Source: Bradyrhizobium genosp. L (GTDB lineage: Bacteria; Pseudomonadota; Alphaproteobacteria; Rhizobiales; Xanthobacteraceae). From it: a stretch of 64,000 nucleotides of DNA. Location of the stretch: the NCBI RefSeq assembly GCF_015624485.1, contig NZ_CP061378.1:2852001-2916000 (forward strand). Direction: 5' to 3'. How positions within the stretch are numbered: position 1 is the first letter of the stretch; every line of letters starts with the position of its first letter. Shown piece after piece: positions 1 to 64,000 of the stretch. The notes below the pieces were generated by a model. The model saw only the letters and a list, made by a program, of their open reading frames with translations, searched no databases and was not told the DNA's origin. Made by a program: the position numbers and the translations under genes.

Positions 1-2
1 TG

Positions 3-1016
3 TTCCTCGGCTTGCTGACCGATCCCTTCATGAACCGCGCCTGTGAGGCAGGTTCGGCGCCGCGCACTCCGGGCTATCCGGAGGAGAACGATGCCAGCGG
101 CTGTGCGGCCGCCCGGAACCGGGGCGCGTTTGCGATGTTCACCAAGGCGCCCCCGGTACCGTTCGTGCCGCGCTGGAGCGTCTGGGCGGCAGGCTACGGC
201 GGTTCGCGGTCGACCGACGGCAACGCTGTAGTTGGATCGAACGACACCACCAGCAGCGTGTACGGCACCGCCGTCGGCGCCGATTATCTGTTCTCGCCGA
301 ATACCATCGCGGGCTTCGCGCTGGCCGGTGGCGGCACCAACTTCTCGGTCGTCAACGGCGGCAGTGGCCGTTCCGACCTGTTCCAGGCCGGCGCCTATAT
401 CCGCCACACCGAAGGTGCGGCCTACATCTCCGCCGCGCTCGCCTATGGCTGGCAGGACATCACCACCAACCGCATCGTTACGGTCGCCGGCTTCGACCAG
501 CTCCGCGCCGAGTTCAATGCCAACACGTATTCAGGCAGGGTCGAAGGCGGCTATCGTTTCGTCGCGCCGTGGAGCGGCGGCATCGGCATCACGCCCTATG
601 CCGCGGGCCAGTTCACGACCTTCGATCTGCCCGGTTATGCCGAGCAGGCCGTCGTCGGTTCACCTGCCTTCGCGCTCGCCTATGATGCGAAGAGCGTCAC
701 CGATGTTCGCAGCGAGCTGGGCCTGCGCACCGACAAGTCGTTTGCGATGGCCGACGGCATGCTGACGCTGCGCACCCGGTTTGCCTGGGCGCATGATTAC
801 GACCCGGACCGCTCGATCGCCGCGGCCTTCCAGGCGCTGCCGGGCGCGAGCTTCGTCGTCAACGGCGCGGCACAGGCCTCCGACTTGGCGCTGACCACGG
901 CGGCGGTCGAGATGAAATGGATGAACGGCTGGTCGGCCGCGGCTACCTTCGAAGGCGAATTCTCCGACGTCACCTCGTCCTATGCCGGCAAGGGCGTGGT
1001 GCGGTACACTTGGTGA
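3..1016 (+). CDS. autotransporter-type outer-membrane beta-barrel protein, 5' truncated by the window edge
   Basis: The reading frame is open from the first bases of the window, so the true start lies upstream; an in-frame TTG at 12 is unlikely to be the start. The visible part, about 338 residues, has alternating short hydrophobic and polar strands rich in Gly, Ala, Thr and aromatic residues. It ends in Val-Arg-Tyr-Thr-Trp, the kind of C-terminal aromatic signature recognised by the BAM assembly machinery. This fits the membrane-embedded barrel of a type V autotransporter; the secreted passenger would be encoded upstream. The passenger function cannot be judged from this fragment. A strong hairpin lies about 155 bases downstream. 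Confidence 0.75.
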   Translation, partial: FLGLLTDPFMNRACEAGSAPRTPGYPEENDASGCAAARNRGAFAMFTKAPPVPFVPRWSVWAAGYGGSRSTDGNAVVGSNDTTSSVYGTAVGADYLFSPNTIAGFALAGGGTNFSVVNGGSGRSDLFQAGAYIRHTEGAAYISAALAYGWQDITTNRIVTVAGFDQLRAEFNANTYSGRVEGGYRFVAPWSGGIGITPYAAGQFTTFDLPGYAEQAVVGSPAFALAYDAKSVTDVRSELGLRTDKSFAMADGMLTLRTRFAWAHDYDPDRSIAAAFQALPGASFVVNGAAQASDLALTTAAVEMKWMNGWSAAATFEGEFSDVTSSYAGKGVVRYTW

Positions 1017-1441
1017 GCGCCATTATTTGCGGCGCAGCGTCTCAAAGGACCGGAGAATATCTCCTTCGCCGCGACCTCACACGAGGCAATAAATCCACTG
1101 CCGAGCGACCGTCTCGCGACGCGTCTGTTGTTATTTTCCCTGAGATATCGACGGCTTAGCCCGATATTGCCATCTTCCACGTATGCCGGGCCATTCCCGG
1201 CACGGAAGGAAGATGTTCCATGCGACAGGTCCAGTCATTGCTCCGCAACGCGCCGGCGAAAATCGGCCGCCGGATTGCGCAGATCGTCGCCATCGCTGCC
1301 GCCAGCCTGCCGCAGGCCGGCGCCTAAATTATCCCCGCTGCGAACAGCCGCGTGCCGCGGCGCACGAATTAACTCAACCTCATCTCGCGCAAGTGCTAGC
1401 GTGTGAATCCCAGGCTCTGCCGGTGCAGCAGGGAGGGTTCC
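1017..1441. other. 425-base gap with no convincing gene
   Basis: Overlapping short frames exist here, but none has a Shine-Dalgarno sequence or a recognisable product. The only clear structure is the hairpin at 1171-1215. The last bases before 1442 carry a good ribosome-binding site (AGGGAGGG) for the next small gene. Confidence 0.6.
1171..1215. other. long two-part hairpin downstream of the autotransporter gene
   Basis: The outer arms CATCTTCC (1171-1178) and GGAAGATG (1208-1215) are exact reverse complements. Inside them TGCCGGG (1184-1190) pairs with CCCGGCA (1196-1202) around a 5-base loop. No T-run follows on plus, so this is not a canonical intrinsic terminator; it may be an RNA 3'-end or stability element, or part of a small RNA. 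Confidence 0.5.
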
Positions 1442-1657
1442 ATGTCACGCTTCGTCGTTCACTTCATGAAGGACGTGCTCGGCGGCAATGGCCGCCAGCG
1501 CGAGGTCTGTCAGAGTGCGCTCGAGATCGACGCACCAAGCGAAGGCCAAGCCACCGAACTGGCCAAACTCAAATTCTGCGAGTCGCAATCGCTGTGCGAC
1601 TGGTCGCTACATGCCGACCGCATCCGGATCGAAGCGGCCGACCTGCAGCGGACCTGA
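1442..1657 (+). CDS. small conserved-looking protein of unknown function (71 aa)
   Basis: ATG at 1442 is chosen because AGGGAGGG lies just upstream; a longer in-frame version from 1403 would have no such signal. The product begins MSRFVVHFMKDVLG and is short, mixed in charge and has two cysteines (CQSALEID and KFCESQSLCDW regions). No signal peptide or membrane segment is visible. It ends six bases from the convergent end of ilvD. I do not recognise a family. Similar 70-residue proteins are common in bradyrhizobia, but that is general recollection, not a search. Confidence 0.55.
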   Translation: MSRFVVHFMKDVLGGNGRQREVCQSALEIDAPSEGQATELAKLKFCESQSLCDWSLHADRIRIEAADLQRT

Positions 1658-1663
1658 CGTCGG

Positions 1664-3511
1664 CTATTCCTCAGGCAGGATGCGCACCGCGCCCTTGGCG
1701 GCGCTGCTTGCGAACGCCGCATAGGCCTTCAGCGCGGTCGACACCGCACGCTTGCGCGGCGCCGCCGGCTTCCACGCGGCCTTGCCCTTGGCTTCCATCG
1801 CGGCGCGGCGGCGCTTCAGTTCGGCGTCGTCGACCTTGAGGTTGACCTTGCGGTTCGGGATGTCGAACTCGATGATGTCGCCTTCCTCGACGAGGCCGAT
1901 CAGGCCGCCCTCGGCCGCTTCCGGCGAGACGTGGCCGATCGACAGGCCCGAGGAGCCACCGGAGAAGCGGCCGTCGGTGATCAGCGCGCAGGCCTTGCCG
2001 AGGCCCTTCGACTTCAGATAGCTGGTCGGATATAGCATCTCCTGCATGCCCGGGCCGCCGCGCGGACCCTCATAGCGGATCAGCACGACATCGCCGGCCT
2101 TCACCTTGTTGCCCAGGATGGCGTCGACCGACGCGTCCTGGCTCTCGAAGATGCGGGCCGGGCCGGAGAATTTCAGAATGCTCTGGTCGACGCCCGCGGT
2201 CTTCACGATGCAGCCGTCTTCCGCAAGGTTGCCGAACAGCACGGCGAGACCGCCGTCCTTCGAGTAGGCGTGCTCGGCGTTGCGGATGACGCCCTTGGCG
2301 CGGTCGAGGTCGACCTCGTCGAAGCGGCGGTCCTGGCTGAAGGCCTCCTGGGTCGGCACGCCGCCCGGCGCGGCCATGTAGAAGTTCCGCACCTTGTCGC
2401 TTGATGTCCGCACCACGTCCCAACGGTTCAGCGCGTCGTCGAGGCTCGCGCTGTGCACGGTCGGTCCATCGGTGGTGAGCAACTTGGCGCGGTCGAGCTC
2501 GCCCAGGATCGCCATAATGCCGCCGGCGTGATGCACGTCCTCCATGTGGACGTCCTGCACCGAGGGCGCGACCTTGCAGAGCACCGGCACTTTTCGCGAG
2601 AGCCGGTCGATATCGGCCATCGTGAACGGCACCTCGCCCTCGCGCGCGGCGGCGAGCAGATGCAGCACGGTGTTGGTCGAGCCGCCCATCGCGATGTCGA
2701 GCGTCATCGCGTTCTCGAACGATTTGAAGCTCGCGATATTGCGCGGCAGCACTTTTGCGTCGTCCTGCTCGTAATAGCGGCGGGCGAGATCGACGATCAG
2801 ATGGCCGGCCTCGACGAACAGGCTCTTGCGATCGGCATGGGTCGCCAGCACCGAGCCGTTGCCGGGCAGCGCCAGGCCGAGCGCCTCGGTCAGGCAGTTC
2901 ATCGAGTTCGCGGTGAACATGCCCGAGCAGGAGCCGCAGGTCGGGCAGGCCGAGCGCTCGATCACCTCGACCTCTTCATCGGTGACGTTGGAATCGGCCG
3001 CGGCGACCATGGCATCGATCAGATCGACCGCGCGCTTCTTGCCCTTGAGCAGGATCTTGCCCGACTCCATCGGACCGCCCGAGACGAACACGGTCGGGAT
3101 GTTGAGCCGCAAGGTCGCCATCAGCATGCCGGGCGTAATCTTGTCGCAGTTGGAGATGCAGACCATCGCGTCGGCGCAATGCGCATTGACCATGTATTCG
3201 ACGCTGTCGGCGATCAGCTCGCGCGAGGGCAGGCTGTAGAGCATGCCGTCATGGCCCATCGCGATGCCGTCATCGACCGCGATGGTGTTGAACTCCTTCG
3301 CCACGCCGCCGGCCTTTTCGATCTCGCGCGCCACGAGCTGGCCGAGATTCTGCAAATGGACGTGACCGGGCACGAACTGGGTGAAGGAATTGACCACCGC
3401 GATGATCGGCTTGCCGAAGTCCTCGTTCTTCATGCCGGTGGCGCGCCAGAGGCCGCGTGCACCCGCCATGTTGCGGCCGTGGGTGGTGGTGCGGGAGCGA
3501 TAGGCGGGCAT
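1664..3511 (-). CDS. ilvD: dihydroxy-acid dehydratase
   Basis: It dehydrates 2,3-dihydroxy-isovalerate or -methylvalerate to the 2-keto acid, the third common step of valine and isoleucine synthesis and a supplier of pantothenate precursor. The frame runs open to 3778, but the start is set at the ATG at 3511 ([20 protein letters not shown]), which gives 615 residues, the usual IlvD length. Iron-sulfur ligand motifs are present: NCDKITPGM, and [16 protein letters not shown] further on. The C-terminal half contains the conserved [19 protein letters not shown]. The gene stands alone and convergent to the small upstream gene. The large antisense frames over it are GC shadows. Confidence 0.97.
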
Positions 3512-3645
3512 CGTAAATCCTTGGGTTTTGGGCGCTTTTTTAGGGGAGGCGCCGTCCTTATGCCCGCCCGGGCCGGCCGGTTCAAGCGCGGAACCGCATG
3601 GCTGGACCGCGCTATCCGGCCGCGGCCACAGCCAGGCACGGGTCC

Positions 3646-4653
3646 CTACTCGGCGGCGAGGCCGGCCGGTACCGACAATCCGCCCTTGGCCGTGGTCTTC
3701 GCGACGCGGCCGTTGCCGCGTCCAAAATGGCTTCGCGCCAGCACGCAGGCGGCCGCCCGCAGCTGCTCGCGCAGCCACTGGTTGGTGGTGTCCTCGTCGG
3801 CGGTGGCGTGCCAGTACATGTAGTTGAGGTGCGGGCTGATCCGGAACGGGCAGGGGAACTGGCGCAGCAGCCCCGGCCGCTCCAGCAGCGATGCCGCGCT
3901 CCCGGATGCCGTCAGCAGCATGTCGTTGCGTGCCACGACGTGGCAGGCCGTCGTGAAATTCTGGCAGGTCAGGCGAACAGTGCGCTTGATGCCGAGACGC
4001 TGGAACTGGAAATCCTCGAACGAGATCCCGCTGCGCCGCGACGTCACGCAGACATGCTCCATCCGCAAATAGGTCTTCTTGTCGAGCCGGGTGCCGAGCG
4101 CGGGATGGTCGCGGCGGGCGAACACCGCGATGTGCTCGGTCAGGATCTGCTCGCGCCGCACCTCTGACGACAGCGGCAGCAGCGTATCGATCGCGACGTC
4201 GAGCGTGCCGGCGGCGAGCTCGCGCTCCAGATTGTTGCGCTCGCAGCGCACGGTGGCGATCTCGACCAGCGGCGCCTGCGTGCTGATCCGATTCATCAGC
4301 GCGCTCAGCATCGGCGCCTCGAGATTGTTGCGCAGGCCGACCACGAACCGCTTCGGCGTCTTTGCCGGATCGAAGCGGTTGGTGTGGGTCAGCGTCGTCT
4401 CCAGCCCGTTGAGCGCCTGGCGCACCGTGGTGATGATCTGGCGTGCCAGCGGCGTCGGCGTCATCACGTGGTGGCGGCGCACGAACAGCGGATCGTTGAA
4501 CATCGCGCGCAGCCGGCCGAGCGCATGGCTGACCGCGGGCTGGGTCAGATTGAGGCGGAAGCAGGCGCGGCTGACGCCGCCCTCGGAATAGATCGCATCG
4601 AAGACGACGAACAAATTGAGATCGATGTCGCGCACATGCATGATTTTAATCAA
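3646..4653 (-). CDS. LysR-family transcriptional regulator, divergent to the lactonase-linked ABC importer
   Basis: This 335-residue protein has an N-terminal winged helix-turn-helix (about residues 5-65, including [16 protein letters not shown]) and a C-terminal type 2 periplasmic-binding-like effector domain. It is transcribed away from the ABC operon starting at 4746, the usual LysR arrangement, and a near-perfect palindrome lies between them. It probably responds to the imported sugar or lactone and controls that operon. The start could be the ATG at 4653 or at 4641 ([11 protein letters not shown]); the latter matches the usual family N-terminus. It may resemble sugar-uptake regulators such as GbpR, but this is not certain. 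Confidence 0.88.
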
Positions 4654-4661
4654 TCCGTATC

Positions 4662-4679
4662 CGTCGAATGCATTTGACG
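4662..4679. promoter_or_regulatory. near-perfect palindrome, candidate LysR operator
   Basis: CGTCGAATGCATTTGACG is an 18-base palindrome with one mismatched pair. It lies between the LysR gene and the permease gene. Its right end TTGACG (4674-4679) could serve as the -35 of the ABC operon, with a weak -10 (CTTAAA) about 16 bases on, so a bound regulator would act at the promoter. Confidence 0.55.
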
Positions 4680-4745
4680 AATACTAGTTGCCACTCTTAA
4701 AGTCTCAAGCAAAATAAGACCTGAGAACAAGAACCGGAGGAAACG

Positions 4746-5771
4746 ATGAGCGTGCAATCGCCATCGCGCGATGTCGCCGTCTCGGCGCCGGCATCCCGCC
4801 CGCGCGCGATGCTTGCAAAGCCGAGCCAGGAGCAGATCGTGCTCCTGATCACCATCGCGCTGCTGATCGTGTTCGGCCTGACGCTGAACGGCTTCGCCAC
4901 GGTCTCCAACTTGCTCAATCTGTTGCGGAGTATTTCCATCCTTGGCGTGCTCGGCCTCGGCATGGGGCTGATCGTGATCAGCCGCGGCATCGACCTTTCG
5001 GAGATCGCGATCCTGGCGGGTTCCTGGGCAATCGCGCTGATCGAGATGCAGAACGGCATGCCGGTGTTCACGGCGGTGCTGCTGGCGCTGGCCATCGCAG
5101 TGCTGATCGGTGTCGTCAACGGCGTGATGGTCGCCTTCGTCGAGGCGCCGGCGCTGTTCGTGACGCTCGCTGCCGGCTTCGTGATCTACGGTCTTGCCTT
5201 CTGGATCGCGCCGGCCTGGGTGGTCTATGCGCCGAAGAATGCACCTGCCCTGATGTATCTCGGCGCCGGGCGGCTGTTCGGCGTGCCGGTTCCAATCCTG
5301 GTCTTCGCGGTCTGTGCCATCGCGATGCACCTGTTCCTGTCGCGCACCTCGATCGGCCGCTTCATCTATGCGCAGGGCGACAATCCCGAAGCCGCGCGGC
5401 TGACCGGCATTCCGCTGCGGCCGCTGATCGTGCTGGAGCACGTGCTGGTTGCGCTGCTCGCCTGGATTGCAGGGCTGGTCTGGGTCGGCACCACCGGCAG
5501 CATGCAGATGGCGATCACGCAGGGGACCATGATCTTCGACGTCGTGCTGGTCGTCGTGATCGGCGGCATCAGCCTGATCGGCGGCCGCGGCAGCGTGTTC
5601 AGCGTCGTGGTCGGCTGCGTCCTGATCGGCACGCTGCTCAATGCCTTCACCATCATGGACGTCAACAGCGAGGTGCAGAACATCATCAAGGGCGTCGTGC
5701 TGCTGGCGGCGATCGTGCTCGACAACTGGCTGCATCCGAGAGACGAGGAGACCGCGCGGCAGGGCGACTGA
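4746..5771 (+). CDS. carbohydrate ABC transporter permease (RbsC/AraH type)
   Basis: The 341-residue inner-membrane protein has eight to ten hydrophobic segments and the RbsC-family pattern GLGMGLIVISRGIDLS near residue 75. Near the C-terminus it has the conserved GGISLIGGRGSVFSVVVG. GGAGG just upstream supports the ATG at 4746. It is the first gene of a unit that continues with a binding protein, a second permease fused to a lactonase-like domain, a lactonase-like protein and the ATPase. It probably forms the channel together with the permease part of the fusion. The substrate is unknown. Confidence 0.92.
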   Translation: MSVQSPSRDVAVSAPASRPRAMLAKPSQEQIVLLITIALLIVFGLTLNGFATVSNLLNLLRSISILGVLGLGMGLIVISRGIDLSEIAILAGSWAIALIEMQNGMPVFTAVLLALAIAVLIGVVNGVMVAFVEAPALFVTLAAGFVIYGLAFWIAPAWVVYAPKNAPALMYLGAGRLFGVPVPILVFAVCAIAMHLFLSRTSIGRFIYAQGDNPEAARLTGIPLRPLIVLEHVLVALLAWIAGLVWVGTTGSMQMAITQGTMIFDVVLVVVIGGISLIGGRGSVFSVVVGCVLIGTLLNAFTIMDVNSEVQNIIKGVVLLAAIVLDNWLHPRDEETARQGD

Positions 5772-5837
5772 TGCGCCCCACGCCAAATCGATCGAACGAC
5801 ACCAAATCAATCAAAAGAAATTCTTGTGGAGGAGACG

Positions 5838-6860
5838 ATGAAGACGACCAAGTTCTGGACGATCCTGCTCGCCGGGGTGGCACTCGCGACGTTGCCGCTG
5901 GTGGCATCGGCGCAGGAGGAAGGCACCAAGACCGCGCGTGAATTGCGCGCCGTCTATGACAAGGCGCTGCAGGGCAAGACCATCGCCTATCTGCCGATCG
6001 CGCTCGGCGTGCCCTTGTCCGACGAATGGGGCCGCGTGCTGCAGGAAGAAGCCGAGTGGCGCGGCATGAAATACGTCGTGCGCGACCCCAACAACAATCC
6101 GTCGGCGATGCAGCAGGCGCTGACCGCACTCGTCGACCAGAAGCCGGACGTTCTGATCGTGCAGAACCCGAGCGTCACGCTGCTGATGAAGGATCTGAAG
6201 CGCGCCGAAAGCCAGGGCACGCATGTGATCCAGATCAACATGTCGTCGAACTACAAGTCCGGCGCCTTCGTCGGCGCCGACTGGCGCGAGATCGGCAGGA
6301 TGCTTGCCAACGAAACCGTCAAGGCCTGCGGCACCGGCTCCGGCAAGTCCGGCAAGGTGCAGATCGTGCAGGGCGAACTGACCGCGGCCGCCAGCGTCGA
6401 CCAGGTCGGCGGCATCATGGAAGTCCTGAACAAGGATCCCGCGATCAAGGTGGTCTCGAACCAGGCCGCGAACTGGGACGCCAACACCGCGCTCAACATC
6501 ACCGCAACGGTGATCCAGCAGCATCCGGACCTGTGCGCCTCGATCGGCTTCTGGGGCATCATGGAGTCGGGCGCGGCGCAGGCGATCCGCAACGCCGGCA
6601 AGATCGAGGACGTCAAGGTGTTCGCCTCGGGCGAGGGCTCGCAGCTCGATTGCGACCAGGTCAACTCGGGCAATTTCACCAAGCTCCTGAGCTACAAGGC
6701 GACCGAGCAGGGCCACGATCTGATGTTCGCGGCCGAGACGCTGCTGGTCTCCGGTGAGAAGCCCGGCACCCGCAACCTCGTCTACTACACGCGCCCGATC
6801 TGGCTCGATAAGTCGAACGCCTCGGGCGCCAACTGCTTCGCGCTACCGAAGAAGAACTAA
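5838..6860 (+). CDS. periplasmic sugar-type substrate-binding protein (type I fold)
   Basis: The start is set at ATG 5838, preceded by GGAGGAG; an in-frame GTG at 5826 sits in the ribosome-binding site itself. The 340-residue product has a clear signal peptide (MKTTKFWTILLAGVALATLP, cleavage after VASAQ). The mature part shows the ribose-binding-like pattern: PSAMQQALTALVDQKPDVLI, then GAFVGADWREIGRMLANE. It captures the ligand in the periplasm for the permeases around it. Cysteines near residues 170, 237, 277 and 337 are a feature for a binding protein; some could form disulfides. The ligand is not identifiable. Confidence 0.9.
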   Translation: MKTTKFWTILLAGVALATLPLVASAQEEGTKTARELRAVYDKALQGKTIAYLPIALGVPLSDEWGRVLQEEAEWRGMKYVVRDPNNNPSAMQQALTALVDQKPDVLIVQNPSVTLLMKDLKRAESQGTHVIQINMSSNYKSGAFVGADWREIGRMLANETVKACGTGSGKSGKVQIVQGELTAAASVDQVGGIMEVLNKDPAIKVVSNQAANWDANTALNITATVIQQHPDLCASIGFWGIMESGAAQAIRNAGKIEDVKVFASGEGSQLDCDQVNSGNFTKLLSYKATEQGHDLMFAAETLLVSGEKPGTRNLVYYTRPIWLDKSNASGANCFALPKKN

Positions 6861-6872
6861 CAACGGCGCGGC

Positions 6873-6904
6873 CGGCCGGCGCGGGGGCATTTCCACGCCG
6901 GCCG
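6873..6904. other. intercistronic GC-rich hairpin after the binding-protein gene
   Basis: CGGCCGGCG (6873-6881) pairs exactly with CGCCGGCCG (6896-6904) across a 14-base loop, 12 bases after the stop codon. There is no T-run. Hairpins here commonly protect the 3' end of binding-protein mRNA so that this component is made in excess over the membrane parts; that role is inferred. Confidence 0.5.
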
Positions 6905-6958
6905 TATCCGTGGTGCGATGTCCCGTCATCGCATCATGATCGAGGGAGTGCATCTGCG

Positions 6959-9109
6959 ATGTCGATGGCCGTCGATTCCTTTGCCGCATCGGTGCGGCGA
7001 TTCTCACCCCGGCTCCTGCTGTCGGAGCTGCTGCTCAAGCAGTGGTTCGAGCCGGTCGTGCCCTTCACCGTGATGATCGGGCTGTGGGTCTATTTCGCGC
7101 TCACCATTCCCGACTACGCCTCGGTGCAGAACTCGGTGTCGCTGCTGCGGCTGTTCGCCGAATTCGGTTTCGTCGCGCTCGCGATGGGCTTTTGCCTCGT
7201 CACCGGCGGCATCGATCTCTCGGTCGGCGCGATCTTCGCGCTGTGCAATTTTGCGGCGCTGTATTTCCTGCTGGTGCGGGAATGGCCGGTCGGCCTGGCT
7301 GTGCCGGCGACGCTTTTGGTCGGTGCTGCCCTCGGCAGCATCAACGGCTTCCTGATCGGCTTCCTGAAGACCCGACCGTTCCTGACCACGCTGGTGACGC
7401 TGATCATCCTGCGCGCCTCGGTCAATCTGCTCAACACCTCCTACGCGCAGGTGTTCGCCACCAATTCGGTGGAGAGCGATGCCTGGGATTTCATCGGCGG
7501 CGGCAGCGTGCTCGGCATCCCGATCAATGCGGCGACGCTGTTCGTCGTGCTGCTGATCTGTCACATCTTCCTGTCGCGCTCGCGCTATGGCTGGCATCTC
7601 ACCGCGATCGGCGCCAGCCGCAAGGCGGCGCGCCATGCCGGCATCCGCGTCCGCCTGATGCTGTTCTCGACCTACGTGCTGTCGGGCACCCTGTGTGCCG
7701 CGAGCGGCATTTTCTACGCTGCACGTCAGGCTTCGACGGATTCCACCACCGGCGTCGGCTGGGAGTTCCAGGCGCTCACTGCCGTCGTGCTCGGCGGCGT
7801 CTCGCTCGCTGGCGGCAAGGGTACGGTGTGGCGGGCGATGATCGGCGCGCTGATCGTCTTCCTCCTGATCAACGGCCTGGTGCGGATGGGCATCCCCGGC
7901 TACGTCACCTCGGCGGTGACGGGTATGATTCTGCTCGCCGCCGTCGGCATCGACGTCAAATGGTCGAAGAACCGCGGCAAGGCGATCCAGAAGATCTATG
8001 TCAATCCGGCCTATGTGGCGCTGGCGCCGGCGCCATCGGTGCAGCGCGGCTCGGCCTCGGCTTACGCCCAGAACGACCGGTTGATCGCGGCGCAGGCGAT
8101 CGGCCTCGACCAGGTCGAGGGACCGGAGGACGTCATCGTCGACCGCCAGGGCCGCGTCTATGGCTCGACCCGCGACGGCAACGTGATCCGTTTCTCGGGG
8201 CCCGATTTCGAGACCCGCGAGGTGTTCGCGCATATCGGCGGCCGGCCGCTCGGCATGCAGTTCGATCGCGACGAGAATCTGATCGTCGCGGTGGCCGGCA
8301 TGGGCGTCTACGGCATCGCGCCCGACGGCCGTGTCTTCAAGGTCACCGACGAGACCAACCGTACCTGGTACAAGCTGAACGACGATTCCCGCCTGCGCAT
8401 GGCCGACGATCTCGACATCGCGCCCGACGGCAAGATCTATTTCAGCGACTGCACCACGCGCTACGAGATGACGACCAACACCCTCGACATCCTCGAGGCA
8501 CGGCCGAACGGCCGCCTGGTCTGCTACGATCCCGCGACCAAGACCACGCGCACCGTCATCAATCACTTCTATTTCCCCAACGGCGTCTGCGTCTCGCATG
8601 ACGGGCGGTCGGTGCTGATCGCCTCGACCTCGCTGTGCAAGATCTTCCGCTACTGGATCGAGGGGCCGAACAAGGGCCGCACCGAGGTCCTGATCGATGA
8701 GTTGCCCGGCAACCCCGACAACATCAACCGCGCCTCCGACGGCACTTACTGGCTGGCGCTGGTCGGCATCCGCACGCCGACCTTCGATCTCTCGGTGCGC
8801 AAGCCCGGTTTCCGCTTGCGCATGGTCAAGCAGGTGCCGGCCGACGAGTGGCTGGCGCCGGGGCTCAACCACGGCTGCGTGCTGAAGTTCAACGAGCAGG
8901 GCGAGGCGCTGGAATCCTGGTGGGATCCGACCGGCACCTCGCATTCGGTGCTGACCTCGATGCGCGAGCACAAGGGCTACCTCTATCTCGGTGGTCTCGA
9001 GAACAACCGGATCGGCCGCGTCAAGCTCGATGGCGCCGACGAGGGCTGGACCGGATACGACGCCTATTGGGGCAACAAGAGCCGGGTGACCGCAGGGGTG
9101 ACGAGGTAA
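6959..9109 (+). CDS. fusion: RbsC-type ABC permease + SMP-30/gluconolactonase-like beta-propeller
   Basis: One 716-residue frame holds two domains. Residues about 25-335 are a multi-span sugar permease, with GFCLVTGGIDLSVGAIFALC and GGVSLAGGKGTVWRAMIGAL. After a linker (about 340-375), residues about 380-700 form a six-bladed SMP-30/strictosidine-synthase-like propeller. Likely metal or catalytic positions are kept: Glu in GPEDVIVD, Asn in FPNGVCVS and Asn in GNPDNINRASDG. No stop codon or frame change interrupts the junction. RbsC-type permeases are expected to end in the cytoplasm, so the enzyme domain would face incoming substrate. The propeller probably hydrolyses a sugar lactone or similar ester; the substrate is unknown. 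Confidence 0.88.
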   Translation: MSMAVDSFAASVRRFSPRLLLSELLLKQWFEPVVPFTVMIGLWVYFALTIPDYASVQNSVSLLRLFAEFGFVALAMGFCLVTGGIDLSVGAIFALCNFAALYFLLVREWPVGLAVPATLLVGAALGSINGFLIGFLKTRPFLTTLVTLIILRASVNLLNTSYAQVFATNSVESDAWDFIGGGSVLGIPINAATLFVVLLICHIFLSRSRYGWHLTAIGASRKAARHAGIRVRLMLFSTYVLSGTLCAASGIFYAARQASTDSTTGVGWEFQALTAVVLGGVSLAGGKGTVWRAMIGALIVFLLINGLVRMGIPGYVTSAVTGMILLAAVGIDVKWSKNRGKAIQKIYVNPAYVALAPAPSVQRGSASAYAQNDRLIAAQAIGLDQVEGPEDVIVDRQGRVYGSTRDGNVIRFSGPDFETREVFAHIGGRPLGMQFDRDENLIVAVAGMGVYGIAPDGRVFKVTDETNRTWYKLNDDSRLRMADDLDIAPDGKIYFSDCTTRYEMTTNTLDILEARPNGRLVCYDPATKTTRTVINHFYFPNGVCVSHDGRSVLIASTSLCKIFRYWIEGPNKGRTEVLIDELPGNPDNINRASDGTYWLALVGIRTPTFDLSVRKPGFRLRMVKQVPADEWLAPGLNHGCVLKFNEQGEALESWWDPTGTSHSVLTSMREHKGYLYLGGLENNRIGRVKLDGADEGWTGYDAYWGNKSRVTAGVTR

Positions 9110-9113
9110 CGCC

Positions 9114-10235
9114 GTGGGACTATTCGATCATCTGTTGCGCGATATCAGGAGCGTCGTCGATCGCGATGGCGGGCAGAACGCGATCCCGCCGCTCGATGGC
9201 GCGCTGAGCCCGAACGACCGGCTCGACACCGCGGTTGCGATCGGCGAGCCGCTCGCCGGGATCGACGATGTGATCGCCGACGGCGATGACGCGGTCTATG
9301 TCTCGGCAGGCCGAAACGTCTGGCGGTTCAGCGGCAACGGTTTTGCGACCCGCACACAGGTGGCCGAATTCGAAGACGACGCCGGCGGGCTGGCGCTGCA
9401 TCCGGACGGCCGGCTGCTGGTCTGTGTCGCGGGCATGGGACTTGCCGCGATCGACCCGGCGCAGCCCGCGCCGCGCTGGTGCGAGACCGCTGACGGCGGC
9501 GCGCTGACAGGTCTTCTCTCGGTTACCGCGGCTCCCGACGGTCGCATCTATGCGGTCGAGGGCAGCGTTGGACGTCGTCCCGCCGAATGGCGCCACGATC
9601 TGATGGAGAAGCGCTCGAACGGGCGCCTGATCGCGTTTGGTGCGGGCCTCGACAATCCACAAGTGCTGCTGCGTGGCCTGCCATATCCCTATGGTGTCAG
9701 CGTCGCCGCTGACGGCAAGAGCCTGTGGCTGACCGAAAGCTGGGCGCATCGGCTCAGCCGCTTCGCGCTCGGCGGCGACGGGCTCGGCGCCCGTGAGATC
9801 GTCGCCGGCAACATGCCCGGCTACCCGGCGCGGCTGCATTCGGATGGCCATGGCGGCCTGCTGCTCGGCCTGTTCGCGCGCCGCACCCATCTGATCGAGT
9901 TCGTGCTCAAGGAAGACGATTTCCGCGTGGAGATGATGGCGACGATGCCGCCGGACTATTGGGTGGCGCCAGCGCTGGCCGGCGGTGCCGATTGCCTGGA
10001 GCCGATGCAGATCGGCGGCGTCAAGGCGCTCGGCATCCAGAAGCCGTGGGCGCCGCCGCGCTCCTATGGCCTCGTGGTGCATCTCGACGCCGAGGGCGAG
10101 GCGGTCGACAGCCTGCACAGCCGCGCCGGCGGTCGCTTCCACGGCATCACCGCCGCCTGCGCCACGCCGCGCGGCCTGGTGATTGCCGCGCGCGGCACCG
10201 GGCGCCTGCTGCTCTACACGGGAGACCTGCGATGA
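9114..10235 (+). CDS. SMP-30/lactonase-like beta-propeller protein, apparently degenerate paralogue
   Basis: The GTG at 9114 follows GAGG and lies four bases after the fusion gene, so the two are translationally close. The 373-residue protein has no signal peptide, so it should be cytoplasmic. It shows the repeated propeller blades seen in the fusion (DAVYVSAGRNVWRFSG, LHPDGRLLVCVAGMGLAAID). Where the fusion has FPNGV and NPDNI, this protein has YPYGV and GYPARL, so two positions expected to bind metal are changed. It may be a non-catalytic sugar binder or have another activity. Its stop overlaps the ATPase start. Confidence 0.8.
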   Translation: MGLFDHLLRDIRSVVDRDGGQNAIPPLDGALSPNDRLDTAVAIGEPLAGIDDVIADGDDAVYVSAGRNVWRFSGNGFATRTQVAEFEDDAGGLALHPDGRLLVCVAGMGLAAIDPAQPAPRWCETADGGALTGLLSVTAAPDGRIYAVEGSVGRRPAEWRHDLMEKRSNGRLIAFGAGLDNPQVLLRGLPYPYGVSVAADGKSLWLTESWAHRLSRFALGGDGLGAREIVAGNMPGYPARLHSDGHGGLLLGLFARRTHLIEFVLKEDDFRVEMMATMPPDYWVAPALAGGADCLEPMQIGGVKALGIQKPWAPPRSYGLVVHLDAEGEAVDSLHSRAGGRFHGITAACATPRGLVIAARGTGRLLLYTGDLR

Positions 10236-11767
10236 ATGACGGCGTGATGCAGGCGAGCAAGGCTGAGACCGCGACCCGCGAGCCGGTGCTGCGGATCACC
10301 AGCGGCTCCAAGATCTATGGCGGCGTCCACGCCATCGAGGGCGTCAATTTCGATCTTTATCCCGGCGAGGTGCACGCGCTGGTCGGCGAGAACGGCGCCG
10401 GCAAGTCGACGCTGTGCAAGGCGATCGCCGGCGCGATCAATCTGACCTCCGGCGACTATCTGCTCGACGGCAAGCCTGCAAAATTCGAGCAGCCGCGCGA
10501 TGCGCTCGATGCCGGCATCTGCATGGTCTATCAAGAGACCAGCCTGGTGCCGACCATGACCGCGGCGCAGAACATCGAGCTCGGCAACGAGAAGCTGCTG
10601 ACGCGCTTCCGCACCCTGAACATCCAGGCCCAGCAATTGCTGCAGTCGCTCAACTTCCACGTCGATCCCGCGACGCCCGTGGCGCTGCTCGGCACCGCCA
10701 AGAAGCAGATGGTGGAGATCGCGCGCGCGATCTACAACAAGGCGCGCATCATCATTTTCGACGAACCGACCGCGTCGCTGACGCCGGAGGAGATCGTCCA
10801 CTTCTTCCATCTGGTGCGTGACCTGCGCGCCCGCGGCGTCTCCATCATCTACATCTCGCACGCGCTGGAAGAGTCCTTGCAGATCGCCGACCGCATCACC
10901 GTGCTGCGCGACGGCAAGCTCGTGATCACGGCGCCGGCCAAGCAGCTGACGCGCGATGCGCTGGTGCAGCACATGGTCGGGCGCGAGGTGGCGCAGGCGG
11001 TCTATGGCCGCAAGGAAAAGACCCACCAGCGCCGCGAGAAGGTGCTGACGGTCGAGAACGTCACCATGGGCATGGCGGTCAAGAACATGTCGTTCTCGGT
11101 CTATGCCGGCGAGGTGGTCGGCATCGCCGGCCTGATCGGCTCCGGCCGTACCGAGATCGCCAAGATCGTCTACGGCGCGCTGAAGCGCAATCTGGTCAAT
11201 GGCGGCACCATCCGGCTGCGCGGCAAGCCGATCCGCTACCGCGTGCCGCGCCAGGCGATCAACGACGGCATCGCCTACATCACCGAGGATCGCAAGGCCA
11301 ACGGCTTCTTCGAGACCATGGTGGTCGACGACAACGTCTATCTCGGCAGCCTCGCCACCCGCGCGGGGTGGAGTTTTCTGCTCTCGCGCGCCCGCCGCAG
11401 CAAGCTCGCCAATTACTGGGTCGAGCGGCTCAAGATCTCGGCGCTGCAGCGCAAGGCGAAGATCATCGAATTGTCCGGCGGCAACCAGCAGAAGGTGGTT
11501 CTGGCGAAGACGCTGGTGCAGGAGCCCTCGATCATCTTTTTCGACGAGCCGACTCGCGGCGTCGACGTCGGCACCATCCCGCACATCCACGGCGAGATCC
11601 GCCGCCTTGCCGACGAGGGCAAGGCGGTGGTGGTGATCTCGTCATACCTGCCGGAAATCCTCGCCGTCTCCGACCGCATCCTGGTCGCCCGCACCGGCCG
11701 CATCGTCGCCGAGTTCGACGCGGCGGATGCGACGCAGGACAAGATCCTGTACGCGGCGGTGCATTAA
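10232..11767 (+). CDS. sugar ABC transporter ATP-binding protein (two ATPase domains)
   Basis: ATG 10232 overlaps the previous stop as ATGA, and gives 511 residues, normal for the RbsA/MglA class. The first domain has Walker A GENGAGKST (about residue 52) and Walker B IIFDEPTASL, but a poor signature loop (LLGTAKKQMVE). The second domain has a degenerate Walker A (GLIGSGRTE), a full LSGGNQQK signature (about 413) and FFDEPTRGVDVG. This asymmetry is typical of the family. It energises the two permeases encoded upstream and is the last gene of the importer unit. Confidence 0.95.
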   Translation: MNDGVMQASKAETATREPVLRITSGSKIYGGVHAIEGVNFDLYPGEVHALVGENGAGKSTLCKAIAGAINLTSGDYLLDGKPAKFEQPRDALDAGICMVYQETSLVPTMTAAQNIELGNEKLLTRFRTLNIQAQQLLQSLNFHVDPATPVALLGTAKKQMVEIARAIYNKARIIIFDEPTASLTPEEIVHFFHLVRDLRARGVSIIYISHALEESLQIADRITVLRDGKLVITAPAKQLTRDALVQHMVGREVAQAVYGRKEKTHQRREKVLTVENVTMGMAVKNMSFSVYAGEVVGIAGLIGSGRTEIAKIVYGALKRNLVNGGTIRLRGKPIRYRVPRQAINDGIAYITEDRKANGFFETMVVDDNVYLGSLATRAGWSFLLSRARRSKLANYWVERLKISALQRKAKIIELSGGNQQKVVLAKTLVQEPSIIFFDEPTRGVDVGTIPHIHGEIRRLADEGKAVVVISSYLPEILAVSDRILVARTGRIVAEFDAADATQDKILYAAVH

Positions 11768-11779
11768 CCTCCTTCTTCC

Positions 11780-11880
11780 GTCACTCCGGGGCATGAAGCA
11801 TGAGGCCGGAGTCCATTGTGCCGCGGGTTCTGTGGCTCAATGGATTCCGGGCTCGCGCTACGCGCACCCCGGAATGACGA
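11780..11880. repeat. pair of dispersed intergenic palindromic repeats (ATTCCGGG type)
   Basis: A left element beginning GTCACTCCGGGGC and a right element ATTCCGGG...CCCCGGAAT (11844-11875) face each other in inverted orientation. This is the form of REP-like elements that litter bradyrhizobial intergenic DNA. It directly follows the ABC operon and may act as a transcript end or stability element. Confidence 0.6.
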
Positions 11881-11934
11881 GGAGAGGACGCCCCTCACTG
11901 CGGCAAGTGGTCCGGGTCGCGCCACCCATTCGAT

Positions 11935-12057
11935 GTCGTCCTGGCGAACGCCAGGACCCATTACCCCAAATGCCTTTTGTTGCATGACGCTGGGGCCGCG
12001 GTCCCTTGATCATCGAATTCGGTGGTGATGGGTCCTGGCTTTCGCCAGGATGACGGC
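11935..12057. repeat. inverted pair of GTCGTCCTGGCGAA-type intergenic repeats
   Basis: GTCGTCCTGGCGAACGCCAG at 11935 and its inverted partner CTGGCTTTCGCCAGGATGAC at 12035-12054 flank about 65 bases. Each half also forms its own short hairpin (CCTGGCG...CGCCAGG). It belongs to the same family as the pairs at 16545-16666 and 45826-45948. Confidence 0.7.
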
Positions 12058-12078
12058 AGTGGGCCGGGCTGCCGCCCC

Positions 12079-12108
12079 TTGACAATTATTTTAAGTATAA
12101 AATATTAT
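12079..12108 (+). promoter_or_regulatory. promoter with embedded MarR-type operator upstream of the anthraniloyl-CoA monooxygenase gene
   Basis: TTGACA (12079-12084) and TATTAT (12103-12108) are 18 bases apart. Between and over them lies an AT-rich motif (12084-12107) with arms TATTTTA / TAAAATA around AGTA. The same motif (AATTRYTTKAAGNNNAAA) recurs at 20067, 20148 and 21561. A repressor bound here would block RNA polymerase. The gene starts at 12176. Confidence 0.65.
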
Positions 12109-12175
12109 CCCTGCATCGGCTCCATGGGAACGCGCTCCGTCCGAGCTCCCGGGCGGCCGCCAACGGGAGATCGCC

Positions 12176-14488
12176 ATGCGCATCGTTTGCATTGGAGGCG
12201 GGCCGGCCGGGCTCTACTTCGGCATCCTGATGAAGATGCTGGATCCCGCGCACCGGATTTCCGTGGTCGAGCGCAACCGGCCCTACGACACGTTCGGGTT
12301 CGGCGTGGTGTTCTCCGACGCCACCATGGACAACATGCGCAAATGGGATCCGGTCACGGCTGATACGATCGAACAGGCATTCAATCACTGGGACGACATC
12401 GAGGTCCTGATCAAGGGCCGGCGGATGCGCACCACCGGCCATGGCTTCGTCGGCATCGGCCGCAAGCGGTTGCTGAACATTTTGCAAGCCAGGGCCGAGC
12501 AACTCGGTGTCGAATTGATCTTCGAGCGCGAGGTCAGTTCCGATCTTGAGTTCCCGGACGCCGACCTGATCGTCGCCTGCGACGGCGTCAACTCGAAGCT
12601 CCGCGTGAAGTATGAGAAAGACTTCCAGCCGGACATGCAGATGCGGCCGAACCGCTATATCTGGCTCGGGACGAACCGTCCGTTCGACGCCTTCACCTTC
12701 GATTTTCGCAAGACCGAGCACGGCTGGTTCCAGGCGCACATCTACAAGTTCGAGGAGGGCACGGCGACCTTCATCGTCGAGACGACCGAGGAGGCGTTTC
12801 TCGCCCACGGCCTCGACAAGATGGACCAGGACGGCTCGATCGCGTTCTGCGAGAACGTGTTCGCCGAGATCCTCGAGGGGCATCATCTGGTCTCCAACGC
12901 GCGGCATCTGCGCGGCTCGGCGTGGCTGTCATTCCCGCGGCTGATCTGCGGCAAGTGGACCGCGTTCAATGGCAGCAGCCATGTCGTGCTGATGGGCGAT
13001 GCTGCCCACACCGCGCATTTCGCGATCGGTTCGGGGACAAAGCTCGCGCTGGAAGACGCAATCGAACTGACCAACCAGTTCAAGCAACATGGCACGGCGC
13101 GCGAGACCATCCCTGCGGTGCTTCACGCTTATGAGGAGCTGCGCCGGGTCGACGTCGCGCGGATCCAGAACGCCGCGCGCAATGCAATGGAATGGTTCGA
13201 GGTGGTCGGCTCGCGCTATGCCGATACGCTGGAGCCGGAGCAGTTCATGTATTCGCTGCTGACCCGCTCACAACGCATCAGCCACGAGAACCTTCGCTTG
13301 CGCGACAAGGCCTGGCTCGAAGGCTACGAGCGTTGGTTCGCCGAGCACAACGGCGTGCCCGCGACCAATGATCGCGTCACGCCGCCGATGCTGACGCCGT
13401 TCAGCATCCGCGGTTTGTCGCTCAACAACCGCATCATCGTGTCGCCGATGGCGATGTATTCGGCGGAAGAGGGCGTGCCGGGCGACTTCCACCTGGTGCA
13501 TTTCGGCTCGCGCGCGCTCGGCGGTGCCGGGCTGATGTTCACCGAGATGACCTGCGTCTCGCCGGAAGCGCGGATCACGCCCGGCTGCTGCGGCTTGTGG
13601 AATGATGCGCAGACTGCGGCCTACAAGCGCATCGTCGACTTCGTGCATGGCAACTCGCAGGCCAAGATCGGCATCCAGCTCGGCCATGCCGGCCGCAAGG
13701 GCTCGACGCGGGTGGCCTGGGAGGGCATGGACGAGCCGCTGCCTGACGGCAATTGGCCGCTGGTCTCGGCATCGGCGGTTCCGTACCTGCCTGACGGGCA
13801 GGTGCCGGAGCCGATGACCCGCGCCGAGATGGACGAGGTGCGCGAGCAGTTCGTTGCAGCGGCCGAACGCGCGGCCACGGCCGGCTTCGATATTCTGGAA
13901 CTGCATTGTGCTCACGGCTACCTGCTGTCGAGCTTCCTGTCGCCGCTGACCAACCATCGCAGTGACGCGTATGGCGGATCGACCGAGAACCGCGCGCGCT
14001 ATCCGCTCGAGGTGTTCCGTGCGGTCCGTGCGGTGTGGCCGGCGGAGAAGCCGATGTCGGTGCGGCTGTCCTGTCACGACTGGGCCGAGGGCGGCAACAC
14101 GCCCGAGGATGCGCTGGCCTTTGCAAAACTGTTCAAGGAGGCCGGTGCCGATCTGATCGATTGCTCCTCCGGTCAGGTTTGGGCCGACGACCATCCGGTC
14201 TACGGCCGGCTCTACCAGACGCCGTTCGCCGACAAGATCCGCAACGAGGTCGGCATCGCCACCATCGCGGTCGGCGCCATCTCGGAGGCCGATCACGCCA
14301 ACTCGATCATCGCCGCCGGCCGCGCCGATCTCTGCGCCATCGCACGGCCGCATCTCGCCGATCCGGTCTGGACGCTGCATGAGGCGGCCAAGATCGGGGT
14401 GACATCGATTGCCTGGCCGAAGCAGTATCAGTCGGGCAAGTCGCAATATGAGGCCAACCTCCAGCGCGCCGCCGGAGCAAAGTCATGA
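12176..14488 (+). CDS. bifunctional anthraniloyl-CoA (2-aminobenzoyl-CoA) monooxygenase/reductase, also annotated salicylyl-CoA 5-hydroxylase/oxidoreductase
   Basis: The 770-residue protein joins two flavoenzymes. Residues 1-about 380 are an FAD monooxygenase of the salicylate-hydroxylase type (GGGPAG at 7-12; [19 protein letters not shown] near 280). Residues about 400-765 are an old-yellow-enzyme domain (HAGRKGS, and [15 protein letters not shown] near 576). This architecture and length match the Azoarcus evansii 2-aminobenzoyl-CoA monooxygenase/reductase, which hydroxylates and then reduces the ring of anthraniloyl-CoA without oxygenolytic cleavage. A CoA ligase suited to making that substrate lies 9 kb downstream. 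The start follows CGGGAGA. The next gene overlaps its stop. Confidence 0.88.
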
Positions 14489-15264
14489 TGCGGTTCTGGC
14501 CCAATGCCCATGCTCTCGTCACCGGAGCTGGCTCCGGCATCGGTGCCGCGACGGCGATTGCGCTGGCAAGGGCCGGCGTCCGCGTCAGCATCGCCGGGCG
14601 CCGGATCGACGCGCTCAAGGCGACGGCATCGTCGCTTGGCGAAAACGCAGGCGCCGTCGTGGCGATCGACGTAACGGATGAAGCCGCCGTGCATCGCGGC
14701 GTTACAGAGATCGAGGCCGAGGCAGGCCCGATCGATATCCTCGTCAACAATGCCGGCAAGGCCGGCAGCGCTCCGTTCGACAAGACCGGCGCCGCGCTGT
14801 GGGCGGAGATGCTGGCGAGCAATCTCTCCAGCGTCTTTCTGGTGACGCATGCGGCGCTGCCCGGCATGGCCAAGCGCGGCCGCGGCCGCGTCATCAACGT
14901 CGCTTCGACCGCAGGCCTGACGGGCTACGCCTACGTCTCCGCCTATGTCGCGGCCAAGCATGGTGTCGTCGGCCTGACGCGGTCGCTGGCGCTGGAATAT
15001 GCCCGGCGCGGCGTCACCGTGAATGCGGTCTGTCCGGGCTATACCGACACGCCGCTGGTCGCCGGGGCCGCCGCCAATATCGTTGCCAAGACCGGGCGCA
15101 GCGAGGACGAGGCACGCGCGGCGCTGGCAAAGGTCAATCCGATGCAGCGGCTGGTGACGCCGGACGAGGTCGCCGATGCGATCCTCTGGCTCGCCTCCGA
15201 AGGCGCCGCATCGATCAACGGACAAGCCGTCGCGGTTGCCGGCGGCGAAGTCTTTACCGGGTGA
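14485..15264 (+). CDS. short-chain dehydrogenase/reductase, probable 3-hydroxyacyl-CoA dehydrogenase step
   Basis: A 259-residue classical SDR: NAD(P) motif TGAGSGIG (about 14-21), NNAG, a catalytic Ser about 13 residues before YVAAK, and PGYTDTPL after it. ATGA overlap with the monooxygenase gene gives translational coupling, so it very likely acts on the ring-reduced CoA product. In A. evansii the non-aromatic intermediate is thought to be degraded by beta-oxidation-like steps, and this enzyme fits the hydroxyacyl dehydrogenase. ATG at 14485 or 14488 could be used. Its precise substrate is inferred from position only. Confidence 0.85.
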
Positions 15265-15275
15265 AGGAACATGCG

Positions 15276-16115
15276 ATGTCCGAAATGAAAGCAAAACTCC
15301 GTCCGTTCAAGGACTATCCCGCAAAGCACTTCCGCTGGTCGACCGAGGACAGCGGCCGCGTCGCGACCATCACGTTGAACCGGCCGGACAAGAAGAACCC
15401 GCTGACCTTCGAGTCCTACGAGGAGCTGCGCGATCTCTTCACTAATCTCAGATATGCATCCGACGTCCGCTCGATCGTGCTGACCGGCGCCGACGGCAAT
15501 TTCTGCTCCGGCGGCGACGTGTTCGAGATCATCGAGCCGTTGACGCGGATGACGATGCCGGACCTGCTCGCCTTCACCCGGATGACCGGCGAGGTGGTGC
15601 GCGCGATGCGCAAATGCCCGCAGATCATCGTCGCCGCGATCGACGGCATCTGCGCCGGTGCCGGCGCGATGCTGGCGCTCGCTTCCGACCTCCGGCTGGC
15701 GACGCCGCAGGCCAAGACCGCGTTCCTGTTCACACGTGTGGGCCTCGCCGGCGCCGACATGGGCGCCTGCGGATTGCTGCCGCGCGTGATCGGGCAGGGC
15801 CGCGCGGCCGACCTGCTTTACACGGGACGCGCGATGAGCGCCGAGGAAGGACAGGCGTGGGGCTTCCACAACCGCCTCGTGCCTTCGGCGGAGCTTGCCG
15901 GCGCCGCGCACGATTTGGCGCGCTCGCTCGCGGACGGGCCATGGTTCGCACATGGCGTGACCAAGACCATGTTCAACCAGGAATGGGCGATGGGCGTCGA
16001 CGAGATGATCGAGTCGGAAGCGCAGGCGCAGGCGATCTGCATGGTGACCGGCGACTTCCGCCGCGCCTTCGAGGCGTTCGCCGCCAAGCAGAAGCCGGCC
16101 TTTGAGGGCAATTGA
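15276..16115 (+). CDS. enoyl-CoA hydratase/isomerase family protein
   Basis: The start ATG 15276 ([11 protein letters not shown]) follows GAAGGA; the frame is open further upstream only as a shadow of the SDR gene. The 279-residue crotonase shows [13 protein letters not shown] (oxyanion-hole region, near residue 75) and [20 protein letters not shown]. It has the family's trimer-forming helical C-terminus. In this operon it would hydrate, isomerise or open the alicyclic CoA ester made from anthraniloyl-CoA. Ring opening by a crotonase is a possibility that the sequence alone cannot settle. Confidence 0.9.
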
Positions 16116-16116
16116 G

Positions 16117-16512
16117 ATGAACCAGATTTTGCAACCGGACGGATGGGCGAAGCCGAGCGGCTACGCCAACGGCATCGCCGCGCGCGGCAAGCAGATATTC
16201 ATCGCCGGCCAGATTGGCTGGAGCGGGCAATGCGTGTTCGAGAGCGATGATCTGGTCGCGCAGATCGGCCAGACCCTGCGCAACATCGTCGCGGTGGCGG
16301 CGGCGGGCGGCGCGGGCCCTGAGCACATCGTGTCGATGACCTGGTATCTGCTCGATCGCAAGGAATACTCCGCGCGGCTGAAAGAGATCGGCGTCGTCTA
16401 CCGCGACGTCATCGGTCGGCGCTTTCCGGCGATGACTGCGATCCAGGTCGCCGGCCTGATCGAGGACCGCGCCAAGGTGGAAATCCAGGCGATCGCGGTG
16501 GTGCCGGATTGA
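16117..16512 (+). CDS. RidA/YjgF/UK114-family protein lacking the usual catalytic arginine
   Basis: A 131-residue single-domain Rid protein (FIAGQIGWS, VVYRDVIGRRFPAMT, KVEIQAIAVVPD). RidA enzymes hydrolyse reactive enamine/imine intermediates using an Arg in the motif FPARS. Here the matching residue is Met106 (FPAMT), as in Rid subfamilies that lack the imine deaminase activity. ATG 16117 begins two bases after the hydratase stop. A Rid protein in an amino-aromatic pathway suggests handling of the 2-amino or imine group after ring reduction, but the lost Arg argues against simple RidA chemistry. Confidence 0.88.
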   Translation: MNQILQPDGWAKPSGYANGIAARGKQIFIAGQIGWSGQCVFESDDLVAQIGQTLRNIVAVAAAGGAGPEHIVSMTWYLLDRKEYSARLKEIGVVYRDVIGRRFPAMTAIQVAGLIEDRAKVEIQAIAVVPD

Positions 16513-16544
16513 CGATGATGCCCAAGTGGCATCAAACGTGCAGC

Positions 16545-16666
16545 GTCGTCCCGGCGAAGGCCGGGACCCATAACCACCGAGCGTCATTACTGCGTGCCGG
16601 TGGAACGACGAGCTCCCTCCGCAGCATCCGCCGCGGAGTATGGGTCCCGGCCTTCGCCGGGACGAC
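16545..16666. repeat. perfect inverted pair of GTCGTCCCGGCGAAGG-type repeats
   Basis: The 26 bases at 16545-16570 are the exact reverse complement of 16641-16666, with about 70 bases between. Each half also folds on itself (CCCGGCGAAGGCCGGG). The left half matches the copy at 45826 with a single change over about 33 bases. It closes the operon that ends with the Rid gene. The remaining bases to 16864 hold no gene. Confidence 0.8.
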
Positions 16667-16864
16667 AGCGGAGAATGCGGCGCCGCTTGCACGTCGGGGT
16701 GACGGGAATAGATGAGAATGCGATGAAGCAATGTTAATCCTAAGCCCAAACAGAGCAGGCCTGCCCTAGTCCTGCACGACAAACCCGCTTGCGGCCCGGC
16801 AAGAGGCCATGCGACCCTAGGCCTGGCTGGTTAACCGTCCTGTGTTCGAGTGGAGTAGCGGACG

Positions 16865-18106
16865 ATGAAGGCGATTATCGTCGGAGGCGGCATCGGAGGC
16901 CTCACCACCGCATTGATGCTGCGTGCGCGCGGCATCGCTTGTGAGCTGTACGAGCAGTCCGACACCATCCGCGAGCTCGGCGTCGGCATCAACACGCTGC
17001 CGCATGCGATCCGCGAGCTGGCCGGGCTTGGCCTGCTCGACAAGCTCGATGATGTCGCGATCCGCACCTACGAATTGTTCTACTTGACCCGGCATGGCCA
17101 GCAGGTCTGGCACGAGAAGCGCGGGCTCGACGCCGGCCATGACGTGCCGCAATTCTCGATCCACCGCGGCCGCCTGCAAGGCGTGATCCATCAGGCCGTG
17201 ATCGACCGGCTCGGTGCGGATGCGATCCGGACCGGCTGCCGGCTCGGCTCGTTCACGCAGGATGAGGGCGGCGTCTCGGCGTTTTTCTTCGATCGCGCGG
17301 GCAGCCATGTGCACACCGCGCGCGGCGACATCCTGATCGGCGCCGACGGCATTCATTCCAAGGTGCGCGAGACGCTGTTTCCGGACGAAGGCGGCCCGTG
17401 CTGGAACGGGCTGATGCTGTGGCGCGGCGCGACCGACTGGCCGGCTTTCCTGACCGGGCGCTCGATGATCATTGCCGGTGGGCTGAATGCAAAGGCCGTG
17501 ATCTACCCGATCGCGCCGGGTTCGAGCCCGGCAAGCCGGCTGACCAATTGGGCGGTGCTGGTGCGGATCGGCGACGGCTCTTCGCCACCGCCGCGCCGTG
17601 AGGGCTGGTCGAATCTCGGCCGGCGCGAGGAGATGATGCCTTACGTCACGAGCTTCTCGATCCCGCAGGTGGATTTCACCGGGCTGATCAGGGCGACGCC
17701 GGAGTTCTGGGAGTATCCGTGCTGCGACCGCGATCCCTTGCCGTACTGGTCGAGCGGCCGCGTCACGCTGCTCGGCGACGCCGCGCATCCGATGTATCCG
17801 GTCGGTTCGAACGGCGCTTCGCAGGCGATCCTCGATGCGCGCTGCCTTGCGGACGCGCTGGCGCGCGCCGAGCATCCGCGCCAGGCGCTAACGGCCTATG
17901 AGCGGCAGCGGCTGCCGATGACCGCCGACGTCGTCGCTTCCAATCGCCGCGGCGGCCCCGAGGGCGTGATCGACGCGGTCGAGCAGCTCGCTCCGCAGGG
18001 CTTCACAGACGTCGATACGATCCTCAACTACGAAGCCCGCGAGGCGATCGTGCGCGGCTATGCCGCCAAGGCCGGCTTCGCCGCGCGCGTGGTGGCGCGG
18101 CAGTAA
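16865..18106 (+). CDS. FAD-dependent monooxygenase (PhzS / 3-hydroxybenzoate 6-hydroxylase-like)
   Basis: The 413-residue group A flavoprotein hydroxylase has the FAD motif GGGIGGL (about 7-13), the DG motif GADGIHSKVRETLF (about 160), and the GD motif LLGDAAHPMYPVGSNGASQA (about 300). It would use NAD(P)H and O2 to hydroxylate an aromatic or heteroaromatic ring. It lies between anthranilate genes, so its substrate may be a precursor feeding the pathway, for example an indole or kynurenine derivative; that is inference. It is flanked on both sides by repeat elements and may be transcribed alone. Confidence 0.85.
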   Translation: MKAIIVGGGIGGLTTALMLRARGIACELYEQSDTIRELGVGINTLPHAIRELAGLGLLDKLDDVAIRTYELFYLTRHGQQVWHEKRGLDAGHDVPQFSIHRGRLQGVIHQAVIDRLGADAIRTGCRLGSFTQDEGGVSAFFFDRAGSHVHTARGDILIGADGIHSKVRETLFPDEGGPCWNGLMLWRGATDWPAFLTGRSMIIAGGLNAKAVIYPIAPGSSPASRLTNWAVLVRIGDGSSPPPRREGWSNLGRREEMMPYVTSFSIPQVDFTGLIRATPEFWEYPCCDRDPLPYWSSGRVTLLGDAAHPMYPVGSNGASQAILDARCLADALARAEHPRQALTAYERQRLPMTADVVASNRRGGPEGVIDAVEQLAPQGFTDVDTILNYEAREAIVRGYAAKAGFAARVVARQ

Positions 18107-18170
18107 TTCAGACGGAGACGGCGTTATCCGTCACCCTAAGAGGATGCGAGGATCTATCCTTGCCCACGGG

Positions 18171-18273
18171 TGTCATCGCCCGGCTTGACCGGGCGACCCA
18201 GTACGCCGCGGCCGCTCGGCTCAATCACAACTGCCTCTGGAATACTGGATCACCCGCATGCGCGGGTGACGAC
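18171..18273. repeat. inverted pair of short palindromic repeats (CGCCCGGCTTGACCGGGCG type)
   Basis: TGTCATCGCCCGGCTTGACC (18171-18190) continues into GGGCGACCCAGTA. The facing element TACTGGATCACCCGCATGCG (18243-18262) continues into CGGGTGACGAC. The ends CCAGTA / TACTGG are complementary, and each half contains its own hairpin. It separates the monooxygenase gene from the convergent cupin gene; nothing else is seen in 18107-18304. Confidence 0.6.
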
Positions 18274-18304
18274 ACCGAGTAAGCTGAGCATCCGTTACCA
18301 TACG

Positions 18305-18757
18305 CTAACCGGGCGGCGGCGGCAGGAAGTGGATGTTGTGCTCGGCGGCGAGCCGCACCACGTCGTCCGGGTTCTGCTCCTTCATGTTGTGGATCGCCCA
18401 GAACAGGTCGTAGAGCCTGCGGGTCGGCGACACCCAGAACAGCGTCTTGGCCGGCTGCTGCGACTTGTTGAAGATGCCGTGCGGCTTTCCCATCGGCAGC
18501 CGCACCAGGTCGCCGGGCGTCGCAGATTCATCGGCGCCATCGAGAAAGAAATCGAGCTTGCCCTCGAGGATGTAGAGATACTCATCCTGGTCGGGATGGA
18601 TGTGCGGCGGCACGAAGGTGCCGGGCGGAAAGGTCGCGTGCCAGGAGAAGGAATGCTCGCTGCGGGTCTTCGGCACATAGATCTGGCCGAGGATGTTCCA
18701 GGAGATGCCCTGGATGCCCTCATTGGCGCGGGTGATGCCGGCGATCTCGTCTTTCAT
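18305..18757 (-). CDS. cupin-domain protein
   Basis: A 150-residue single-cupin protein. Metal-binding motif 1 is clear (PPHIHPDQDEYLYILEGKLD: His, His, Glu), and the second motif includes PHGIFN. Start ATG 18757 is preceded by AGGAGA. It is 23 bases downstream of the solute-binding-protein gene on the same strand, so both are probably cotranscribed. Small cupins near aromatic catabolism genes are often dioxygenases, isomerases or binding proteins; the sequence does not decide which. The C-terminus is Pro-rich (PPPPG). Confidence 0.8.
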   Translation of the reverse strand: MKDEIAGITRANEGIQGISWNILGQIYVPKTRSEHSFSWHATFPPGTFVPPHIHPDQDEYLYILEGKLDFFLDGADESATPGDLVRLPMGKPHGIFNKSQQPAKTLFWVSPTRRLYDLFWAIHNMKEQNPDDVVRLAAEHNIHFLPPPPG

Positions 18758-18780
18758 GATTGCGTCTCCTGTTGTGGACG

Positions 18781-19947
18781 TTATTTGGCCGCGCAGTCCT
18801 TGGCGTAGCGGTCGCCGTAATCCGAAAACACCTTTTCGACGATCTCGGTCTGGAATTTGCCGTCCGGCCGCTTCGCCACCTTGGTCAGGTAGAAGTCCTG
18901 GATCGGATAGCCGTTGGTGTTGAACTTGAAGTGACCGCGCAGCGAGGTGAAGTCGGCCTTCCTCAGGGCCGCGGCAACCGCGTCCTTGTTGCTGAGGTCG
19001 CCCTTCACGGCCTTCACCGCGCTGTCGATCAGCATCGCCGCGTCATAGGCCTGCATCGCATAGGTGCCGGGCACGCCGTTATAGGCGGCTTCATAAGCCG
19101 CGACGAACTTCTTGCTCTGGGGATTGTCGAGGTTGGGCGCCCAGTTCGCGCCGCCAAACATCCCGACCGCGGCGTCCTGTTGCGCCGGCAGGGTGGATTC
19201 ATCGACCGTGAAGGCGGACAGCACCGGCAACGTGGCGCCGGCCTGCTTGTACTGCTTCACCAGATTCACGCCCATGCCACCCGGCATGAAGGTGAACAGC
19301 GCGTCCGGTTTCAGGGACGCGATCTTGGAGAGCTCGGGCTGGAAATCCAGCGTGTTCAGCGGCGTGTAGGATTCTTCCACGACCTCGCCCTTGTAGTCGA
19401 GCTTGAAGCCGGCAACCGAGTCGCGGCCGGCCTGATAGTTCGGCACCAGCAGATAGACCCGCTTGTAGCCGCGGTCCTGCGCCACCTTGCCGAGGATTTC
19501 GTGCACCTGGTCGTTCTGGTACGAGGTCACGTAGAAGAACGGATTGCATTCCTTGCCGGCGTAGCTCGACGGCCCGGCATTGGGGCTGATCAAGAAGGTC
19601 TTGCTGTCGGTGACCGGACGATGGATCGCAAGCAGGATGTTGGAGAAGATCGGGCCGACCACGAAATCGACCTTGTCGCGCTCCAGAAGCCCGCGCACCT
19701 TGACCACGGCAGCGTCGGGCTTCAGCTCGTCGTCGGCATTGACGATCTCGACCTCGCGACCGGCCATCTTGCCGCCGAGGTCCTTGATCGCGAGCGCAAA
19801 GCCGTCGCGCACCTGCTGGCCGAGTGCCGCCGCAGGACCCGACGTCGTGACCAGCACGCCGATCTTGATTTTTTCCTGCGCGGCAGCCGGCGTGATCGCA
19901 GCCCCAAGCAATGCCGTCATCACCGCCAATCTGGTCAGCCGTGTCAT
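18781..19947 (-). CDS. ABC transporter substrate-binding protein (Leu/Ile/Val- or aromatic-acid-binding type)
   Basis: Start set at ATG 19947 (MTRLTRLAVMTALLGAA), which opens a good signal peptide ending ITPAAAQ; the longer upstream frame has no such feature. The 388-residue product has the type I binding fold (KIKIGVLVTTSGPAAALGQQ near the mature N-terminus). Such proteins in soil alphaproteobacteria often bind aromatic acids. No permease or ATPase is encoded nearby, so it is an orphan component. It is divergent from the MarR gene, with two operator-like motifs between them, which ties it to the anthranilate region. Confidence 0.88.
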   Translation of the reverse strand: MTRLTRLAVMTALLGAAITPAAAQEKIKIGVLVTTSGPAAALGQQVRDGFALAIKDLGGKMAGREVEIVNADDELKPDAAVVKVRGLLERDKVDFVVGPIFSNILLAIHRPVTDSKTFLISPNAGPSSYAGKECNPFFYVTSYQNDQVHEILGKVAQDRGYKRVYLLVPNYQAGRDSVAGFKLDYKGEVVEESYTPLNTLDFQPELSKIASLKPDALFTFMPGGMGVNLVKQYKQAGATLPVLSAFTVDESTLPAQQDAAVGMFGGANWAPNLDNPQSKKFVAAYEAAYNGVPGTYAMQAYDAAMLIDSAVKAVKGDLSNKDAVAAALRKADFTSLRGHFKFNTNGYPIQDFYLTKVAKRPDGKFQTEIVEKVFSDYGDRYAKDCAAK

Positions 19948-20066
19948 ATGATCCCCCCGATCATTGCCCTGATGTTCTGCTCCCAGCTTAGTCTGAGGCG
20001 CAGGATCGCTGCAAGCGATGTGGCGTCGCGGCGGGCAGGTGACATGGAGCATGCAAGCGTCGCGCC

Positions 20067-20090
20067 AATTGCTTGAAGGTTAAAGAAATT
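20067..20090. promoter_or_regulatory. MarR-type operator candidate, copy near the binding-protein gene
   Basis: The site matches AATTRYTTKAAGNNNAAA at 20067-20084 and lies about 120 bases upstream of the minus-strand binding-protein start. It is the first of two copies in the divergent region. Confidence 0.5.
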
Positions 20091-20147
20091 GTCAAATACG
20101 GGCGAGCAGATCTCCTCGATCCGCAATTGTCCTTGCGGCGCGCCGCG

Positions 20148-20171
20148 AATTGCTTGAAGCTCAAAATATCC
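20148..20171. promoter_or_regulatory. MarR-type operator candidate, copy near the marR gene
   Basis: The site matches AATTRYTTKAAGNNNAAA at 20148-20165 and contains TTGA-AGC-TCAA. It lies about 40 bases upstream of the regulator's ATG, a position suited to autoregulation. Confidence 0.55.
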
Positions 20172-20209
20172 GGTCCGACCATAATCCGCCGCGGAGGCCC
20201 GATCGCTGC

Positions 20210-20704
20210 ATGATCCTCGATTCAGAAACCAAAGCCGTCGAACTGCCCGACGATCACGGCACCGAGCTCAGGCTGTGGCTGCGCCTGTTGACCTGCACCA
20301 CGCTGATCGAAGGCGAAGTGCGCAGCCGGCTGCGCGAAAAGTTCGACGTCACGCTGCCGCGCTTCGACCTGATGGCCCAGCTCGACAAGGTGTCCGACGG
20401 CATGACGCTGTCCGATCTGTCGAAGCGGATGATGGTCTCCAACGGCAACGTCACCGGCCTCGTCGAACGACTGGTCGAATCTGGTCATATCGACCGCCGA
20501 ACGTCCGAGACCGATCGTCGCGTGCAGTTCATCCGGTTGACCAAGCTCGGCCGCGCCGAATTTCGCAAGATGGCCGCGGAGCACGAGAAATGGATTGCCG
20601 ATATCTTCGGCGACCTTTCGCCGAAGGATATCCGCGAGTTGATGCGGCTGCTCGCCAAGGCCAAGGGCTCCGCGCAGCGGTCGGCCAAGGCGAGGACAGC
20701 GTAA
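20210..20704 (+). CDS. MarR-family transcriptional regulator
   Basis: The ATG at 20210 (MILDSETKAVELPDD) is chosen because GGAGG lies upstream; a TTG at 20150 falls inside the operator motif. The 164-residue protein has the MarR winged helix: MTLSDLSKRMMVSNGNVTGL as helix-turn-helix, then the wing DRRTSETDRRVQFIRLT. MarR proteins of this kind usually repress aromatic degradation genes and release on binding the acid or its CoA ester. Operator-like copies upstream of this gene, the CoA ligase and the monooxygenase support control of the anthranilate genes. The hydrolase gene follows after 3 bases. Confidence 0.92.
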   Translation: MILDSETKAVELPDDHGTELRLWLRLLTCTTLIEGEVRSRLREKFDVTLPRFDLMAQLDKVSDGMTLSDLSKRMMVSNGNVTGLVERLVESGHIDRRTSETDRRVQFIRLTKLGRAEFRKMAAEHEKWIADIFGDLSPKDIRELMRLLAKAKGSAQRSAKARTA

Positions 20705-20707
20705 GCC

Positions 20708-21523
20708 GTGACCGGGATCGACTACGAGGTCGAGTACAACAACCGCGCCCGGGTGCCCGAGAACCCGGCGCTGATGGCCGGTTGGGCACGGGACTCCGCC
20801 GCCTATCGCGAGCTGCACCAGCCGCGGCGGCTGACCTATGGTCCCAGCACTCGGAACGTGATCGACCTGTTCGAGGGGAGCGGCGACGGGCCGCTCGTCG
20901 TCTTCATCCATGGCGGCTATTGGCAGGCGCTCGACGGCTCGTCCTCGAGCCATTGCGCGCGCGGGCTCAACGGCCACGGCATCAGCGTAGCGGTGCCGAG
21001 CTACGATCTCTGTCCCAGCGTCGCGGTTGCCGACATCATCGGCCAGATGCGGGCGGCATCGCACAAGCTCGCGAAGCTCGGGCGTCCGCTCGTGGTCAGC
21101 GGACACTCGGCGGGCGGACATCTCGCCGCATGTATGCTTGCGACCGATTGGCCGGCCTATGACGCGTCCCTGCCGAAGGATCTGGTCAGGGCAGCCTATG
21201 CGATTTCCGGCCTGTTCGAGCTCGAGCCGCTGGTCACGACCTCCGTCAACAAGGCGCTGGGTCTCGACCACGACGCGGCAAAGGCCGCAAGCCCGCTCTA
21301 TTGGAAGCCGCCCGCGGGCAAGACACTCGACGCCGTCGTCGGCGGCAATGAGAGCGCCGAATATCACCGGCAGAGCCGGACCATGGCGGAAGTCTGGGGC
21401 AGGGCGGGCGTGGCGACGCGGTTCGGCGTTGTGCCCGATGCCAACCATTTCACCGCGATCGCACCGCTCGCCGACCCCGACTCCGCGATGGTCAAGCGGC
21501 TGAAGGAGCTTACGCAAATCTAG
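20708..21523 (+). CDS. alpha/beta hydrolase, kynurenine formamidase-like
   Basis: GTG start at 20708, 3 bases after marR, so cotranscribed. The 271-residue hydrolase has the oxyanion motif HGGYW (about residue 64), the nucleophile elbow GHSAGGH (about 138) and a late His in DANHF. HGGYW with this layout is typical of the formamidase/esterase branch that includes arylformamidases, which release kynurenine from N-formylkynurenine. Next to anthranilate-CoA genes, an enzyme that releases anthranilate or a related amine from an N-acyl precursor is attractive, but an ordinary esterase cannot be excluded. Confidence 0.8.
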   Translation: MTGIDYEVEYNNRARVPENPALMAGWARDSAAYRELHQPRRLTYGPSTRNVIDLFEGSGDGPLVVFIHGGYWQALDGSSSSHCARGLNGHGISVAVPSYDLCPSVAVADIIGQMRAASHKLAKLGRPLVVSGHSAGGHLAACMLATDWPAYDASLPKDLVRAAYAISGLFELEPLVTTSVNKALGLDHDAAKAASPLYWKPPAGKTLDAVVGGNESAEYHRQSRTMAEVWGRAGVATRFGVVPDANHFTAIAPLADPDSAMVKRLKELTQI

Positions 21524-21560
21524 TGCCGCGCGGATTTTCCGATTTCCGCCTCTTGCGCCG

Positions 21561-21584
21561 AATTGTTTTAAGTATAAAATGATT
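21561..21584. promoter_or_regulatory. MarR-type operator/promoter upstream of the CoA ligase gene
   Basis: This copy matches AATTRYTTKAAGNNNAAA and shares 17 of its first 18 bases with the copy at 12084. TTGCGC (21553-21558) and TAAAAT (21575-21580) could form a promoter with 16-base spacing that the site overlaps. The ligase gene starts at 21667. Confidence 0.6.
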
Positions 21585-21666
21585 TCTATCGGTACGCTGC
21601 CGGCGTCCTCGATTCTGGTCTTCTCGATGTTGATCTTGGCCTTCCTGGAAAGCGAGGGGCAATCGA

Positions 21667-23310
21667 ATGTCAGGTGAAATTCCCGGGCTTGGCCCGTCGG
21701 GGCATGTCGACGATTTCGCGCGACGCAATCTGCCGCCGGTTCAGCAATGGCCAAAACTGCTGCTCGAGCGGCCGGAATTCCAGTATCCCGATTATCTCAA
21801 CGCCGCGGTCGAACTGACCGATCGCATCGTCGCGCAGGGCATGGGCGACAACATCGCGCTGATCGGCAATGGCCGCCAGCGCACTTACAAGGAACTGACC
21901 GATTGGTCGAACCGTCTGGCGCACGCCTTGGTGGAGAATTACGGCGTCAAGCCCGGCAATCGCGTGCTGATCCGCTCCGGCAACAACCCGGCGCTGGTCG
22001 CGGCCTGGCTCGCGGCGACCAAGGCCGGCGCGGTCGTCGTCAACACCATGCCGATGCTGCGCGCGGGCGAGCTGGCAAAAATCGTCGACAAGGCCGAGAT
22101 CTCGCTGGCGCTGACCGACAGCCGCATCGCCGACGAGCTGGTGGCCTGCGCCAAGACCAGCAAATTTCTCAAGCAGGTCGTCAATTTCGACGGCACCCAG
22201 AACCATGACGCCGAGCTTGATCGCATCGCGCTGAACAAGCCGGTGAAGTTCGATGCGGTGAAGACCGGACGCGACGACGTCGCGCTGCTCGGCTTCACGT
22301 CCGGCACGACCGGCGAGCCGAAGGCGACCATGCATTTCCATCGCGATCTCCTGATCGTCGCCGACGGTTATGCGCGGGAAGTGCTGCAGGTGACGCCGGA
22401 CGACGTGTTCGTGGGCTCGCCGCCGCTGGCCTTCACGTTCGGTCTCGGCGGGCTCGCGATCTTCCCGTTGCGGTTCGGCGCCACCGCGACGTTGCTGGAA
22501 AACGCAGCACCGAGCGAGATGATCAGGATCATCGAGACCTACAAGGCGACCATCTGCTTCACCGCACCGACCGCCTATCGCGCGATGATGGCCGCGATGG
22601 ACAAGGGCGCCGACCTCTCTTCGCTTCGGCTTGCGGTCTCGGCCGGCGAGACGCTGCCGGCGCCGGTGTTCGAGAGCTGGATCCGGAAGACCGGCAAGCC
22701 GATCCTCGACGGGATCGGCAGCACGGAGCTGCTGCACATCTTCATCACCAACCGTACCGGCAGCGCCGTTGGCGGCACGACGGGAACGCCGGTCGGCGGT
22801 TATGAGGCCCGGATCGTCGATGAGAACATGAACGATCTGCCGCCTGGCGCGGTCGGCAAACTGGCGGTACGCGGTCCGACCGGCTGCCGCTATCTCGCTG
22901 ACAGCAGGCAGGCCAATTACGTCCGCGACGGCTGGAACGTCACCGGCGACGCCTTCATGTGTGACGCGAACGGCCGGCTGTCATTCGTGGCCCGCGCCGA
23001 CGACATGATCATCTCCGCCGGCTACAACATCGCCGGTCCGGAGGTCGAGGCGGCGCTGCTTGGGCATCCCGACGTCGCGGAGTGCGCCGTGATCGGCGTA
23101 TCGGACGAGGAGCGCGGGCAGATCGTCTCGGCGTTCGTCGTGCTGAAGCAGGGTGCGCGCAACGACGAGTCCGAGGTCAAGCTGTTGCAGGATCATGTCA
23201 AGGCGACGATCGCGCCGTACAAATATCCCCGCGCGATCTCGTTCGTGGAGGCGTTGCCGAAGACGCAGACCGGCAAGATCCAGCGATTCAAGCTGCGCGA
23301 GGCGAGCTAA
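21667..23310 (+). CDS. 2-aminobenzoate (anthranilate)-CoA ligase, AMP-forming
   Basis: The 547-residue ANL-family ligase has the P-loop-like FTSGTTGEPKATMHFHRD (about residue 211), the adenylate motif IGSTELLHIF, and the C-terminal catalytic Lys in PKTQTGKIQR (about 537). It would activate anthranilate with ATP and CoA to anthraniloyl-CoA, the substrate of the monooxygenase/reductase at 12176. The assignment to anthranilate rests on overall likeness to benzoate-family ligases plus this partner gene; a related aryl acid is possible. It has its own operator-bearing promoter and ends convergently with the efflux gene across a hairpin. Confidence 0.87.
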   Translation: MSGEIPGLGPSGHVDDFARRNLPPVQQWPKLLLERPEFQYPDYLNAAVELTDRIVAQGMGDNIALIGNGRQRTYKELTDWSNRLAHALVENYGVKPGNRVLIRSGNNPALVAAWLAATKAGAVVVNTMPMLRAGELAKIVDKAEISLALTDSRIADELVACAKTSKFLKQVVNFDGTQNHDAELDRIALNKPVKFDAVKTGRDDVALLGFTSGTTGEPKATMHFHRDLLIVADGYAREVLQVTPDDVFVGSPPLAFTFGLGGLAIFPLRFGATATLLENAAPSEMIRIIETYKATICFTAPTAYRAMMAAMDKGADLSSLRLAVSAGETLPAPVFESWIRKTGKPILDGIGSTELLHIFITNRTGSAVGGTTGTPVGGYEARIVDENMNDLPPGAVGKLAVRGPTGCRYLADSRQANYVRDGWNVTGDAFMCDANGRLSFVARADDMIISAGYNIAGPEVEAALLGHPDVAECAVIGVSDEERGQIVSAFVVLKQGARNDESEVKLLQDHVKATIAPYKYPRAISFVEALPKTQTGKIQRFKLREAS

Positions 23311-23313
23311 GGA

Positions 23314-23336
23314 GGCGACGGCACCCGGCCGTCGCC
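23314..23336. terminator. hairpin between convergent ligase and efflux genes
   Basis: GGCGACGG (23314-23321) and CCGTCGCC (23329-23336) form an 8-bp GC stem with a 7-base loop, lying four bases after one stop codon and eight before the other. No T-run is present, but the placement suggests a shared bidirectional terminator. Confidence 0.6.
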
Positions 23337-23344
23337 CCAAGCGT

Positions 23345-24952
23345 TCAGTGCGCACCGGCGCCGCCGGCAGCGCTCTTCGGCTTGCCGGTCAGAACGATTG
23401 CGATCGCAGCCAGCGCAAGCACCACGCCGATCACCGCGAAGGCATCGCTGAAGCCGAGCACCAGCGCCTGCCGCTTGACCGTGTTGCCGAGCGCCACGAT
23501 GGCCTGGTGCTGCGCGGCGGAGGGATCGGTGACACCGCGGCTGAGGAAGTAGTTGGTCATCTCCGCGATCCTGGTGCGCACCTCCTCGCGGCCAAGATGC
23601 ACGGACTGGCCGATGATGTTGGAATGGAACTGCTCGCGCTTGGTGACGATGGTCGCGAGCAGCGCGGTCCCGATTGCGCCGCCGAGGTTGCGCATCATGT
23701 TGGAGATGCCGGAGGCGGCCGGGGCATCCTGGGGCGCGACGCTGCCGAGGCTGACTGCGGACAGCGGAGCGAGCGTCAGCGCCTGGCCGACCGCGCGGAC
23801 GATATTCGGAACGAAGAACTGGTCGCCGGAATAGTCGAGCGACATCGTGATGTTCATGAAGGAAGAGATCGCGAACAGCGACATCCCGGCAAAGGCGATG
23901 AAGCGGGCGTCGATGCGCTGCATGAGCTTCGGCACCAGTGGAATCAGGATCAGTTGCGGCAACCCGGTCCAGGCCAGCACGTTGCCGATCTGCTCGGCGT
24001 TGTAACCTTGTACCTGACCGAGATAGGCCGGCAGCATGTAGACCGAGCCGAACAACGCGAAGCCGAGGAACACCGCCGAGATGGTGCCGAAGCCGAAGCT
24101 GCGCTGGGTCAGCAGCCGCAGCCGGAGCAGCGGCTTCTCGACCACGAGCTCGATCCAGATGAACAGGGTCAGGCTGACCGCGGCGACCACCGCGAGCTTG
24201 ACGATGAAGGGCGAGCCGAACCAGTCGTCCTTGTTGCCTTCCTCCAGCACCGCCTGCAGCGCCGATAGGCCGATCGCCATCGTCACGATGCCGCCCCAGT
24301 CGCCCTCGCGCAGCAGATGGAGCTGCATCGGCTGGCGTTCCAGCGTGAAGTAGAGCGTGATGACCATCACGGCGGTCGGGATCACGTTGACGAAGAAGAT
24401 GGTCTGCCAGCCGTAATTTTCGGTGAGGTAGCCACCGATGGTCGGGCCGATCGCCGGTGCGAAGGTGACGGCGAGCGCGAACATCGCGAGCCCGATCGGC
24501 TGCTGCGGCTTCGGCAGCTTGGTGAACACCAGCGTGAACGCCATCGGGATGAGGACGCCGCCGAAATAACCCTGCAGGCCGCGCATCGCGATCATCGACG
24601 GCAGATCGTGGGTGAAAGCGCAGGCGACGGAGAAGATCGCGAACAGCGTGGCATGACCGATCATGATCCTTCGGAACGAGAACACGCGGCTGAGGTAATC
24701 GGTAAGCGGGATCACCACGATCTCGCCGATCAGATACGACGTCGAGATCCAGGAGCCGTTGTCGACGCCGGTGCCGATGCCGCCCTCGATGTTGAGCAGC
24801 GAGGCGTTGGTGATCTGGATGTTGAGGATCGCCATGAAGGCGCCGATCATGGCCGCCAGGATCGAGATCCAGACGGTCATGCTGGCGCGGTTGGGATCGG
24901 CTGTGACGGCGCGAGGTGCCGGGGCGGAGGAGGAGAGCGCGAGGTCGGACAT
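23345..24952 (-). CDS. DHA2-family MFS multidrug efflux transporter (EmrB type)
   Basis: The 535-residue inner-membrane protein has about 14 hydrophobic segments. It carries the DHA2 pattern early in the sequence (GAFMAILNIQITNASL, then WISTSYLIGEIVVIPLTDYL). It would export hydrophobic compounds using the proton gradient. It lies 28 bases after a membrane-fusion-protein gene on the same strand, the emrA-emrB arrangement. No outer-membrane TolC-like gene is present here. The substrate is unknown; an aromatic acid is possible given the neighbouring pathway. Confidence 0.92.
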   Translation of the reverse strand: MSDLALSSSAPAPRAVTADPNRASMTVWISILAAMIGAFMAILNIQITNASLLNIEGGIGTGVDNGSWISTSYLIGEIVVIPLTDYLSRVFSFRRIMIGHATLFAIFSVACAFTHDLPSMIAMRGLQGYFGGVLIPMAFTLVFTKLPKPQQPIGLAMFALAVTFAPAIGPTIGGYLTENYGWQTIFFVNVIPTAVMVITLYFTLERQPMQLHLLREGDWGGIVTMAIGLSALQAVLEEGNKDDWFGSPFIVKLAVVAAVSLTLFIWIELVVEKPLLRLRLLTQRSFGFGTISAVFLGFALFGSVYMLPAYLGQVQGYNAEQIGNVLAWTGLPQLILIPLVPKLMQRIDARFIAFAGMSLFAISSFMNITMSLDYSGDQFFVPNIVRAVGQALTLAPLSAVSLGSVAPQDAPAASGISNMMRNLGGAIGTALLATIVTKREQFHSNIIGQSVHLGREEVRTRIAEMTNYFLSRGVTDPSAAQHQAIVALGNTVKRQALVLGFSDAFAVIGVVLALAAIAIVLTGKPKSAAGGAGAH

Positions 24953-24980
24953 GACATCACCTGTTTCTTTTCTGGCTCAC

Positions 24981-26174
24981 CTATTTGAATGAAGCAACGG
25001 CAAGCTTCGGGGTGGTCTTGGCGTGCGGAGCGTCCTCGGCGGAACGCGACAGCGTCGCGATACTCGGAATCACCGACATGCCGGGGCGCAGTTCGACTTG
25101 CGTTGGATCGAGCGTGATCTTCACCGGGATACGCTGCACCACCTTGGTGAAATTGCCGGTCGCGTTGTCAGGCGGCAGCAGCGCGAATTCCTGGCCGCTC
25201 GCCGGCGCCAGGCTGTCGACGTGGCCGCGCACCACCTGGCCGGGGAACATGTCGACCTCGATCTCGACCGGCTGGCCCTTGCGGACGTTGGTGAGCTGCG
25301 TCTCCTTGTAGTTGGCGATCACATAGGCGCCGGTGGCCGGCACCAGCGACATCAACTGCGTGCCGGCCTGGACGTACTGGCCGGTGCGCAGCGTGCGGTT
25401 GCCGACCACGCCGTCGATCGGCGCCGTGATCGTGGTGTAGCTGAGATTGAGCTCGGCCTGCTGTTGCAGGGCGCTCGCCCGTGCCGACGCCGCGACCGCC
25501 TGGACGATCTCGGCCTTGAGCAGTTCGACCTGGCGCTGTGCGGAGGCGAGGTTGGCGGTGTCGCGGGCGATCGCGGCCTGCGCGCTGGCATAGCGCGACT
25601 GCGCCTGCTGCGCGTTCTGCACGCTGCCATAGCCGGTACCGGCGAGGTCGGTGTAACGCTTGTTCTCCTGCTCGGCGAAAGTCTGCGTCGCGTTGTCGAC
25701 CGCGAGCGTCGCGCGCGCCGCCTCGATCACCGAATGTTGCACGTCGAGCTGGGCCTGCTTGCTCGTGACCGCAGCGTCGGCGGCGGCGACGTCGGCCTTG
25801 GCCTGGTCGAGCGCGACCTTGAAGTCGCGCTCGTCGATCCGCGCCAGCACCTGGCCGGCATGCACATGCTCGTTGTCGCCGACCTGCACCGCACTGAGAT
25901 AGCCGGAGACCTTTGGTGCGATCGTGGTGTTGTCCGCCTTCACATAGGCGTCGTCGGTGGAGATCTGGAAGCGGCCGACCGTCCAATAGTCCCAGCCGTA
26001 CCAGGTGGCACCCGCGAGAGCCGCGATCGCGACGCCGGCCAGCAGCAGGCGGCGCAGCTTGCCTTTCGCGGCAGCGGGAGGCGGGGCGGCTGTTTCCGCG
26101 TGCGCGATCAATTGTTTGGCGGTGTCGGCCGGAACCTGGCTCTCGGCCTTGAATGCGGTTTCATGCTGGCTCAT
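24981..26174 (-). CDS. HlyD/EmrA-family membrane fusion protein
   Basis: The 397-residue periplasmic adaptor has one N-terminal membrane anchor (LLLAGVAIAALAGATWYGW, about residues 48-66). It continues with a lipoyl half (TTIAPKVSGYLSAVQVGDNE) and a long Ala/Gln-rich alpha-helical hairpin (about 120-235). The second lipoyl half is SYTTITAPIDGVVGNRTLRT, followed by beta-barrel segments. It would link the MFS pump encoded just downstream to an outer-membrane channel. It is transcribed divergently from the TetR gene, which probably represses it. Confidence 0.93.
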   Translation of the reverse strand: MSQHETAFKAESQVPADTAKQLIAHAETAAPPPAAAKGKLRRLLLAGVAIAALAGATWYGWDYWTVGRFQISTDDAYVKADNTTIAPKVSGYLSAVQVGDNEHVHAGQVLARIDERDFKVALDQAKADVAAADAAVTSKQAQLDVQHSVIEAARATLAVDNATQTFAEQENKRYTDLAGTGYGSVQNAQQAQSRYASAQAAIARDTANLASAQRQVELLKAEIVQAVAASARASALQQQAELNLSYTTITAPIDGVVGNRTLRTGQYVQAGTQLMSLVPATGAYVIANYKETQLTNVRKGQPVEIEVDMFPGQVVRGHVDSLAPASGQEFALLPPDNATGNFTKVVQRIPVKITLDPTQVELRPGMSVIPSIATLSRSAEDAPHAKTTPKLAVASFK

Positions 26175-26246
26175 GGCGGTGTTCCCTGTGCTCTATCCCT
26201 CTGGAAAGTCTCGCTAATCCTCCCGTCGTGATGTGGCGGTTAATTA

Positions 26247-26284
26247 GGAAACTTGATATTTTCCAAAATAGAGCCCATATTGGG
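26247..26284. promoter_or_regulatory. divergent promoter region with two inverted repeats, candidate TetR operators
   Basis: GGAAA (26247-26251) and TTTCC (26260-26264) form one inverted repeat, and CCCATATTGGG (26274-26284) another. On plus, TTGATA (26253-26258) and CATATT (26276-26281) are 17 bases apart and may be the TetR-gene promoter; the second repeat overlaps its -10. Confidence 0.45.
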
Positions 26285-26329
26285 TCTGTCAATAGGATGA
26301 CAGGCATCATTTAAAAGCATGGCTCTCGG

Positions 26330-27046
26330 ATGGACCTGAAAGACAAACAACAGACGGAGGGGGGCTCGCCAGCGCCGGCGCCGGAGCGGCGTGGCCGCGG
26401 ACGGCCGCAACTCCGTTCCGACGAGGAAACCCGCGCCGTGATCTATGACGCTGCGCGCCATGAATTCGCAGTGCGCGGCTTTGCCGTGACCAGCATGTCG
26501 GACGTGGCAGCCAGCGCCGGCGTTTCGACCAAGACGCTGTACCGGCTGATTCCGACCAAGCTCGCGTTGTTCGAGGCCACGGTGACCGATCGGATGGATC
26601 GCTTCATCTCGGTGGTGAATCTCGGTGCCTGCGACGGCCGCGACATCGCCGCCGCACTGGAGGCCGCGCTGCTGACCTGTGGTGAACTCATCCTCGACGC
26701 TGAAGTTATCGCACTCCAGCGCATCATCCTGGCCGAGAGCGACAAATTCCCGGATATCGCCGAGATGTTCTACGCGAAGGCGATGCAACGCACGCTCGGC
26801 GCGCTGGCGGCGTGGCTCGGCGTGCAGCAGAGAAGGGGACGGATCGCGCTGGACGATGCGCCTGCCGCCGCCGGCATGCTGCTCGGCATGCTCGTGTTCC
26901 AGCCGCAGCGCGACGTGATGTATGGGCATCGGCCGGCTCCGTCGCACGACGAGCTCGAGGCGCGCGCCAAGGCCTGTGCAGCGCTGTTTCTCGCGGGATG
27001 CGCCGCGCGCGAGGGCAGCACCAGCAAGCAGAGCGGAGATGCATGA
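26330..27046 (+). CDS. TetR-family regulator of the efflux pair
   Basis: The 238-residue protein has an Arg/Gly/Pro-rich leader (ERRGRGRPQLRSDEETR) before a TetR helix-turn-helix. The key segment is GFAVTSMSDVAASAGVSTKT followed by LYRLIPTKLALFEATV, about residues 52-85. The C-terminal half is an AcrR-like ligand domain. Divergence from the HlyD/MFS genes suggests it represses them until a drug or metabolite binds. Its stop overlaps the next start (ATGA), so the SnoaL-like gene is cotranslated. Confidence 0.9.
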   Translation: MDLKDKQQTEGGSPAPAPERRGRGRPQLRSDEETRAVIYDAARHEFAVRGFAVTSMSDVAASAGVSTKTLYRLIPTKLALFEATVTDRMDRFISVVNLGACDGRDIAAALEAALLTCGELILDAEVIALQRIILAESDKFPDIAEMFYAKAMQRTLGALAAWLGVQQRRGRIALDDAPAAAGMLLGMLVFQPQRDVMYGHRPAPSHDELEARAKACAALFLAGCAAREGSTSKQSGDA

Positions 27047-27468
27047 TGCCGGACGCGGCCACGACCTTTACCGTCGACGCACAGATCTCGCCCGACGATC
27101 GCGCGCAATGCGAGGACCTGCTGATGCGCTGGATGGCGGCGCTCAATAGCTATGATGCAGCGGCGATGGACGCGCTGATGCATTTCCCGCATGTGCGGAT
27201 GGCGGGCGGTACGGCGACCGTCTATCAGCACGGCGGCGGCAATCCGATGGACCTGTTCGAACGGCTGCGCAGGCAGGACGGCTGGCACCACAGCGCGTGG
27301 GACGAGATGGAATTGATCCAGTCATCACCGGTGAAGGCGCATTATGCGCTGCGCTACACCCGCTACCGCGAGGATGGCTCGGTCATCGGCGTCTACGATT
27401 CGCTCTATGTGCTGAGCCTGCGCGACGGCGCGTGGAAGATCCAGAGCCGCTCGAGCTTCGGGCCTTGA
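27043..27468 (+). CDS. SnoaL/NTF2-like protein of unknown function
   Basis: ATG 27043 overlaps the TetR stop; a second in-frame ATG follows at 27046. The frame is open far upstream only as a shadow. The 141-residue product has the layout of a small cone-shaped NTF2-like fold: a helix with RWMAALNSYDAAAMDALMHF, then strands ending DGAWKIQSRSSFGP. Such proteins are either small isomerases/hydrolases or simple binders. Coupling to a TetR gene suggests stress or detoxification, but no function can be assigned. Confidence 0.7.
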   Translation: MMPDAATTFTVDAQISPDDRAQCEDLLMRWMAALNSYDAAAMDALMHFPHVRMAGGTATVYQHGGGNPMDLFERLRRQDGWHHSAWDEMELIQSSPVKAHYALRYTRYREDGSVIGVYDSLYVLSLRDGAWKIQSRSSFGP

Positions 27469-27478
27469 TCAGCCACGG

Positions 27479-29173
27479 TCACTTCGCTGCTACCGACGCC
27501 GGCGGCTGCGCCAGCACCTGCCTGATCATCCGCGCGAGGTCGGATTTGCGGTAGGGCTTCGGCAGCAGCGTGACGTCGGGGTCGAGCCGGCCGTGGTGGA
27601 AGATCGCGTCTTCGGTATAGCCCGAGGTGAAGAGCACGCGCACCGAGGGCAGCTTGGCGATCACGGCATCGGCGACCTGCCGGCCGTTCATGCCGCCCGA
27701 CATGATCACGTCGGTGAACAGCACGTCGCAGACGAATCCCTTGTCGACCGCAGCCACCGCCTCGGGGCCGTTGGCGGTCACCAAGGTGCGGTAGCCGAGC
27801 TGCTCGAGCTGGGCGCTGACGTAGTTGCGCACCAGGGGATCGTCCTCGACGACCAGGATGGTCTCGTTGCCGCCGCGGGCGTCGACGACGGGCGGTGGCT
27901 CGACGTCGACCATGTCGCCGCTCGAGCGCGGCAGATAGAGCTTGATCGAGGTGCCGTGGCCTTCTTCGGAATAGATCTTGAGATGGCCGTCGGATTGCTT
28001 GATGAAGCCGTAGACCATGCTCAAGCCGAGGCCGGTGCCCTTGCCGGTGTCCTTGGTGGTAAAGAACGGCTCGAACACCTTTTCGCGGATATGCTCGGGA
28101 ATTCCCGCGCCGGTATCGCTCACCGCGATCATGACATACTCGCCCGGCCGCGCGTCGATATTGGCGGCGGCGTAGGTCTCGTCGAGCACGACGTTGCTGG
28201 TCTCGAGCATCAGCTTGCCGCCGTCAGGCATCGCATCGCGCGCGTTGACCGCGAGATTGAGCAGCGCGGTCGACAGATGGTTGGGATCGATGAAGGCCGG
28301 CCATGCGTCGGGCTCGAGCGCGGTGTCGATCTCGATCTGCTCGCCGAGCGAGGGGCGCAGCAGCCGTGCGGTGTCCTGCACCAGTGTGTTGAGGTTGGCC
28401 TCGCGCGGCTGCAGCGGCTGCTGCCGCGAGAAGGCGAGCAGATGCTTGGTCACCTCAGCGCCGCGCGATGCCGCATCGCTGATCATGTTGGTGACCGACG
28501 TCAGCGCGGCGTCGTGCGCTACGGCATCGGCAAGGATGTCGATCAGGCCGGTGATCACGGTCAGGATGTTGTTGAAGTCGTGCGCGATGCCGCCGGTGAG
28601 ATGGCCGACCGCCTCCATCTTCTGCACCTGGCGCAGCTTCTGCTCGGTTTCGAGCTGCTCGCGGGCGGCCTCGACCTCGCGGGCGCGCATGAAGATCTCG
28701 GCTTCCATCTGCTCGGTGCGCTCGCGCAAATGGTCGGTCAGCCGATCCTGCTCGACGCCGCGCTGTCTCAGCTGGATGAAACTGGTGACGTCCTCGACCC
28801 GGTGGATGATGTAGGTGGGCTGCCCGTTCGGCCCGAACACCGGCGTGTTGCGCGGGCTCCAGAAGCGTTCCTCGAATCCGCCGCCCTCCGAATCGGGCTT
28901 GCGGATGTCGTACTTCTGCACCGACATGGTGTCGGGCCGCCGGAACTGGACCACGCGCTCGAGCGAGGCGCGCAGGTTCCGCACGCCGTCAGCGGCCGGA
29001 TCATCGGGATTGTCGGGGAATACCTCGAACAGGCCACGCCCGAGGATCGCATTCCGCTCGGTCCGCGTCGCGCGCAGATAGGCGTTGCTGACCGCGACAA
29101 TGCGAAAGTCGGCCGGCATCAGCACAAGATAGAGGCCGGGCGCCGCCTCGAACAACGCCTTGAAGTCAGGCAT
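27479..29173 (-). CDS. soluble PAS hybrid sensor histidine kinase with C-terminal receiver
   Basis: A 564-residue protein with no membrane segment. A PAS domain covers about residues 5-130, a coiled coil 135-185, and the phospho-acceptor region contains His198 (GGIAHDFNN). The ATPase domain has [13 protein letters not shown] and DTGAGIPE, with [12 protein letters not shown] later. The receiver domain (about 437-555) has acidic DD at 444-445, Asp488 as acceptor and Lys539. It probably senses a cytoplasmic or redox signal. No separate response regulator or phosphotransfer protein lies nearby, so the output partner is elsewhere. Confidence 0.93.
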
Positions 29174-29530
29174 GGGCGGGGACGGGGTCTGCAGGTCAGT
29201 CTCCCTCGCTTAGGACATCGTTTGGCGAGTGGTCCACCAAGATGTCGCATGCGCGTCGGTCGAGTGCAATGCTTAACGCGCGGCGCTGCCTTGAGATTTC
29301 CGGCTGACGCGAATTGCCGCGGGCCCGGCCGACGGTAGATGCAAACCGGCCGGCGTATCATTGCACTGGAACCCGGCCGGCAAAGCGCAAGCCTCGATAT
29401 CACTTAGAGTCCTTCTATTGGCGATATCTCGATCGCTCGCATAAGCCGTCAGAGACTTGCTGCGAGCGGGCACGACGCGTTTGATTCATTTCTGTGTGTT
29501 GCGAGGTGCCGCGTCGGTGACGAGGGTCGG
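29174..29530. other. 357-base divergent gap
   Basis: This separates the kinase gene from the PepSY gene. Two copies of ACCGGCCGGC-like sequence (about 29344 and 29373) and two CGATATC words (about 29395 and 29417) were noted, but no convincing promoter, operator or gene. GAGGGTCGG at the right edge is the ribosome-binding site of the PepSY gene. Confidence 0.5.
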
Positions 29531-30658
29531 ATGAAGGCGCGGACCGTCAGGATTTGGTCGCTGGTCCATGGCTGGACCAGCCTGATGTCGACCGTATTTC
29601 TGCTGTTGCTCTGCCTCACCGGGCTGCCGCTGATCTTCCATCACGAGATCGACGAGGCGCTTGGCTATGCGCCGCAGCCGGAGGCCGCGGCGGGCCGTGC
29701 GCCCTTGCCCGCGCAACAGATCGTGCAGGCTGCGCTCGCTGCGGATCCCGGCCGGGTGATGCAATACGTCTCCTGGGACAAGGATGAACCCGGCATCGTC
29801 ATGGCGTTCACCAACAACGCGCCCGACGGCAAGCCCGACGATGCCACCGTGCGCGCCTTTGACGCGGTCACCGCCAAGCCGCTCGGGCTGGTCGGCGTCG
29901 GTCCGATGCTGATCGTGCTGAAGCTGCACACCGACATGTTCGCGGGGCAGGCCGGCAAGCTGTTCCTCGGCGCGATGGGCCTGCTGTTCGCGGTCGCGAT
30001 CGTCTCCGGCGTGGTGCTGTATTGGCCGTTCAGCCGCCGCCTGCGCTTTGCCACCATCCGTGACAGATCGGCGCGCCGCGTCGCCTGGCTCGACTGGCAC
30101 AATCTGATCGGGGTGGTCACGGTCGTCTGGGCGCTGGTGGTCGGTCTCACCGGCGTGATCAACACCTGGGCCGAGCTGATGCTGAACCAGTGGAAGGCGA
30201 CCGAGCTTGCCGAGATGGTGAAGCCCTATGCCGGCAGGCCGGCGCCGATGCAGCTCGCCGCGCTCGATCGGGTCGTGGCGCAGGCGAAGGGGGCCGCGGC
30301 GGGAATGGAGGTCGCCTTCGTGGCCTATCCGGGGACGCCGTTCACCTCGTCGCATCACTATGCGGCGTTCATGCGTGGCGCTACGCCGCTGACCTCGCGG
30401 CTGCTGAAGCCGGTGCTGCTCGATGGCGAGACCGCCGAGGTCTCCGACACGCGTGCGCTGCCGGCCTATCTGCAGGCGCTCTTGATCTCGCAGCCGCTGC
30501 ATTTTGGCGATTACGGCGGCATGCCGCTGAAGATCATCTGGGCGGTGCTCGACATCCTCACCATCATCGTGATCGGAAGCGGGCTCTATCTCTGGTTTGC
30601 GCGACGGCGCAAGCGGACCCGCGGCGCCGTGGTGGGTCACGCGGTGCCGGCGGAATGA
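29531..30658 (+). CDS. PepSY-associated transmembrane protein (iron-uptake associated family)
   Basis: The 375-residue protein starts KARTVRIWSLVHGWTS and has a first membrane span at about 18-36 (VFLLLLCLTGLPLIF) followed by HHEID. Later spans lie near residues 140-165, 190-210 and 340-358. A His in the first span and HNLIGVVTVVWALVVGLTG are typical of the PepSY_TM family, often found with TonB receptors and reductive release of iron from siderophores. No receptor gene is seen nearby. It ends with a short Arg-rich cytoplasmic tail. The next small membrane gene overlaps its stop. Confidence 0.85.
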   Translation: MKARTVRIWSLVHGWTSLMSTVFLLLLCLTGLPLIFHHEIDEALGYAPQPEAAAGRAPLPAQQIVQAALAADPGRVMQYVSWDKDEPGIVMAFTNNAPDGKPDDATVRAFDAVTAKPLGLVGVGPMLIVLKLHTDMFAGQAGKLFLGAMGLLFAVAIVSGVVLYWPFSRRLRFATIRDRSARRVAWLDWHNLIGVVTVVWALVVGLTGVINTWAELMLNQWKATELAEMVKPYAGRPAPMQLAALDRVVAQAKGAAAGMEVAFVAYPGTPFTSSHHYAAFMRGATPLTSRLLKPVLLDGETAEVSDTRALPAYLQALLISQPLHFGDYGGMPLKIIWAVLDILTIIVIGSGLYLWFARRRKRTRGAVVGHAVPAE

Positions 30659-30846
30659 GATCCGCGGGGCGATCGCAGGGCTGGATCGGCGTCTTCGGCG
30701 CGCCGATCGTGCTGGGCATCCTGTCGCTGGCAGGGCTGCTGGCCGCGTTGCTTTACGATGATGTCGGCCGCTATTTTTCCTGGCTTGCGGTCGGCGCGCC
30801 GGTGCTGGTGACGGTCTGGACCTGGTTGCGGCTCAGATTGTTCTGA
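30655..30846 (+). CDS. small membrane protein coupled to the PepSY gene (63 aa)
   Basis: ATG 30655 overlaps the PepSY stop as ATGA. The product, MRSAGRSQGWIGVFGAPIVL onward, has two hydrophobic segments (about 12-33 and 41-58) and a basic N-terminus. Small two-span partners encoded after PepSY_TM proteins recur in siderophore-uptake operons, and this looks like one of them. It ends four bases before the end of the convergent cbbR. No specific activity can be named. Confidence 0.7.
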   Translation: MRSAGRSQGWIGVFGAPIVLGILSLAGLLAALLYDDVGRYFSWLAVGAPVLVTVWTWLRLRLF

Positions 30847-30850
30847 AGGT

Positions 30851-31789
30851 TCAGCGCGAGTTCGGCAGATAGCGCCAGCCGTCCTTGCCGAGGAAGTCCA
30901 TCATCGCCTCCGCCGGTGGCAGCAGGATCTTGTCGGCGCGCCGCATCGCGTGCCACTGCCGCACGATCGGCAACCCCTTCACCTTGAGCACGACGAGCCG
31001 CGCATCCTCCAGCTCGTGAAACACCGTGTGCTGGGAGATGAAGGCGATGCCGAGGCCGGCCATCACCGCCTGCTTGATGGTCTCGTTGCTGTCCATGATC
31101 ATGCCGACCCGCGGCGCCAGCCGCACCCGCTCGAAAAATTCCTGCATCAGCATCCGCGTGCCCGATCCCTGCTCGCGGGTAATGAAGGTCTCCTCGGCGA
31201 GCTCGGACATGGTGATATGCCGCCGCCGCGCCAGCCGGTGATCGGGTGCTGCGATGATGAAATGCGGATGCCGGCCGAGCGGCCGCATCTCGACCTCGAC
31301 ATCGGCCGGCGGCCTTCCCATCACCGCGATGTCGAGATCGTAGCCGCGCAGCGCGTCGCGGATCTGCTCGCGGTTGCCGATCCGGAGCGTGACGTCGATC
31401 TTCGGAAAGCGGCGTGAGAACGCCGCGATGGCGAACGGCACGAAGTATTTCGCGGTCGAGACGGCGCCCATCGCGACGCGGCCGCCGCTGCGGCCCGCGA
31501 TCATATCGAGCGACTGCTCGCAATCGCGCAGCGCCGCCTCGATCCGCTCGATCATGGCGAGCACATGGGCGCCCGCGTCGGTCACGGCCATGCCGTCGCC
31601 GGTGCGCTGGATCAGCGGCAATCCGGCGAGCGCCTGCAGGTTGCGCAGCTGCAGCGTCACTGCCGGCTGCGTCAGGTTGAGGCGGTTGGCCGCTGACGTG
31701 ATCGATTTGGCCTCGTGCACGGTCGCCAGCGCGCGCAGCTGGCGGATGGTGAGGTCGCGCGAGAACCGGCCGACCATGATTGGCTCCAT
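30851..31789 (-). CDS. cbbR: LysR-family regulator of the Calvin-cycle operon
   Basis: The 312-residue protein has the LysR helix-turn-helix near its N-terminus (LTIRQLRALATVHEAKSITS, then [20 protein letters not shown]) and a long effector-binding domain. It is divergent from cbbF, the standard position of cbbR. CbbR activates cbb transcription in response to metabolites such as RuBP, PEP or NADPH, depending on species. The start could be ATG 31789 or ATG 31777 (MVGRFSRDL). The intergenic region carries an A/T-rich imperfect palindrome suited to CbbR. Confidence 0.95.
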   Translation of the reverse strand: MEPIMVGRFSRDLTIRQLRALATVHEAKSITSAANRLNLTQPAVTLQLRNLQALAGLPLIQRTGDGMAVTDAGAHVLAMIERIEAALRDCEQSLDMIAGRSGGRVAMGAVSTAKYFVPFAIAAFSRRFPKIDVTLRIGNREQIRDALRGYDLDIAVMGRPPADVEVEMRPLGRHPHFIIAAPDHRLARRRHITMSELAEETFITREQGSGTRMLMQEFFERVRLAPRVGMIMDSNETIKQAVMAGLGIAFISQHTVFHELEDARLVVLKVKGLPIVRQWHAMRRADKILLPPAEAMMDFLGKDGWRYLPNSR

Positions 31790-31813
31790 AAGAAAAACTT
31801 TGTTCCATCCAAA

Positions 31814-31834
31814 GATAATGAAATTTCCCTAATC
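31814..31834. promoter_or_regulatory. candidate CbbR-binding site in the cbbR-cbbF region
   Basis: An imperfect palindrome centred on AAATTT (31821-31826) has outer arms GATAATG and CCCTAATC. TGA (31819-31821) and TAA (31830-31832) are spaced 8 bases, close to the TNA-N7/8-TNA pattern described for CbbR sites. The site lies close to the cbbR start and about 95 bases before cbbF. Confidence 0.45.
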
Positions 31835-31927
31835 ATGCAATTCGCGCGTTGATAGGGGCCTGGGCGACTCCATTCGGGTCGTCGATCGAAGCCTCGGCAC
31901 AGAGGGCGTGACCAAAGGGAGAGACCC

Positions 31928-32965
31928 GTGGAGATTCGTCCTGCATTGCATGCCCATCTGGAGTGGCCGGCGCAGCACAACCCGATGCGTGCGGCCGCGG
32001 TCGCGGTGGTCGAGGCGTTGGCGCGCGCCGCGGTCGAGCTTGGGCGGATCATTGCCGCCGGCTCGCTTGCGAGCGCCGGTGCCGAGAGCGGAGGCATCAA
32101 TCCCGACGGCGACCGGCAGCGTAACATCGACATCGTCGCGGACCATTTGATGCGCGACGCGTTGCGTGGCGCGCCGGTGGCCGCGGTGCTTTCCGAGGAA
32201 GCGGAACTGCCCGAGACGCTCGATCCTGACGCGCCGCTCTGCGTCGCGATCGATCCGCTCGATGGCTCCGCCAATCTCGAGAACAACGTCTCGGTCGGCA
32301 CCATCTTCTCGATCCGGCCGAAGGGACACGACATCATCTCGACCTTCTTCGAGCCGGGCACCGCGCAATGCGCCGCCGGCTGCTTCATCTACGGTCCGCA
32401 GACAGTGTTGGTGCTGGCGCTCGACGGTTGCGTCGATTGCTTCACGCTCAACCCGCAGAGCGGCGAGTTCGTGCTGACCGCGCGCGACCTGCGGGTGCCC
32501 GCGGACAGCGCGGAATTCGCCATCAACGCCTCGAACCGGCGGCACTGGAGCGGCGCGGTGCGCGGCTATATCGATCAGTGCCTGGCCGGGGTCGATGGCG
32601 AGCGTGGCCAGGACTACAACATGCGCTGGATCGGCTCGCTGGTCGCCGAGGCCTACCGCATCCTGATGCGCGGCGGCGTGTTCCTCTATCCTGCGGATGC
32701 GCGCCAGGGCTATCGCGAGGGTCGGCTGCGGTTGCTGTACGAGGCGCATCCGATCGCGCTGATCATGGAATGGGCGGGCGGCGCTGCGTCGAACGGCCGC
32801 TCCCGCATCCTCGAATTGTCGGCACGCACGCCGCACCAGCGCGTGCCCCTGATCATGGGATCGGCGCGCGCCGTGCGCGACGTCGATGCGGTCCACCTCA
32901 CCGTCGAGCCGCTTTACGAGAGCAGCGATGCCCCGCTGTTCGCGCGGCGCGGCCTGTTCCGCTGA
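31928..32965 (+). CDS. cbbF: class I fructose-1,6-bisphosphatase
   Basis: GTG start at 31928 with GGGAGAG just upstream. The 345-residue enzyme hydrolyses fructose-1,6-bisphosphate (and, in many autotrophs, sedoheptulose-1,7-bisphosphate) in the regenerative part of the Calvin cycle. The metal-binding loop IDPLDGSANLENN is present near residue 114, and GGVFLYPADARQGYREGRLR holds substrate-binding residues. It is the first gene of cbbFPTALSXY. cbbP follows after 11 bases. Confidence 0.95.
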   Translation: MEIRPALHAHLEWPAQHNPMRAAAVAVVEALARAAVELGRIIAAGSLASAGAESGGINPDGDRQRNIDIVADHLMRDALRGAPVAAVLSEEAELPETLDPDAPLCVAIDPLDGSANLENNVSVGTIFSIRPKGHDIISTFFEPGTAQCAAGCFIYGPQTVLVLALDGCVDCFTLNPQSGEFVLTARDLRVPADSAEFAINASNRRHWSGAVRGYIDQCLAGVDGERGQDYNMRWIGSLVAEAYRILMRGGVFLYPADARQGYREGRLRLLYEAHPIALIMEWAGGAASNGRSRILELSARTPHQRVPLIMGSARAVRDVDAVHLTVEPLYESSDAPLFARRGLFR

Positions 32966-32976
32966 AGGGGACGCGC

Positions 32977-33852
32977 ATGTCACGTCGACATCCCATCATC
33001 TCCATCACCGGTTCGTCCGGCGCCGGCACCACCTCGGTGAAGAAGACGTTCGAGAACATCTTCCGTCGCGAGAATGTGGTTGCCGCATACATCGAGGGCG
33101 ATGCGTTCCATCGCTACGACCGCACCGAGATGCGCAGCAAGATGCTGGAGAAGGCCGAGCGTGGTGACAAGAATTTCAGCCATTTCAGCCCCGAGACCAA
33201 TCTGTTCGAGGAGCTGGAGAAGCTGTTCAGCGACTATGCCGAGACCGGCAACGGAACGACACGGCACTACGTGCATGACGAGGAGGAGTCGCGGCTTTAT
33301 GGCGCCAAGCCCGGCACCTTCACGGCATGGGAGGCGCTGCCGGAGAATTCCGATCTCTTGTTCTACGAGGGGCTGCACGGTGCCGTCGTCACCGACAAGG
33401 TCAATGTCGCGCAGCATGCCGACCTGAAGATCGGCGTCGTGCCGGTCATCAATCTCGAATGGATCCAGAAGCTGCACCGCGACCGCAGCCATCGCGGCTA
33501 TTCCACCGAGGCGGTGACCGACACCATCCTGCGCCGGATGCCCGACTATGTGAACTACATCTGCCCGCAGTTCACCGAGACCGACATCAACTTCCAGCGT
33601 GTGCCGACGGTTGACACCTCGAACCCGTTCATCGCGCGCTGGATTCCGACTCCCGATGAATCGATGGTGGTGATCCGGCTGCGCAACCCGCGCGGCATCG
33701 ATTTCCCCTATCTGCTGTCGATGATCCCGGGAAGCTTCATGTCGCGCGCCAACTCGATCGTGATTCATGGCGCCAAGCTCGACCTCGCGATGCAGCTCAT
33801 CCTCACTCCGCTGATCCTGCAACTGATCGAACGAAAGAGGCGAACGATATGA
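32977..33852 (+). CDS. cbbP: phosphoribulokinase
   Basis: ATG 32977 gives 291 residues; the frame is open further upstream only as a shadow of cbbF. The P-loop GSSGAGTTS is at residues 12-20, and [12 protein letters not shown] includes the catalytic Asp region. It phosphorylates ribulose-5-phosphate to RuBP, the RuBisCO substrate. It is of the bacterial octameric PRK type, which is usually activated by NADH. Its stop overlaps the transketolase start, so the two are translationally coupled. Confidence 0.97.
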
Positions 33853-35867
33853 CCGCACTTGCGCACCTGGCCAGCCGCCCGCGCGCCGACGTCGGCTATG
33901 CCGAGATGGCCAACGCGATCCGCTTCCTCGCCATCGACGCCGTCGAGCAAGCGAAATCCGGCCACCCCGGCATGCCGATGGGCATGGCCGACGTCGCGAC
34001 CGTGCTGTTCCAGGATTTCCTGAAGTTCGATCCGGCAGACCCTGCCTGGCCCGACCGCGACCGTTTTGTGCTATCGGCCGGCCACGGCTCGATGCTGCTC
34101 TACGCGCTGCTGCATTTGACCGGCTATGAGGGCGTGACGCTCGAGCAGCTCAAGGCCTTCAGGCAATGGGGATCCAAGACGCCGGGACATCCTGAGTACG
34201 GCCATACACCTGGTGTCGAGACCACGACCGGGCCGCTGGGGCAGGGGATCGCGACCGCGGTCGGCATGGCGCTCGCCGAGCGGTTGATGAATGCGCGCTT
34301 CGGCGACGACCTCGTCGACCACTTCACCTATGTGATCGCGGGCGACGGTTGCCTGATGGAGGGCATCAGCCACGAGGCGATCTCGCTCGCCGGTCATCTC
34401 AGGCTGAACCGGCTGATCGTGCTGTTCGACGACAACCATATCTCGATCGACGGCGCCACCTCGCTGTCCTGCTCGGACGACCAGATCGCACGGTTCAAGG
34501 CCAGCGGCTGGGATGTCTGCAGCATCGACGGCCACGACCCGGTCGCGATCGCCGCCGCGCTCGGGCAGGCAAAGGCGAGCGATCGGCCCTCGCTGATTGC
34601 CTGCCGCACGGTGATCGGTTTCGGCGCGCCGAACCGGCAGGGCAGCGAGAAGGTTCACGGCGCGCCGCTCGGCGCCGACGAGACCCAGAAGACCCGCGCT
34701 GCGCTGGGCTGGCCCTATCAGCCATTCGAGATTCCGGATGCGGTGCTGACCGAATGGCGCGACGTCGGCGCGCGCGGCAGCGATGCGCGGCGTGCCTGGA
34801 TCGAGCGCTCGCGCCGCGCCTGCAATGGCGAGCGATCGCCGTTCCACGACGCGCTGAACCGGAAATTACCATGTGCCTATGCCGAGGCGATGGCGAAGCT
34901 GACGACGCGCTTCACCACCGAACGACCGAAGCTTGCGACGCGGCAGGCATCGCAGCAGGTCATCGACGTGATCGCGAGCGCCTTGCCGAACCTGCTCGGC
35001 GGCTCGGCGGATCTGACGCATTCGAACCTCACCATGGCGAAGACGCAAACGCCGGTGCGGCCGGAGACACTCGACGGCAATTACATCCACTACGGCATCC
35101 GTGAGCATGGCATGGCCGCGGCGATGAACGGCATCGCCCTGCATGGCGGCTTCATTCCCTATGGCGGCACATTCCTCTGCTTCGCCGATTACAGCCGGCC
35201 GGCGATCCGCCTTGCGGCGCTGATGGGCATCCGCGTTGTCCATGTGATGACCCATGACTCGATCGGGCTCGGCGAGGACGGGCCGACGCATCAGCCGGTC
35301 GAGCATCTGGCCGCACTGCGCGCGATCCCGAACCTGCTGGTGTTTCGCCCCGCCGATGCGGTCGAGACCGCGGAAGCCTGGGATTGCGCGCTGAAGGCCG
35401 AGACCTCGCCGTCGATCCTTTGCCTGTCGCGGCAGGCGCTGCCGACGGTGCGCGACACAACCAAGGACAACCAGGTCGCGCTCGGCGCCTACGTGTTGGT
35501 CGAGCCGGCCCTCGGACGTGACGTCACCCTGATTGCGACGGGTTCGGAGGTGGCGATCGCGCTCGAGGCCGCAACGCTGCTGGTGGAAACAGGGGTGAAG
35601 GCCGCGGTCGTCTCGGCGCCGTGCTTCGACCTGTTCCGCCAGCAGCCGCGCGACTACCGCGCTCACGTGCTGGGCGATGCCCCGCGTGTCGGCGTCGAAG
35701 CCGCCGTCGAAGGTGATTGGGCGCGCTGGCTCGGCGAGCACGGCGAATTCGTCGGCATGACCGGCTTCGGCGCCTCTGCACCGGCCGACATGCTCTACCG
35801 CGAGTTCGGCATCACGCCGGCGGCGGTCGCAGACGCGGCGAAGCGCGTGATCGATCAATCGAACTGA
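33849..35867 (+). CDS. cbbT: transketolase
   Basis: 672 residues, full length for the family. The thiamine-diphosphate motif begins at [13 protein letters not shown] (about residue 165) and closes with the NH pair in DDNHIS. The second domain has [19 protein letters not shown] and [18 protein letters not shown]. It transfers two-carbon units between sugar phosphates to regenerate pentose phosphates in the Calvin cycle. ATGA overlap with cbbP. This is the operon-specific copy; a housekeeping tkt probably exists elsewhere. Confidence 0.97.
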
Positions 35868-35882
35868 AAGGAGGACGCCACC

Positions 35883-36965
35883 ATGGCACGGATAACCCTG
35901 AGGCAATTGCTGGATCACGCCGCCGAGCGCGGCTACGGCGTGCCGGCCTTCAACATCAACAACATGGAGCAGGGCCTCGCCATCATGGAGGCGGCGGCTG
36001 CCTGCGATGCGCCGGTGATCATCCAGGCCTCGCGTGGCGCGCGGGCCTATGCCAACGACATCATGCTGGCGAAGATGATCGATGCGCTGGAGGCGATGTA
36101 TCCGCAGATCCCGCTCTGCCTGCATCTCGACCACGGCAACGAGGAGGCGACCTGCGCCACCGCGATCCGCCACGGCTTCACCTCCGTCATGATGGACGGC
36201 TCGCTGAAGGCCGACGCCAAGACCGCGGCGGATTATGACTACAACGTCGGCATCACCCGCCGCGTCGTCGAGATGGCGCACTGGGTCGGCGCCTCCGTCG
36301 AAGGCGAGCTCGGCGTGCTCGGCTCGCTCGAGCATGGCGGCGGCGAGCAGGAGGATGGTCACGGCGTCGAGGGCAAGATCAGCCACGACCAGCTGCTCAC
36401 CGATCCCGACCAGGCCGTCGATTTCGTCCGCGCCACCAAGGTCGATGCGCTGGCGATTGCGATGGGCACCTCGCACGGCGCCTACAAATTCACGCGCCGG
36501 CCCGACGGCGAGATTTTGGCGATGCGTGTGGTCGAGGAGATCCACGCGCGCCTGCCGAGTACGCATCTGGTGATGCACGGCTCGTCCTCGGTGCCGCAGC
36601 CGCTGCAGGACATGTTCAACGCGTTCGGCGGCGAGATGCCGCAGACCTGGGGCGTGCCGGTCGAGGAGATCGTCCGCGGCATCAAGCACGGTGTGCGCAA
36701 GGTCAATATCGACACCGATTGCCGCCTCGCGATGGCCGCTGCCTTCCGCAAGGTCGCGACGCAGTCGAGGAGCGAGTTCGATCCGCGCAAGTTCCTGAAG
36801 CCCGCGATGGATGCGCTGCGCGAGCTCTGCCGCGACCGCTTCGAACAGTTCGGCACGGCCGGCAATGCCGCAAGGATCAACGTCGTGCCGCTGCCGGAGA
36901 TGGCGCGGCGCTACCGCGCCGGCGCGCTCGACCCCCAGATCGGAAACATGACCCAGGCCGCTTGA
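35883..36965 (+). CDS. cbbA: class II fructose-1,6-bisphosphate aldolase, CbbA type
   Basis: The 360-residue Zn-dependent aldolase has the metal motif [13 protein letters not shown] (about 79-91). Further on it has [20 protein letters not shown] and [10 protein letters not shown], with the late His ligand in [14 protein letters not shown]. It condenses triose phosphates to fructose- and probably sedoheptulose-bisphosphate. AAGGAGG upstream supports the ATG at 35883. cbbL follows after 30 bases with its own strong ribosome-binding site. Confidence 0.96.
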
Positions 36966-38459
<1,494 letters not shown>

Positions 38460-38471
38460 CAGGAGGTTCTC

Positions 38472-38897
38472 ATGCGCGTTACCCAAGGCTGCTTCTCGTT
38501 TCTGCCCGATCTTACCGACGAGCAGATCGCAGCGCAGGTGCAATACTGTCTCGACAAGGGCTTTGCGGTGAACATCGAGTTCACCGACGATCCGCATCCC
38601 CGCAATACCTATTGGGAGATGTGGGGCCTGCCGATGTTCGACTTGCGCGATGCCGCCGGGATCATGAAGGAGTTGGCCGACTGCCGGCGCGTCTATGGCG
38701 ACCGTTACATCCGGATCTCCGGCTTCGATTCCAGTCCTGGCTGGGAGTCGGTGCGGCTGTCCTTCATCGTCAACCGGCCGCGCGAGGAGCCGGGCTTCCG
38801 GCTCGATCGCCAGGAGACCGTCGGCCGCAACCTGCGCCATTCGACCCACGCCTATGCCGCTGCTCGACCCGAGGGCGAGCGCTACCGAGATCAGTGA
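38472..38897 (+). CDS. cbbS: RuBisCO small subunit
   Basis: The 141-residue subunit starts MRVTQGCFSFLPDLTDEQI, typical of red-type small subunits, with NTYWEMWGLPMFDL near residue 44 and a C-terminal extension (HSTHAYAAARPEGERYRDQ) that in this group forms the beta-hairpin lining the central pore. It completes the L8S8 enzyme. CAGGAGG precedes the ATG, 12 bases after cbbL. A hairpin with a T-run follows before cbbX. Confidence 0.96.
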   Translation: MRVTQGCFSFLPDLTDEQIAAQVQYCLDKGFAVNIEFTDDPHPRNTYWEMWGLPMFDLRDAAGIMKELADCRRVYGDRYIRISGFDSSPGWESVRLSFIVNRPREEPGFRLDRQETVGRNLRHSTHAYAAARPEGERYRDQ

Positions 38898-38956
38898 CCG
38901 CATCCGGCTCAAGCCAGGCGGATTGCTCCCTCGGCCGTCCTGGTCCGGATGCACCT

Positions 38957-38991
38957 CTCCGTCGTCGCTGCCGCGCGGCGACGGAGCTTTT
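38957..38991 (+). terminator. stem-loop with T-run between cbbS and cbbX
   Basis: CTCCGTCG (38957-38964) pairs with CGACGGAG (38979-38986), followed by CTTTT (38987-38991). The form is that of an intrinsic terminator, but it lies inside the operon, 16 bases before cbbX. It may act as a partial terminator that keeps cbbX lower than cbbLS. Confidence 0.6.
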
Positions 38992-39006
38992 CGATAAGAG
39001 AGCAGG

Positions 39007-39927
39007 ATGACGCAAGCACAAGAACAGACCCTTGAGAAACCGCCCGAGACCATCGATCTCCGGCACGAATTCGCCGATCTCGGCATCGGCGCCGTGCTCG
39101 ACCAGCTCGATTCCGAATTGATCGGGTTGAAGCCGGTGAAGACCCGGATCCGCGAGATCGCCTCGCTGCTTCTGGTCGAGCGCATCCGGCAGAAGATGGC
39201 GCTGGCGACGACGTTTCCGACCCTGCACATGTCGTTCACCGGCAATCCCGGCACCGGCAAGACCACGGTGGCGCTGCGGATGGCCGGTATCCTGCACAAG
39301 CTCGGCTTCGTGCGCCGCGGCCACGTCATCAGCGTCACGCGCGACGACCTGGTCGGGCAATATATCGGCCACACCGCGCCGAAGACCAAGGAGATCCTGA
39401 AGAAGGCGATGGGCGGCGTGCTGTTCATCGACGAAGCCTATTATCTCTACCGTCCCGAGAACGAGCGCGACTACGGCCAGGAGGCGATCGAGATCCTGCT
39501 CCAGGTGATGGAGCAGCAGCGCGAGGACATGGTGGTGATCCTGGCCGGCTACGGCGACCGCATGGAAAAATTCTTCCAGAGCAATCCGGGGTTCCGCTCG
39601 CGGATCGCGCATCATGTCGACTTCCCCGACTATTCCGATGCCGAGCTATTGTGGATCGCCGAACTGATGCTGCAGCAGCAGAATTATCGTCTTTCTCCTG
39701 AGGCACGCGAGGCCTTCGTCCGCTACATCGCCGCGCGCAAGACGCAGCCGCTGTTCTCCAATGCCCGCTCGATCCGCAACGCGCTCGATCGCATCCGGCT
39801 GCGCCAGGCCAACCGGATCGTGGCCAAGCTCGACCGCACGCTGACCGCCGACGACGTGATGTCGATCGAGGCCGGTGATGTGCTGGCGAGCCGCGTGTTT
39901 TCCAAGCCAGCGGGCGAGGGGCGATGA
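39007..39927 (+). CDS. cbbX: red-type RuBisCO activase (AAA+)
   Basis: 306 residues with Walker [10 protein letters not shown] (about 80-88), Walker [12 protein letters not shown] (about 139-149), and the [15 protein letters not shown] helix near the C-terminus. CbbX forms RuBP-activated hexameric rings that pull on the large-subunit C-terminus and release inhibitory sugar phosphates from red-type RuBisCO. Its presence directly after cbbLS matches the form assignment. cbbY overlaps its stop. Confidence 0.97.
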
Positions 39928-40640
39928 ACCAGGCGCTCGCAGCGATCCGGTCCGGTGGGATGCGGGACATCATTGCGAGCGCCCGCGCGTTGATCTTCGA
40001 TGTCGACGGCACGCTCGCCGAGACCGAGGAGGTGCATCGCCAGTCCTTCAACGAGGCGTTCGCCGAAGCGGGGCTCGACTGGTTCTGGGACCGGCCGACC
40101 TATGCGCGGCTGCTTCGGGTCGCCGGCGGCAAGGAGCGCATCCGCGCATTCGATCAGCGCAACGCGGTTCCATTGCTGAGCTTTGCCGAGATCGCCGCAT
40201 TGCACCGGGTCAAGACCGCGCGCTACGCCGCGCTGATCGCGGCCGGCGGCTGCCCGCTCCGGCCCGGCGTGTGGAGCTGGCTTTCCAGCGCGCGCCGCCG
40301 GGGCCAGCGTCTGGCGATCGCCACGACCACCTCGCACGGCAATATCGATGCGCTGCTGTCGGTTGCGCTGGGGCTGGACTGGGCCGATCTGTTCGAGACG
40401 ATCGTTGCCGGCGACGACGTTCCACGCAAGAAGCCGGCGCCCGATGTCTACGACGCCGTGCTCGCGCGGCTCGCGCTCAGGCCGGCGGATTGCATCGCCA
40501 TCGAGGATTCCGGCAACGGACTCGTCGCTGCATCGCGGGCCGGCATTCCCGTTGTCGTCACCCGCAGCGCGTATTTCCACGACGACGATTTGACCGGGGC
40601 TCTCTTGGTCGTCGATGATCTCTCTCAGGTCGACTACTGA
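39924..40640 (+). CDS. cbbY: CbbY-family HAD phosphatase
   Basis: The 238-residue HAD protein has motif [14 protein letters not shown] (Asp nucleophile, about residue 24), the Lys of motif III in [13 protein letters not shown], and motif [11 protein letters not shown]. CbbY phosphatases remove the misfire inhibitor xylulose-1,5-bisphosphate, so this gene backs up CbbX in keeping RuBisCO active. ATGA overlap with cbbX. It is the last gene of the cbb operon; no clear terminator follows it. Confidence 0.93.
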
Positions 40641-41046
40641 GGTACCGCTTGCCGGGCGTGACCTCTCGCGGCCGCTAAATAGTCAAATAATATGACTAGT
40701 CGAGGCATCCCTTCCGTGAAATAGTACGGCTTCACCCCGCAAGAGGGTGGCCAAGGGGTGCCAGAACACCGCGATCCGCGGCAGCTGGCGCGCACGAACG
40801 ACCTCGGGAGACCGCGCCTCATGATTGCCAACGCCATTCCTGCGCCTGCTTCACTGCATCCTCTCGCGTCCCGCTGAACCCGGCGGGCGGTTCGTGGATT
40901 GGCTGGTCGCGAAGGCGAGCATTGGCGATGGCAATGGCTGCATCACATTTTCGCAACTTCCAGGTGTGACGGTGGCGCATAGGATGCGGCGGGCAGGCGA
41001 CCGGTGGCCGGCGATAGAAACAATTCAACAAGAAAGGGAGTGACGC
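40641..41046. other. 406-base gap between the cbb operon and the chvE-type operon
   Basis: No gene is supported; one 72-codon frame (40825-41043) lacks a ribosome-binding site and a plausible product. The region holds the palindrome at 40680-40698 and presumably the promoter of the sugar importer. AAAGGGAG just before 41047 is the next ribosome-binding site. Confidence 0.6.
40680..40698. promoter_or_regulatory. AT-rich palindrome upstream of the sugar importer
   Basis: TAGTCA (40680-40685) and TGACTA (40693-40698) are perfect inverted repeats around AATAATA. Its position in the gap before the importer genes suggests an operator. TAATAT (40688-40693) could be a -10, but no good -35 was found. 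Confidence 0.45.
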
Positions 41047-42114
41047 ATGTTTGGGTTGAGGACCACATTGTTTGCGCTCGCGCTGGCGGGCTTCGCCGGC
41101 GCACCATCGGGCGCGCTCGCCCAGAGCAAACCGACCATCGGGATCGCGATGCCGACCAAATCCTCGGCGCGCTGGATCGATGACGGCAACAACATGGTCA
41201 AGGTGCTGAAGGACCGTGGCTACGGCACCGACCTGCAATATGCCGAAGACGACATCCCGAACCAGCTCTCCCAGGTCGAGAACATGGTGACCAAGGGCGC
41301 CAAGGTGCTGGTGATCGCGGCGATCGACGGCACCACGCTGTCGGATGCGCTGAAGCAGGCCAAGGCGCAAGGGATCACCGTGATCGCCTATGACCGCCTG
41401 ATCCGCGACACGCCCAACGTCGACTATTACGCGACCTTCGATAATTTCCAGGTCGGCGTGCTGCAGGCGCAGTCGATCGTGAACGGGCTTGGCCTGAAGG
41501 ACGGCAAGGGGCCCTTCAACATCGAATTGTTCGGCGGCTCGCCCGACGACAACAACGCCTATTTCTTCTACAACGGCGCGATGTCGGTGCTGAAGCCCTA
41601 CATCGACAGCGGCAAGCTCGTCGTCGCCAGCGGCCAGATGGGCATGGACAAGGTCGCCACCCTTCGCTGGGACGGCGCGACCGCACAGGCGCGGATGGAC
41701 AATCTGCTCAGTGCCTTCTACGGCAAGAAGCGCGTCGATGCGGTGCTGTCGCCCTATGACGGCCTGTCGATCGGCATCATCTCGTCGCTGAAGGGCGTCG
41801 GCTACGGCAGCAAGGATCAGCCGATGCCCTACATCTCCGGCCAGGACGCCGAGGTTCCCTCGATCAAGGCGATGCTGCGCGGCGAGCAGTATTCGACCAT
41901 CTTCAAGGATACCCGCGACCTCGCCAAGGTGACGGCCGACATGGTCGATGCGGTGCTGAACAAGAAGGAGGTCGCCGTCAACGACACCAAGTCCTACAAC
42001 AACGGCGTCAAGGTGGTTCCCTCCTATCTGCTGAAGCCGGTTGTGGTGGACAAGACCAATTGGGAGAAAGTCCTGGTTGACAGCGGCTACTACAAGAAGT
42101 CGCAATTCGAGTAG
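41047..42114 (+). CDS. chvE: ChvE-type multiple-sugar-binding periplasmic protein
   Basis: The 355-residue protein has a signal peptide ending GALAQS. Characteristic ChvE stretches include [38 protein letters not shown] and [18 protein letters not shown]. In Agrobacterium, ChvE binds arabinose, galactose, glucose and related sugars and feeds GguAB; it also touches the virulence sensor VirA. Here it begins an operon with the matching ATPase and permease, so an uptake role is most likely. Whether it also serves as a chemoreceptor ligand cannot be told. Confidence 0.92.
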
Positions 42115-42159
42115 GGCGATTTCGAGCGAACTGGATACCGCGCTGCGGGACGTGATGCG

Positions 42160-43725
42160 ATGACGGCAATGCTTGAGATGCGCGGCGTCAGCAAGAGCTT
42201 TGCCGGCGTGCAGGCGCTGCGCGACGTCAGCTTCACCGTGGAGGCCGGCCAGATCCATGCGCTAGTCGGCGAGAACGGTGCCGGCAAGTCGACCCTGATG
42301 AAGGTGCTGAGCGGGGTGTACCCCGCCGGCAGCTACGAAGGGTCGATCGTGTTCGACGGCGAAGAGCGCCGGTTCCGCGACATCAACGACTCCGAAGCGC
42401 TGGGGATCATCATCATCCACCAGGAGCTGGCGCTGATCCCGCAGATGTCGATCGCCGAGAACATCTTCCTGTCCCATCCGCCATCCCGGTTCGGCGTGAT
42501 CGATCGCAACACGGTGTACCGTCGCACCGCGGAGCTGCTCGCGCAGGTCGGCCTGCGGGAGCAGCCGGATACGCTGGTCACCGATCTCGGCGTCGGCAAG
42601 CAGCAGCTGGTCGAGATCGCCAAGGCGCTGTCCAAGCGGGTCAAGCTCCTGATCCTCGACGAGCCGACCGCGAGCCTCAATGAGGCCGACAGTGCGGCGC
42701 TGCTGGAGCGGCTGATGACGTTCCGCGAGCAGGGCATCGCCTCGATCCTGATCTCGCACAAGCTCAACGAGGTCGCCCGCGTCGCTGACCGCATCACGGT
42801 GCTGCGCGACGGCCGCACCGTCGACAGCCTCGATTGCAGTACCGAAAAGATCGAGGAGGACCGCATCATCCGCAGCATGGTCAATCGCGATCTCGCGCAT
42901 CGCTTCCCGGAGCGCAATGTCGCGATCGGCGATCCCGTGCTGACGGTCGCGAACTGGTCGGTGCATCATCCGCTGCACACCGCGCGGCAGGTGATCCGGA
43001 ACGTCGATTTCACCGTGCGCCGCGGCGAGGTGATCGGCATCGCCGGCCTGATGGGCGCCGGCCGCACCGAATTCGCGATGAGCCTATTCGGCCGCGCCTG
43101 GGGCACCAACATCTCCGGCAAGGTCCGTCTCGACGGACGCGAGCCTGATCTGTCCAGCGTGCCGGCGGCGATCGACGCTGGGCTTGCCTACGTCACCGAG
43201 GACCGCAAGCAGCTCGGGCTGATCCTCGGCCACGACGTCCGCAAGAACGTCACGCTGTCGAGCCTTCGCCAGGTCGCCGAGCGCGGCGTGATCGACGACC
43301 TGGTCGAGCTGAAGGCCGCGAGCGACTACCGCAGCCGGATGCGGATCCGCTGTTCCGACGTCTATCAGGAGACCGGCCAGCTCTCCGGCGGCAACCAGCA
43401 GAAGGTGGTGCTGTCGAAGTGGCTGATGACCGACCCCAAGGTGCTGCTGCTGGACGAACCGACGCGAGGCATCGATGTCGGGGCCAAATACGAGATTTAC
43501 TGTATCATCAACGAGCTCGCGGAGGCCGGCAAGGGCGTCGTGGTGATCTCGTCGGAAATGCCGGAACTGCTCGGCATTTGCGACCGGATCTGCGTCATGA
43601 ATGACGGCGCCTTCGTCGGCGAGTTCGCGGCCGCCGACGCCACGCAGGAGAAGATCATGCGCGCCATCATGCGCAATGTCAGGATGCCCGGCGCCGGCGC
43701 GGCGCTGCAAGGAGCGGCACAATGA
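42160..43725 (+). CDS. gguA: multiple-monosaccharide ABC transporter ATP-binding protein
   Basis: 521 residues with two ATPase domains. The first has Walker A GENGAGKSTLMK (about 36), LGVGKQQLVE in the signature position and LILDEPTASL. The second has a degenerate Walker A (GLMGAGRTE), a full LSGGNQQK (about 407) and LLLDEPTRGIDVG. It is the energy-coupling partner of the ChvE-type protein (also called mmsA). The permease start overlaps its stop. Confidence 0.94.
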   Translation: MTAMLEMRGVSKSFAGVQALRDVSFTVEAGQIHALVGENGAGKSTLMKVLSGVYPAGSYEGSIVFDGEERRFRDINDSEALGIIIIHQELALIPQMSIAENIFLSHPPSRFGVIDRNTVYRRTAELLAQVGLREQPDTLVTDLGVGKQQLVEIAKALSKRVKLLILDEPTASLNEADSAALLERLMTFREQGIASILISHKLNEVARVADRITVLRDGRTVDSLDCSTEKIEEDRIIRSMVNRDLAHRFPERNVAIGDPVLTVANWSVHHPLHTARQVIRNVDFTVRRGEVIGIAGLMGAGRTEFAMSLFGRAWGTNISGKVRLDGREPDLSSVPAAIDAGLAYVTEDRKQLGLILGHDVRKNVTLSSLRQVAERGVIDDLVELKAASDYRSRMRIRCSDVYQETGQLSGGNQQKVVLSKWLMTDPKVLLLDEPTRGIDVGAKYEIYCIINELAEAGKGVVVISSEMPELLGICDRICVMNDGAFVGEFAAADATQEKIMRAIMRNVRMPGAGAALQGAAQ

Positions 43726-44912
43726 CCGATAAGACGGTGTCACTTCCCGAGGTTCCGACGCATACCGGTTTCATCAAGAACAATCTGCGCAACTACGGCA
43801 TGCTGCTGTCGCTGCTTGCGATCATGCTGTTCTTCGAGATCGTGACCGACGGTACGCTGCTGCAGCCGCTCAACCTCACCAACCTCGTGCTGCAGAATAG
43901 CTACATCGTGATCATGGCGCTCGGCATGTTGCTGGTGATCGTCACCGGGCACATCGATCTTTCGGTCGGATCGGTCGCGGGCTTCGTCGGCGCGGTCGCG
44001 GCCGTCTTGATGGTGCGCTACCACGTCAGCTACCCGATCGCCTTCGTCGCCTGCCTCGTGGTCGGCGCCGCGATCGGAGCGGCGCAGGGCTACTGGGTGG
44101 CCTATTTCGGCATTCCGTCTTTCATCGTGACCTTGGCCGGCATGCTGGTGTTCAAGGGCCTGGCGCTCGCGGTGCTGCAGGGCCAGTCGCTCGGGCCGTT
44201 CCCGTCGACCTTCCAGAAATTGTCGTCGGGCTTCATCCCGGAGTTGTTTCCGAGCGCCGGCACGCTGTATCCGACCTCGCTCCTGATCGGCATCGTGCTT
44301 GCCTTCGCGCTGGTGCTGGCAAGCGCCAAGACCCGTGCGCGCGAGTTGTCGCACGGCATCTCGGTCGAGCCTTATGTGTTCTTCGTCGCCAAGAGCGTGG
44401 CGCTGGCGGGCGCGGTGCTCTACTTCACCTATCTGATCGCCTCGCATCGCGGCCTGCCCAACGTGCTTGTCATCATGACGGCGCTGATTGCACTCTATGG
44501 TTTTGTCACGCGGCGCACCGTGATCGGCCGGCAGATCTATGCGGTCGGTGGCAATGCCAAGGCGGCGAAGCTGTCGGGCGTCAAGACCGAGCGGCTGACC
44601 TTCTTTACCTTCGTCAACATGGGCGTGCTCGCGGCGCTCGCTGGTCTCGTGTTCGCCGCGCGGCTCAACACGGCGACGCCGAAGGCCGGGCTTGGCTTCG
44701 AGCTCGACGTGATCGCCGCCTGCTTCATCGGCGGTGCCTCGGCCTATGGCGGCGTCGGCCGTGTCGGCGGAGCGGTGGTCGGCGCCATGATCATGGGCGT
44801 GATGAACAACGGCATGTCGATCCTCGGCATCGGCATCGATTACCAGCAGGTCATCAAGGGCCTGGTGCTGCTCGGCGCCGTCTGCATCGATGTCTACAAC
44901 CAGCGACGCTGA
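43722..44912 (+). CDS. gguB: multiple-monosaccharide ABC transporter permease
   Basis: 396 residues, longer than RbsC because of an extra central loop, as in GguB/XylH permeases. It has about ten membrane spans, with MALGMLLVIVTGHIDLSVGS near residue 63 and GGASAYGGVGRVGGAVVGA near 335. It forms the channel for the sugars delivered by the ChvE-type protein (also called mmsB). ATGA overlap with gguA gives tight coupling. No further sugar gene is in the unit, except possibly the phosphatase-family gene that follows after 59 bases. Confidence 0.93.
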   Translation: MTDKTVSLPEVPTHTGFIKNNLRNYGMLLSLLAIMLFFEIVTDGTLLQPLNLTNLVLQNSYIVIMALGMLLVIVTGHIDLSVGSVAGFVGAVAAVLMVRYHVSYPIAFVACLVVGAAIGAAQGYWVAYFGIPSFIVTLAGMLVFKGLALAVLQGQSLGPFPSTFQKLSSGFIPELFPSAGTLYPTSLLIGIVLAFALVLASAKTRARELSHGISVEPYVFFVAKSVALAGAVLYFTYLIASHRGLPNVLVIMTALIALYGFVTRRTVIGRQIYAVGGNAKAAKLSGVKTERLTFFTFVNMGVLAALAGLVFAARLNTATPKAGLGFELDVIAACFIGGASAYGGVGRVGGAVVGAMIMGVMNNGMSILGIGIDYQQVIKGLVLLGAVCIDVYNQRR

Positions 44913-44971
44913 GCCGAACACGCGGTCACATTTCTGCGGTAGGCTCCCGAATCAATGAGGGAGAACGCCGC

Positions 44972-45805
44972 GTGAAACTGTCCCATGCCGATGCGCTGAA
45001 CATAGGACAAATCCTTGCCGAGGTCGGCCGCACCGAGATCATGCCGCGGTTCCGTCGCGTGCGGGAGATCGAGGTCCGCACCAAGACCTCCGCCTTCGAC
45101 GTGGTCACCGAGGCCGATGAGAAGGCCGAGGAGGCGATCGCGGCAGCGCTGCTGCGCGCGTTTCCGGGTGCTGCCATCATCGGCGAGGAGGGCACGTCGC
45201 GTGACCCGGCGGCGCTCGATCAGGTCGGGACCGCGGAACTCGCCTTCATCATCGACCCGATCGATGGCACGCGCAATTTCACCTCCAGCCTGCCGCTGTT
45301 CGGCAGCATGGTGGCCGCCACCATGCGCGGCGAGATCGTGTTCGGTGCGATCCACGATCCCGTCTGCAACGACACCGCGTTCGCGCTGCGCGGCGAGGGC
45401 GCCTGGCTCGAGATGCCCGACGGCAAGCGCCACGATCTCAAGGTCGCAGCCGCGGTGCCGGTCAAGGAGATGGACGGCGTGATCGGCGTCAACTTCCTGC
45501 CCGAGCCGCTGCGCACCACCGTGGTCGGCAACATCTCCAAGCTTGGCATGACGGCGTGGCTGCGCTGCGCCGCGCACGAATATCGGCTGGCGGCATCGGG
45601 GCATTGCCACCTGCTGTTCTACAACAAGCTGATGCCGTGGGATCATGCGGCCGGCTGGCTGCTGCATCGCGAGGCCGGGGGCTATAGCGCGCATTTCGAC
45701 GGATCGCCGTACAAGCCGGTCAACACGACAGGTGGGTTGTTGTGTGCGCCCGGTGAAGCGAGCTGGCACGCGGTGAAGCAGGCGATCTTGACGGAGGGTG
45801 GGTAG
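44972..45805 (+). CDS. inositol-monophosphatase family protein
   Basis: GTG start at 44972 after GAGGGAGA. The 277-residue enzyme has the metal motifs of the Li-sensitive phosphatase family: GEEGTS (about 71), IDPIDGTRNF (about 94) and WDHAAGWLLHREAGG (about 224). Members act on myo-inositol-1-phosphate, histidinol phosphate, or PAP/fructose bisphosphate. Closeness to the sugar importer is suggestive, but the separate ribosome-binding site and 59-base gap leave cotranscription open. The substrate is not identifiable. Confidence 0.88.
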   Translation: MKLSHADALNIGQILAEVGRTEIMPRFRRVREIEVRTKTSAFDVVTEADEKAEEAIAAALLRAFPGAAIIGEEGTSRDPAALDQVGTAELAFIIDPIDGTRNFTSSLPLFGSMVAATMRGEIVFGAIHDPVCNDTAFALRGEGAWLEMPDGKRHDLKVAAAVPVKEMDGVIGVNFLPEPLRTTVVGNISKLGMTAWLRCAAHEYRLAASGHCHLLFYNKLMPWDHAAGWLLHREAGGYSAHFDGSPYKPVNTTGGLLCAPGEASWHAVKQAILTEGG

Positions 45806-45825
45806 GCTGCTGCAACAACAACGGT

Positions 45826-45948
45826 GTCGTCCCGGCGAAGGTCGGGACCCATAACCACAGGATTGAGTCGTTAAGGAAGACTGCGGCCCCAGAGCCGTAC
45901 AAAAATGACCTTCAGTGGTAATGGGTCCCGGCCTTCGCGGGGACGACG
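45826..45948. repeat. inverted pair of GTCGTCCCGGCGAAGG-type repeats
   Basis: The left element begins GTCGTCCCGGCGAAGGTCGG at 45826. The right, inverted element ends CTTCGCGGGGACGAC at 45948, starting TGGGTCCCGGC. It fills the space between the phosphatase gene and the convergent GT87-like gene. Confidence 0.75.
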
Positions 45949-45976
45949 CTGAGTATTTGGTGCCGCTTGTCCCCCG

Positions 45977-47182
45977 TCACGACGGCGGCAGATGCCTGAT
46001 ACGGCGAGCCACCAGCAGGGTCAGTCCCATGATTGCGATCGGGCCGAGCGGCACGCCGTTGGCGCCCGCTGGCACCATGGCGAAAGGCGTGAGATAGAGC
46101 GCGGCGAGCGTGACGCGTTCATACGGCAGCCAGCCACGTGCGATCGCCTGCGCGGCCAGCCACGCGCCCGGGATTGCCAGGATCACCATCTCGTAATTGC
46201 CGAAGAACGGCACGCACAGGCCTGTCACGGCCGTCATCAGCGCGATCTCGGCGGCGCCGCCGGGCCGGGTTCGCAATGTCAGCACCAGCGCGACAATTAC
46301 GGCGGCAGCGGTCACAAGCTGCACCAGCCAGGCGGTGTCGCTGGAGCCACCGAGCAGGCGGACACCAGCATAGAGGCTGGCGAATTTCTCGAAGCCGGGT
46401 GCGCCGCCGATGTTCCAGGCGCTGGCCTGGGGCAGGACGTTGATGAATCCCACCCAGGCGTCGATGCCGAACAGCGCGGTGGCTGCCGCGACCAGCACCA
46501 GTGTCGTTGCGACCGCCGCAGCGAGCGCGCGCCAGCGCCGCGTCACGATCAGCACGAGCGGGGCAAGGAAGGCGATTTGCGGCTTGAAGGTGAGGCAGCC
46601 GATCAGCACGCCGGCGGCGACGGGATAGCGGTCGAGCGTGAGCGCGGATCCGCCGAGCAGGCCGGCCGAGAACAGCGAGTTCTGTCCGAACAGCGCGCAC
46701 ACCCAGGCGGCCGGGAAGGCGAGCGCCGGCACGACTGAGCCGCCCCTGAGCATGGCTCGCACCGCGGCGGAGTAAGCGGCGCCAGTCGCGGTGATCCAGA
46801 CGGACGCTGCCGCCGCAAACGGCAGCAGCGCGAAGGGCAACCAGACCAGCAGCGCGGTCGGCGGATAGAAGAACGGCGCGTAGGTTTTGTCACCGAGCAC
46901 GGCGGCAACGGCGGCGCGGCCCGCATCGCCATAGGCATCGCCGGCATGGCCTGCGAACGCGAGCCGGCCTGCGGTCCAGAACGCCGCGAAATCGTGGCCG
47001 ACCTCCATGGTCGGCGCAGCCCACGGGATGCTCGCGACCGCGCCGATCATCAGCACCAGCAGCACGCGGGTGAAGGCGGTGACGCGGTCGGCCGTCAGCC
47101 AGTCGGCGTCACGCAGCACCGACAGCGAGCCCGAGCCCCGTGGCAAGTCTTGCGACGCGTCCTGCGATATCTGCCGGTTCAT
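45977..47182 (-). CDS. polytopic membrane protein, GT87/DUF2029-like mannosyltransferase
   Basis: ATG 47182 (MNRQISQDASQD) is preferred; the frame upstream is open but looks non-coding. The 401-residue protein has about ten hydrophobic segments and an Asp near the start of the first periplasmic loop (MEVGHDFAAFWTAGRLAF), the pattern of DUF2029/GT87 lipid-linked glycosyltransferases. FFYPPTALLVWLPFALLP is also typical. It would transfer a sugar from a polyprenyl phosphate to an envelope glycan or lipid. The acceptor is unknown. It stands alone and is convergent to the phosphatase gene. Confidence 0.8.
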   Translation of the reverse strand: MNRQISQDASQDLPRGSGSLSVLRDADWLTADRVTAFTRVLLVLMIGAVASIPWAAPTMEVGHDFAAFWTAGRLAFAGHAGDAYGDAGRAAVAAVLGDKTYAPFFYPPTALLVWLPFALLPFAAAASVWITATGAAYSAAVRAMLRGGSVVPALAFPAAWVCALFGQNSLFSAGLLGGSALTLDRYPVAAGVLIGCLTFKPQIAFLAPLVLIVTRRWRALAAAVATTLVLVAAATALFGIDAWVGFINVLPQASAWNIGGAPGFEKFASLYAGVRLLGGSSDTAWLVQLVTAAAVIVALVLTLRTRPGGAAEIALMTAVTGLCVPFFGNYEMVILAIPGAWLAAQAIARGWLPYERVTLAALYLTPFAMVPAGANGVPLGPIAIMGLTLLVARRIRHLPPS

Positions 47183-47390
47183 AGGTGTCCGCGTATGCCG
47201 TGTCCCTCGCGATATCTGATTGAAATCGTCTAAGGTTACGTAAACCGGACCTCCGCCATCCTTCAGCACGGAAACTGGAATCCAGACCATTGCCGCCGTC
47301 TGTGACTGTCATGGCAAACATGGTAAAGGAATCTGGAACGAGCTTTGGCGCGGCTCGCACCGAGGCTCGACGCCAAACGGATCGTCGCGA

Positions 47391-48086
47391 ATGGCGACAT
47401 TGCAGCAGTTCGGTCTTGAGATCTGGATCGCCGAGGGACCATGCGTTGCTGTCGCCGGATTCCACTATCCGACCCGGATGGCCGTCATCCGGCTGGCTGA
47501 CGGGAACCTATTCATCTGGTCGCCGGTCCGGCTGACCGAGAGCCTTGGCGCCGCGGTGGATGCGCTCGGTCCCGTGCGGCACATCGTGGCGCCGAATTCG
47601 CTGCATCATCTCTTTCTTGCGGAGTGGAAGCGCGCCTATCCCGGTGCCGTGCTTTACGTCCCGCCTGGCCTGCACAAGCAACGCAAGGATATCGCCTTCG
47701 ATGCCGATCTTCGGGACATGCCGAGCCCCGATTGGGCCGGGCAGATCGATCAGGTGGTGGTGCACGGCAATCTGATCACTACCGAGGTGGTGTTCTTTCA
47801 CGTGAGGAGCCGCACCGTGCTGTTCACCGACCTGCTGCAACAGATTCCGGTCGAACTGCTCTCGGGCTGGCGGGCAACGATCGCAAGACTGGACTTGATG
47901 GTGGGGCCAGAGCCGTCGGTGCCGCGCAAGTTTCGCTTCGGCTTCACCAACCGCCGCGCGGCGCGGGCAGCGCTGGGGCGCATTCTGGCATGGCCGGTCG
48001 AAAAGGTGCTGATGGCCCACGGTACACCGGTCGAGACCGCCGCGCCTGCATTCTTGCGCCGTGCCTTCGCGTGGCTCATCAAGTGA
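47391..48086 (+). CDS. DUF4336 domain protein
   Basis: The 231-residue protein shows the DUF4336 pattern: FHYPTRMAVIRLADGNLFIW, then GPVRHIVAPNSLHHLFLAEW, and a late MAHGTPVET. The layout resembles a metallo-beta-lactamase-like fold with reduced metal motifs (NSLHHL in place of HxHxDH). It lacks a signal peptide. The start at 47391 is the first Met of the frame. It is a single gene, with the LysR gene of the next cluster convergent to it. The function of this family is unknown. Confidence 0.8.
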   Translation: MATLQQFGLEIWIAEGPCVAVAGFHYPTRMAVIRLADGNLFIWSPVRLTESLGAAVDALGPVRHIVAPNSLHHLFLAEWKRAYPGAVLYVPPGLHKQRKDIAFDADLRDMPSPDWAGQIDQVVVHGNLITTEVVFFHVRSRTVLFTDLLQQIPVELLSGWRATIARLDLMVGPEPSVPRKFRFGFTNRRAARAALGRILAWPVEKVLMAHGTPVETAAPAFLRRAFAWLIK

Positions 48087-48138
48087 TGTGAGAGGCAGCT
48101 GCGATTTATTTGCGCGAGGCCTGACGGTCTCCGGACAG

Positions 48139-49068
48139 CTACCGCCGCGACGCGCTGAGAAACAGCGGGCGGAAAATGTCCAGAAATCCGGTGGCTGCCG
48201 GCGTCAGCGGGCGATTTTTCAGCCGCAGGATTCCGATCCTGCGGATCAGCGGCGGCGAGACCAACTTCTTGACGACGACGCCACGCGGCGCGCGCGGCGG
48301 CAGCGCCGAGGCCGGAACGATCGAGATGCCGACATTGGCGCCGACGAAATCATAGAGCGTGCCGAACTGCTCGACGACCGTGCTGTGCTTGAGCACGATG
48401 CCATTGGCGGTCGCGACGCTGTCGATCTGCTGCCGCAGGCCGGAGCCGGTGGGCAGCGACACGAACGTCTCGTGGCGCAGCTCGCGCAGGCTGAGCGTGC
48501 TCTTCTTGCAGAGCGGATGGCGGGCGGGCAGGATCGCAAAGCAGGACTCCTGCACCGCGTCGTCGCTGACGAACTCCGGGCCGAGCGCGGTGACATTGCC
48601 GACGCCGAAATCGGCGAGGCCGCTGCGGACGTCTTCATAGACCTCGCTGCCGAGACCCTCGCGCAGATGGATTTCGACGCCGGGATGCGCCTTCCGGTAC
48701 TTCAACACGGCCTCGGGCACCACGCGATGGGTGAGTGACAGCAGGCAGGAGATGATCAGGCGGCCCTTGATCTGCTCGCCGAGCGCGCGGGCGTTGTCGA
48801 CCTGGGTGCCGAGATCGGCGAGCAGGCGCTGCGACGATGCCGTGAACTCGCGACCGGGCGCGGTCAGGATCACGTTGCGGGTCGAGCGCAAGAACAGCGA
48901 GACGCCGAGCTGCCGTTCGAGCTGCAGCACCAAGCGACTGACGGCCGACTGCGTCATGCCGAGGTCGGCGGCGGCCGCGGTAAAGCTGCTATAGACCGCG
49001 ACCGAGTTGGCGGCGCGGAGATGTTTGAGGCTGACCTCGAACTGGCGTGGGCGGCGCGTTCGCATCAT
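48139..49068 (-). CDS. LysR-family regulator of the CoA-transferase cluster
   Basis: 309 residues with a LysR helix-turn-helix (AVYSSFTAAAADLGMTQSAV, then SRLVLQLERQLG, about 24-58) and an effector domain. Divergence from the CoA-transferase gene at 49179, with a T-N11-A palindrome between, marks it as that operon's regulator. The basic N-terminus (MMRTRRPRQFE) is slightly extended. The inducer is probably the acid or CoA ester metabolised by the cluster. Confidence 0.9.
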   Translation of the reverse strand: MMRTRRPRQFEVSLKHLRAANSVAVYSSFTAAAADLGMTQSAVSRLVLQLERQLGVSLFLRSTRNVILTAPGREFTASSQRLLADLGTQVDNARALGEQIKGRLIISCLLSLTHRVVPEAVLKYRKAHPGVEIHLREGLGSEVYEDVRSGLADFGVGNVTALGPEFVSDDAVQESCFAILPARHPLCKKSTLSLRELRHETFVSLPTGSGLRQQIDSVATANGIVLKHSTVVEQFGTLYDFVGANVGISIVPASALPPRAPRGVVVKKLVSPPLIRRIGILRLKNRPLTPAATGFLDIFRPLFLSASRR

Positions 49069-49090
49069 TCATTCCATTCTTGCATCAAAA

Positions 49091-49103
49091 TTCCGGATCG
49101 GAA
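49091..49103. promoter_or_regulatory. T-N11-A palindrome, candidate LysR operator
   Basis: TTCCG-GAT-CGGAA is a perfect 5-3-5 inverted repeat that also fits the LysR T-N11-A box. It lies 22 bases from the LysR start and 75 before the CoA-transferase start, where an activator would sit. Confidence 0.6.
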
Positions 49104-49178
49104 AAGATTTGACCTAGATGCCCGCGACGTCAACGATGAAAACAACAAACAGACCGATGCGCGGGAAGGAATTTTCGG

Positions 49179-50435
49179 ATGATGGCGGACCCGAGGACTG
49201 TGACGCAAGGCGCGCTGCACGGCGTCCGGGTGCTCGATCTGACGCGCTTCTATTCCGGCCCGTTCGCGACCCTGATGCTGGCGGGGTTCGGCGCCGAGGT
49301 CATCCGCATCGACGGGCCGGAGCAGGGCGATCCCACCATGACCGGGCCGCCATTCCTCGGCAAGGACGGCGTCTCGCTCGATCGCAGGCACGACAGCGAT
49401 CTCGGGCTCGCCTATCTCAAGCGCTGCCGCGCCAAGAAGTCGATCACGCTGAACATGCGCGATCCCGAGGGCATGGAACTGTTCCGCGCGCTGCTGCGCA
49501 AATCGGATATCCTGGTCGAGAATCTGCGCCCCGGCGCGGCGGAACGGCTCGGCATCGACTATGAGGCGAACCGGCAGGTCAATCCGGCGATCGTGCACTG
49601 CGCGCTCACGGGCTATGGATCGACCGGCGCGGATCGCCGTCTCAAGGCCTACGATCTGATGATCCAGGCGGCGAGCGGCCTGATGTCGATCACCGGCGCG
49701 CCGGACAGCGGCCCCAGCAAGGCGGGCACCGCGCTCGCGGACGGCATCACGGGCGCCTTCGCCGTCTCCGGCATCCTCGCCGCGCTGACCGAGCAACGTA
49801 TCTCGGGGCAGGGCCAGTTCGTCGACGTTGCGATGGCCGACTGCCTGCTGTCGCTGGTGCTGGACGAGCCGCTGGACTGCTATCCGCAGATGGGCATGGC
49901 GCCGCGGCAAGGCAATCGCATCATGCGATTTTCGCCCTTCAACACTTATCCGACGCGCGATGGCGCGATCGCGCTGGGGGCGGCCACCAACGAAGACTGG
50001 CTGCTGCTGCTGCGGGTAATGGACAGGCTCGACCTCGCGCAGGATGAGAAGTTCATGAACACCGGCTGGCGCGTCAGCAACAATACCGTGATCGATGCCA
50101 TCGTCACCGAATGGTCGCGCGCCCGCACCACGGCGGAGGCGATCGAGGCGCTCAACAAGGGCGACGTCGCCGCCAGCCCGATCCGCGATATCGACGACAT
50201 CCTCGCCTGGGAGCATCTCGGTGCCCGCGACATGCTGCAGGCGGTCGAGCATCCGACCGAGACGGTGCAGCAGCGCGTCATCGGTGCCGGCTTCCCGATC
50301 AAGATGAGCCGAACCCACAAGGGATACACCGCGCCGTCGCCGACCCTCGGCCAGAACAACGAGGAGATCTATGGCGGGCTGCTCGGGCTGTCCGGGCCGC
50401 GGCTCGACGAGTTGAAGTCCAGGCGGGTCATCTGA
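49179..50435 (+). CDS. class III CoA-transferase (CaiB/BaiF family), first copy
   Basis: 418 residues. The N-terminus GVRVLDLTRFYSGPFATLML and the catalytic Asp, probably Asp159 in LKAYDLMIQAASGLMSITG, define the family. These enzymes move CoA between carboxylic acids through a covalent Asp intermediate. GGGAAGGA precedes two possible starts, ATG 49179 and 49182. It opens a unit with a binding protein, two thiol-related enzymes and a second CoA-transferase, so it probably activates an imported acid. The acid cannot be named. Confidence 0.92.
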   Translation: MMADPRTVTQGALHGVRVLDLTRFYSGPFATLMLAGFGAEVIRIDGPEQGDPTMTGPPFLGKDGVSLDRRHDSDLGLAYLKRCRAKKSITLNMRDPEGMELFRALLRKSDILVENLRPGAAERLGIDYEANRQVNPAIVHCALTGYGSTGADRRLKAYDLMIQAASGLMSITGAPDSGPSKAGTALADGITGAFAVSGILAALTEQRISGQGQFVDVAMADCLLSLVLDEPLDCYPQMGMAPRQGNRIMRFSPFNTYPTRDGAIALGAATNEDWLLLLRVMDRLDLAQDEKFMNTGWRVSNNTVIDAIVTEWSRARTTAEAIEALNKGDVAASPIRDIDDILAWEHLGARDMLQAVEHPTETVQQRVIGAGFPIKMSRTHKGYTAPSPTLGQNNEEIYGGLLGLSGPRLDELKSRRVI

Positions 50436-50443
50436 AGCAAAGA

Positions 50444-50465
50444 GGCCGGCACATGCATGCCGGCC
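50444..50465. other. intercistronic hairpin before the binding-protein gene
   Basis: GGCCGGCA (50444-50451) and TGCCGGCC (50458-50465) form a perfect 8-bp stem with a 6-base loop. No T-run follows. It may partially terminate, or stabilise the 3' or 5' end of neighbouring messages so that the binding protein is made at a different level. Confidence 0.5.
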
Positions 50466-50491
50466 CATAAGGGGAGGGGTCGAGGAATATC

Positions 50492-51712
50492 ATGGCGAGG
50501 ATACGAACAACACTTGCGGCCATCGCGCTCGTGATCGGCGGCGCATTCGGGACGTCTGTTCAGGCAGAGGACGCGCAGCCGGTGAAGATCGGCGTGCTCA
50601 CCGACATGTCCGGCATGTACCGCGATATCATGGGGCCGGGGTCGGTGCTCGCCGCCAAGATGGCGGTGGAGGATTTCGGCGGCAAGGTGCTGGGTCGGTC
50701 GATCGAGGTGGTCTCCGGCGATCATCAGGCTAAGCCGGACGTCGGCGCTGCGATCGCCCGCAACTGGTTCGACAATGGTGGCGCCGATGTCATCGTCGAC
50801 GTCGCGCAGTCGGCGGTGGCGCTCGCGGTGCAGGAGCTGGCGCGGTCGCGCAACAAGATCGTCATTCACGGCGTCACCGGCTCACCGGCGATCACGCAGC
50901 AGGCTTGCGCGGCGACCGCCTTCTCCTGGTCACTCAACGCCTATGCGATCTCGGCGCCGCTGCCGAAGCCGCTGATCGAGCGCGGGCTCGACACCTTCTT
51001 CTTCCTCTCGGCCGATTATTCCTTCGGCAAGGCGATGGAAGATGCCGCGGCGAACGCCATCAAGGCGGCCGGCGGCAAGGTGCTGGGCTCGGTGCGATTC
51101 CCGCAGAACAACCCGGATTTCAGCTCGTTCCTGCTGCAGGCGCAGTCGTCCAAGGCAAAGGTGATCTGGCTGATCTCCGCGGCCGAGGACACCACCAACG
51201 CGCTGAAGCAGGCCAAGGAGTTCGGCCTCGCCGAGCGCGGCCAGCACATCGTGGTGCCCTTGACTTACATCACCAACGTGCATGCGCTGGGCATTTCGAA
51301 CGTCCAGGGATTGACCTTTGCGACGCCGTTCTATTGGGATCGCAACGACGAGACCCGGGCCTGGTCGGAGCGCTTCTATAGGCAGCATCACGCGATGCCG
51401 ACCATGGATCAGGCGGCGGTCTATTCGGGCACGCTGCACTACCTGAAGGCCGTGGCGGCCGCCAAGACGCTGGACGGCCTGAAGGTCGCCGACGAAATCA
51501 GGAAGCTGCCGGTCAACGACATGTATGTCGAGAACGGCTCGGTGCGCGCCGACGGCTGGCTGATGCATCCGTTCTACATGGCGAGCATCAAGTCGCCGAG
51601 CGATGTCAAGAAACCCTGGGACTACTACACCATCGAGAAGGTCATTCCGGCATCCGAAGCTGCGCAGCCGCTGTCGGAAAGCCAGTGCCCGCTTGTCGCC
51701 CAATCGCAGTGA
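50492..51712 (+). CDS. ABC transporter substrate-binding protein (branched-chain amino acid/aromatic acid type)
   Basis: 406 residues with a signal peptide ending TSVQAED and the mature start VKIGVLTDMSGMYRDIMGPG. The type I binding fold continues with FFLSADYSFGKAMEDAA and ends with two cysteines (one in SESQCPLV, one near CAATAFSW). No permease or ATPase lies nearby, as for the other orphan binding protein at 18781. It probably captures the acid that the downstream CoA-transferases process, sharing a channel encoded elsewhere. Confidence 0.9.
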   Translation: MARIRTTLAAIALVIGGAFGTSVQAEDAQPVKIGVLTDMSGMYRDIMGPGSVLAAKMAVEDFGGKVLGRSIEVVSGDHQAKPDVGAAIARNWFDNGGADVIVDVAQSAVALAVQELARSRNKIVIHGVTGSPAITQQACAATAFSWSLNAYAISAPLPKPLIERGLDTFFFLSADYSFGKAMEDAAANAIKAAGGKVLGSVRFPQNNPDFSSFLLQAQSSKAKVIWLISAAEDTTNALKQAKEFGLAERGQHIVVPLTYITNVHALGISNVQGLTFATPFYWDRNDETRAWSERFYRQHHAMPTMDQAAVYSGTLHYLKAVAAAKTLDGLKVADEIRKLPVNDMYVENGSVRADGWLMHPFYMASIKSPSDVKKPWDYYTIEKVIPASEAAQPLSESQCPLVAQSQ

Positions 51713-51730
51713 GATCGTAAAGGAGAGACA

Positions 51731-52348
51731 ATGTCCCGCGAAATCCTCAAGATGTATTCCGACTACAAGAGCCCCTATGCCTGGCTGGCGTTCGACCCGG
51801 TGTTCGAGCTGGAGAAGAAGTACGACATCAAGGTGCAGTGGCGGCCGTTTCAGCTGCGCATCAAGGGCTCCGGCCAGCGCAGCGTCTATTCGGAATACAA
51901 GGTCAAGTACTCCTACATGGATGCGCGGCGCACCGCGAACGAGCGCGGCGACAAGAAGATCATTCGTGGCCCGTTGAAGATCTACGACACGGCGCCGGCA
52001 CTGATCGGCGGTCTGTTCGCGGACAAACAGGGACGGCTGGTCGAGTACAGCCGCCTGGTCTACGAGCTGTTCTTCCGCCGCGAGCTCGCAATCGACGAGG
52101 CCGATGCGATGCAGCGTTTCATCGAATCGCTCGGCATGTCCGGCGCCGACTACAGTGCCTATCTCGAAGGCGATGGCCAGCGCGAATACGAGGAGGCGCA
52201 GCAGGAGAGCCAGCAGGACCAGATCTTCGGCGTGCCGATCTGCGTGTTCCGCGGCGAGCAGTTCTGGGGCAACGACCGGGTGCCGATGCTCGACGGGCGG
52301 CTGAAGCAGGCCGGCCTCGCGCTCGCCCGCGAAAAGCAGACGGCCTGA
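51731..52348 (+). CDS. DsbA-family / 2-hydroxychromene-2-carboxylate isomerase-like protein
   Basis: The 205-residue thioredoxin-fold protein has YSDYKSPYAWLA at the N-terminus, where the Ser replaces the CxxC of true DsbA proteins, as in GST-kappa and HCCA isomerases. FGVPICVFRGEQFWGNDRVP near the C-terminus is typical of the group. It probably catalyses a glutathione-assisted isomerisation in the catabolic route. AAGGAGAG precedes the ATG. No signal peptide is seen, so it is cytoplasmic. A GST gene follows. Confidence 0.85.
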   Translation: MSREILKMYSDYKSPYAWLAFDPVFELEKKYDIKVQWRPFQLRIKGSGQRSVYSEYKVKYSYMDARRTANERGDKKIIRGPLKIYDTAPALIGGLFADKQGRLVEYSRLVYELFFRRELAIDEADAMQRFIESLGMSGADYSAYLEGDGQREYEEAQQESQQDQIFGVPICVFRGEQFWGNDRVPMLDGRLKQAGLALAREKQTA

Positions 52349-52368
52349 GCGGCCCCGCGGAGGCTCCG

Positions 52369-53100
52369 ATGATCGATCTCCATTTCGCGCCGACGCCGAA
52401 CGGCTGGAAGATCTCGATCATGCTCGAGGAGTGCGAGCTGCCCTACACGGTCGTGCCGGTGAATATCACGCGGGGCGACCAGTTTTCGGCGGAGTTTCGC
52501 GGACTCAATCCCAACGGGCGGATTCCTGTCATCGTCGACAGCGATCCACCCGAAGAGAGAGCGCCGGTGACGATCTTCGAATCCGGCGCGATCCTGCTCT
52601 ATCTCGCGGAGAAGACCGGACGCTTCATGCCGCGCGACCTGCGCGGCCGTTATTCCGTGCAGCAATGGCTGATGTGGCAGATGAGCGCGCTCGGGCCGAT
52701 GCTCGGCCAGAATGGCCATTTCTCGCTCTATGCCCCGACACAAATTCCCTACGCGATCGAGCGGTACCGCAACGAGGCGCACAGGCTCTACGGCGTGCTC
52801 GACGCCCGCCTGGGCGAAACCGGCGCCTATGTCGCGGGCGACGACTACTCGATCGCGGACATCGCCTGCTTTCCCTGGGTGATGACCCATAAGGCGCAGG
52901 GTTTTTCGCTCGACGAGTTCGTGCATGTCCGGCGCTGGTTCGGCGAATTGCGGGCGCGTCCGCTGTTGCAGAAGGGGCTCGCGGTCGGCCGGCGCGCCGT
53001 CCGCAAGTCGCTCGACGACAAGGCGCGGGAAAATCTGTTCGGCGCGAGGCCGGCCGACGATCGGCGCGAAACACTCGAAGCACAAAAATTGGATCATTGA
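52369..53100 (+). CDS. glutathione S-transferase family protein (Nu-class-like)
   Basis: ATG 52369 (MIDLHFAPTPNGWKISIMLE) gives 243 residues; the open frame upstream is a shadow of the previous gene. TPNGWKISIMLEE resembles the Nu-class/YghU-YfcG signature, and RIPVIVD, ESGAILLYLAEKTG and the helical C-terminal domain (YSIADIACFPWV) follow. These enzymes often reduce disulfides or cleave aryl ethers rather than classical conjugation. Pairing with the HCCA-like gene suggests glutathione chemistry on the cluster's substrate. Confidence 0.88.
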   Translation: MIDLHFAPTPNGWKISIMLEECELPYTVVPVNITRGDQFSAEFRGLNPNGRIPVIVDSDPPEERAPVTIFESGAILLYLAEKTGRFMPRDLRGRYSVQQWLMWQMSALGPMLGQNGHFSLYAPTQIPYAIERYRNEAHRLYGVLDARLGETGAYVAGDDYSIADIACFPWVMTHKAQGFSLDEFVHVRRWFGELRARPLLQKGLAVGRRAVRKSLDDKARENLFGARPADDRRETLEAQKLDH

Positions 53101-53101
53101 G

Positions 53102-54376
53102 ATGACACTGCCCCCAAAGATGCTGACCGGCTATCGCGTGCTCGACATCACCCAGTTCGTCGCGGGCCCGACCTGCACGCGCCTGCTCGCCGAAGCCGGC
53201 GCCGATGTGATCAAGATCGAGCTTGCGCCATTCGGCGACCGCTCGCGCTTCCAGGGGCTGAAGCCGCGCGATCCCGCCTACAAGAACACCTCGCAGAGCA
53301 CCTATTTCATCCAGCAGAACCATTCCAAGCGCAGCCTGGCGCTCGACTTCAAGCACGAGAAGAGCCGCGAGATCCTGAGAAAGCTCGCGGCCAAGGCCGA
53401 CGTGCTGGTCGAGAACTTTACGCCCGGCGTGATGGAGCGCGCCGGCCTCGGCTACGAGGCGCTGAAGACAATCAATCCGGGATTGATCATGTGCTCGATC
53501 TCGTTCGCCGGGCAGACCGGGCCGCTCAGCGATAAGCCGGGCTTCGATTACATCGCGCAGGCCTTTGCCGGCATCACCGGCGTGATCGGCGATCCCTTGG
53601 GCAAGCCGGCGCAGGTGCCGGTTGCGATCGGCGACGCCTCGACCGGCGTCGCAGCCGCGATGGCGGTCGGCTTTGCGTTGCTGCATCGGGAGCGTACCGG
53701 GCAGGGACAGTTCATCGAGACGACGCTGCTCGACACCTACTTCCACATGCATGAAGCGAACGTGCCGAAGGTGTCGTTGCGCGGCGACAGTTTCGTGCCG
53801 CAGCGGGAGGGCTCACTGCATCCGAATGGCGGCCCGGTCGGCGTGTTCGACTGCGGCCGCGGCGAGTTTCTCGTGATCTGCGCGCTGGCGCATCAATGGC
53901 CACAAATGGTGCGCGCGCTGGGCCGGCCAGAGCTGGAGAAGGATCCGCGCTTCGAATCGGCGCGCGCCCGTGCCGATAACCGCGTCGAAGTCGGCGAGAT
54001 CGTGGAGGCCTGGCTGAAAACCTTCCCGTCGCGCGAGGCGGCGGTCGCGGTGCTGGAGCAGGAGCGGATTCCCTGCGCGCCGGTGCTGACCTTGAACGAC
54101 GCGATGGCGCAGCCGCATCTGATCGAGCGCGGCACGGTGCGCTATGTCGACGATCCCCAGATCGGCAGGTTCGCCATTCCCGGCTCACCGGCGCGCTTCT
54201 CGGAATGGGCGCCGCGCACCGACCTGAAGGGCGATTTGCTCGGCGAGCATAATGAGACGATCCTGGGCGAGCTTGGCCTCGCGCAGGAGGAGATTGATCA
54301 GCTCTACGCCGAGAAGGTGCTGGTGCAGGATCGCGATCTGCGCGCCGCGAAGACGAAGCAGCGCCGCATCGCCTAG
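53102..54376 (+). CDS. class III CoA-transferase (CaiB/BaiF family), second copy
   Basis: ATG 53102 follows the GST stop by one base. 424 residues, with YRVLDITQFVAGPTCTRLLA near the start and the likely catalytic Asp149 in PGFDYIAQAFAGITGVIG. It differs clearly from the first copy, so the two probably act on different acids or donors in the same pathway, for example one for activation and one for transfer to the next intermediate. It ends convergently with the beta-hydroxyacid dehydrogenase gene, six bases away. Confidence 0.92.
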   Translation: MTLPPKMLTGYRVLDITQFVAGPTCTRLLAEAGADVIKIELAPFGDRSRFQGLKPRDPAYKNTSQSTYFIQQNHSKRSLALDFKHEKSREILRKLAAKADVLVENFTPGVMERAGLGYEALKTINPGLIMCSISFAGQTGPLSDKPGFDYIAQAFAGITGVIGDPLGKPAQVPVAIGDASTGVAAAMAVGFALLHRERTGQGQFIETTLLDTYFHMHEANVPKVSLRGDSFVPQREGSLHPNGGPVGVFDCGRGEFLVICALAHQWPQMVRALGRPELEKDPRFESARARADNRVEVGEIVEAWLKTFPSREAAVAVLEQERIPCAPVLTLNDAMAQPHLIERGTVRYVDDPQIGRFAIPGSPARFSEWAPRTDLKGDLLGEHNETILGELGLAQEEIDQLYAEKVLVQDRDLRAAKTKQRRIA

Positions 54377-54382
54377 ACAGCA

Positions 54383-55264
54383 TCAATCCGGCTTGGCCCA
54401 GTTCTGATACATCATCAGCAGCGCGACGATATCCTGGCCGCGAAATCCCTCGGCCAGCGCCAGCGCGTAGAGTTCGCGCGTCGCGGATGCCGAAGGCGTC
54501 GGCATCTTGGTCATGCGGCCGAGCTCGACGGCGAGCGCAAGATCCTTCTCGCCGAGCTCCATCTTGAAGCCCGGCGCGAAATCGCCCTTCAGCGCGTTGG
54601 GGAAGCGTTTGGTGAAATGGTGCGAGCGGCCGCCGCTCACCGACAGCACGTCATAGAGCTTCGCTGGCTCGACACCGGCGGCAACACCGAGCGCGAAGGC
54701 CTCAGCGGCGACCAGCACGTTGCCCATCGACATCATGTTGTTGACGATCTTGACCACCTTCGCGGTGCCGACCGGGCCGGTGTATTTCCAGTCGGTGCCG
54801 AGCAGCTTCAGCACGGGCTCGGCGCGTTTGACGTCGGCTTCTTCGCCACCGGCGATCAGGATCAGTTTGCCGGCGCGGGCCTCCTTGGGGCTGCCGCTGA
54901 CGGGGCAATCGACCACCGCGATGCCGCGTGCGGCCGCGGCGGCGGCGACCTGGCGCATGGTCTGCGGATCGATGGTGCTGAGCTCGATGCACAGCGTGCC
55001 TTTGGCGGTATGCGCGACGATGCCGTCAGTGCCGAGCCAGGCCTCGTTCACCGCCTTGGGATCGGGCAGGCTGGTCAGCACCACCGTCCGGCCCACCAGC
55101 GCCTCGGCGATGCTCGATGCCATCGCGAAGCCGTCCTTGGTGAGGCGAGCGCGCTGCTCGGCGTTGACGTCGAAGCCGACGACATCGAGGCCGGCCTCCT
55201 TGAGCCGTCCCGCCATGCCGGATCCCATCTGCCCCATTCCGATGACCGCGATCTTCTCCGCCAT
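54383..55264 (-). CDS. NAD(P)-dependent beta-hydroxyacid dehydrogenase (3-hydroxyisobutyrate dehydrogenase family)
   Basis: 293 residues. N-terminal dinucleotide motif VIGMGQMGSGMAG (about 7-19), substrate motif DCPVSGSPKEARAGKL (about 119-134) and catalytic Lys172 in VVKIVNNMMS. It oxidises a 3-hydroxy acid, or reduces a semialdehyde, using NAD(P). It is on the minus strand inside a plus-strand cluster and is divergent from the PrpF-like gene, so it may have separate control from the region 55265-55447. Glyoxylate/succinate-semialdehyde reductases share these motifs. Confidence 0.9.
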   Translation of the reverse strand: MAEKIAVIGMGQMGSGMAGRLKEAGLDVVGFDVNAEQRARLTKDGFAMASSIAEALVGRTVVLTSLPDPKAVNEAWLGTDGIVAHTAKGTLCIELSTIDPQTMRQVAAAAAARGIAVVDCPVSGSPKEARAGKLILIAGGEEADVKRAEPVLKLLGTDWKYTGPVGTAKVVKIVNNMMSMGNVLVAAEAFALGVAAGVEPAKLYDVLSVSGGRSHHFTKRFPNALKGDFAPGFKMELGEKDLALAVELGRMTKMPTPSASATRELYALALAEGFRGQDIVALLMMYQNWAKPD

Positions 55265-55447
55265 GCGCGTTTCCCTTAAGTCTCGTTCTTGGCCGATGTT
55301 CAGCCACCATCTGGCACGATCCTGCGTGCGCGAGCCAGTCCCGCAATGCAGGGGCGACCGACGTCACCGCATGAGACGACGCGAGACAGCCTGCGTTCCC
55401 GGCGATATCGTCCCGGGCCGTTGCAATGATGACGAGAGGGACCCGCC

Positions 55448-56590
55448 ATGGCCAATGCCCGACTGCGCGCCGTGTTCATGCGGGGCGGCACCTCCAAGGC
55501 GGTGATGTTCCGCAGCGCGGACCTGCCGGCGAGCCGCGATGCCTGGGATCCGATCTTCCGCGAGGTGATGGGCTCGCCCGATCCCAACGGCCGGCAGCTC
55601 GACGGCATGGGCGGCGGCATCTCGTCGCTGTCGAAGATTTGCGTGATCGGTCCGCCGAGCCGCCCTGACGCCGACGTCGACTATACGTTCGCGCAGATCG
55701 GCGTCCGCGACAGCTTCGTCGATTACGGGGCCAATTGCGGCAACATGTCTTCGGCGGTCGGGCCGTTCGCGCTGGAGGAGGGGCTGGTGCGAGGTCCCGA
55801 CAGCGGCGAGGCCACGGTCCGCATCCACAACACCAACACGTCGAAAATCATCGTCGCGCGGTTTCCGGTGCTTGGCGGAACGCTCGCCGCGGGCGGCGAT
55901 ATCGAGATCGACGGCGTCGCCGGTGCGGCAGCGCCGATCCGGCTGGAATTTCTCGAGCCTGGCGGGGCGCGGACCGGGAGGCTGTTGCCGACCGGCAGCG
56001 CCACCGACGAGCTCGAGGTCGAAGGGCTCGGCCGCGTGCAGGCATCCTGCGTCGACGCCGCCAACCCCTGTGTCTTCGTTGCGGCGGAGGCCGTCGGCAA
56101 GACCGGCGATGAATTGCCCGATGCGCTCGATGGCGATGCGGCCTTCCTGCAGCGCATGGAAGCGATTCGCCGCGCGGCGTCGGTCAAAATGGGGATCGCC
56201 GGCGATCTCGAAACCGCGGGGAAAATGACCGGCATTCCGAAGGTCGCGATGGTCACCGGCCCGCGCGCGGGACGCACCTTGTCCGGGCGCGAGTTGACGG
56301 CGGATGATGCCGACATCTGGGTGCGGATGATCTCGGTCGGCCAGCCGCATCGCGCGACGCCGATCACCGGCGCGATCTGCCTTGCGGTGGCGACGCGGAT
56401 TCCCGGCAGCATTCCGGCGCGACTGTGCCGGGCAAAGGGGCCGATCCGGATCGCGCATCCTTCGGGCGTCACGCTGGTCGATGCCGGCGTGTCGGGAAGC
56501 GATGGCGGCCTGAAGGCCGACTACGGCGCGGTCTATCGCACCGCGCGCCGCCTGTTCGAAGGCAATGTCGTGTATCGAATGCCCGATTAG
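55448..56590 (+). CDS. PrpF-family isomerase (aconitate isomerase / 4-oxalomesaconate tautomerase-like)
   Basis: 380 residues with the family N-terminus RAVFMRGGTSKAVMF and the likely catalytic cysteine Cys97 in VDYGANCGNMSSAVGPFALEEG. Relatives move a double bond in tricarboxylic or oxo-dicarboxylic acids (PrpF in the methylcitrate cycle, GalD in gallate degradation). Here it may isomerise an unsaturated acid produced in this cluster. GAGAGGGA precedes the ATG. Its last four bases overlap the end of convergent cbtA. Confidence 0.88.
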   Translation: MANARLRAVFMRGGTSKAVMFRSADLPASRDAWDPIFREVMGSPDPNGRQLDGMGGGISSLSKICVIGPPSRPDADVDYTFAQIGVRDSFVDYGANCGNMSSAVGPFALEEGLVRGPDSGEATVRIHNTNTSKIIVARFPVLGGTLAAGGDIEIDGVAGAAAPIRLEFLEPGGARTGRLLPTGSATDELEVEGLGRVQASCVDAANPCVFVAAEAVGKTGDELPDALDGDAAFLQRMEAIRRAASVKMGIAGDLETAGKMTGIPKVAMVTGPRAGRTLSGRELTADDADIWVRMISVGQPHRATPITGAICLAVATRIPGSIPARLCRAKGPIRIAHPSGVTLVDAGVSGSDGGLKADYGAVYRTARRLFEGNVVYRMPD

Positions 56591-57327
56591 GTCGAGGCGC
56601 GATCGAAGCGCGCGAACACGGCGCTGGTCAGGCCGCCGAGCAACGACCAGAACACCAGGCTGGTCAGCGTCACCGCGACCACGAACTGATGCGACAGCGA
56701 CGAGGGCACGTTGGTCTCGACATGCTCCAGCTCGGGCGCGCCGATCAGATGCGGCAGCATGATCAGGACCACGCCTGCGATCGCCGACGGCATCGAGCGC
56801 CGGAATACGATCAGTCCGAGGCCGGCCGCGGTTCCCAGCACCGCCGTCACCCACCAGATCTGGCGCGACAGCAGCGGCGCTGCCGGCACGCCGGGAAGTT
56901 CGGGCGGCAATCCCAGCCCCGGCGCGATCGTGAACACGGCGAAGCCCGCGAGCCCCCACATCAAGCCCTCGTGCCACGAGACCGGCTCGCCGGTCGCGCC
57001 GCTGCGAACGGAGAGGAAGCCGGCAAGCAACAGCGAGAATCCGATCGCGGTGAGGATGTTTGCCGCTGCCGTGTAGGCATTGCGCTCCAGGCCGTCGCGC
57101 GGCTCCCAGGCCTCCGCGCCCGCATCATGGTCGGCATGATCATGCACCAGCGTCACCTGAGGCGTCGCGATGGCAGCTCCATGCTGATGATGTTCCGCAG
57201 CCTTCTCGTAGACCTCGGCCTTGAGGATCAGGGGTACCGTGCCGACCTGCTGGACCGCGGTGACGATCAGGCCAACGATGAACCCGGCAATGACGGAGGA
57301 AAAGACGATCGAGCGAAAGGTGCCCAT
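56587..57327 (-). CDS. cbtA: CbtA family cobalt transporter subunit
   Basis: 246 residues with about five membrane spans. A His/Asp-rich stretch between the first two (AEHHQHG... HDHADHD, residues about 44-70) could bind metal. GLMWGLAGFAVFTIAPGLGL is typical of CbtA. CbtA with CbtB is proposed to import cobalt for vitamin B12 synthesis, a role predicted from riboswitch and genomic context. It follows cbtB by 10 bases and ends a minus-strand unit with cobU and bluB. Confidence 0.92.
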   Translation of the reverse strand: MGTFRSIVFSSVIAGFIVGLIVTAVQQVGTVPLILKAEVYEKAAEHHQHGAAIATPQVTLVHDHADHDAGAEAWEPRDGLERNAYTAAANILTAIGFSLLLAGFLSVRSGATGEPVSWHEGLMWGLAGFAVFTIAPGLGLPPELPGVPAAPLLSRQIWWVTAVLGTAAGLGLIVFRRSMPSAIAGVVLIMLPHLIGAPELEHVETNVPSSLSHQFVVAVTLTSLVFWSLLGGLTSAVFARFDRAST

Positions 57328-57337
57328 GCTGCAGAGG

Positions 57338-57553
57338 TCAGTGGCAGGGGAACGCGTTCGAATGGCGCACGTCGTGCGCGGCGTTGTGGATCACGTCGAT
57401 ATGGGAGAAGCCGACGACGCCGACGATGAACAGGCCCAGCGCCATAGCCATCAACGACTGCGCAAGCCGTCCCGCCTGCTGCCCGACGGCGACCGGCATA
57501 TGCGTGACTTGCAGGTCCGTGACTTGCAGGTCCGTGACTTGGGACTGGCTCAT
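57338..57553 (-). CDS. cbtB: CbtB-domain protein, cobalt transporter partner
   Basis: 71 residues: a repetitive N-terminus (VTDLQVTDLQVT), one membrane span (about 30-48) and a His-rich C-terminus DVIHNAAHDVRHSNAFPCH, the CbtB signature that probably handles Co2+. The start ATG 57553 overlaps the stop of the preceding small gene. The N-terminal repeats come from a 15-bp tandem repeat (GTGACTTGCAGGTCC on plus, 57504-57533, then a partial unit). Confidence 0.92.
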   Translation of the reverse strand: MSQSQVTDLQVTDLQVTHMPVAVGQQAGRLAQSLMAMALGLFIVGVVGFSHIDVIHNAAHDVRHSNAFPCH

Positions 57554-57852
57554 GGTTGCTCTCCGCGTTCTCTTGTGTCGGCTTCTAGCAGCTTTCGGGC
57601 GATGTCGCGACTGGTAAGATGCAGATTTGTACCCGGTGCAATGCGCTTGCGCGCAATTTTGGCGCGCGCCGCGGCCCGGAATGCAGCCTCGAAGCGCGCG
57701 AAATGACCGAGGCAGGCGTCCGGCGTCGGGTCCGCACCGAGCAGGGTGCGGAAAGCGCCGCGATGAACGGCGCAGATCGCGCCGTGCGCCCCGATCGGGA
57801 AGACCAGGGACGCGATGTCATCGCGCCAACTAGCGTCGGATGGTGAACTCAC
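57550..57852 (-). CDS. DUF1488-like small protein inside the B12 operon
   Basis: GTG start at 57852, inside the end of bluB, with its TGA overlapping the cbtB ATG; a much longer open frame upstream is only a shadow of bluB. The 100-residue product has the features I associate with DUF1488: a central VFPIGAHGAICAVHRGAFRT, then a helical part (FEAAFRAAARAKIARKR) and a final LHLTSRDI. No cysteines beyond one are seen, and no signal peptide. Overlaps at both ends argue that it is genuine and co-expressed with cobalamin genes. Function is unknown. Confidence 0.6.
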   Translation of the reverse strand: MSSPSDASWRDDIASLVFPIGAHGAICAVHRGAFRTLLGADPTPDACLGHFARFEAAFRAAARAKIARKRIAPGTNLHLTSRDIARKLLEADTRERGEQP

Positions 57853-58465
57853 CCGGACCTCGCCTTGATTCCCATTTGGCCTGCTCAAGCTCGGGCCGGT
57901 CGCACTCGGCTTCGGGATAGCCGATGCAGAGATAGCCGATGAACTTCCAGGTTTCCGGCACCTCGAGAATGTCGTGGACGCGGACTGGATTGAGGATCGA
58001 GACCCAGCCGAGCCCGACGCCGTCGGCCCGCGCAGCCAGCCACATCGAAGCGATCGCAGCCACGACGGAATATTCGGTCGTCTCCGGCATCGTGGCGCGG
58101 CCGAGGCCGGCGCCGATCGGGCCTTCCTTTTCGGCGAACACGGCAAGATGGCCCGGCGCCTCTTCGAGGCCGGCCAGCTTGAGCGACGCGTATTTCGCGG
58201 CGCGCTCGCCGGAATAGGCTTGCAGGGCATCGGCGTTGCAGGCCTTGAAGTCGTCGATCACGGCGCGGCGCCGCGCTTTATCGTCGACGATGACGAATCG
58301 CCAGGGCTGGCTCAACCCGACCGATGGCGACAGGCAGGCGATCTCGATCAGTCGCTCGATGACGCCGTCGGGCAGCGGATCGGTGCGAAAACGCCGGACG
58401 TCGCGGCGCCACACGAACAATTCGTGCAGCTGGCGGCGAAATGTATCGTCGAAGGCAACGGTCAT
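57830..58465 (-). CDS. bluB: 5,6-dimethylbenzimidazole synthase
   Basis: 211 residues of the nitroreductase-like fold. FVWRRDVRRFRTDPLPDG near residue 17, SPSVGLSQPWRFVIV near 46, and a late GYLCIGYPEAE are typical of BluB. The enzyme breaks down reduced FMN with O2 to form dimethylbenzimidazole, the lower ligand of B12. Its ATG overlaps the cobU stop, and a small gene begins within its end, so it is in the middle of the cobU-bluB-cbtBA unit. Confidence 0.95.
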   Translation of the reverse strand: MTVAFDDTFRRQLHELFVWRRDVRRFRTDPLPDGVIERLIEIACLSPSVGLSQPWRFVIVDDKARRRAVIDDFKACNADALQAYSGERAAKYASLKLAGLEEAPGHLAVFAEKEGPIGAGLGRATMPETTEYSVVAAIASMWLAARADGVGLGWVSILNPVRVHDILEVPETWKFIGYLCIGYPEAECDRPELEQAKWESRRGPGEFTIRR

Positions 58466-58965
58466 TTCAGCTTCGTCGGCAGGCCGGCCACCACGAATTC
58501 CACTTCATCCGCGACGTCGGCAATGGCCTGGTTCATCAGGCCGGCAGCATCGCGAAATGTCCGCGCCAACGCATTGTCGGGCACGATGCCGAGGCCGACC
58601 TCGTTGGTGACAAGCACGACCGGACTGCGCTGGCGCGGCAGCGCGTCGGCAAGGCGCGTCACCTCCTGAGACCAGTCGCGCTCCGCGTGCAGCAGGTTCG
58701 ACAGCCAGAGCGTCAGGCAATCGACCAGCCGCGCGCCGCCGCCATCGGTCGCGGACAGCGCCTCGACGAGATCGAGCGGCACTTCGCGTTCGATCCAGTC
58801 GTGTCCCCGTCGCGCGCGGTGGGCGGCGATGCGCGCGTCCATTTCCGCATCGAGCGCTTCGGCGGTCGCGACATAGATCGGCTGCCCCGGACAGCTCTTC
58901 GCGCGCGCTTCGGCACGCCGGCTCTTGCCCGATCGCGCCCCGCCCGTGATCAAAACCACCGCCAT
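58462..58965 (-). CDS. cobU: bifunctional adenosylcobinamide kinase / adenosylcobinamide-phosphate guanylyltransferase
   Basis: Start set at ATG 58965 (MAVVLITGGARSGKSR), which has AGGAG six bases away; ATG 58968 and 58980 are in frame. 167 residues, with the P-loop GGARSGKS at 8-15, TAEALDAEMDARIAAHRARR, and VDCLTLWLSNLL. It phosphorylates adenosylcobinamide and activates it to the GDP form for lower-ligand attachment (also called cobP). It heads the minus-strand unit. No riboswitch was seen directly upstream in 58966-59093. Confidence 0.94.
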   Translation of the reverse strand: MAVVLITGGARSGKSRRAEARAKSCPGQPIYVATAEALDAEMDARIAAHRARRGHDWIEREVPLDLVEALSATDGGGARLVDCLTLWLSNLLHAERDWSQEVTRLADALPRQRSPVVLVTNEVGLGIVPDNALARTFRDAAGLMNQAIADVADEVEFVVAGLPTKLK

Positions 58966-59093
58966 CATGATCTCCTGCACCGCCCGCTATAACCACCAAA
59001 CGCCGTCAAAGACAAAGCCGAAATCCGCCGCCCGGGGCTTGCGCTCGGCCGATGTCTTGCCCATCAGGGGAGGCCGGGGCGGGAGAAAAGTGC

Positions 59094-60035
59094 GTGGGCT
59101 TTGCGGGAGCGATGGCGGTGGCGATGGCGATGGATGCCCTGATCGGCTGGCCCGACTGGCTGTTCGCCCGCATCGGTCATCCCGTGACCTGGCTCGGCCG
59201 GCTGATCCATGCCGTCGATACCGGCTGGAACCGGAGCGCCGATCCGCCCGCGCTGCGCCGCGCGGCCGGCGTCGCTGCGGCCGTTGTCGTGATTGCGCTC
59301 GCCGCTGCTCTCGCCTGGGCCGTTCAGGCGGCGCTTGGCGCGGGATGGATCGGCGTCATCCTGGTGGGAATTCTGGCTTGGCCCCTGGTTGCCTTGCGTT
59401 CGCTCCACGATCATGTCGCCGCGGTCGCTGGTCCGCTGGGCGGCAGCGACATCGCGGGGGCCCGCGCGGCCGTCGGACAGATCGTCGGGCGTGATCCCGC
59501 TGTGCTCGATGACGCCGGTATCGCGCGCGCGGCGCTGGAGAGCCTCGCCGAAAATGCATCCGACGGCATCGTGGCGCCGGTGTTCTGGGGCGCGCTGCTG
59601 GGCCTGCCCGGGATCGTCGGCTACAAGGCGATCAACACGCTGGACTCGATGATCGGCCATCGCACCGAGCGGCACGAAGCCTTTGGCTGGGCCGCCGCCC
59701 GGATCGACGACCTTGCCAATCTGATTCCGGCACGCCTGACCGGCGTGCTGTTCGTGCTGCTCGCGCCGAAGCCATCGCAGGCGTGGTCGTGCATGCTGCG
59801 CGATGCGCGCCGCCATCGTTCGCCGAATGCCGGCTGGCCGGAAGCGGCGATGGCCGGCGGGCTCGGCGTGCGGCTGAGCGGTCCGCGCACCTATCACGGC
59901 AGCATCGCCGATGAACCCTGGCTCAACGCGGGCGCGCGTGATCCTGGTGCCGCCGACATCGACGCGGGGCTAAAACTCTATCGTCGCGCCATGCTGGTGT
60001 TGGGTGGAGCGCTCGTGATCCTGGCGCTTGTGTGA
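59094..60035 (+). CDS. cobD: adenosylcobinamide-phosphate synthase
   Basis: GTG 59094 is chosen because GGGAG lies 8 bases upstream and the product then begins VGFAGAMAVAMAMDALIGWP, the usual CobD start; an ATG at 59052 lacks a ribosome-binding site. About 313 residues with several membrane spans and the family motif LESLAENASDGIVAPVFWG. It attaches (R)-1-amino-2-propanol phosphate or the free aminopropanol to cobyric acid (also called cbiB). cobC follows after 12 bases. Confidence 0.93.
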   Translation: MGFAGAMAVAMAMDALIGWPDWLFARIGHPVTWLGRLIHAVDTGWNRSADPPALRRAAGVAAAVVVIALAAALAWAVQAALGAGWIGVILVGILAWPLVALRSLHDHVAAVAGPLGGSDIAGARAAVGQIVGRDPAVLDDAGIARAALESLAENASDGIVAPVFWGALLGLPGIVGYKAINTLDSMIGHRTERHEAFGWAAARIDDLANLIPARLTGVLFVLLAPKPSQAWSCMLRDARRHRSPNAGWPEAAMAGGLGVRLSGPRTYHGSIADEPWLNAGARDPGAADIDAGLKLYRRAMLVLGGALVILALV

Positions 60036-60047
60036 AGGAGCCGGCGG

Positions 60048-61013
60048 ATGCGTGAGCACGGTGGCAATCTCGATGTCGCGGTTGAACGCTTCGGTGGCCG
60101 GGCGGAAGACTGGATCGATCTGTCGACCGGCATCAATCGGTTGCCTTATCCTGTCCTCGACGTCGAGCCCGGACAGTGGAGCGCCTTGCCGTCGCGATCC
60201 CTGATCGAATCGCTGCATCAGGCCGCACGGCATGCCTACGCCACCGATGCGCCGATCGTGGCGATGGGCGGCGCGCAGGCCGCCATTCAGTTGCTGCCGC
60301 ATCTCGCGCCGCGCGGCCGGGCGCGCGTCCTGGCACCGACTTACAATGAGTATGCCGCGGTTCTCTCGTCTGCCGGCTGGGACGTCGCGGAGGTCTCCGA
60401 TCTCAAAGCGCTTGCGGGCGCCGATCTTGCGATCGTGGTCAATCCGAACAATCCGGATGGACGATGCCACGGCCGGAGCGAGTTGCTGGGGCTGCTGCCG
60501 CAGGTCGGCCGGCTCGTGATCGATGAGAGTTTTGCCGATGCCGTTCCTGACCTCTCGCTGGCAGCGGAGGCAGAGCGACCGGGATTGCTGGTGCTGCGAT
60601 CGTTCGGAAAGTTTTACGGGCTGGCCGGCTTGCGGCTCGGCTTTGCGATCGGTAGCGAGCAGGACATCGCGGCCCTTGCGGCGATGGCGGGGCCATGGCC
60701 GGTATCGGGTGCGGCGATTGCGATCGGGCGGCGTGCGCTACTTGACGACGACTGGGCGAAAGCAACGTCGGCTCGCCTGGCGCGCGACAGTGTCCGCCTC
60801 GACAGGGAAGCGGAGGTACAGGGCTGGCAGCTGGTCGGCGGCACATCGCTGTTTCGGCTCTATGAGACCGGCGATGCGCTCGCCGCGCAGGAAAAGCTGG
60901 CACGCAGCCGAATCTGGTCGCGTGTGTTCCAGAAACAGCTGGGATGGCTGCGTCTTGGTTTGCCCGGGGATGACACCGAGTGGTCGCGCCTCGCCGCGGC
61001 GCTTTCGATTTGA
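60048..61013 (+). CDS. cobC: threonine-phosphate decarboxylase
   Basis: 321 residues of the PLP aminotransferase fold I. HGGNLDVAVERFGG opens it, VNPNNPDG is at about 131-138, and the PLP Lys is probably Lys188 in LRSFGKFYGLAGLRLGF. It makes aminopropanol phosphate, the linker used by CobD. The AAGGAG just upstream supports the ATG. It ends four bases from the convergent cobQ end. It is somewhat shorter than some homologues, but all main motifs are present. Confidence 0.92.
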   Translation: MREHGGNLDVAVERFGGRAEDWIDLSTGINRLPYPVLDVEPGQWSALPSRSLIESLHQAARHAYATDAPIVAMGGAQAAIQLLPHLAPRGRARVLAPTYNEYAAVLSSAGWDVAEVSDLKALAGADLAIVVNPNNPDGRCHGRSELLGLLPQVGRLVIDESFADAVPDLSLAAEAERPGLLVLRSFGKFYGLAGLRLGFAIGSEQDIAALAAMAGPWPVSGAAIAIGRRALLDDDWAKATSARLARDSVRLDREAEVQGWQLVGGTSLFRLYETGDALAAQEKLARSRIWSRVFQKQLGWLRLGLPGDDTEWSRLAAALSI

Positions 61014-61017
61014 AGCT

Positions 61018-62466
61018 TCAGCGGGCCAGCGCGAGCAGCCCTTCGACGTCGAGATGAGCCTCGATGTGATCGGCGAGCGCATCGAGCGCGCTCTCGACCT
61101 TCGCGCCATAGGGTTGATCGGCGGCGGGAATATCGAGCTTGGCGAGGAAGGCCTTTCGGAAATCGTCCGAGGTGAACAGGCCGTGCAGATAGCTGCCATG
61201 CACACGCCCATCGGAGGAAACAGCACCTTCCGGCGCGCCATCGACGAGCGCGAATGGCTGCGCGCGATCCGGCCCGTCGGTGTGTCCAATGTGGATTTCA
61301 TAGGCTGAGATCGGCTGATCCGTGGCGGCATGCACGGCCGTGACGCGCGTCAGTGTCTTCTGTTCGGTCATCACGGTGGTGATATCGAGCAGCCCAAGAC
61401 CTCGGGTCTCGCCGGCGGGACCTTCGATCCCTTGGGGATCGGTAACACTCTGCCCGAGCATCTGATATCCGCCGCACAGGCCGAGCACATGGCCGCCACG
61501 GCGATGATGCGCCAGCAGATCGATGTCCCAGCCTTGCGCGCGCAGGAAGGCGAGGTCGCCGCGGGTCGATTTCGAGCCGGGCAGGATGACGAGTTTTGCG
61601 TCGCCCGGGATCGCTTCGCCTGCACGCACCATCACGAGATCGACGCCGGGCTCGAGCTTCAGCGGATCGAGATCGTCGAAATTGGCGATCCGCGACAGCG
61701 CGAGAAAGGCGATCTTGCACTGTCCAGGCCTGCGCGCCTCGCCGAGCCCGAGCGCATCCTCCGCCGGTAAATCGCCGGCGCGGGCGAACCAGGGCAGCAC
61801 GCCAAAACCACGCCACGCCGTGCGTGCCTCGATCAGCCGGTAACCGTCATCGAACAGCGTCGGGTCGCCGCGGAATTTATTGATGACAAAACCCTGGATC
61901 ATCGCGGCATCATCAGGGTCGATCACCGTCTTGATGCCGACGAGTTGCGCGATCACGCCGCCGCGGTCGATGTCGCCGACCAGCACGACGGGGACACCGG
62001 CCTTGCGCGCGAAGCCCATATTGGCGATGTCGTTCTTGCGCAGATTGACCTCGGCTGGGCTGCCGGCGCCTTCGACCAGCACGAGATCGGCGCGAGCCTT
62101 GAGCCGCGCAAAGCTCTCCTCGACCGCGCCCATCAGCGACGGCTTCATTGCGGCATATTCCCGCGCGCGTGCGGTCGCGATCCGCTTGCCCTGCACGATG
62201 ATCTGGGCGCCGACGTCGCTCTCCGGCTTCAGCAGCACCGGGTTCATGTCGGTGTGTGGCGCTGCGCCGGCGGCGAGCGCCTGCAGCGCCTGGGCACGTC
62301 CGATCTCGCCACCATCGACGGTGACGGCTGCATTGTTCGACATGTTCTGCGGCTTGAACGGCAGCACGCGCAGGCCGCGTCGCGCCGCAGCGCGCGCGAG
62401 GCCCGCGACGATCAGCGATTTGCCGACGTCCGAGCCTGCTCCCTGGATCATCAATGCGCGCGCCAT
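61018..62466 (-). CDS. cobQ: cobyric acid synthase
   Basis: 482 residues. N-terminal ATP-binding [18 protein letters not shown] (about 6-23), KPQNMSNNA, and a C-terminal class I glutamine amidotransferase domain with the nucleophile Cys331 in [15 protein letters not shown] and a late His in GSYLHGLF. It amidates four side chains of adenosyl-cobyrinic a,c-diamide. It lies 11 bases downstream of cobO. Its ribosome-binding site is weak, which suggests translational dependence on cobO. Confidence 0.96.
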
Positions 62467-62477
62467 GATGATTGTCG

Positions 62478-63131
62478 TCAGAACTCCACGCCCGGCTGGG
62501 CTTTGATGCCGGAGCGGAACGGATGCTTCACCAGCGTCATTTCGGTGACGAGGTCGGCGATCTCGATCAGCTCATCCTTGGCGTTGCGCCCGGTAAGCAC
62601 GACATGGGTCATCGGCGGCTTCGACGCCTTCAGGAAGTCGACGATTTCTGCGACCGCCAGATAATCGTAGCGCAGTGCGATGTTGATCTCGTCGAGCACG
62701 ACCATGCGCAGGCTCGGATCGGAGATCAGCTCCTTGGCCTTCTCCCAGCCGGCCCGCGCCGCGGCGATGTCGCGGGCGCGGTCCTGGGTCTCCCAGGTGA
62801 AACCTTCGCCCATCGCGTGGAATTGGCAGAGATCGCCGAAATGTTCCGTGAGCAGGCGGCGTTCGCCGGTATCCCAGGCGCCCTTGATGAATTGCACCAC
62901 GGCGCAGGGGAAGCCATGCGCCACGCAGCGCACGATCATGCCGAACGCAGAGGAGGATTTTCCCTTTCCGGCGCCGGTATGAACGATGATCAGGCCCTTT
63001 TCGCCGCTTTTGGTCGCCATGATACGGTCGCGGGCAACCTTGATCCTGGCCATCTTGGCGGTATGGCGCGCACCGAGGGAATCTTCGGTATCGAGGGCCT
63101 CGTCGTGCGTCTCGTCTCCCTCAGAGATCAT
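62478..63131 (-). CDS. cobO: cob(I)yrinic acid a,c-diamide adenosyltransferase (CobA/CobO type)
   Basis: ATG 63131 ([14 protein letters not shown]) is chosen because GAAGGAA precedes it; a TTG at 63152 is less likely. 217 residues with the P-loop GAGKGKS at 53-59, [17 protein letters not shown], and the late [15 protein letters not shown]. It adds the adenosyl group to the corrin cobalt. It is divergent from the riboswitch-controlled DUF1636-cobW unit; the sequence just upstream of its start is not in riboswitch orientation for this gene. Confidence 0.95.
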
Positions 63132-63180
63132 GGCGTTCCTTCGGCTTGACAAGTTCGAGCCACGGACGAATGGTGGGTCC

Positions 63181-63371
63181 GCGTTGGTTCCTGTCCTACG
63201 ACAGGCGAAGAGGGAATGCGATAGGCCAAAACCGGAAGGCTAGGCCCGAAGCGCAGCCGCCCCCGCGACCGTGACCGGAGAGAGACCCAAAGCCACTGGT
63301 TCCAGCTGGAATCGGGAAGGCGGGGATCGAAGGCGAAAGCCTGCTCCGCAAGCCGGGAGACCTGCCAACGC
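63181..63371 (+). promoter_or_regulatory. cobalamin riboswitch upstream of DUF1636-cobW
   Basis: The closing helix P1 is GCGTTGG (63181-63187) with CCAACGC (63365-63371). The B12 box AGCCGGGAGACCTGCC lies at 63351-63366, close to the consensus. Other conserved parts, such as GCCGCCCCCGC and GGGAAGGCGGG, are in order. It reads on plus, so it controls the gene at 63473. A short hairpin GTTCC...GGAAC at 63397-63413 and the ribosome-binding site at 63463 suggest control of translation. TTGACA at 63146-63151 may be the -35. Confidence 0.93.
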
Positions 63372-63472
63372 AGACGTTGAGACCGGCGGACGGGGTGTTC
63401 CGCGACGGGGAACGGACCTGTCTCGACCGGTTCGTGTGCCTCATCGCCTCCGCTGTCAATTTAGGATGGGCG

Positions 63473-63847
63473 ATGAGCGTTACACTTCATGTCTGCATCA
63501 CGTGCAAGGCCGGCCAGACGCTGGCGGAAGGCGAGACCGCGCCCGGCGCGCGCCTGCATGCCGCGCTTGTCGAGGCCGGCATGCCCGACGACGTCGATCT
63601 GGTTCCGGTCGAATGCCTGTCCGCCTGCAACCAGGGCTGCTCGGTCGCGCTCAGCGCCCCGGGGCGGTGGTCCTATGTCTATGGACGGCTGTCGGAAGCC
63701 AATGCCAAGGACGTCATTGCTGGTGCATCCGCCTATGCCGCTGCGCCCGACGGCATCGTGCCGTGGCGCAGCCGGCCCGAGATCTTCCGCAAGCAGTCGC
63801 TTGCCCGTATTCCACCCATCGCCGTCGTGCCTGAGGCCGCTGAATGA
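63473..63847 (+). CDS. DUF1636 cysteine-rich metal-binding-like protein
   Basis: ATG 63473 follows AGGATGGG; the frame further upstream lies in the riboswitch. The 124-residue protein has paired cysteines Cys8 and Cys11 (CITC) and Cys48, Cys52 and Cys56 (CLSACNQGC), the thioredoxin-like ferredoxin pattern of DUF1636. Members sit beside cobW/cobN genes and are thought to handle cobalt or an iron-sulfur cluster; this is context only. Its stop overlaps cobW (ATGA), and the riboswitch shows B12 control. Confidence 0.88.
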   Translation: MSVTLHVCITCKAGQTLAEGETAPGARLHAALVEAGMPDDVDLVPVECLSACNQGCSVALSAPGRWSYVYGRLSEANAKDVIAGASAYAAAPDGIVPWRSRPEIFRKQSLARIPPIAVVPEAAE

Positions 63848-64000
63848 ACACGCTGACAAAAGTCCCGGTGACGGTCGTGACCGGCTTTCTCGGATCCGGC
63901 AAGACGACGCTGATCCAGCATCTGATCCGGAACGCCAACGGCAAGAAGCTCGCGGTGCTGGTCAACGAATTCGGCAGCGAAGGCGTCGATGGCGAGATCC
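63844..64000 (+). CDS. cobW: CobW-family GTPase/metallochaperone, 3' truncated by the window edge
   Basis: Only the first 52 codons are present. They show the G1 P-loop GFLGSGKTT at residues 14-22 and LAVLVNEFGSEGVDGEI, where NEFG.. and Glu residues are typical of CobW/COG0523 proteins. It is thought to deliver cobalt to CobNST for chelation. ATGA coupling with the DUF1636 gene and the upstream riboswitch place it in the B12 pathway. cobN is expected to follow beyond the window. Confidence 0.93.
   Translation, partial: MNTLTKVPVTVVTGFLGSGKTTLIQHLIRNANGKKLAVLVNEFGSEGVDGEI

Follow-up and report, generated by a model that had tools for sequence, protein, structure and literature searches.

Four copies of a dyad-type element point to a probable MarR repressor regulon for anthranilate breakdown in Bradyrhizobium

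The stretch of DNA analysed here (the window, 64,000 bases, C1:2852001–2916000 of the genome) holds a catabolic gene cluster built around a marR gene. The gene set of the anthraniloyl-CoA (ACMR) pathway consists of a two-domain ACMR, an aryl-CoA ligase, an SDR, a hydratase and RidA, and all of it is present in the cluster. ACMR (12176–14488, plus strand, 770 aa) is a predicted two-domain flavin monooxygenase / OYE-type reductase that scored over the cut-off of NF006101 (1363 bits, cut-off 1078), a family named salicylyl-CoA 5-hydroxylase/oxidoreductase by its curators; its solved relatives span only the reductase half at the threshold used. SDR, enoyl-CoA hydratase and RidA-type genes follow it on the same strand (14485–16512). 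Genes for a cupin (18305–18757) and an ABC binding protein (18781–19947) lie on the minus strand, and marR (20210–20704), an alpha/beta hydrolase gene downstream of it (20708–21523) and the aryl-CoA ligase gene (21667–23310, 547 aa) on the plus strand. The ligase is just over the TIGR02262 cut-off, and its best solved relative is the anthranilate-CoA ligase 4wv3. The SDR, hydratase, RidA-type, cupin, binding-protein and hydrolase genes were assigned by family profile searches, as was a flavin monooxygenase gene that the cluster also contains. The 164-aa MarR protein, the proposed repressor, exceeded the gathering cut-offs of Pfam MarR_2 (44.9 bits, cut-off 27) and MarR (43.8 bits, cut-off 24.6), and scored below those of the named NCBIfam equivalogs BilQ (51.6, cut-off 125), FabT (49.5, cut-off 200) and HpaR (36.8, cut-off 121.2). 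Its best solved relative, 3boq, aligns with residues 13–150 of 164 (E = 3.8e-21).

The original prediction was that one AT-rich 18-mer recurs in this region at positions 12084, 20067, 20148 and 21561. An exact scan of the window confirmed AATTRYTTKAAGNNNAAA at each position, always on the plus strand, and found no further copy in the window at up to two mismatches. Such AT-rich matches had been called unexpected in high-GC DNA; 100 dinucleotide shuffles gave none. Many unrelated matches across the genome had been named as grounds for rejecting the single regulon; the exact pattern occurs in the 7,401,610-base genome only at the four window sites. Near-matches were limited to two with one mismatch and 13 with two, and at up to two mismatches the 19 matches compare with 11 for a reversed-pattern control, so loose genome-wide matches carry little meaning. 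As the 18-mer was derived from those same four copies, the genome rarity count is not an independent test; independent tests were made in 80 orthologous loci and in 296 family genomes (own genome included). On the shuffles, the genome rarity and these two tests, a chance origin of the 18-mer was rejected.

All four sites are at promoters of the aryl-CoA pathway, including that of the CoA ligase, in the placement originally predicted. Site 1 (12084–12107) is 92 bases before the ACMR start (12176). Two sites occupy the divergent region between the binding protein and marR: site 2 (20067–20090), on the binding-protein side, is 120 bases before the binding-protein start (about 19947, minus strand), and site 3 (20148–20171), on the marR side, is 62 bases before the marR start (20210), where it would serve autoregulation. 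Site 4 (21561–21584), in the CoA-ligase promoter, is 106 bases before the ligase start (21667). The TTGACA/TATTAT promoter said to overlap position 12084 is present (12079–12108, spacer 18, 11 of 12 consensus bases), and site 1 fills its spacer. The same consensus scan found no sigma-70-type promoter at sites 2, 3 and 4, leaving site 1 the only one with a consensus promoter overlap.

A point absent from the original prediction is that the 18-mer belongs to a 24-bp dyad (about AATTRYTTKARG.CYTAAARYAATT), of which it is the stronger side; the 18-mer as the entire operator was dropped in favour of this dyad. At sites 1–4, 8, 9, 5 and 8 of the 12 positions pair, and shuffling each site gave symmetry P values of 0.15, 0.0006, 0.22 and 0.04, respectively. 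The symmetry is clear only at 20067, and the right half of site 3 is weak. When the genome was scanned with the 24-bp consensus at three mismatches, sites 1, 2 and 4 and a position outside the window (C1:2984446) were recovered and site 3 was missed. Different promoters of the same locus were also compared in a pattern-blind manner: the motif was the best 18-mer match in 68 of 97 pairs, a recovery rate without a null, and the best 18-mers had a mean identity of 14.1/18 vs 12.8 in shuffles (shuffle maximum 15).

We assessed conservation in the best 80 of the 340 stretches returned by a search for MarR relatives (L020–L099; MarR 85–99% identical). Taking as pathway promoters the positions −260 to +30 of the start of ACMR, SBP, marR, CoA ligase, SDR or kynU, 341 of 354 matches with up to two mismatches fell at such promoters in these loci, and the reversed pattern gave one match in the same 1,447,523 bases; the loci are related, so these counts are not independent events. 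Two arrangements were found. Window-like loci (27 with ACMR 88–94% identical, plus L037 with ACMR cut off) are distinguished from a second arrangement with a different gene order and ACMR 50–60% identical. A site was present at all 74 CoA-ligase promoters, in the SBP–marR region of all 79 loci (two plus-strand sites in 48), at 62 of 65 ACMR promoters (not in L049, L066 and L074) and at 27 of 32 second-type SDR promoters (not in L071, L072, L080, L084 and L089). Motif columns are nearly invariant, flanks are variable, and the distance from motif to start codon varies. The dyad in relatives also precedes the second ACMR type, an SDR-hydratase operon and kynU-kynA. Second-type ACMR promoters carry a near-palindromic motif version, with near-perfect palindromes such as AATTATTTTAGGCTTAAAGTAATT, and distant loci do so as well (e.g. 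AATTATTTTAAGCTTAAAGTAATT). A proposed dyad-type operator accompanies marR itself in 79/79 loci, with symmetry that is clear in relatives and at one of the two sites in the marR region of the window.

Loss of the motif from orthologous promoters, named beforehand as a sign against the regulon, was not seen in these 80 loci, in which the motif is kept, although the motif becomes faint once MarR identity drops under about 55%. Among 20 loci picked with 51–69% identical MarR, 15 had a site at the ACMR, SDR or marR promoter (up to two mismatches, read by eye); L145, L148, L152, L153 and L154 had none at these promoters at the same threshold. The helix RMMVSNGNVTGLVERL is unchanged in the 12 commonest MarR variants, which account for 69 of the 80 loci. 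L152–L154 have a recognition helix similar to that of the window MarR, and with L153 and L154 lacking the motif, the helix alone is no predictor of the site.

Across the 296 family genomes, 143 of which had a MarR relative (E ≤ 1e-25), the exact pattern was found in 65 genomes with 123 matches, and the reversed pattern matched once. It was present in 63 of the 143 genomes that have a marR relative vs 2 of the 153 that lack one (Fisher p about 1e-21), and by genus in 14 of 29 with marR vs 1 of 18 without (p = 0.003, genera counted by hand), tests that leave the shared ancestry of loci in place. The scan of related genomes proposed with the original prediction shows clustering near marR, with 101 of the 123 exact matches no more than 15 kb from a listed marR. 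From the other 22, 17 were examined; two adjoin transporter genes (L165, L167) and no explanation was found for 15. An exact match lay within 15 kb at 37 of 56 marR loci with 80% identity or more (19 without), at 10 of 44 with 60–69% identity, at 4 of 15 with 50–59% and, among those listed below 50%, at 6 of 35. Since the motif tracks marR across genomes and genera and is kept at orthologous promoters, the prediction of one regulon spanning at least three promoters stands, with four promoters here and MarR as the probable DNA-binding protein.

Because the corresponding promoters of relatives also carry the recurring element, it most likely serves as the site to which the cluster's own repressor binds. 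We consider it probable that all four sites act as operators in a single MarR repressor regulon for the aerobic breakdown of anthranilate via its CoA thioester, with binding, repression, operon boundaries and ligand read from sequence and gene context. A dimer of the MarR protein (20210–20704) would bind the 24-bp dyad overlapping or adjoining the promoters of ACMR-SDR-hydratase-RidA, binding protein-cupin, marR-hydrolase and the CoA ligase, as the units would be delimited. Without substrate, MarR would block RNA polymerase, its own gene included, in what is presumably repression rather than activation. The location of site 1 inside the TTGACA-TATTAT spacer fits a polymerase-blocking repressor, as with the CouR and BadR boxes. 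Uptake of anthranilate and basal CoA ligase would then yield anthraniloyl-CoA, and this thioester, or anthranilate itself, may bind MarR and release it from DNA; both candidates are suggested by the analogy to CouR and BadR.

An AT-rich promoter or UP-like element acting with no repressor would account for the coincidence of site 1 with a strong consensus promoter and for the AT-richness of all four sites. However, it sits poorly with the missing exact match in the rest of the 7.4-Mb genome, the near-palindromic form in relatives, the variable distance to start codons and the lack of a consensus promoter at the other three sites; we regard it as very unlikely, and a promoter element alone was set aside on genome rarity, the dyad and the missing promoters at sites 2–4. 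Another protein could be the main user of the sites, for instance a MarR paralog encoded at a different place in the genome, or the sites could be shared among several paralogs. The same genome encodes a MarR paralog of 45–47% identity, 5 of 6 same-genus loci with a 47–49% identical MarR have an exact motif 286–303 bases from that gene, and the 22 exact matches far from a listed marR are compatible with such sharing. Yet the sites flank marR itself in 79/79 loci, motif and marR co-occur, and the own-genome paralog differs in its recognition helix (LLMVSNGAITALVQKL) and has a variant pair of sites within its locus, which makes a different main regulator unlikely.

A regulon of this kind might also be real but serve salicylate or another aryl-CoA, as suggested by the NCBIfam name of the ACMR family and by the own genome, in which no kynureninase was found. 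Against this, the nearest solved relative of the CoA ligase is an anthranilate-CoA ligase, and kynureninase and tryptophan dioxygenase genes join the regulon in relatives. A kynureninase-tryptophan dioxygenase pair is near the cluster in 9 second-type loci (over NCBIfam cut-offs in L060, the locus checked), and the stretch separating kynU from a hydrolase gene holds a site with two or three mismatches in 9/9, with the form GATTATTTCAAGCTTGAAATTTAT in five. An Aminobacter plasmid groups kynA, kynU, ACMR and a 70% identical MarR, with one two-mismatch site before ACMR. The own genome also has an iad-like locus, and such loci are described as making anthranilic acid (PMC9613470). Salicylate or another aryl-CoA thus appears a doubtful substrate, and gene context favours, rather than proves, anthranilate.

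The iad-like locus of this genome includes a member of the indolepyruvate oxidoreductase beta family that passes its cut-off, an alpha subunit that falls short of its own, a Rieske dioxygenase and the 45–47% identical MarR; two further open reading frames considered as additional MarR proteins were rejected, having no solved-structure match. Before its Asp/Glu-racemase-family gene, which is found in 55 of 146 genus genomes, AATTATTTAAAGCCTAAAGTATTT (C1:2984446) is followed 201 bases on by AATTATTTTGTGCTTGAAATATTT. At position 9 the first of these variant sites carries A, in contrast to the T or G of the window sites. At up to three mismatches the first site was present in all 30 loci examined (own included) and the second in 29 (L212 being without). 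Of the same-genus loci with a 47–49% identical MarR and the exact motif, two were examined: the motif precedes an ACMR (74%) in L164, together with a 48% identical MarR and genes resembling the lower iad-like locus, and precedes an acyl-CoA dehydrogenase gene in L163. According to PMC9613470, the iad loci take auxin to anthranilic acid, IadR occupies a 24-bp site from which IAA releases it, and the ligand and DNA site of IadR2, the second MarR of iad loci, are given as unknown. Because the auxin (iad) and tryptophan (kyn) routes both give anthranilate, a shared operator clan may link them in plant-associated bacteria. We tentatively suggest that this MarR and its paralogs, perhaps including IadR2, could form a clan that adds a second, lower control point to auxin and tryptophan breakdown, sensing anthraniloyl-CoA or anthranilate via AATTRYTTKAAG-type dyads, with IadR sensing IAA on top. 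The operator sites would then be candidate DNA for IadR2.

A concrete operator and regulon are hereby proposed for the anthraniloyl-CoA route. Among the papers listed in searches of open-licence literature, none described a regulator of this route; the switch is of an ordinary kind, and that of the anthraniloyl-CoA pathway seems not to have been mapped before. CouR of Rhodococcus jostii RHA1 is likewise a MarR repressor with boxes at four promoters, one of them between divergent genes, its inverted-repeat box overlaps the −35 element and release is by an early-intermediate CoA thioester; it differs in its pathway and in its box, cATTGA-N5-TCAATg as opposed to the CTTNAA type here (PMC4737184). 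BadR of Aromatoleum sp. CIB and R. palustris is a MarR repressor of an aryl/alicyclic-CoA pathway with operators at the −35 of divergent promoters and, in strain CIB, the first CoA thioester as effector, whereas its operator is the 10-bp CAATnnATTG in place of a 24-bp AT-rich dyad (PMC9795900). IadR and IadR2 of the auxin loci belong to the MarR family and regulate a route with anthranilic acid as its end product (PMC9613470). Between the window MarR and the solved IadR structure 7kfo the match is no more than distant (E = 9.7e-8, 35.4 bits), and 3boq, a MarR-family structure without stated function, is equally similar to the own-genome paralog.

When the window was compared with L046, L049 and other loci, the regulator and the CoA ligase were found to be retained, the ligase often being about 84% identical to that of the window, while the two-domain flavin monooxygenase/OYE-type reductase (12176-14488 in the window) had been swapped for one only 50-60% identical. 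The predicted operator persisted in these loci despite the exchange. NCBIfam names the family of the 12176-14488 product salicylyl-CoA 5-hydroxylase/oxidoreductase, whereas its gene context suggests anthraniloyl-CoA. Within the cluster, a motif scan of the window returned no operator match upstream of the flavin monooxygenase gene at 16865-18106. Elsewhere in the window, a single ORF of 716 aa (6959-9109) was judged by eye to encode an ABC permease running on into an SMP-30-like domain.

Exact, near-palindromic copies of the motif also occurred far from marR in two fetched loci, L165 (7186) and L167 (7248), and the genes at these copies are possible further members of the regulon. Branched-chain-type transporter genes adjoin both copies, that in L165 also lying upstream of an acyl-CoA dehydrogenase gene. 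Beyond the window, the genome from which it comes carries an iad-like (auxin breakdown) locus (G000:C1:2958000-2996000; L130, L131), which encodes a MarR paralog and in which a conserved pair of variant predicted operators precedes an Asp/Glu-racemase-family gene.
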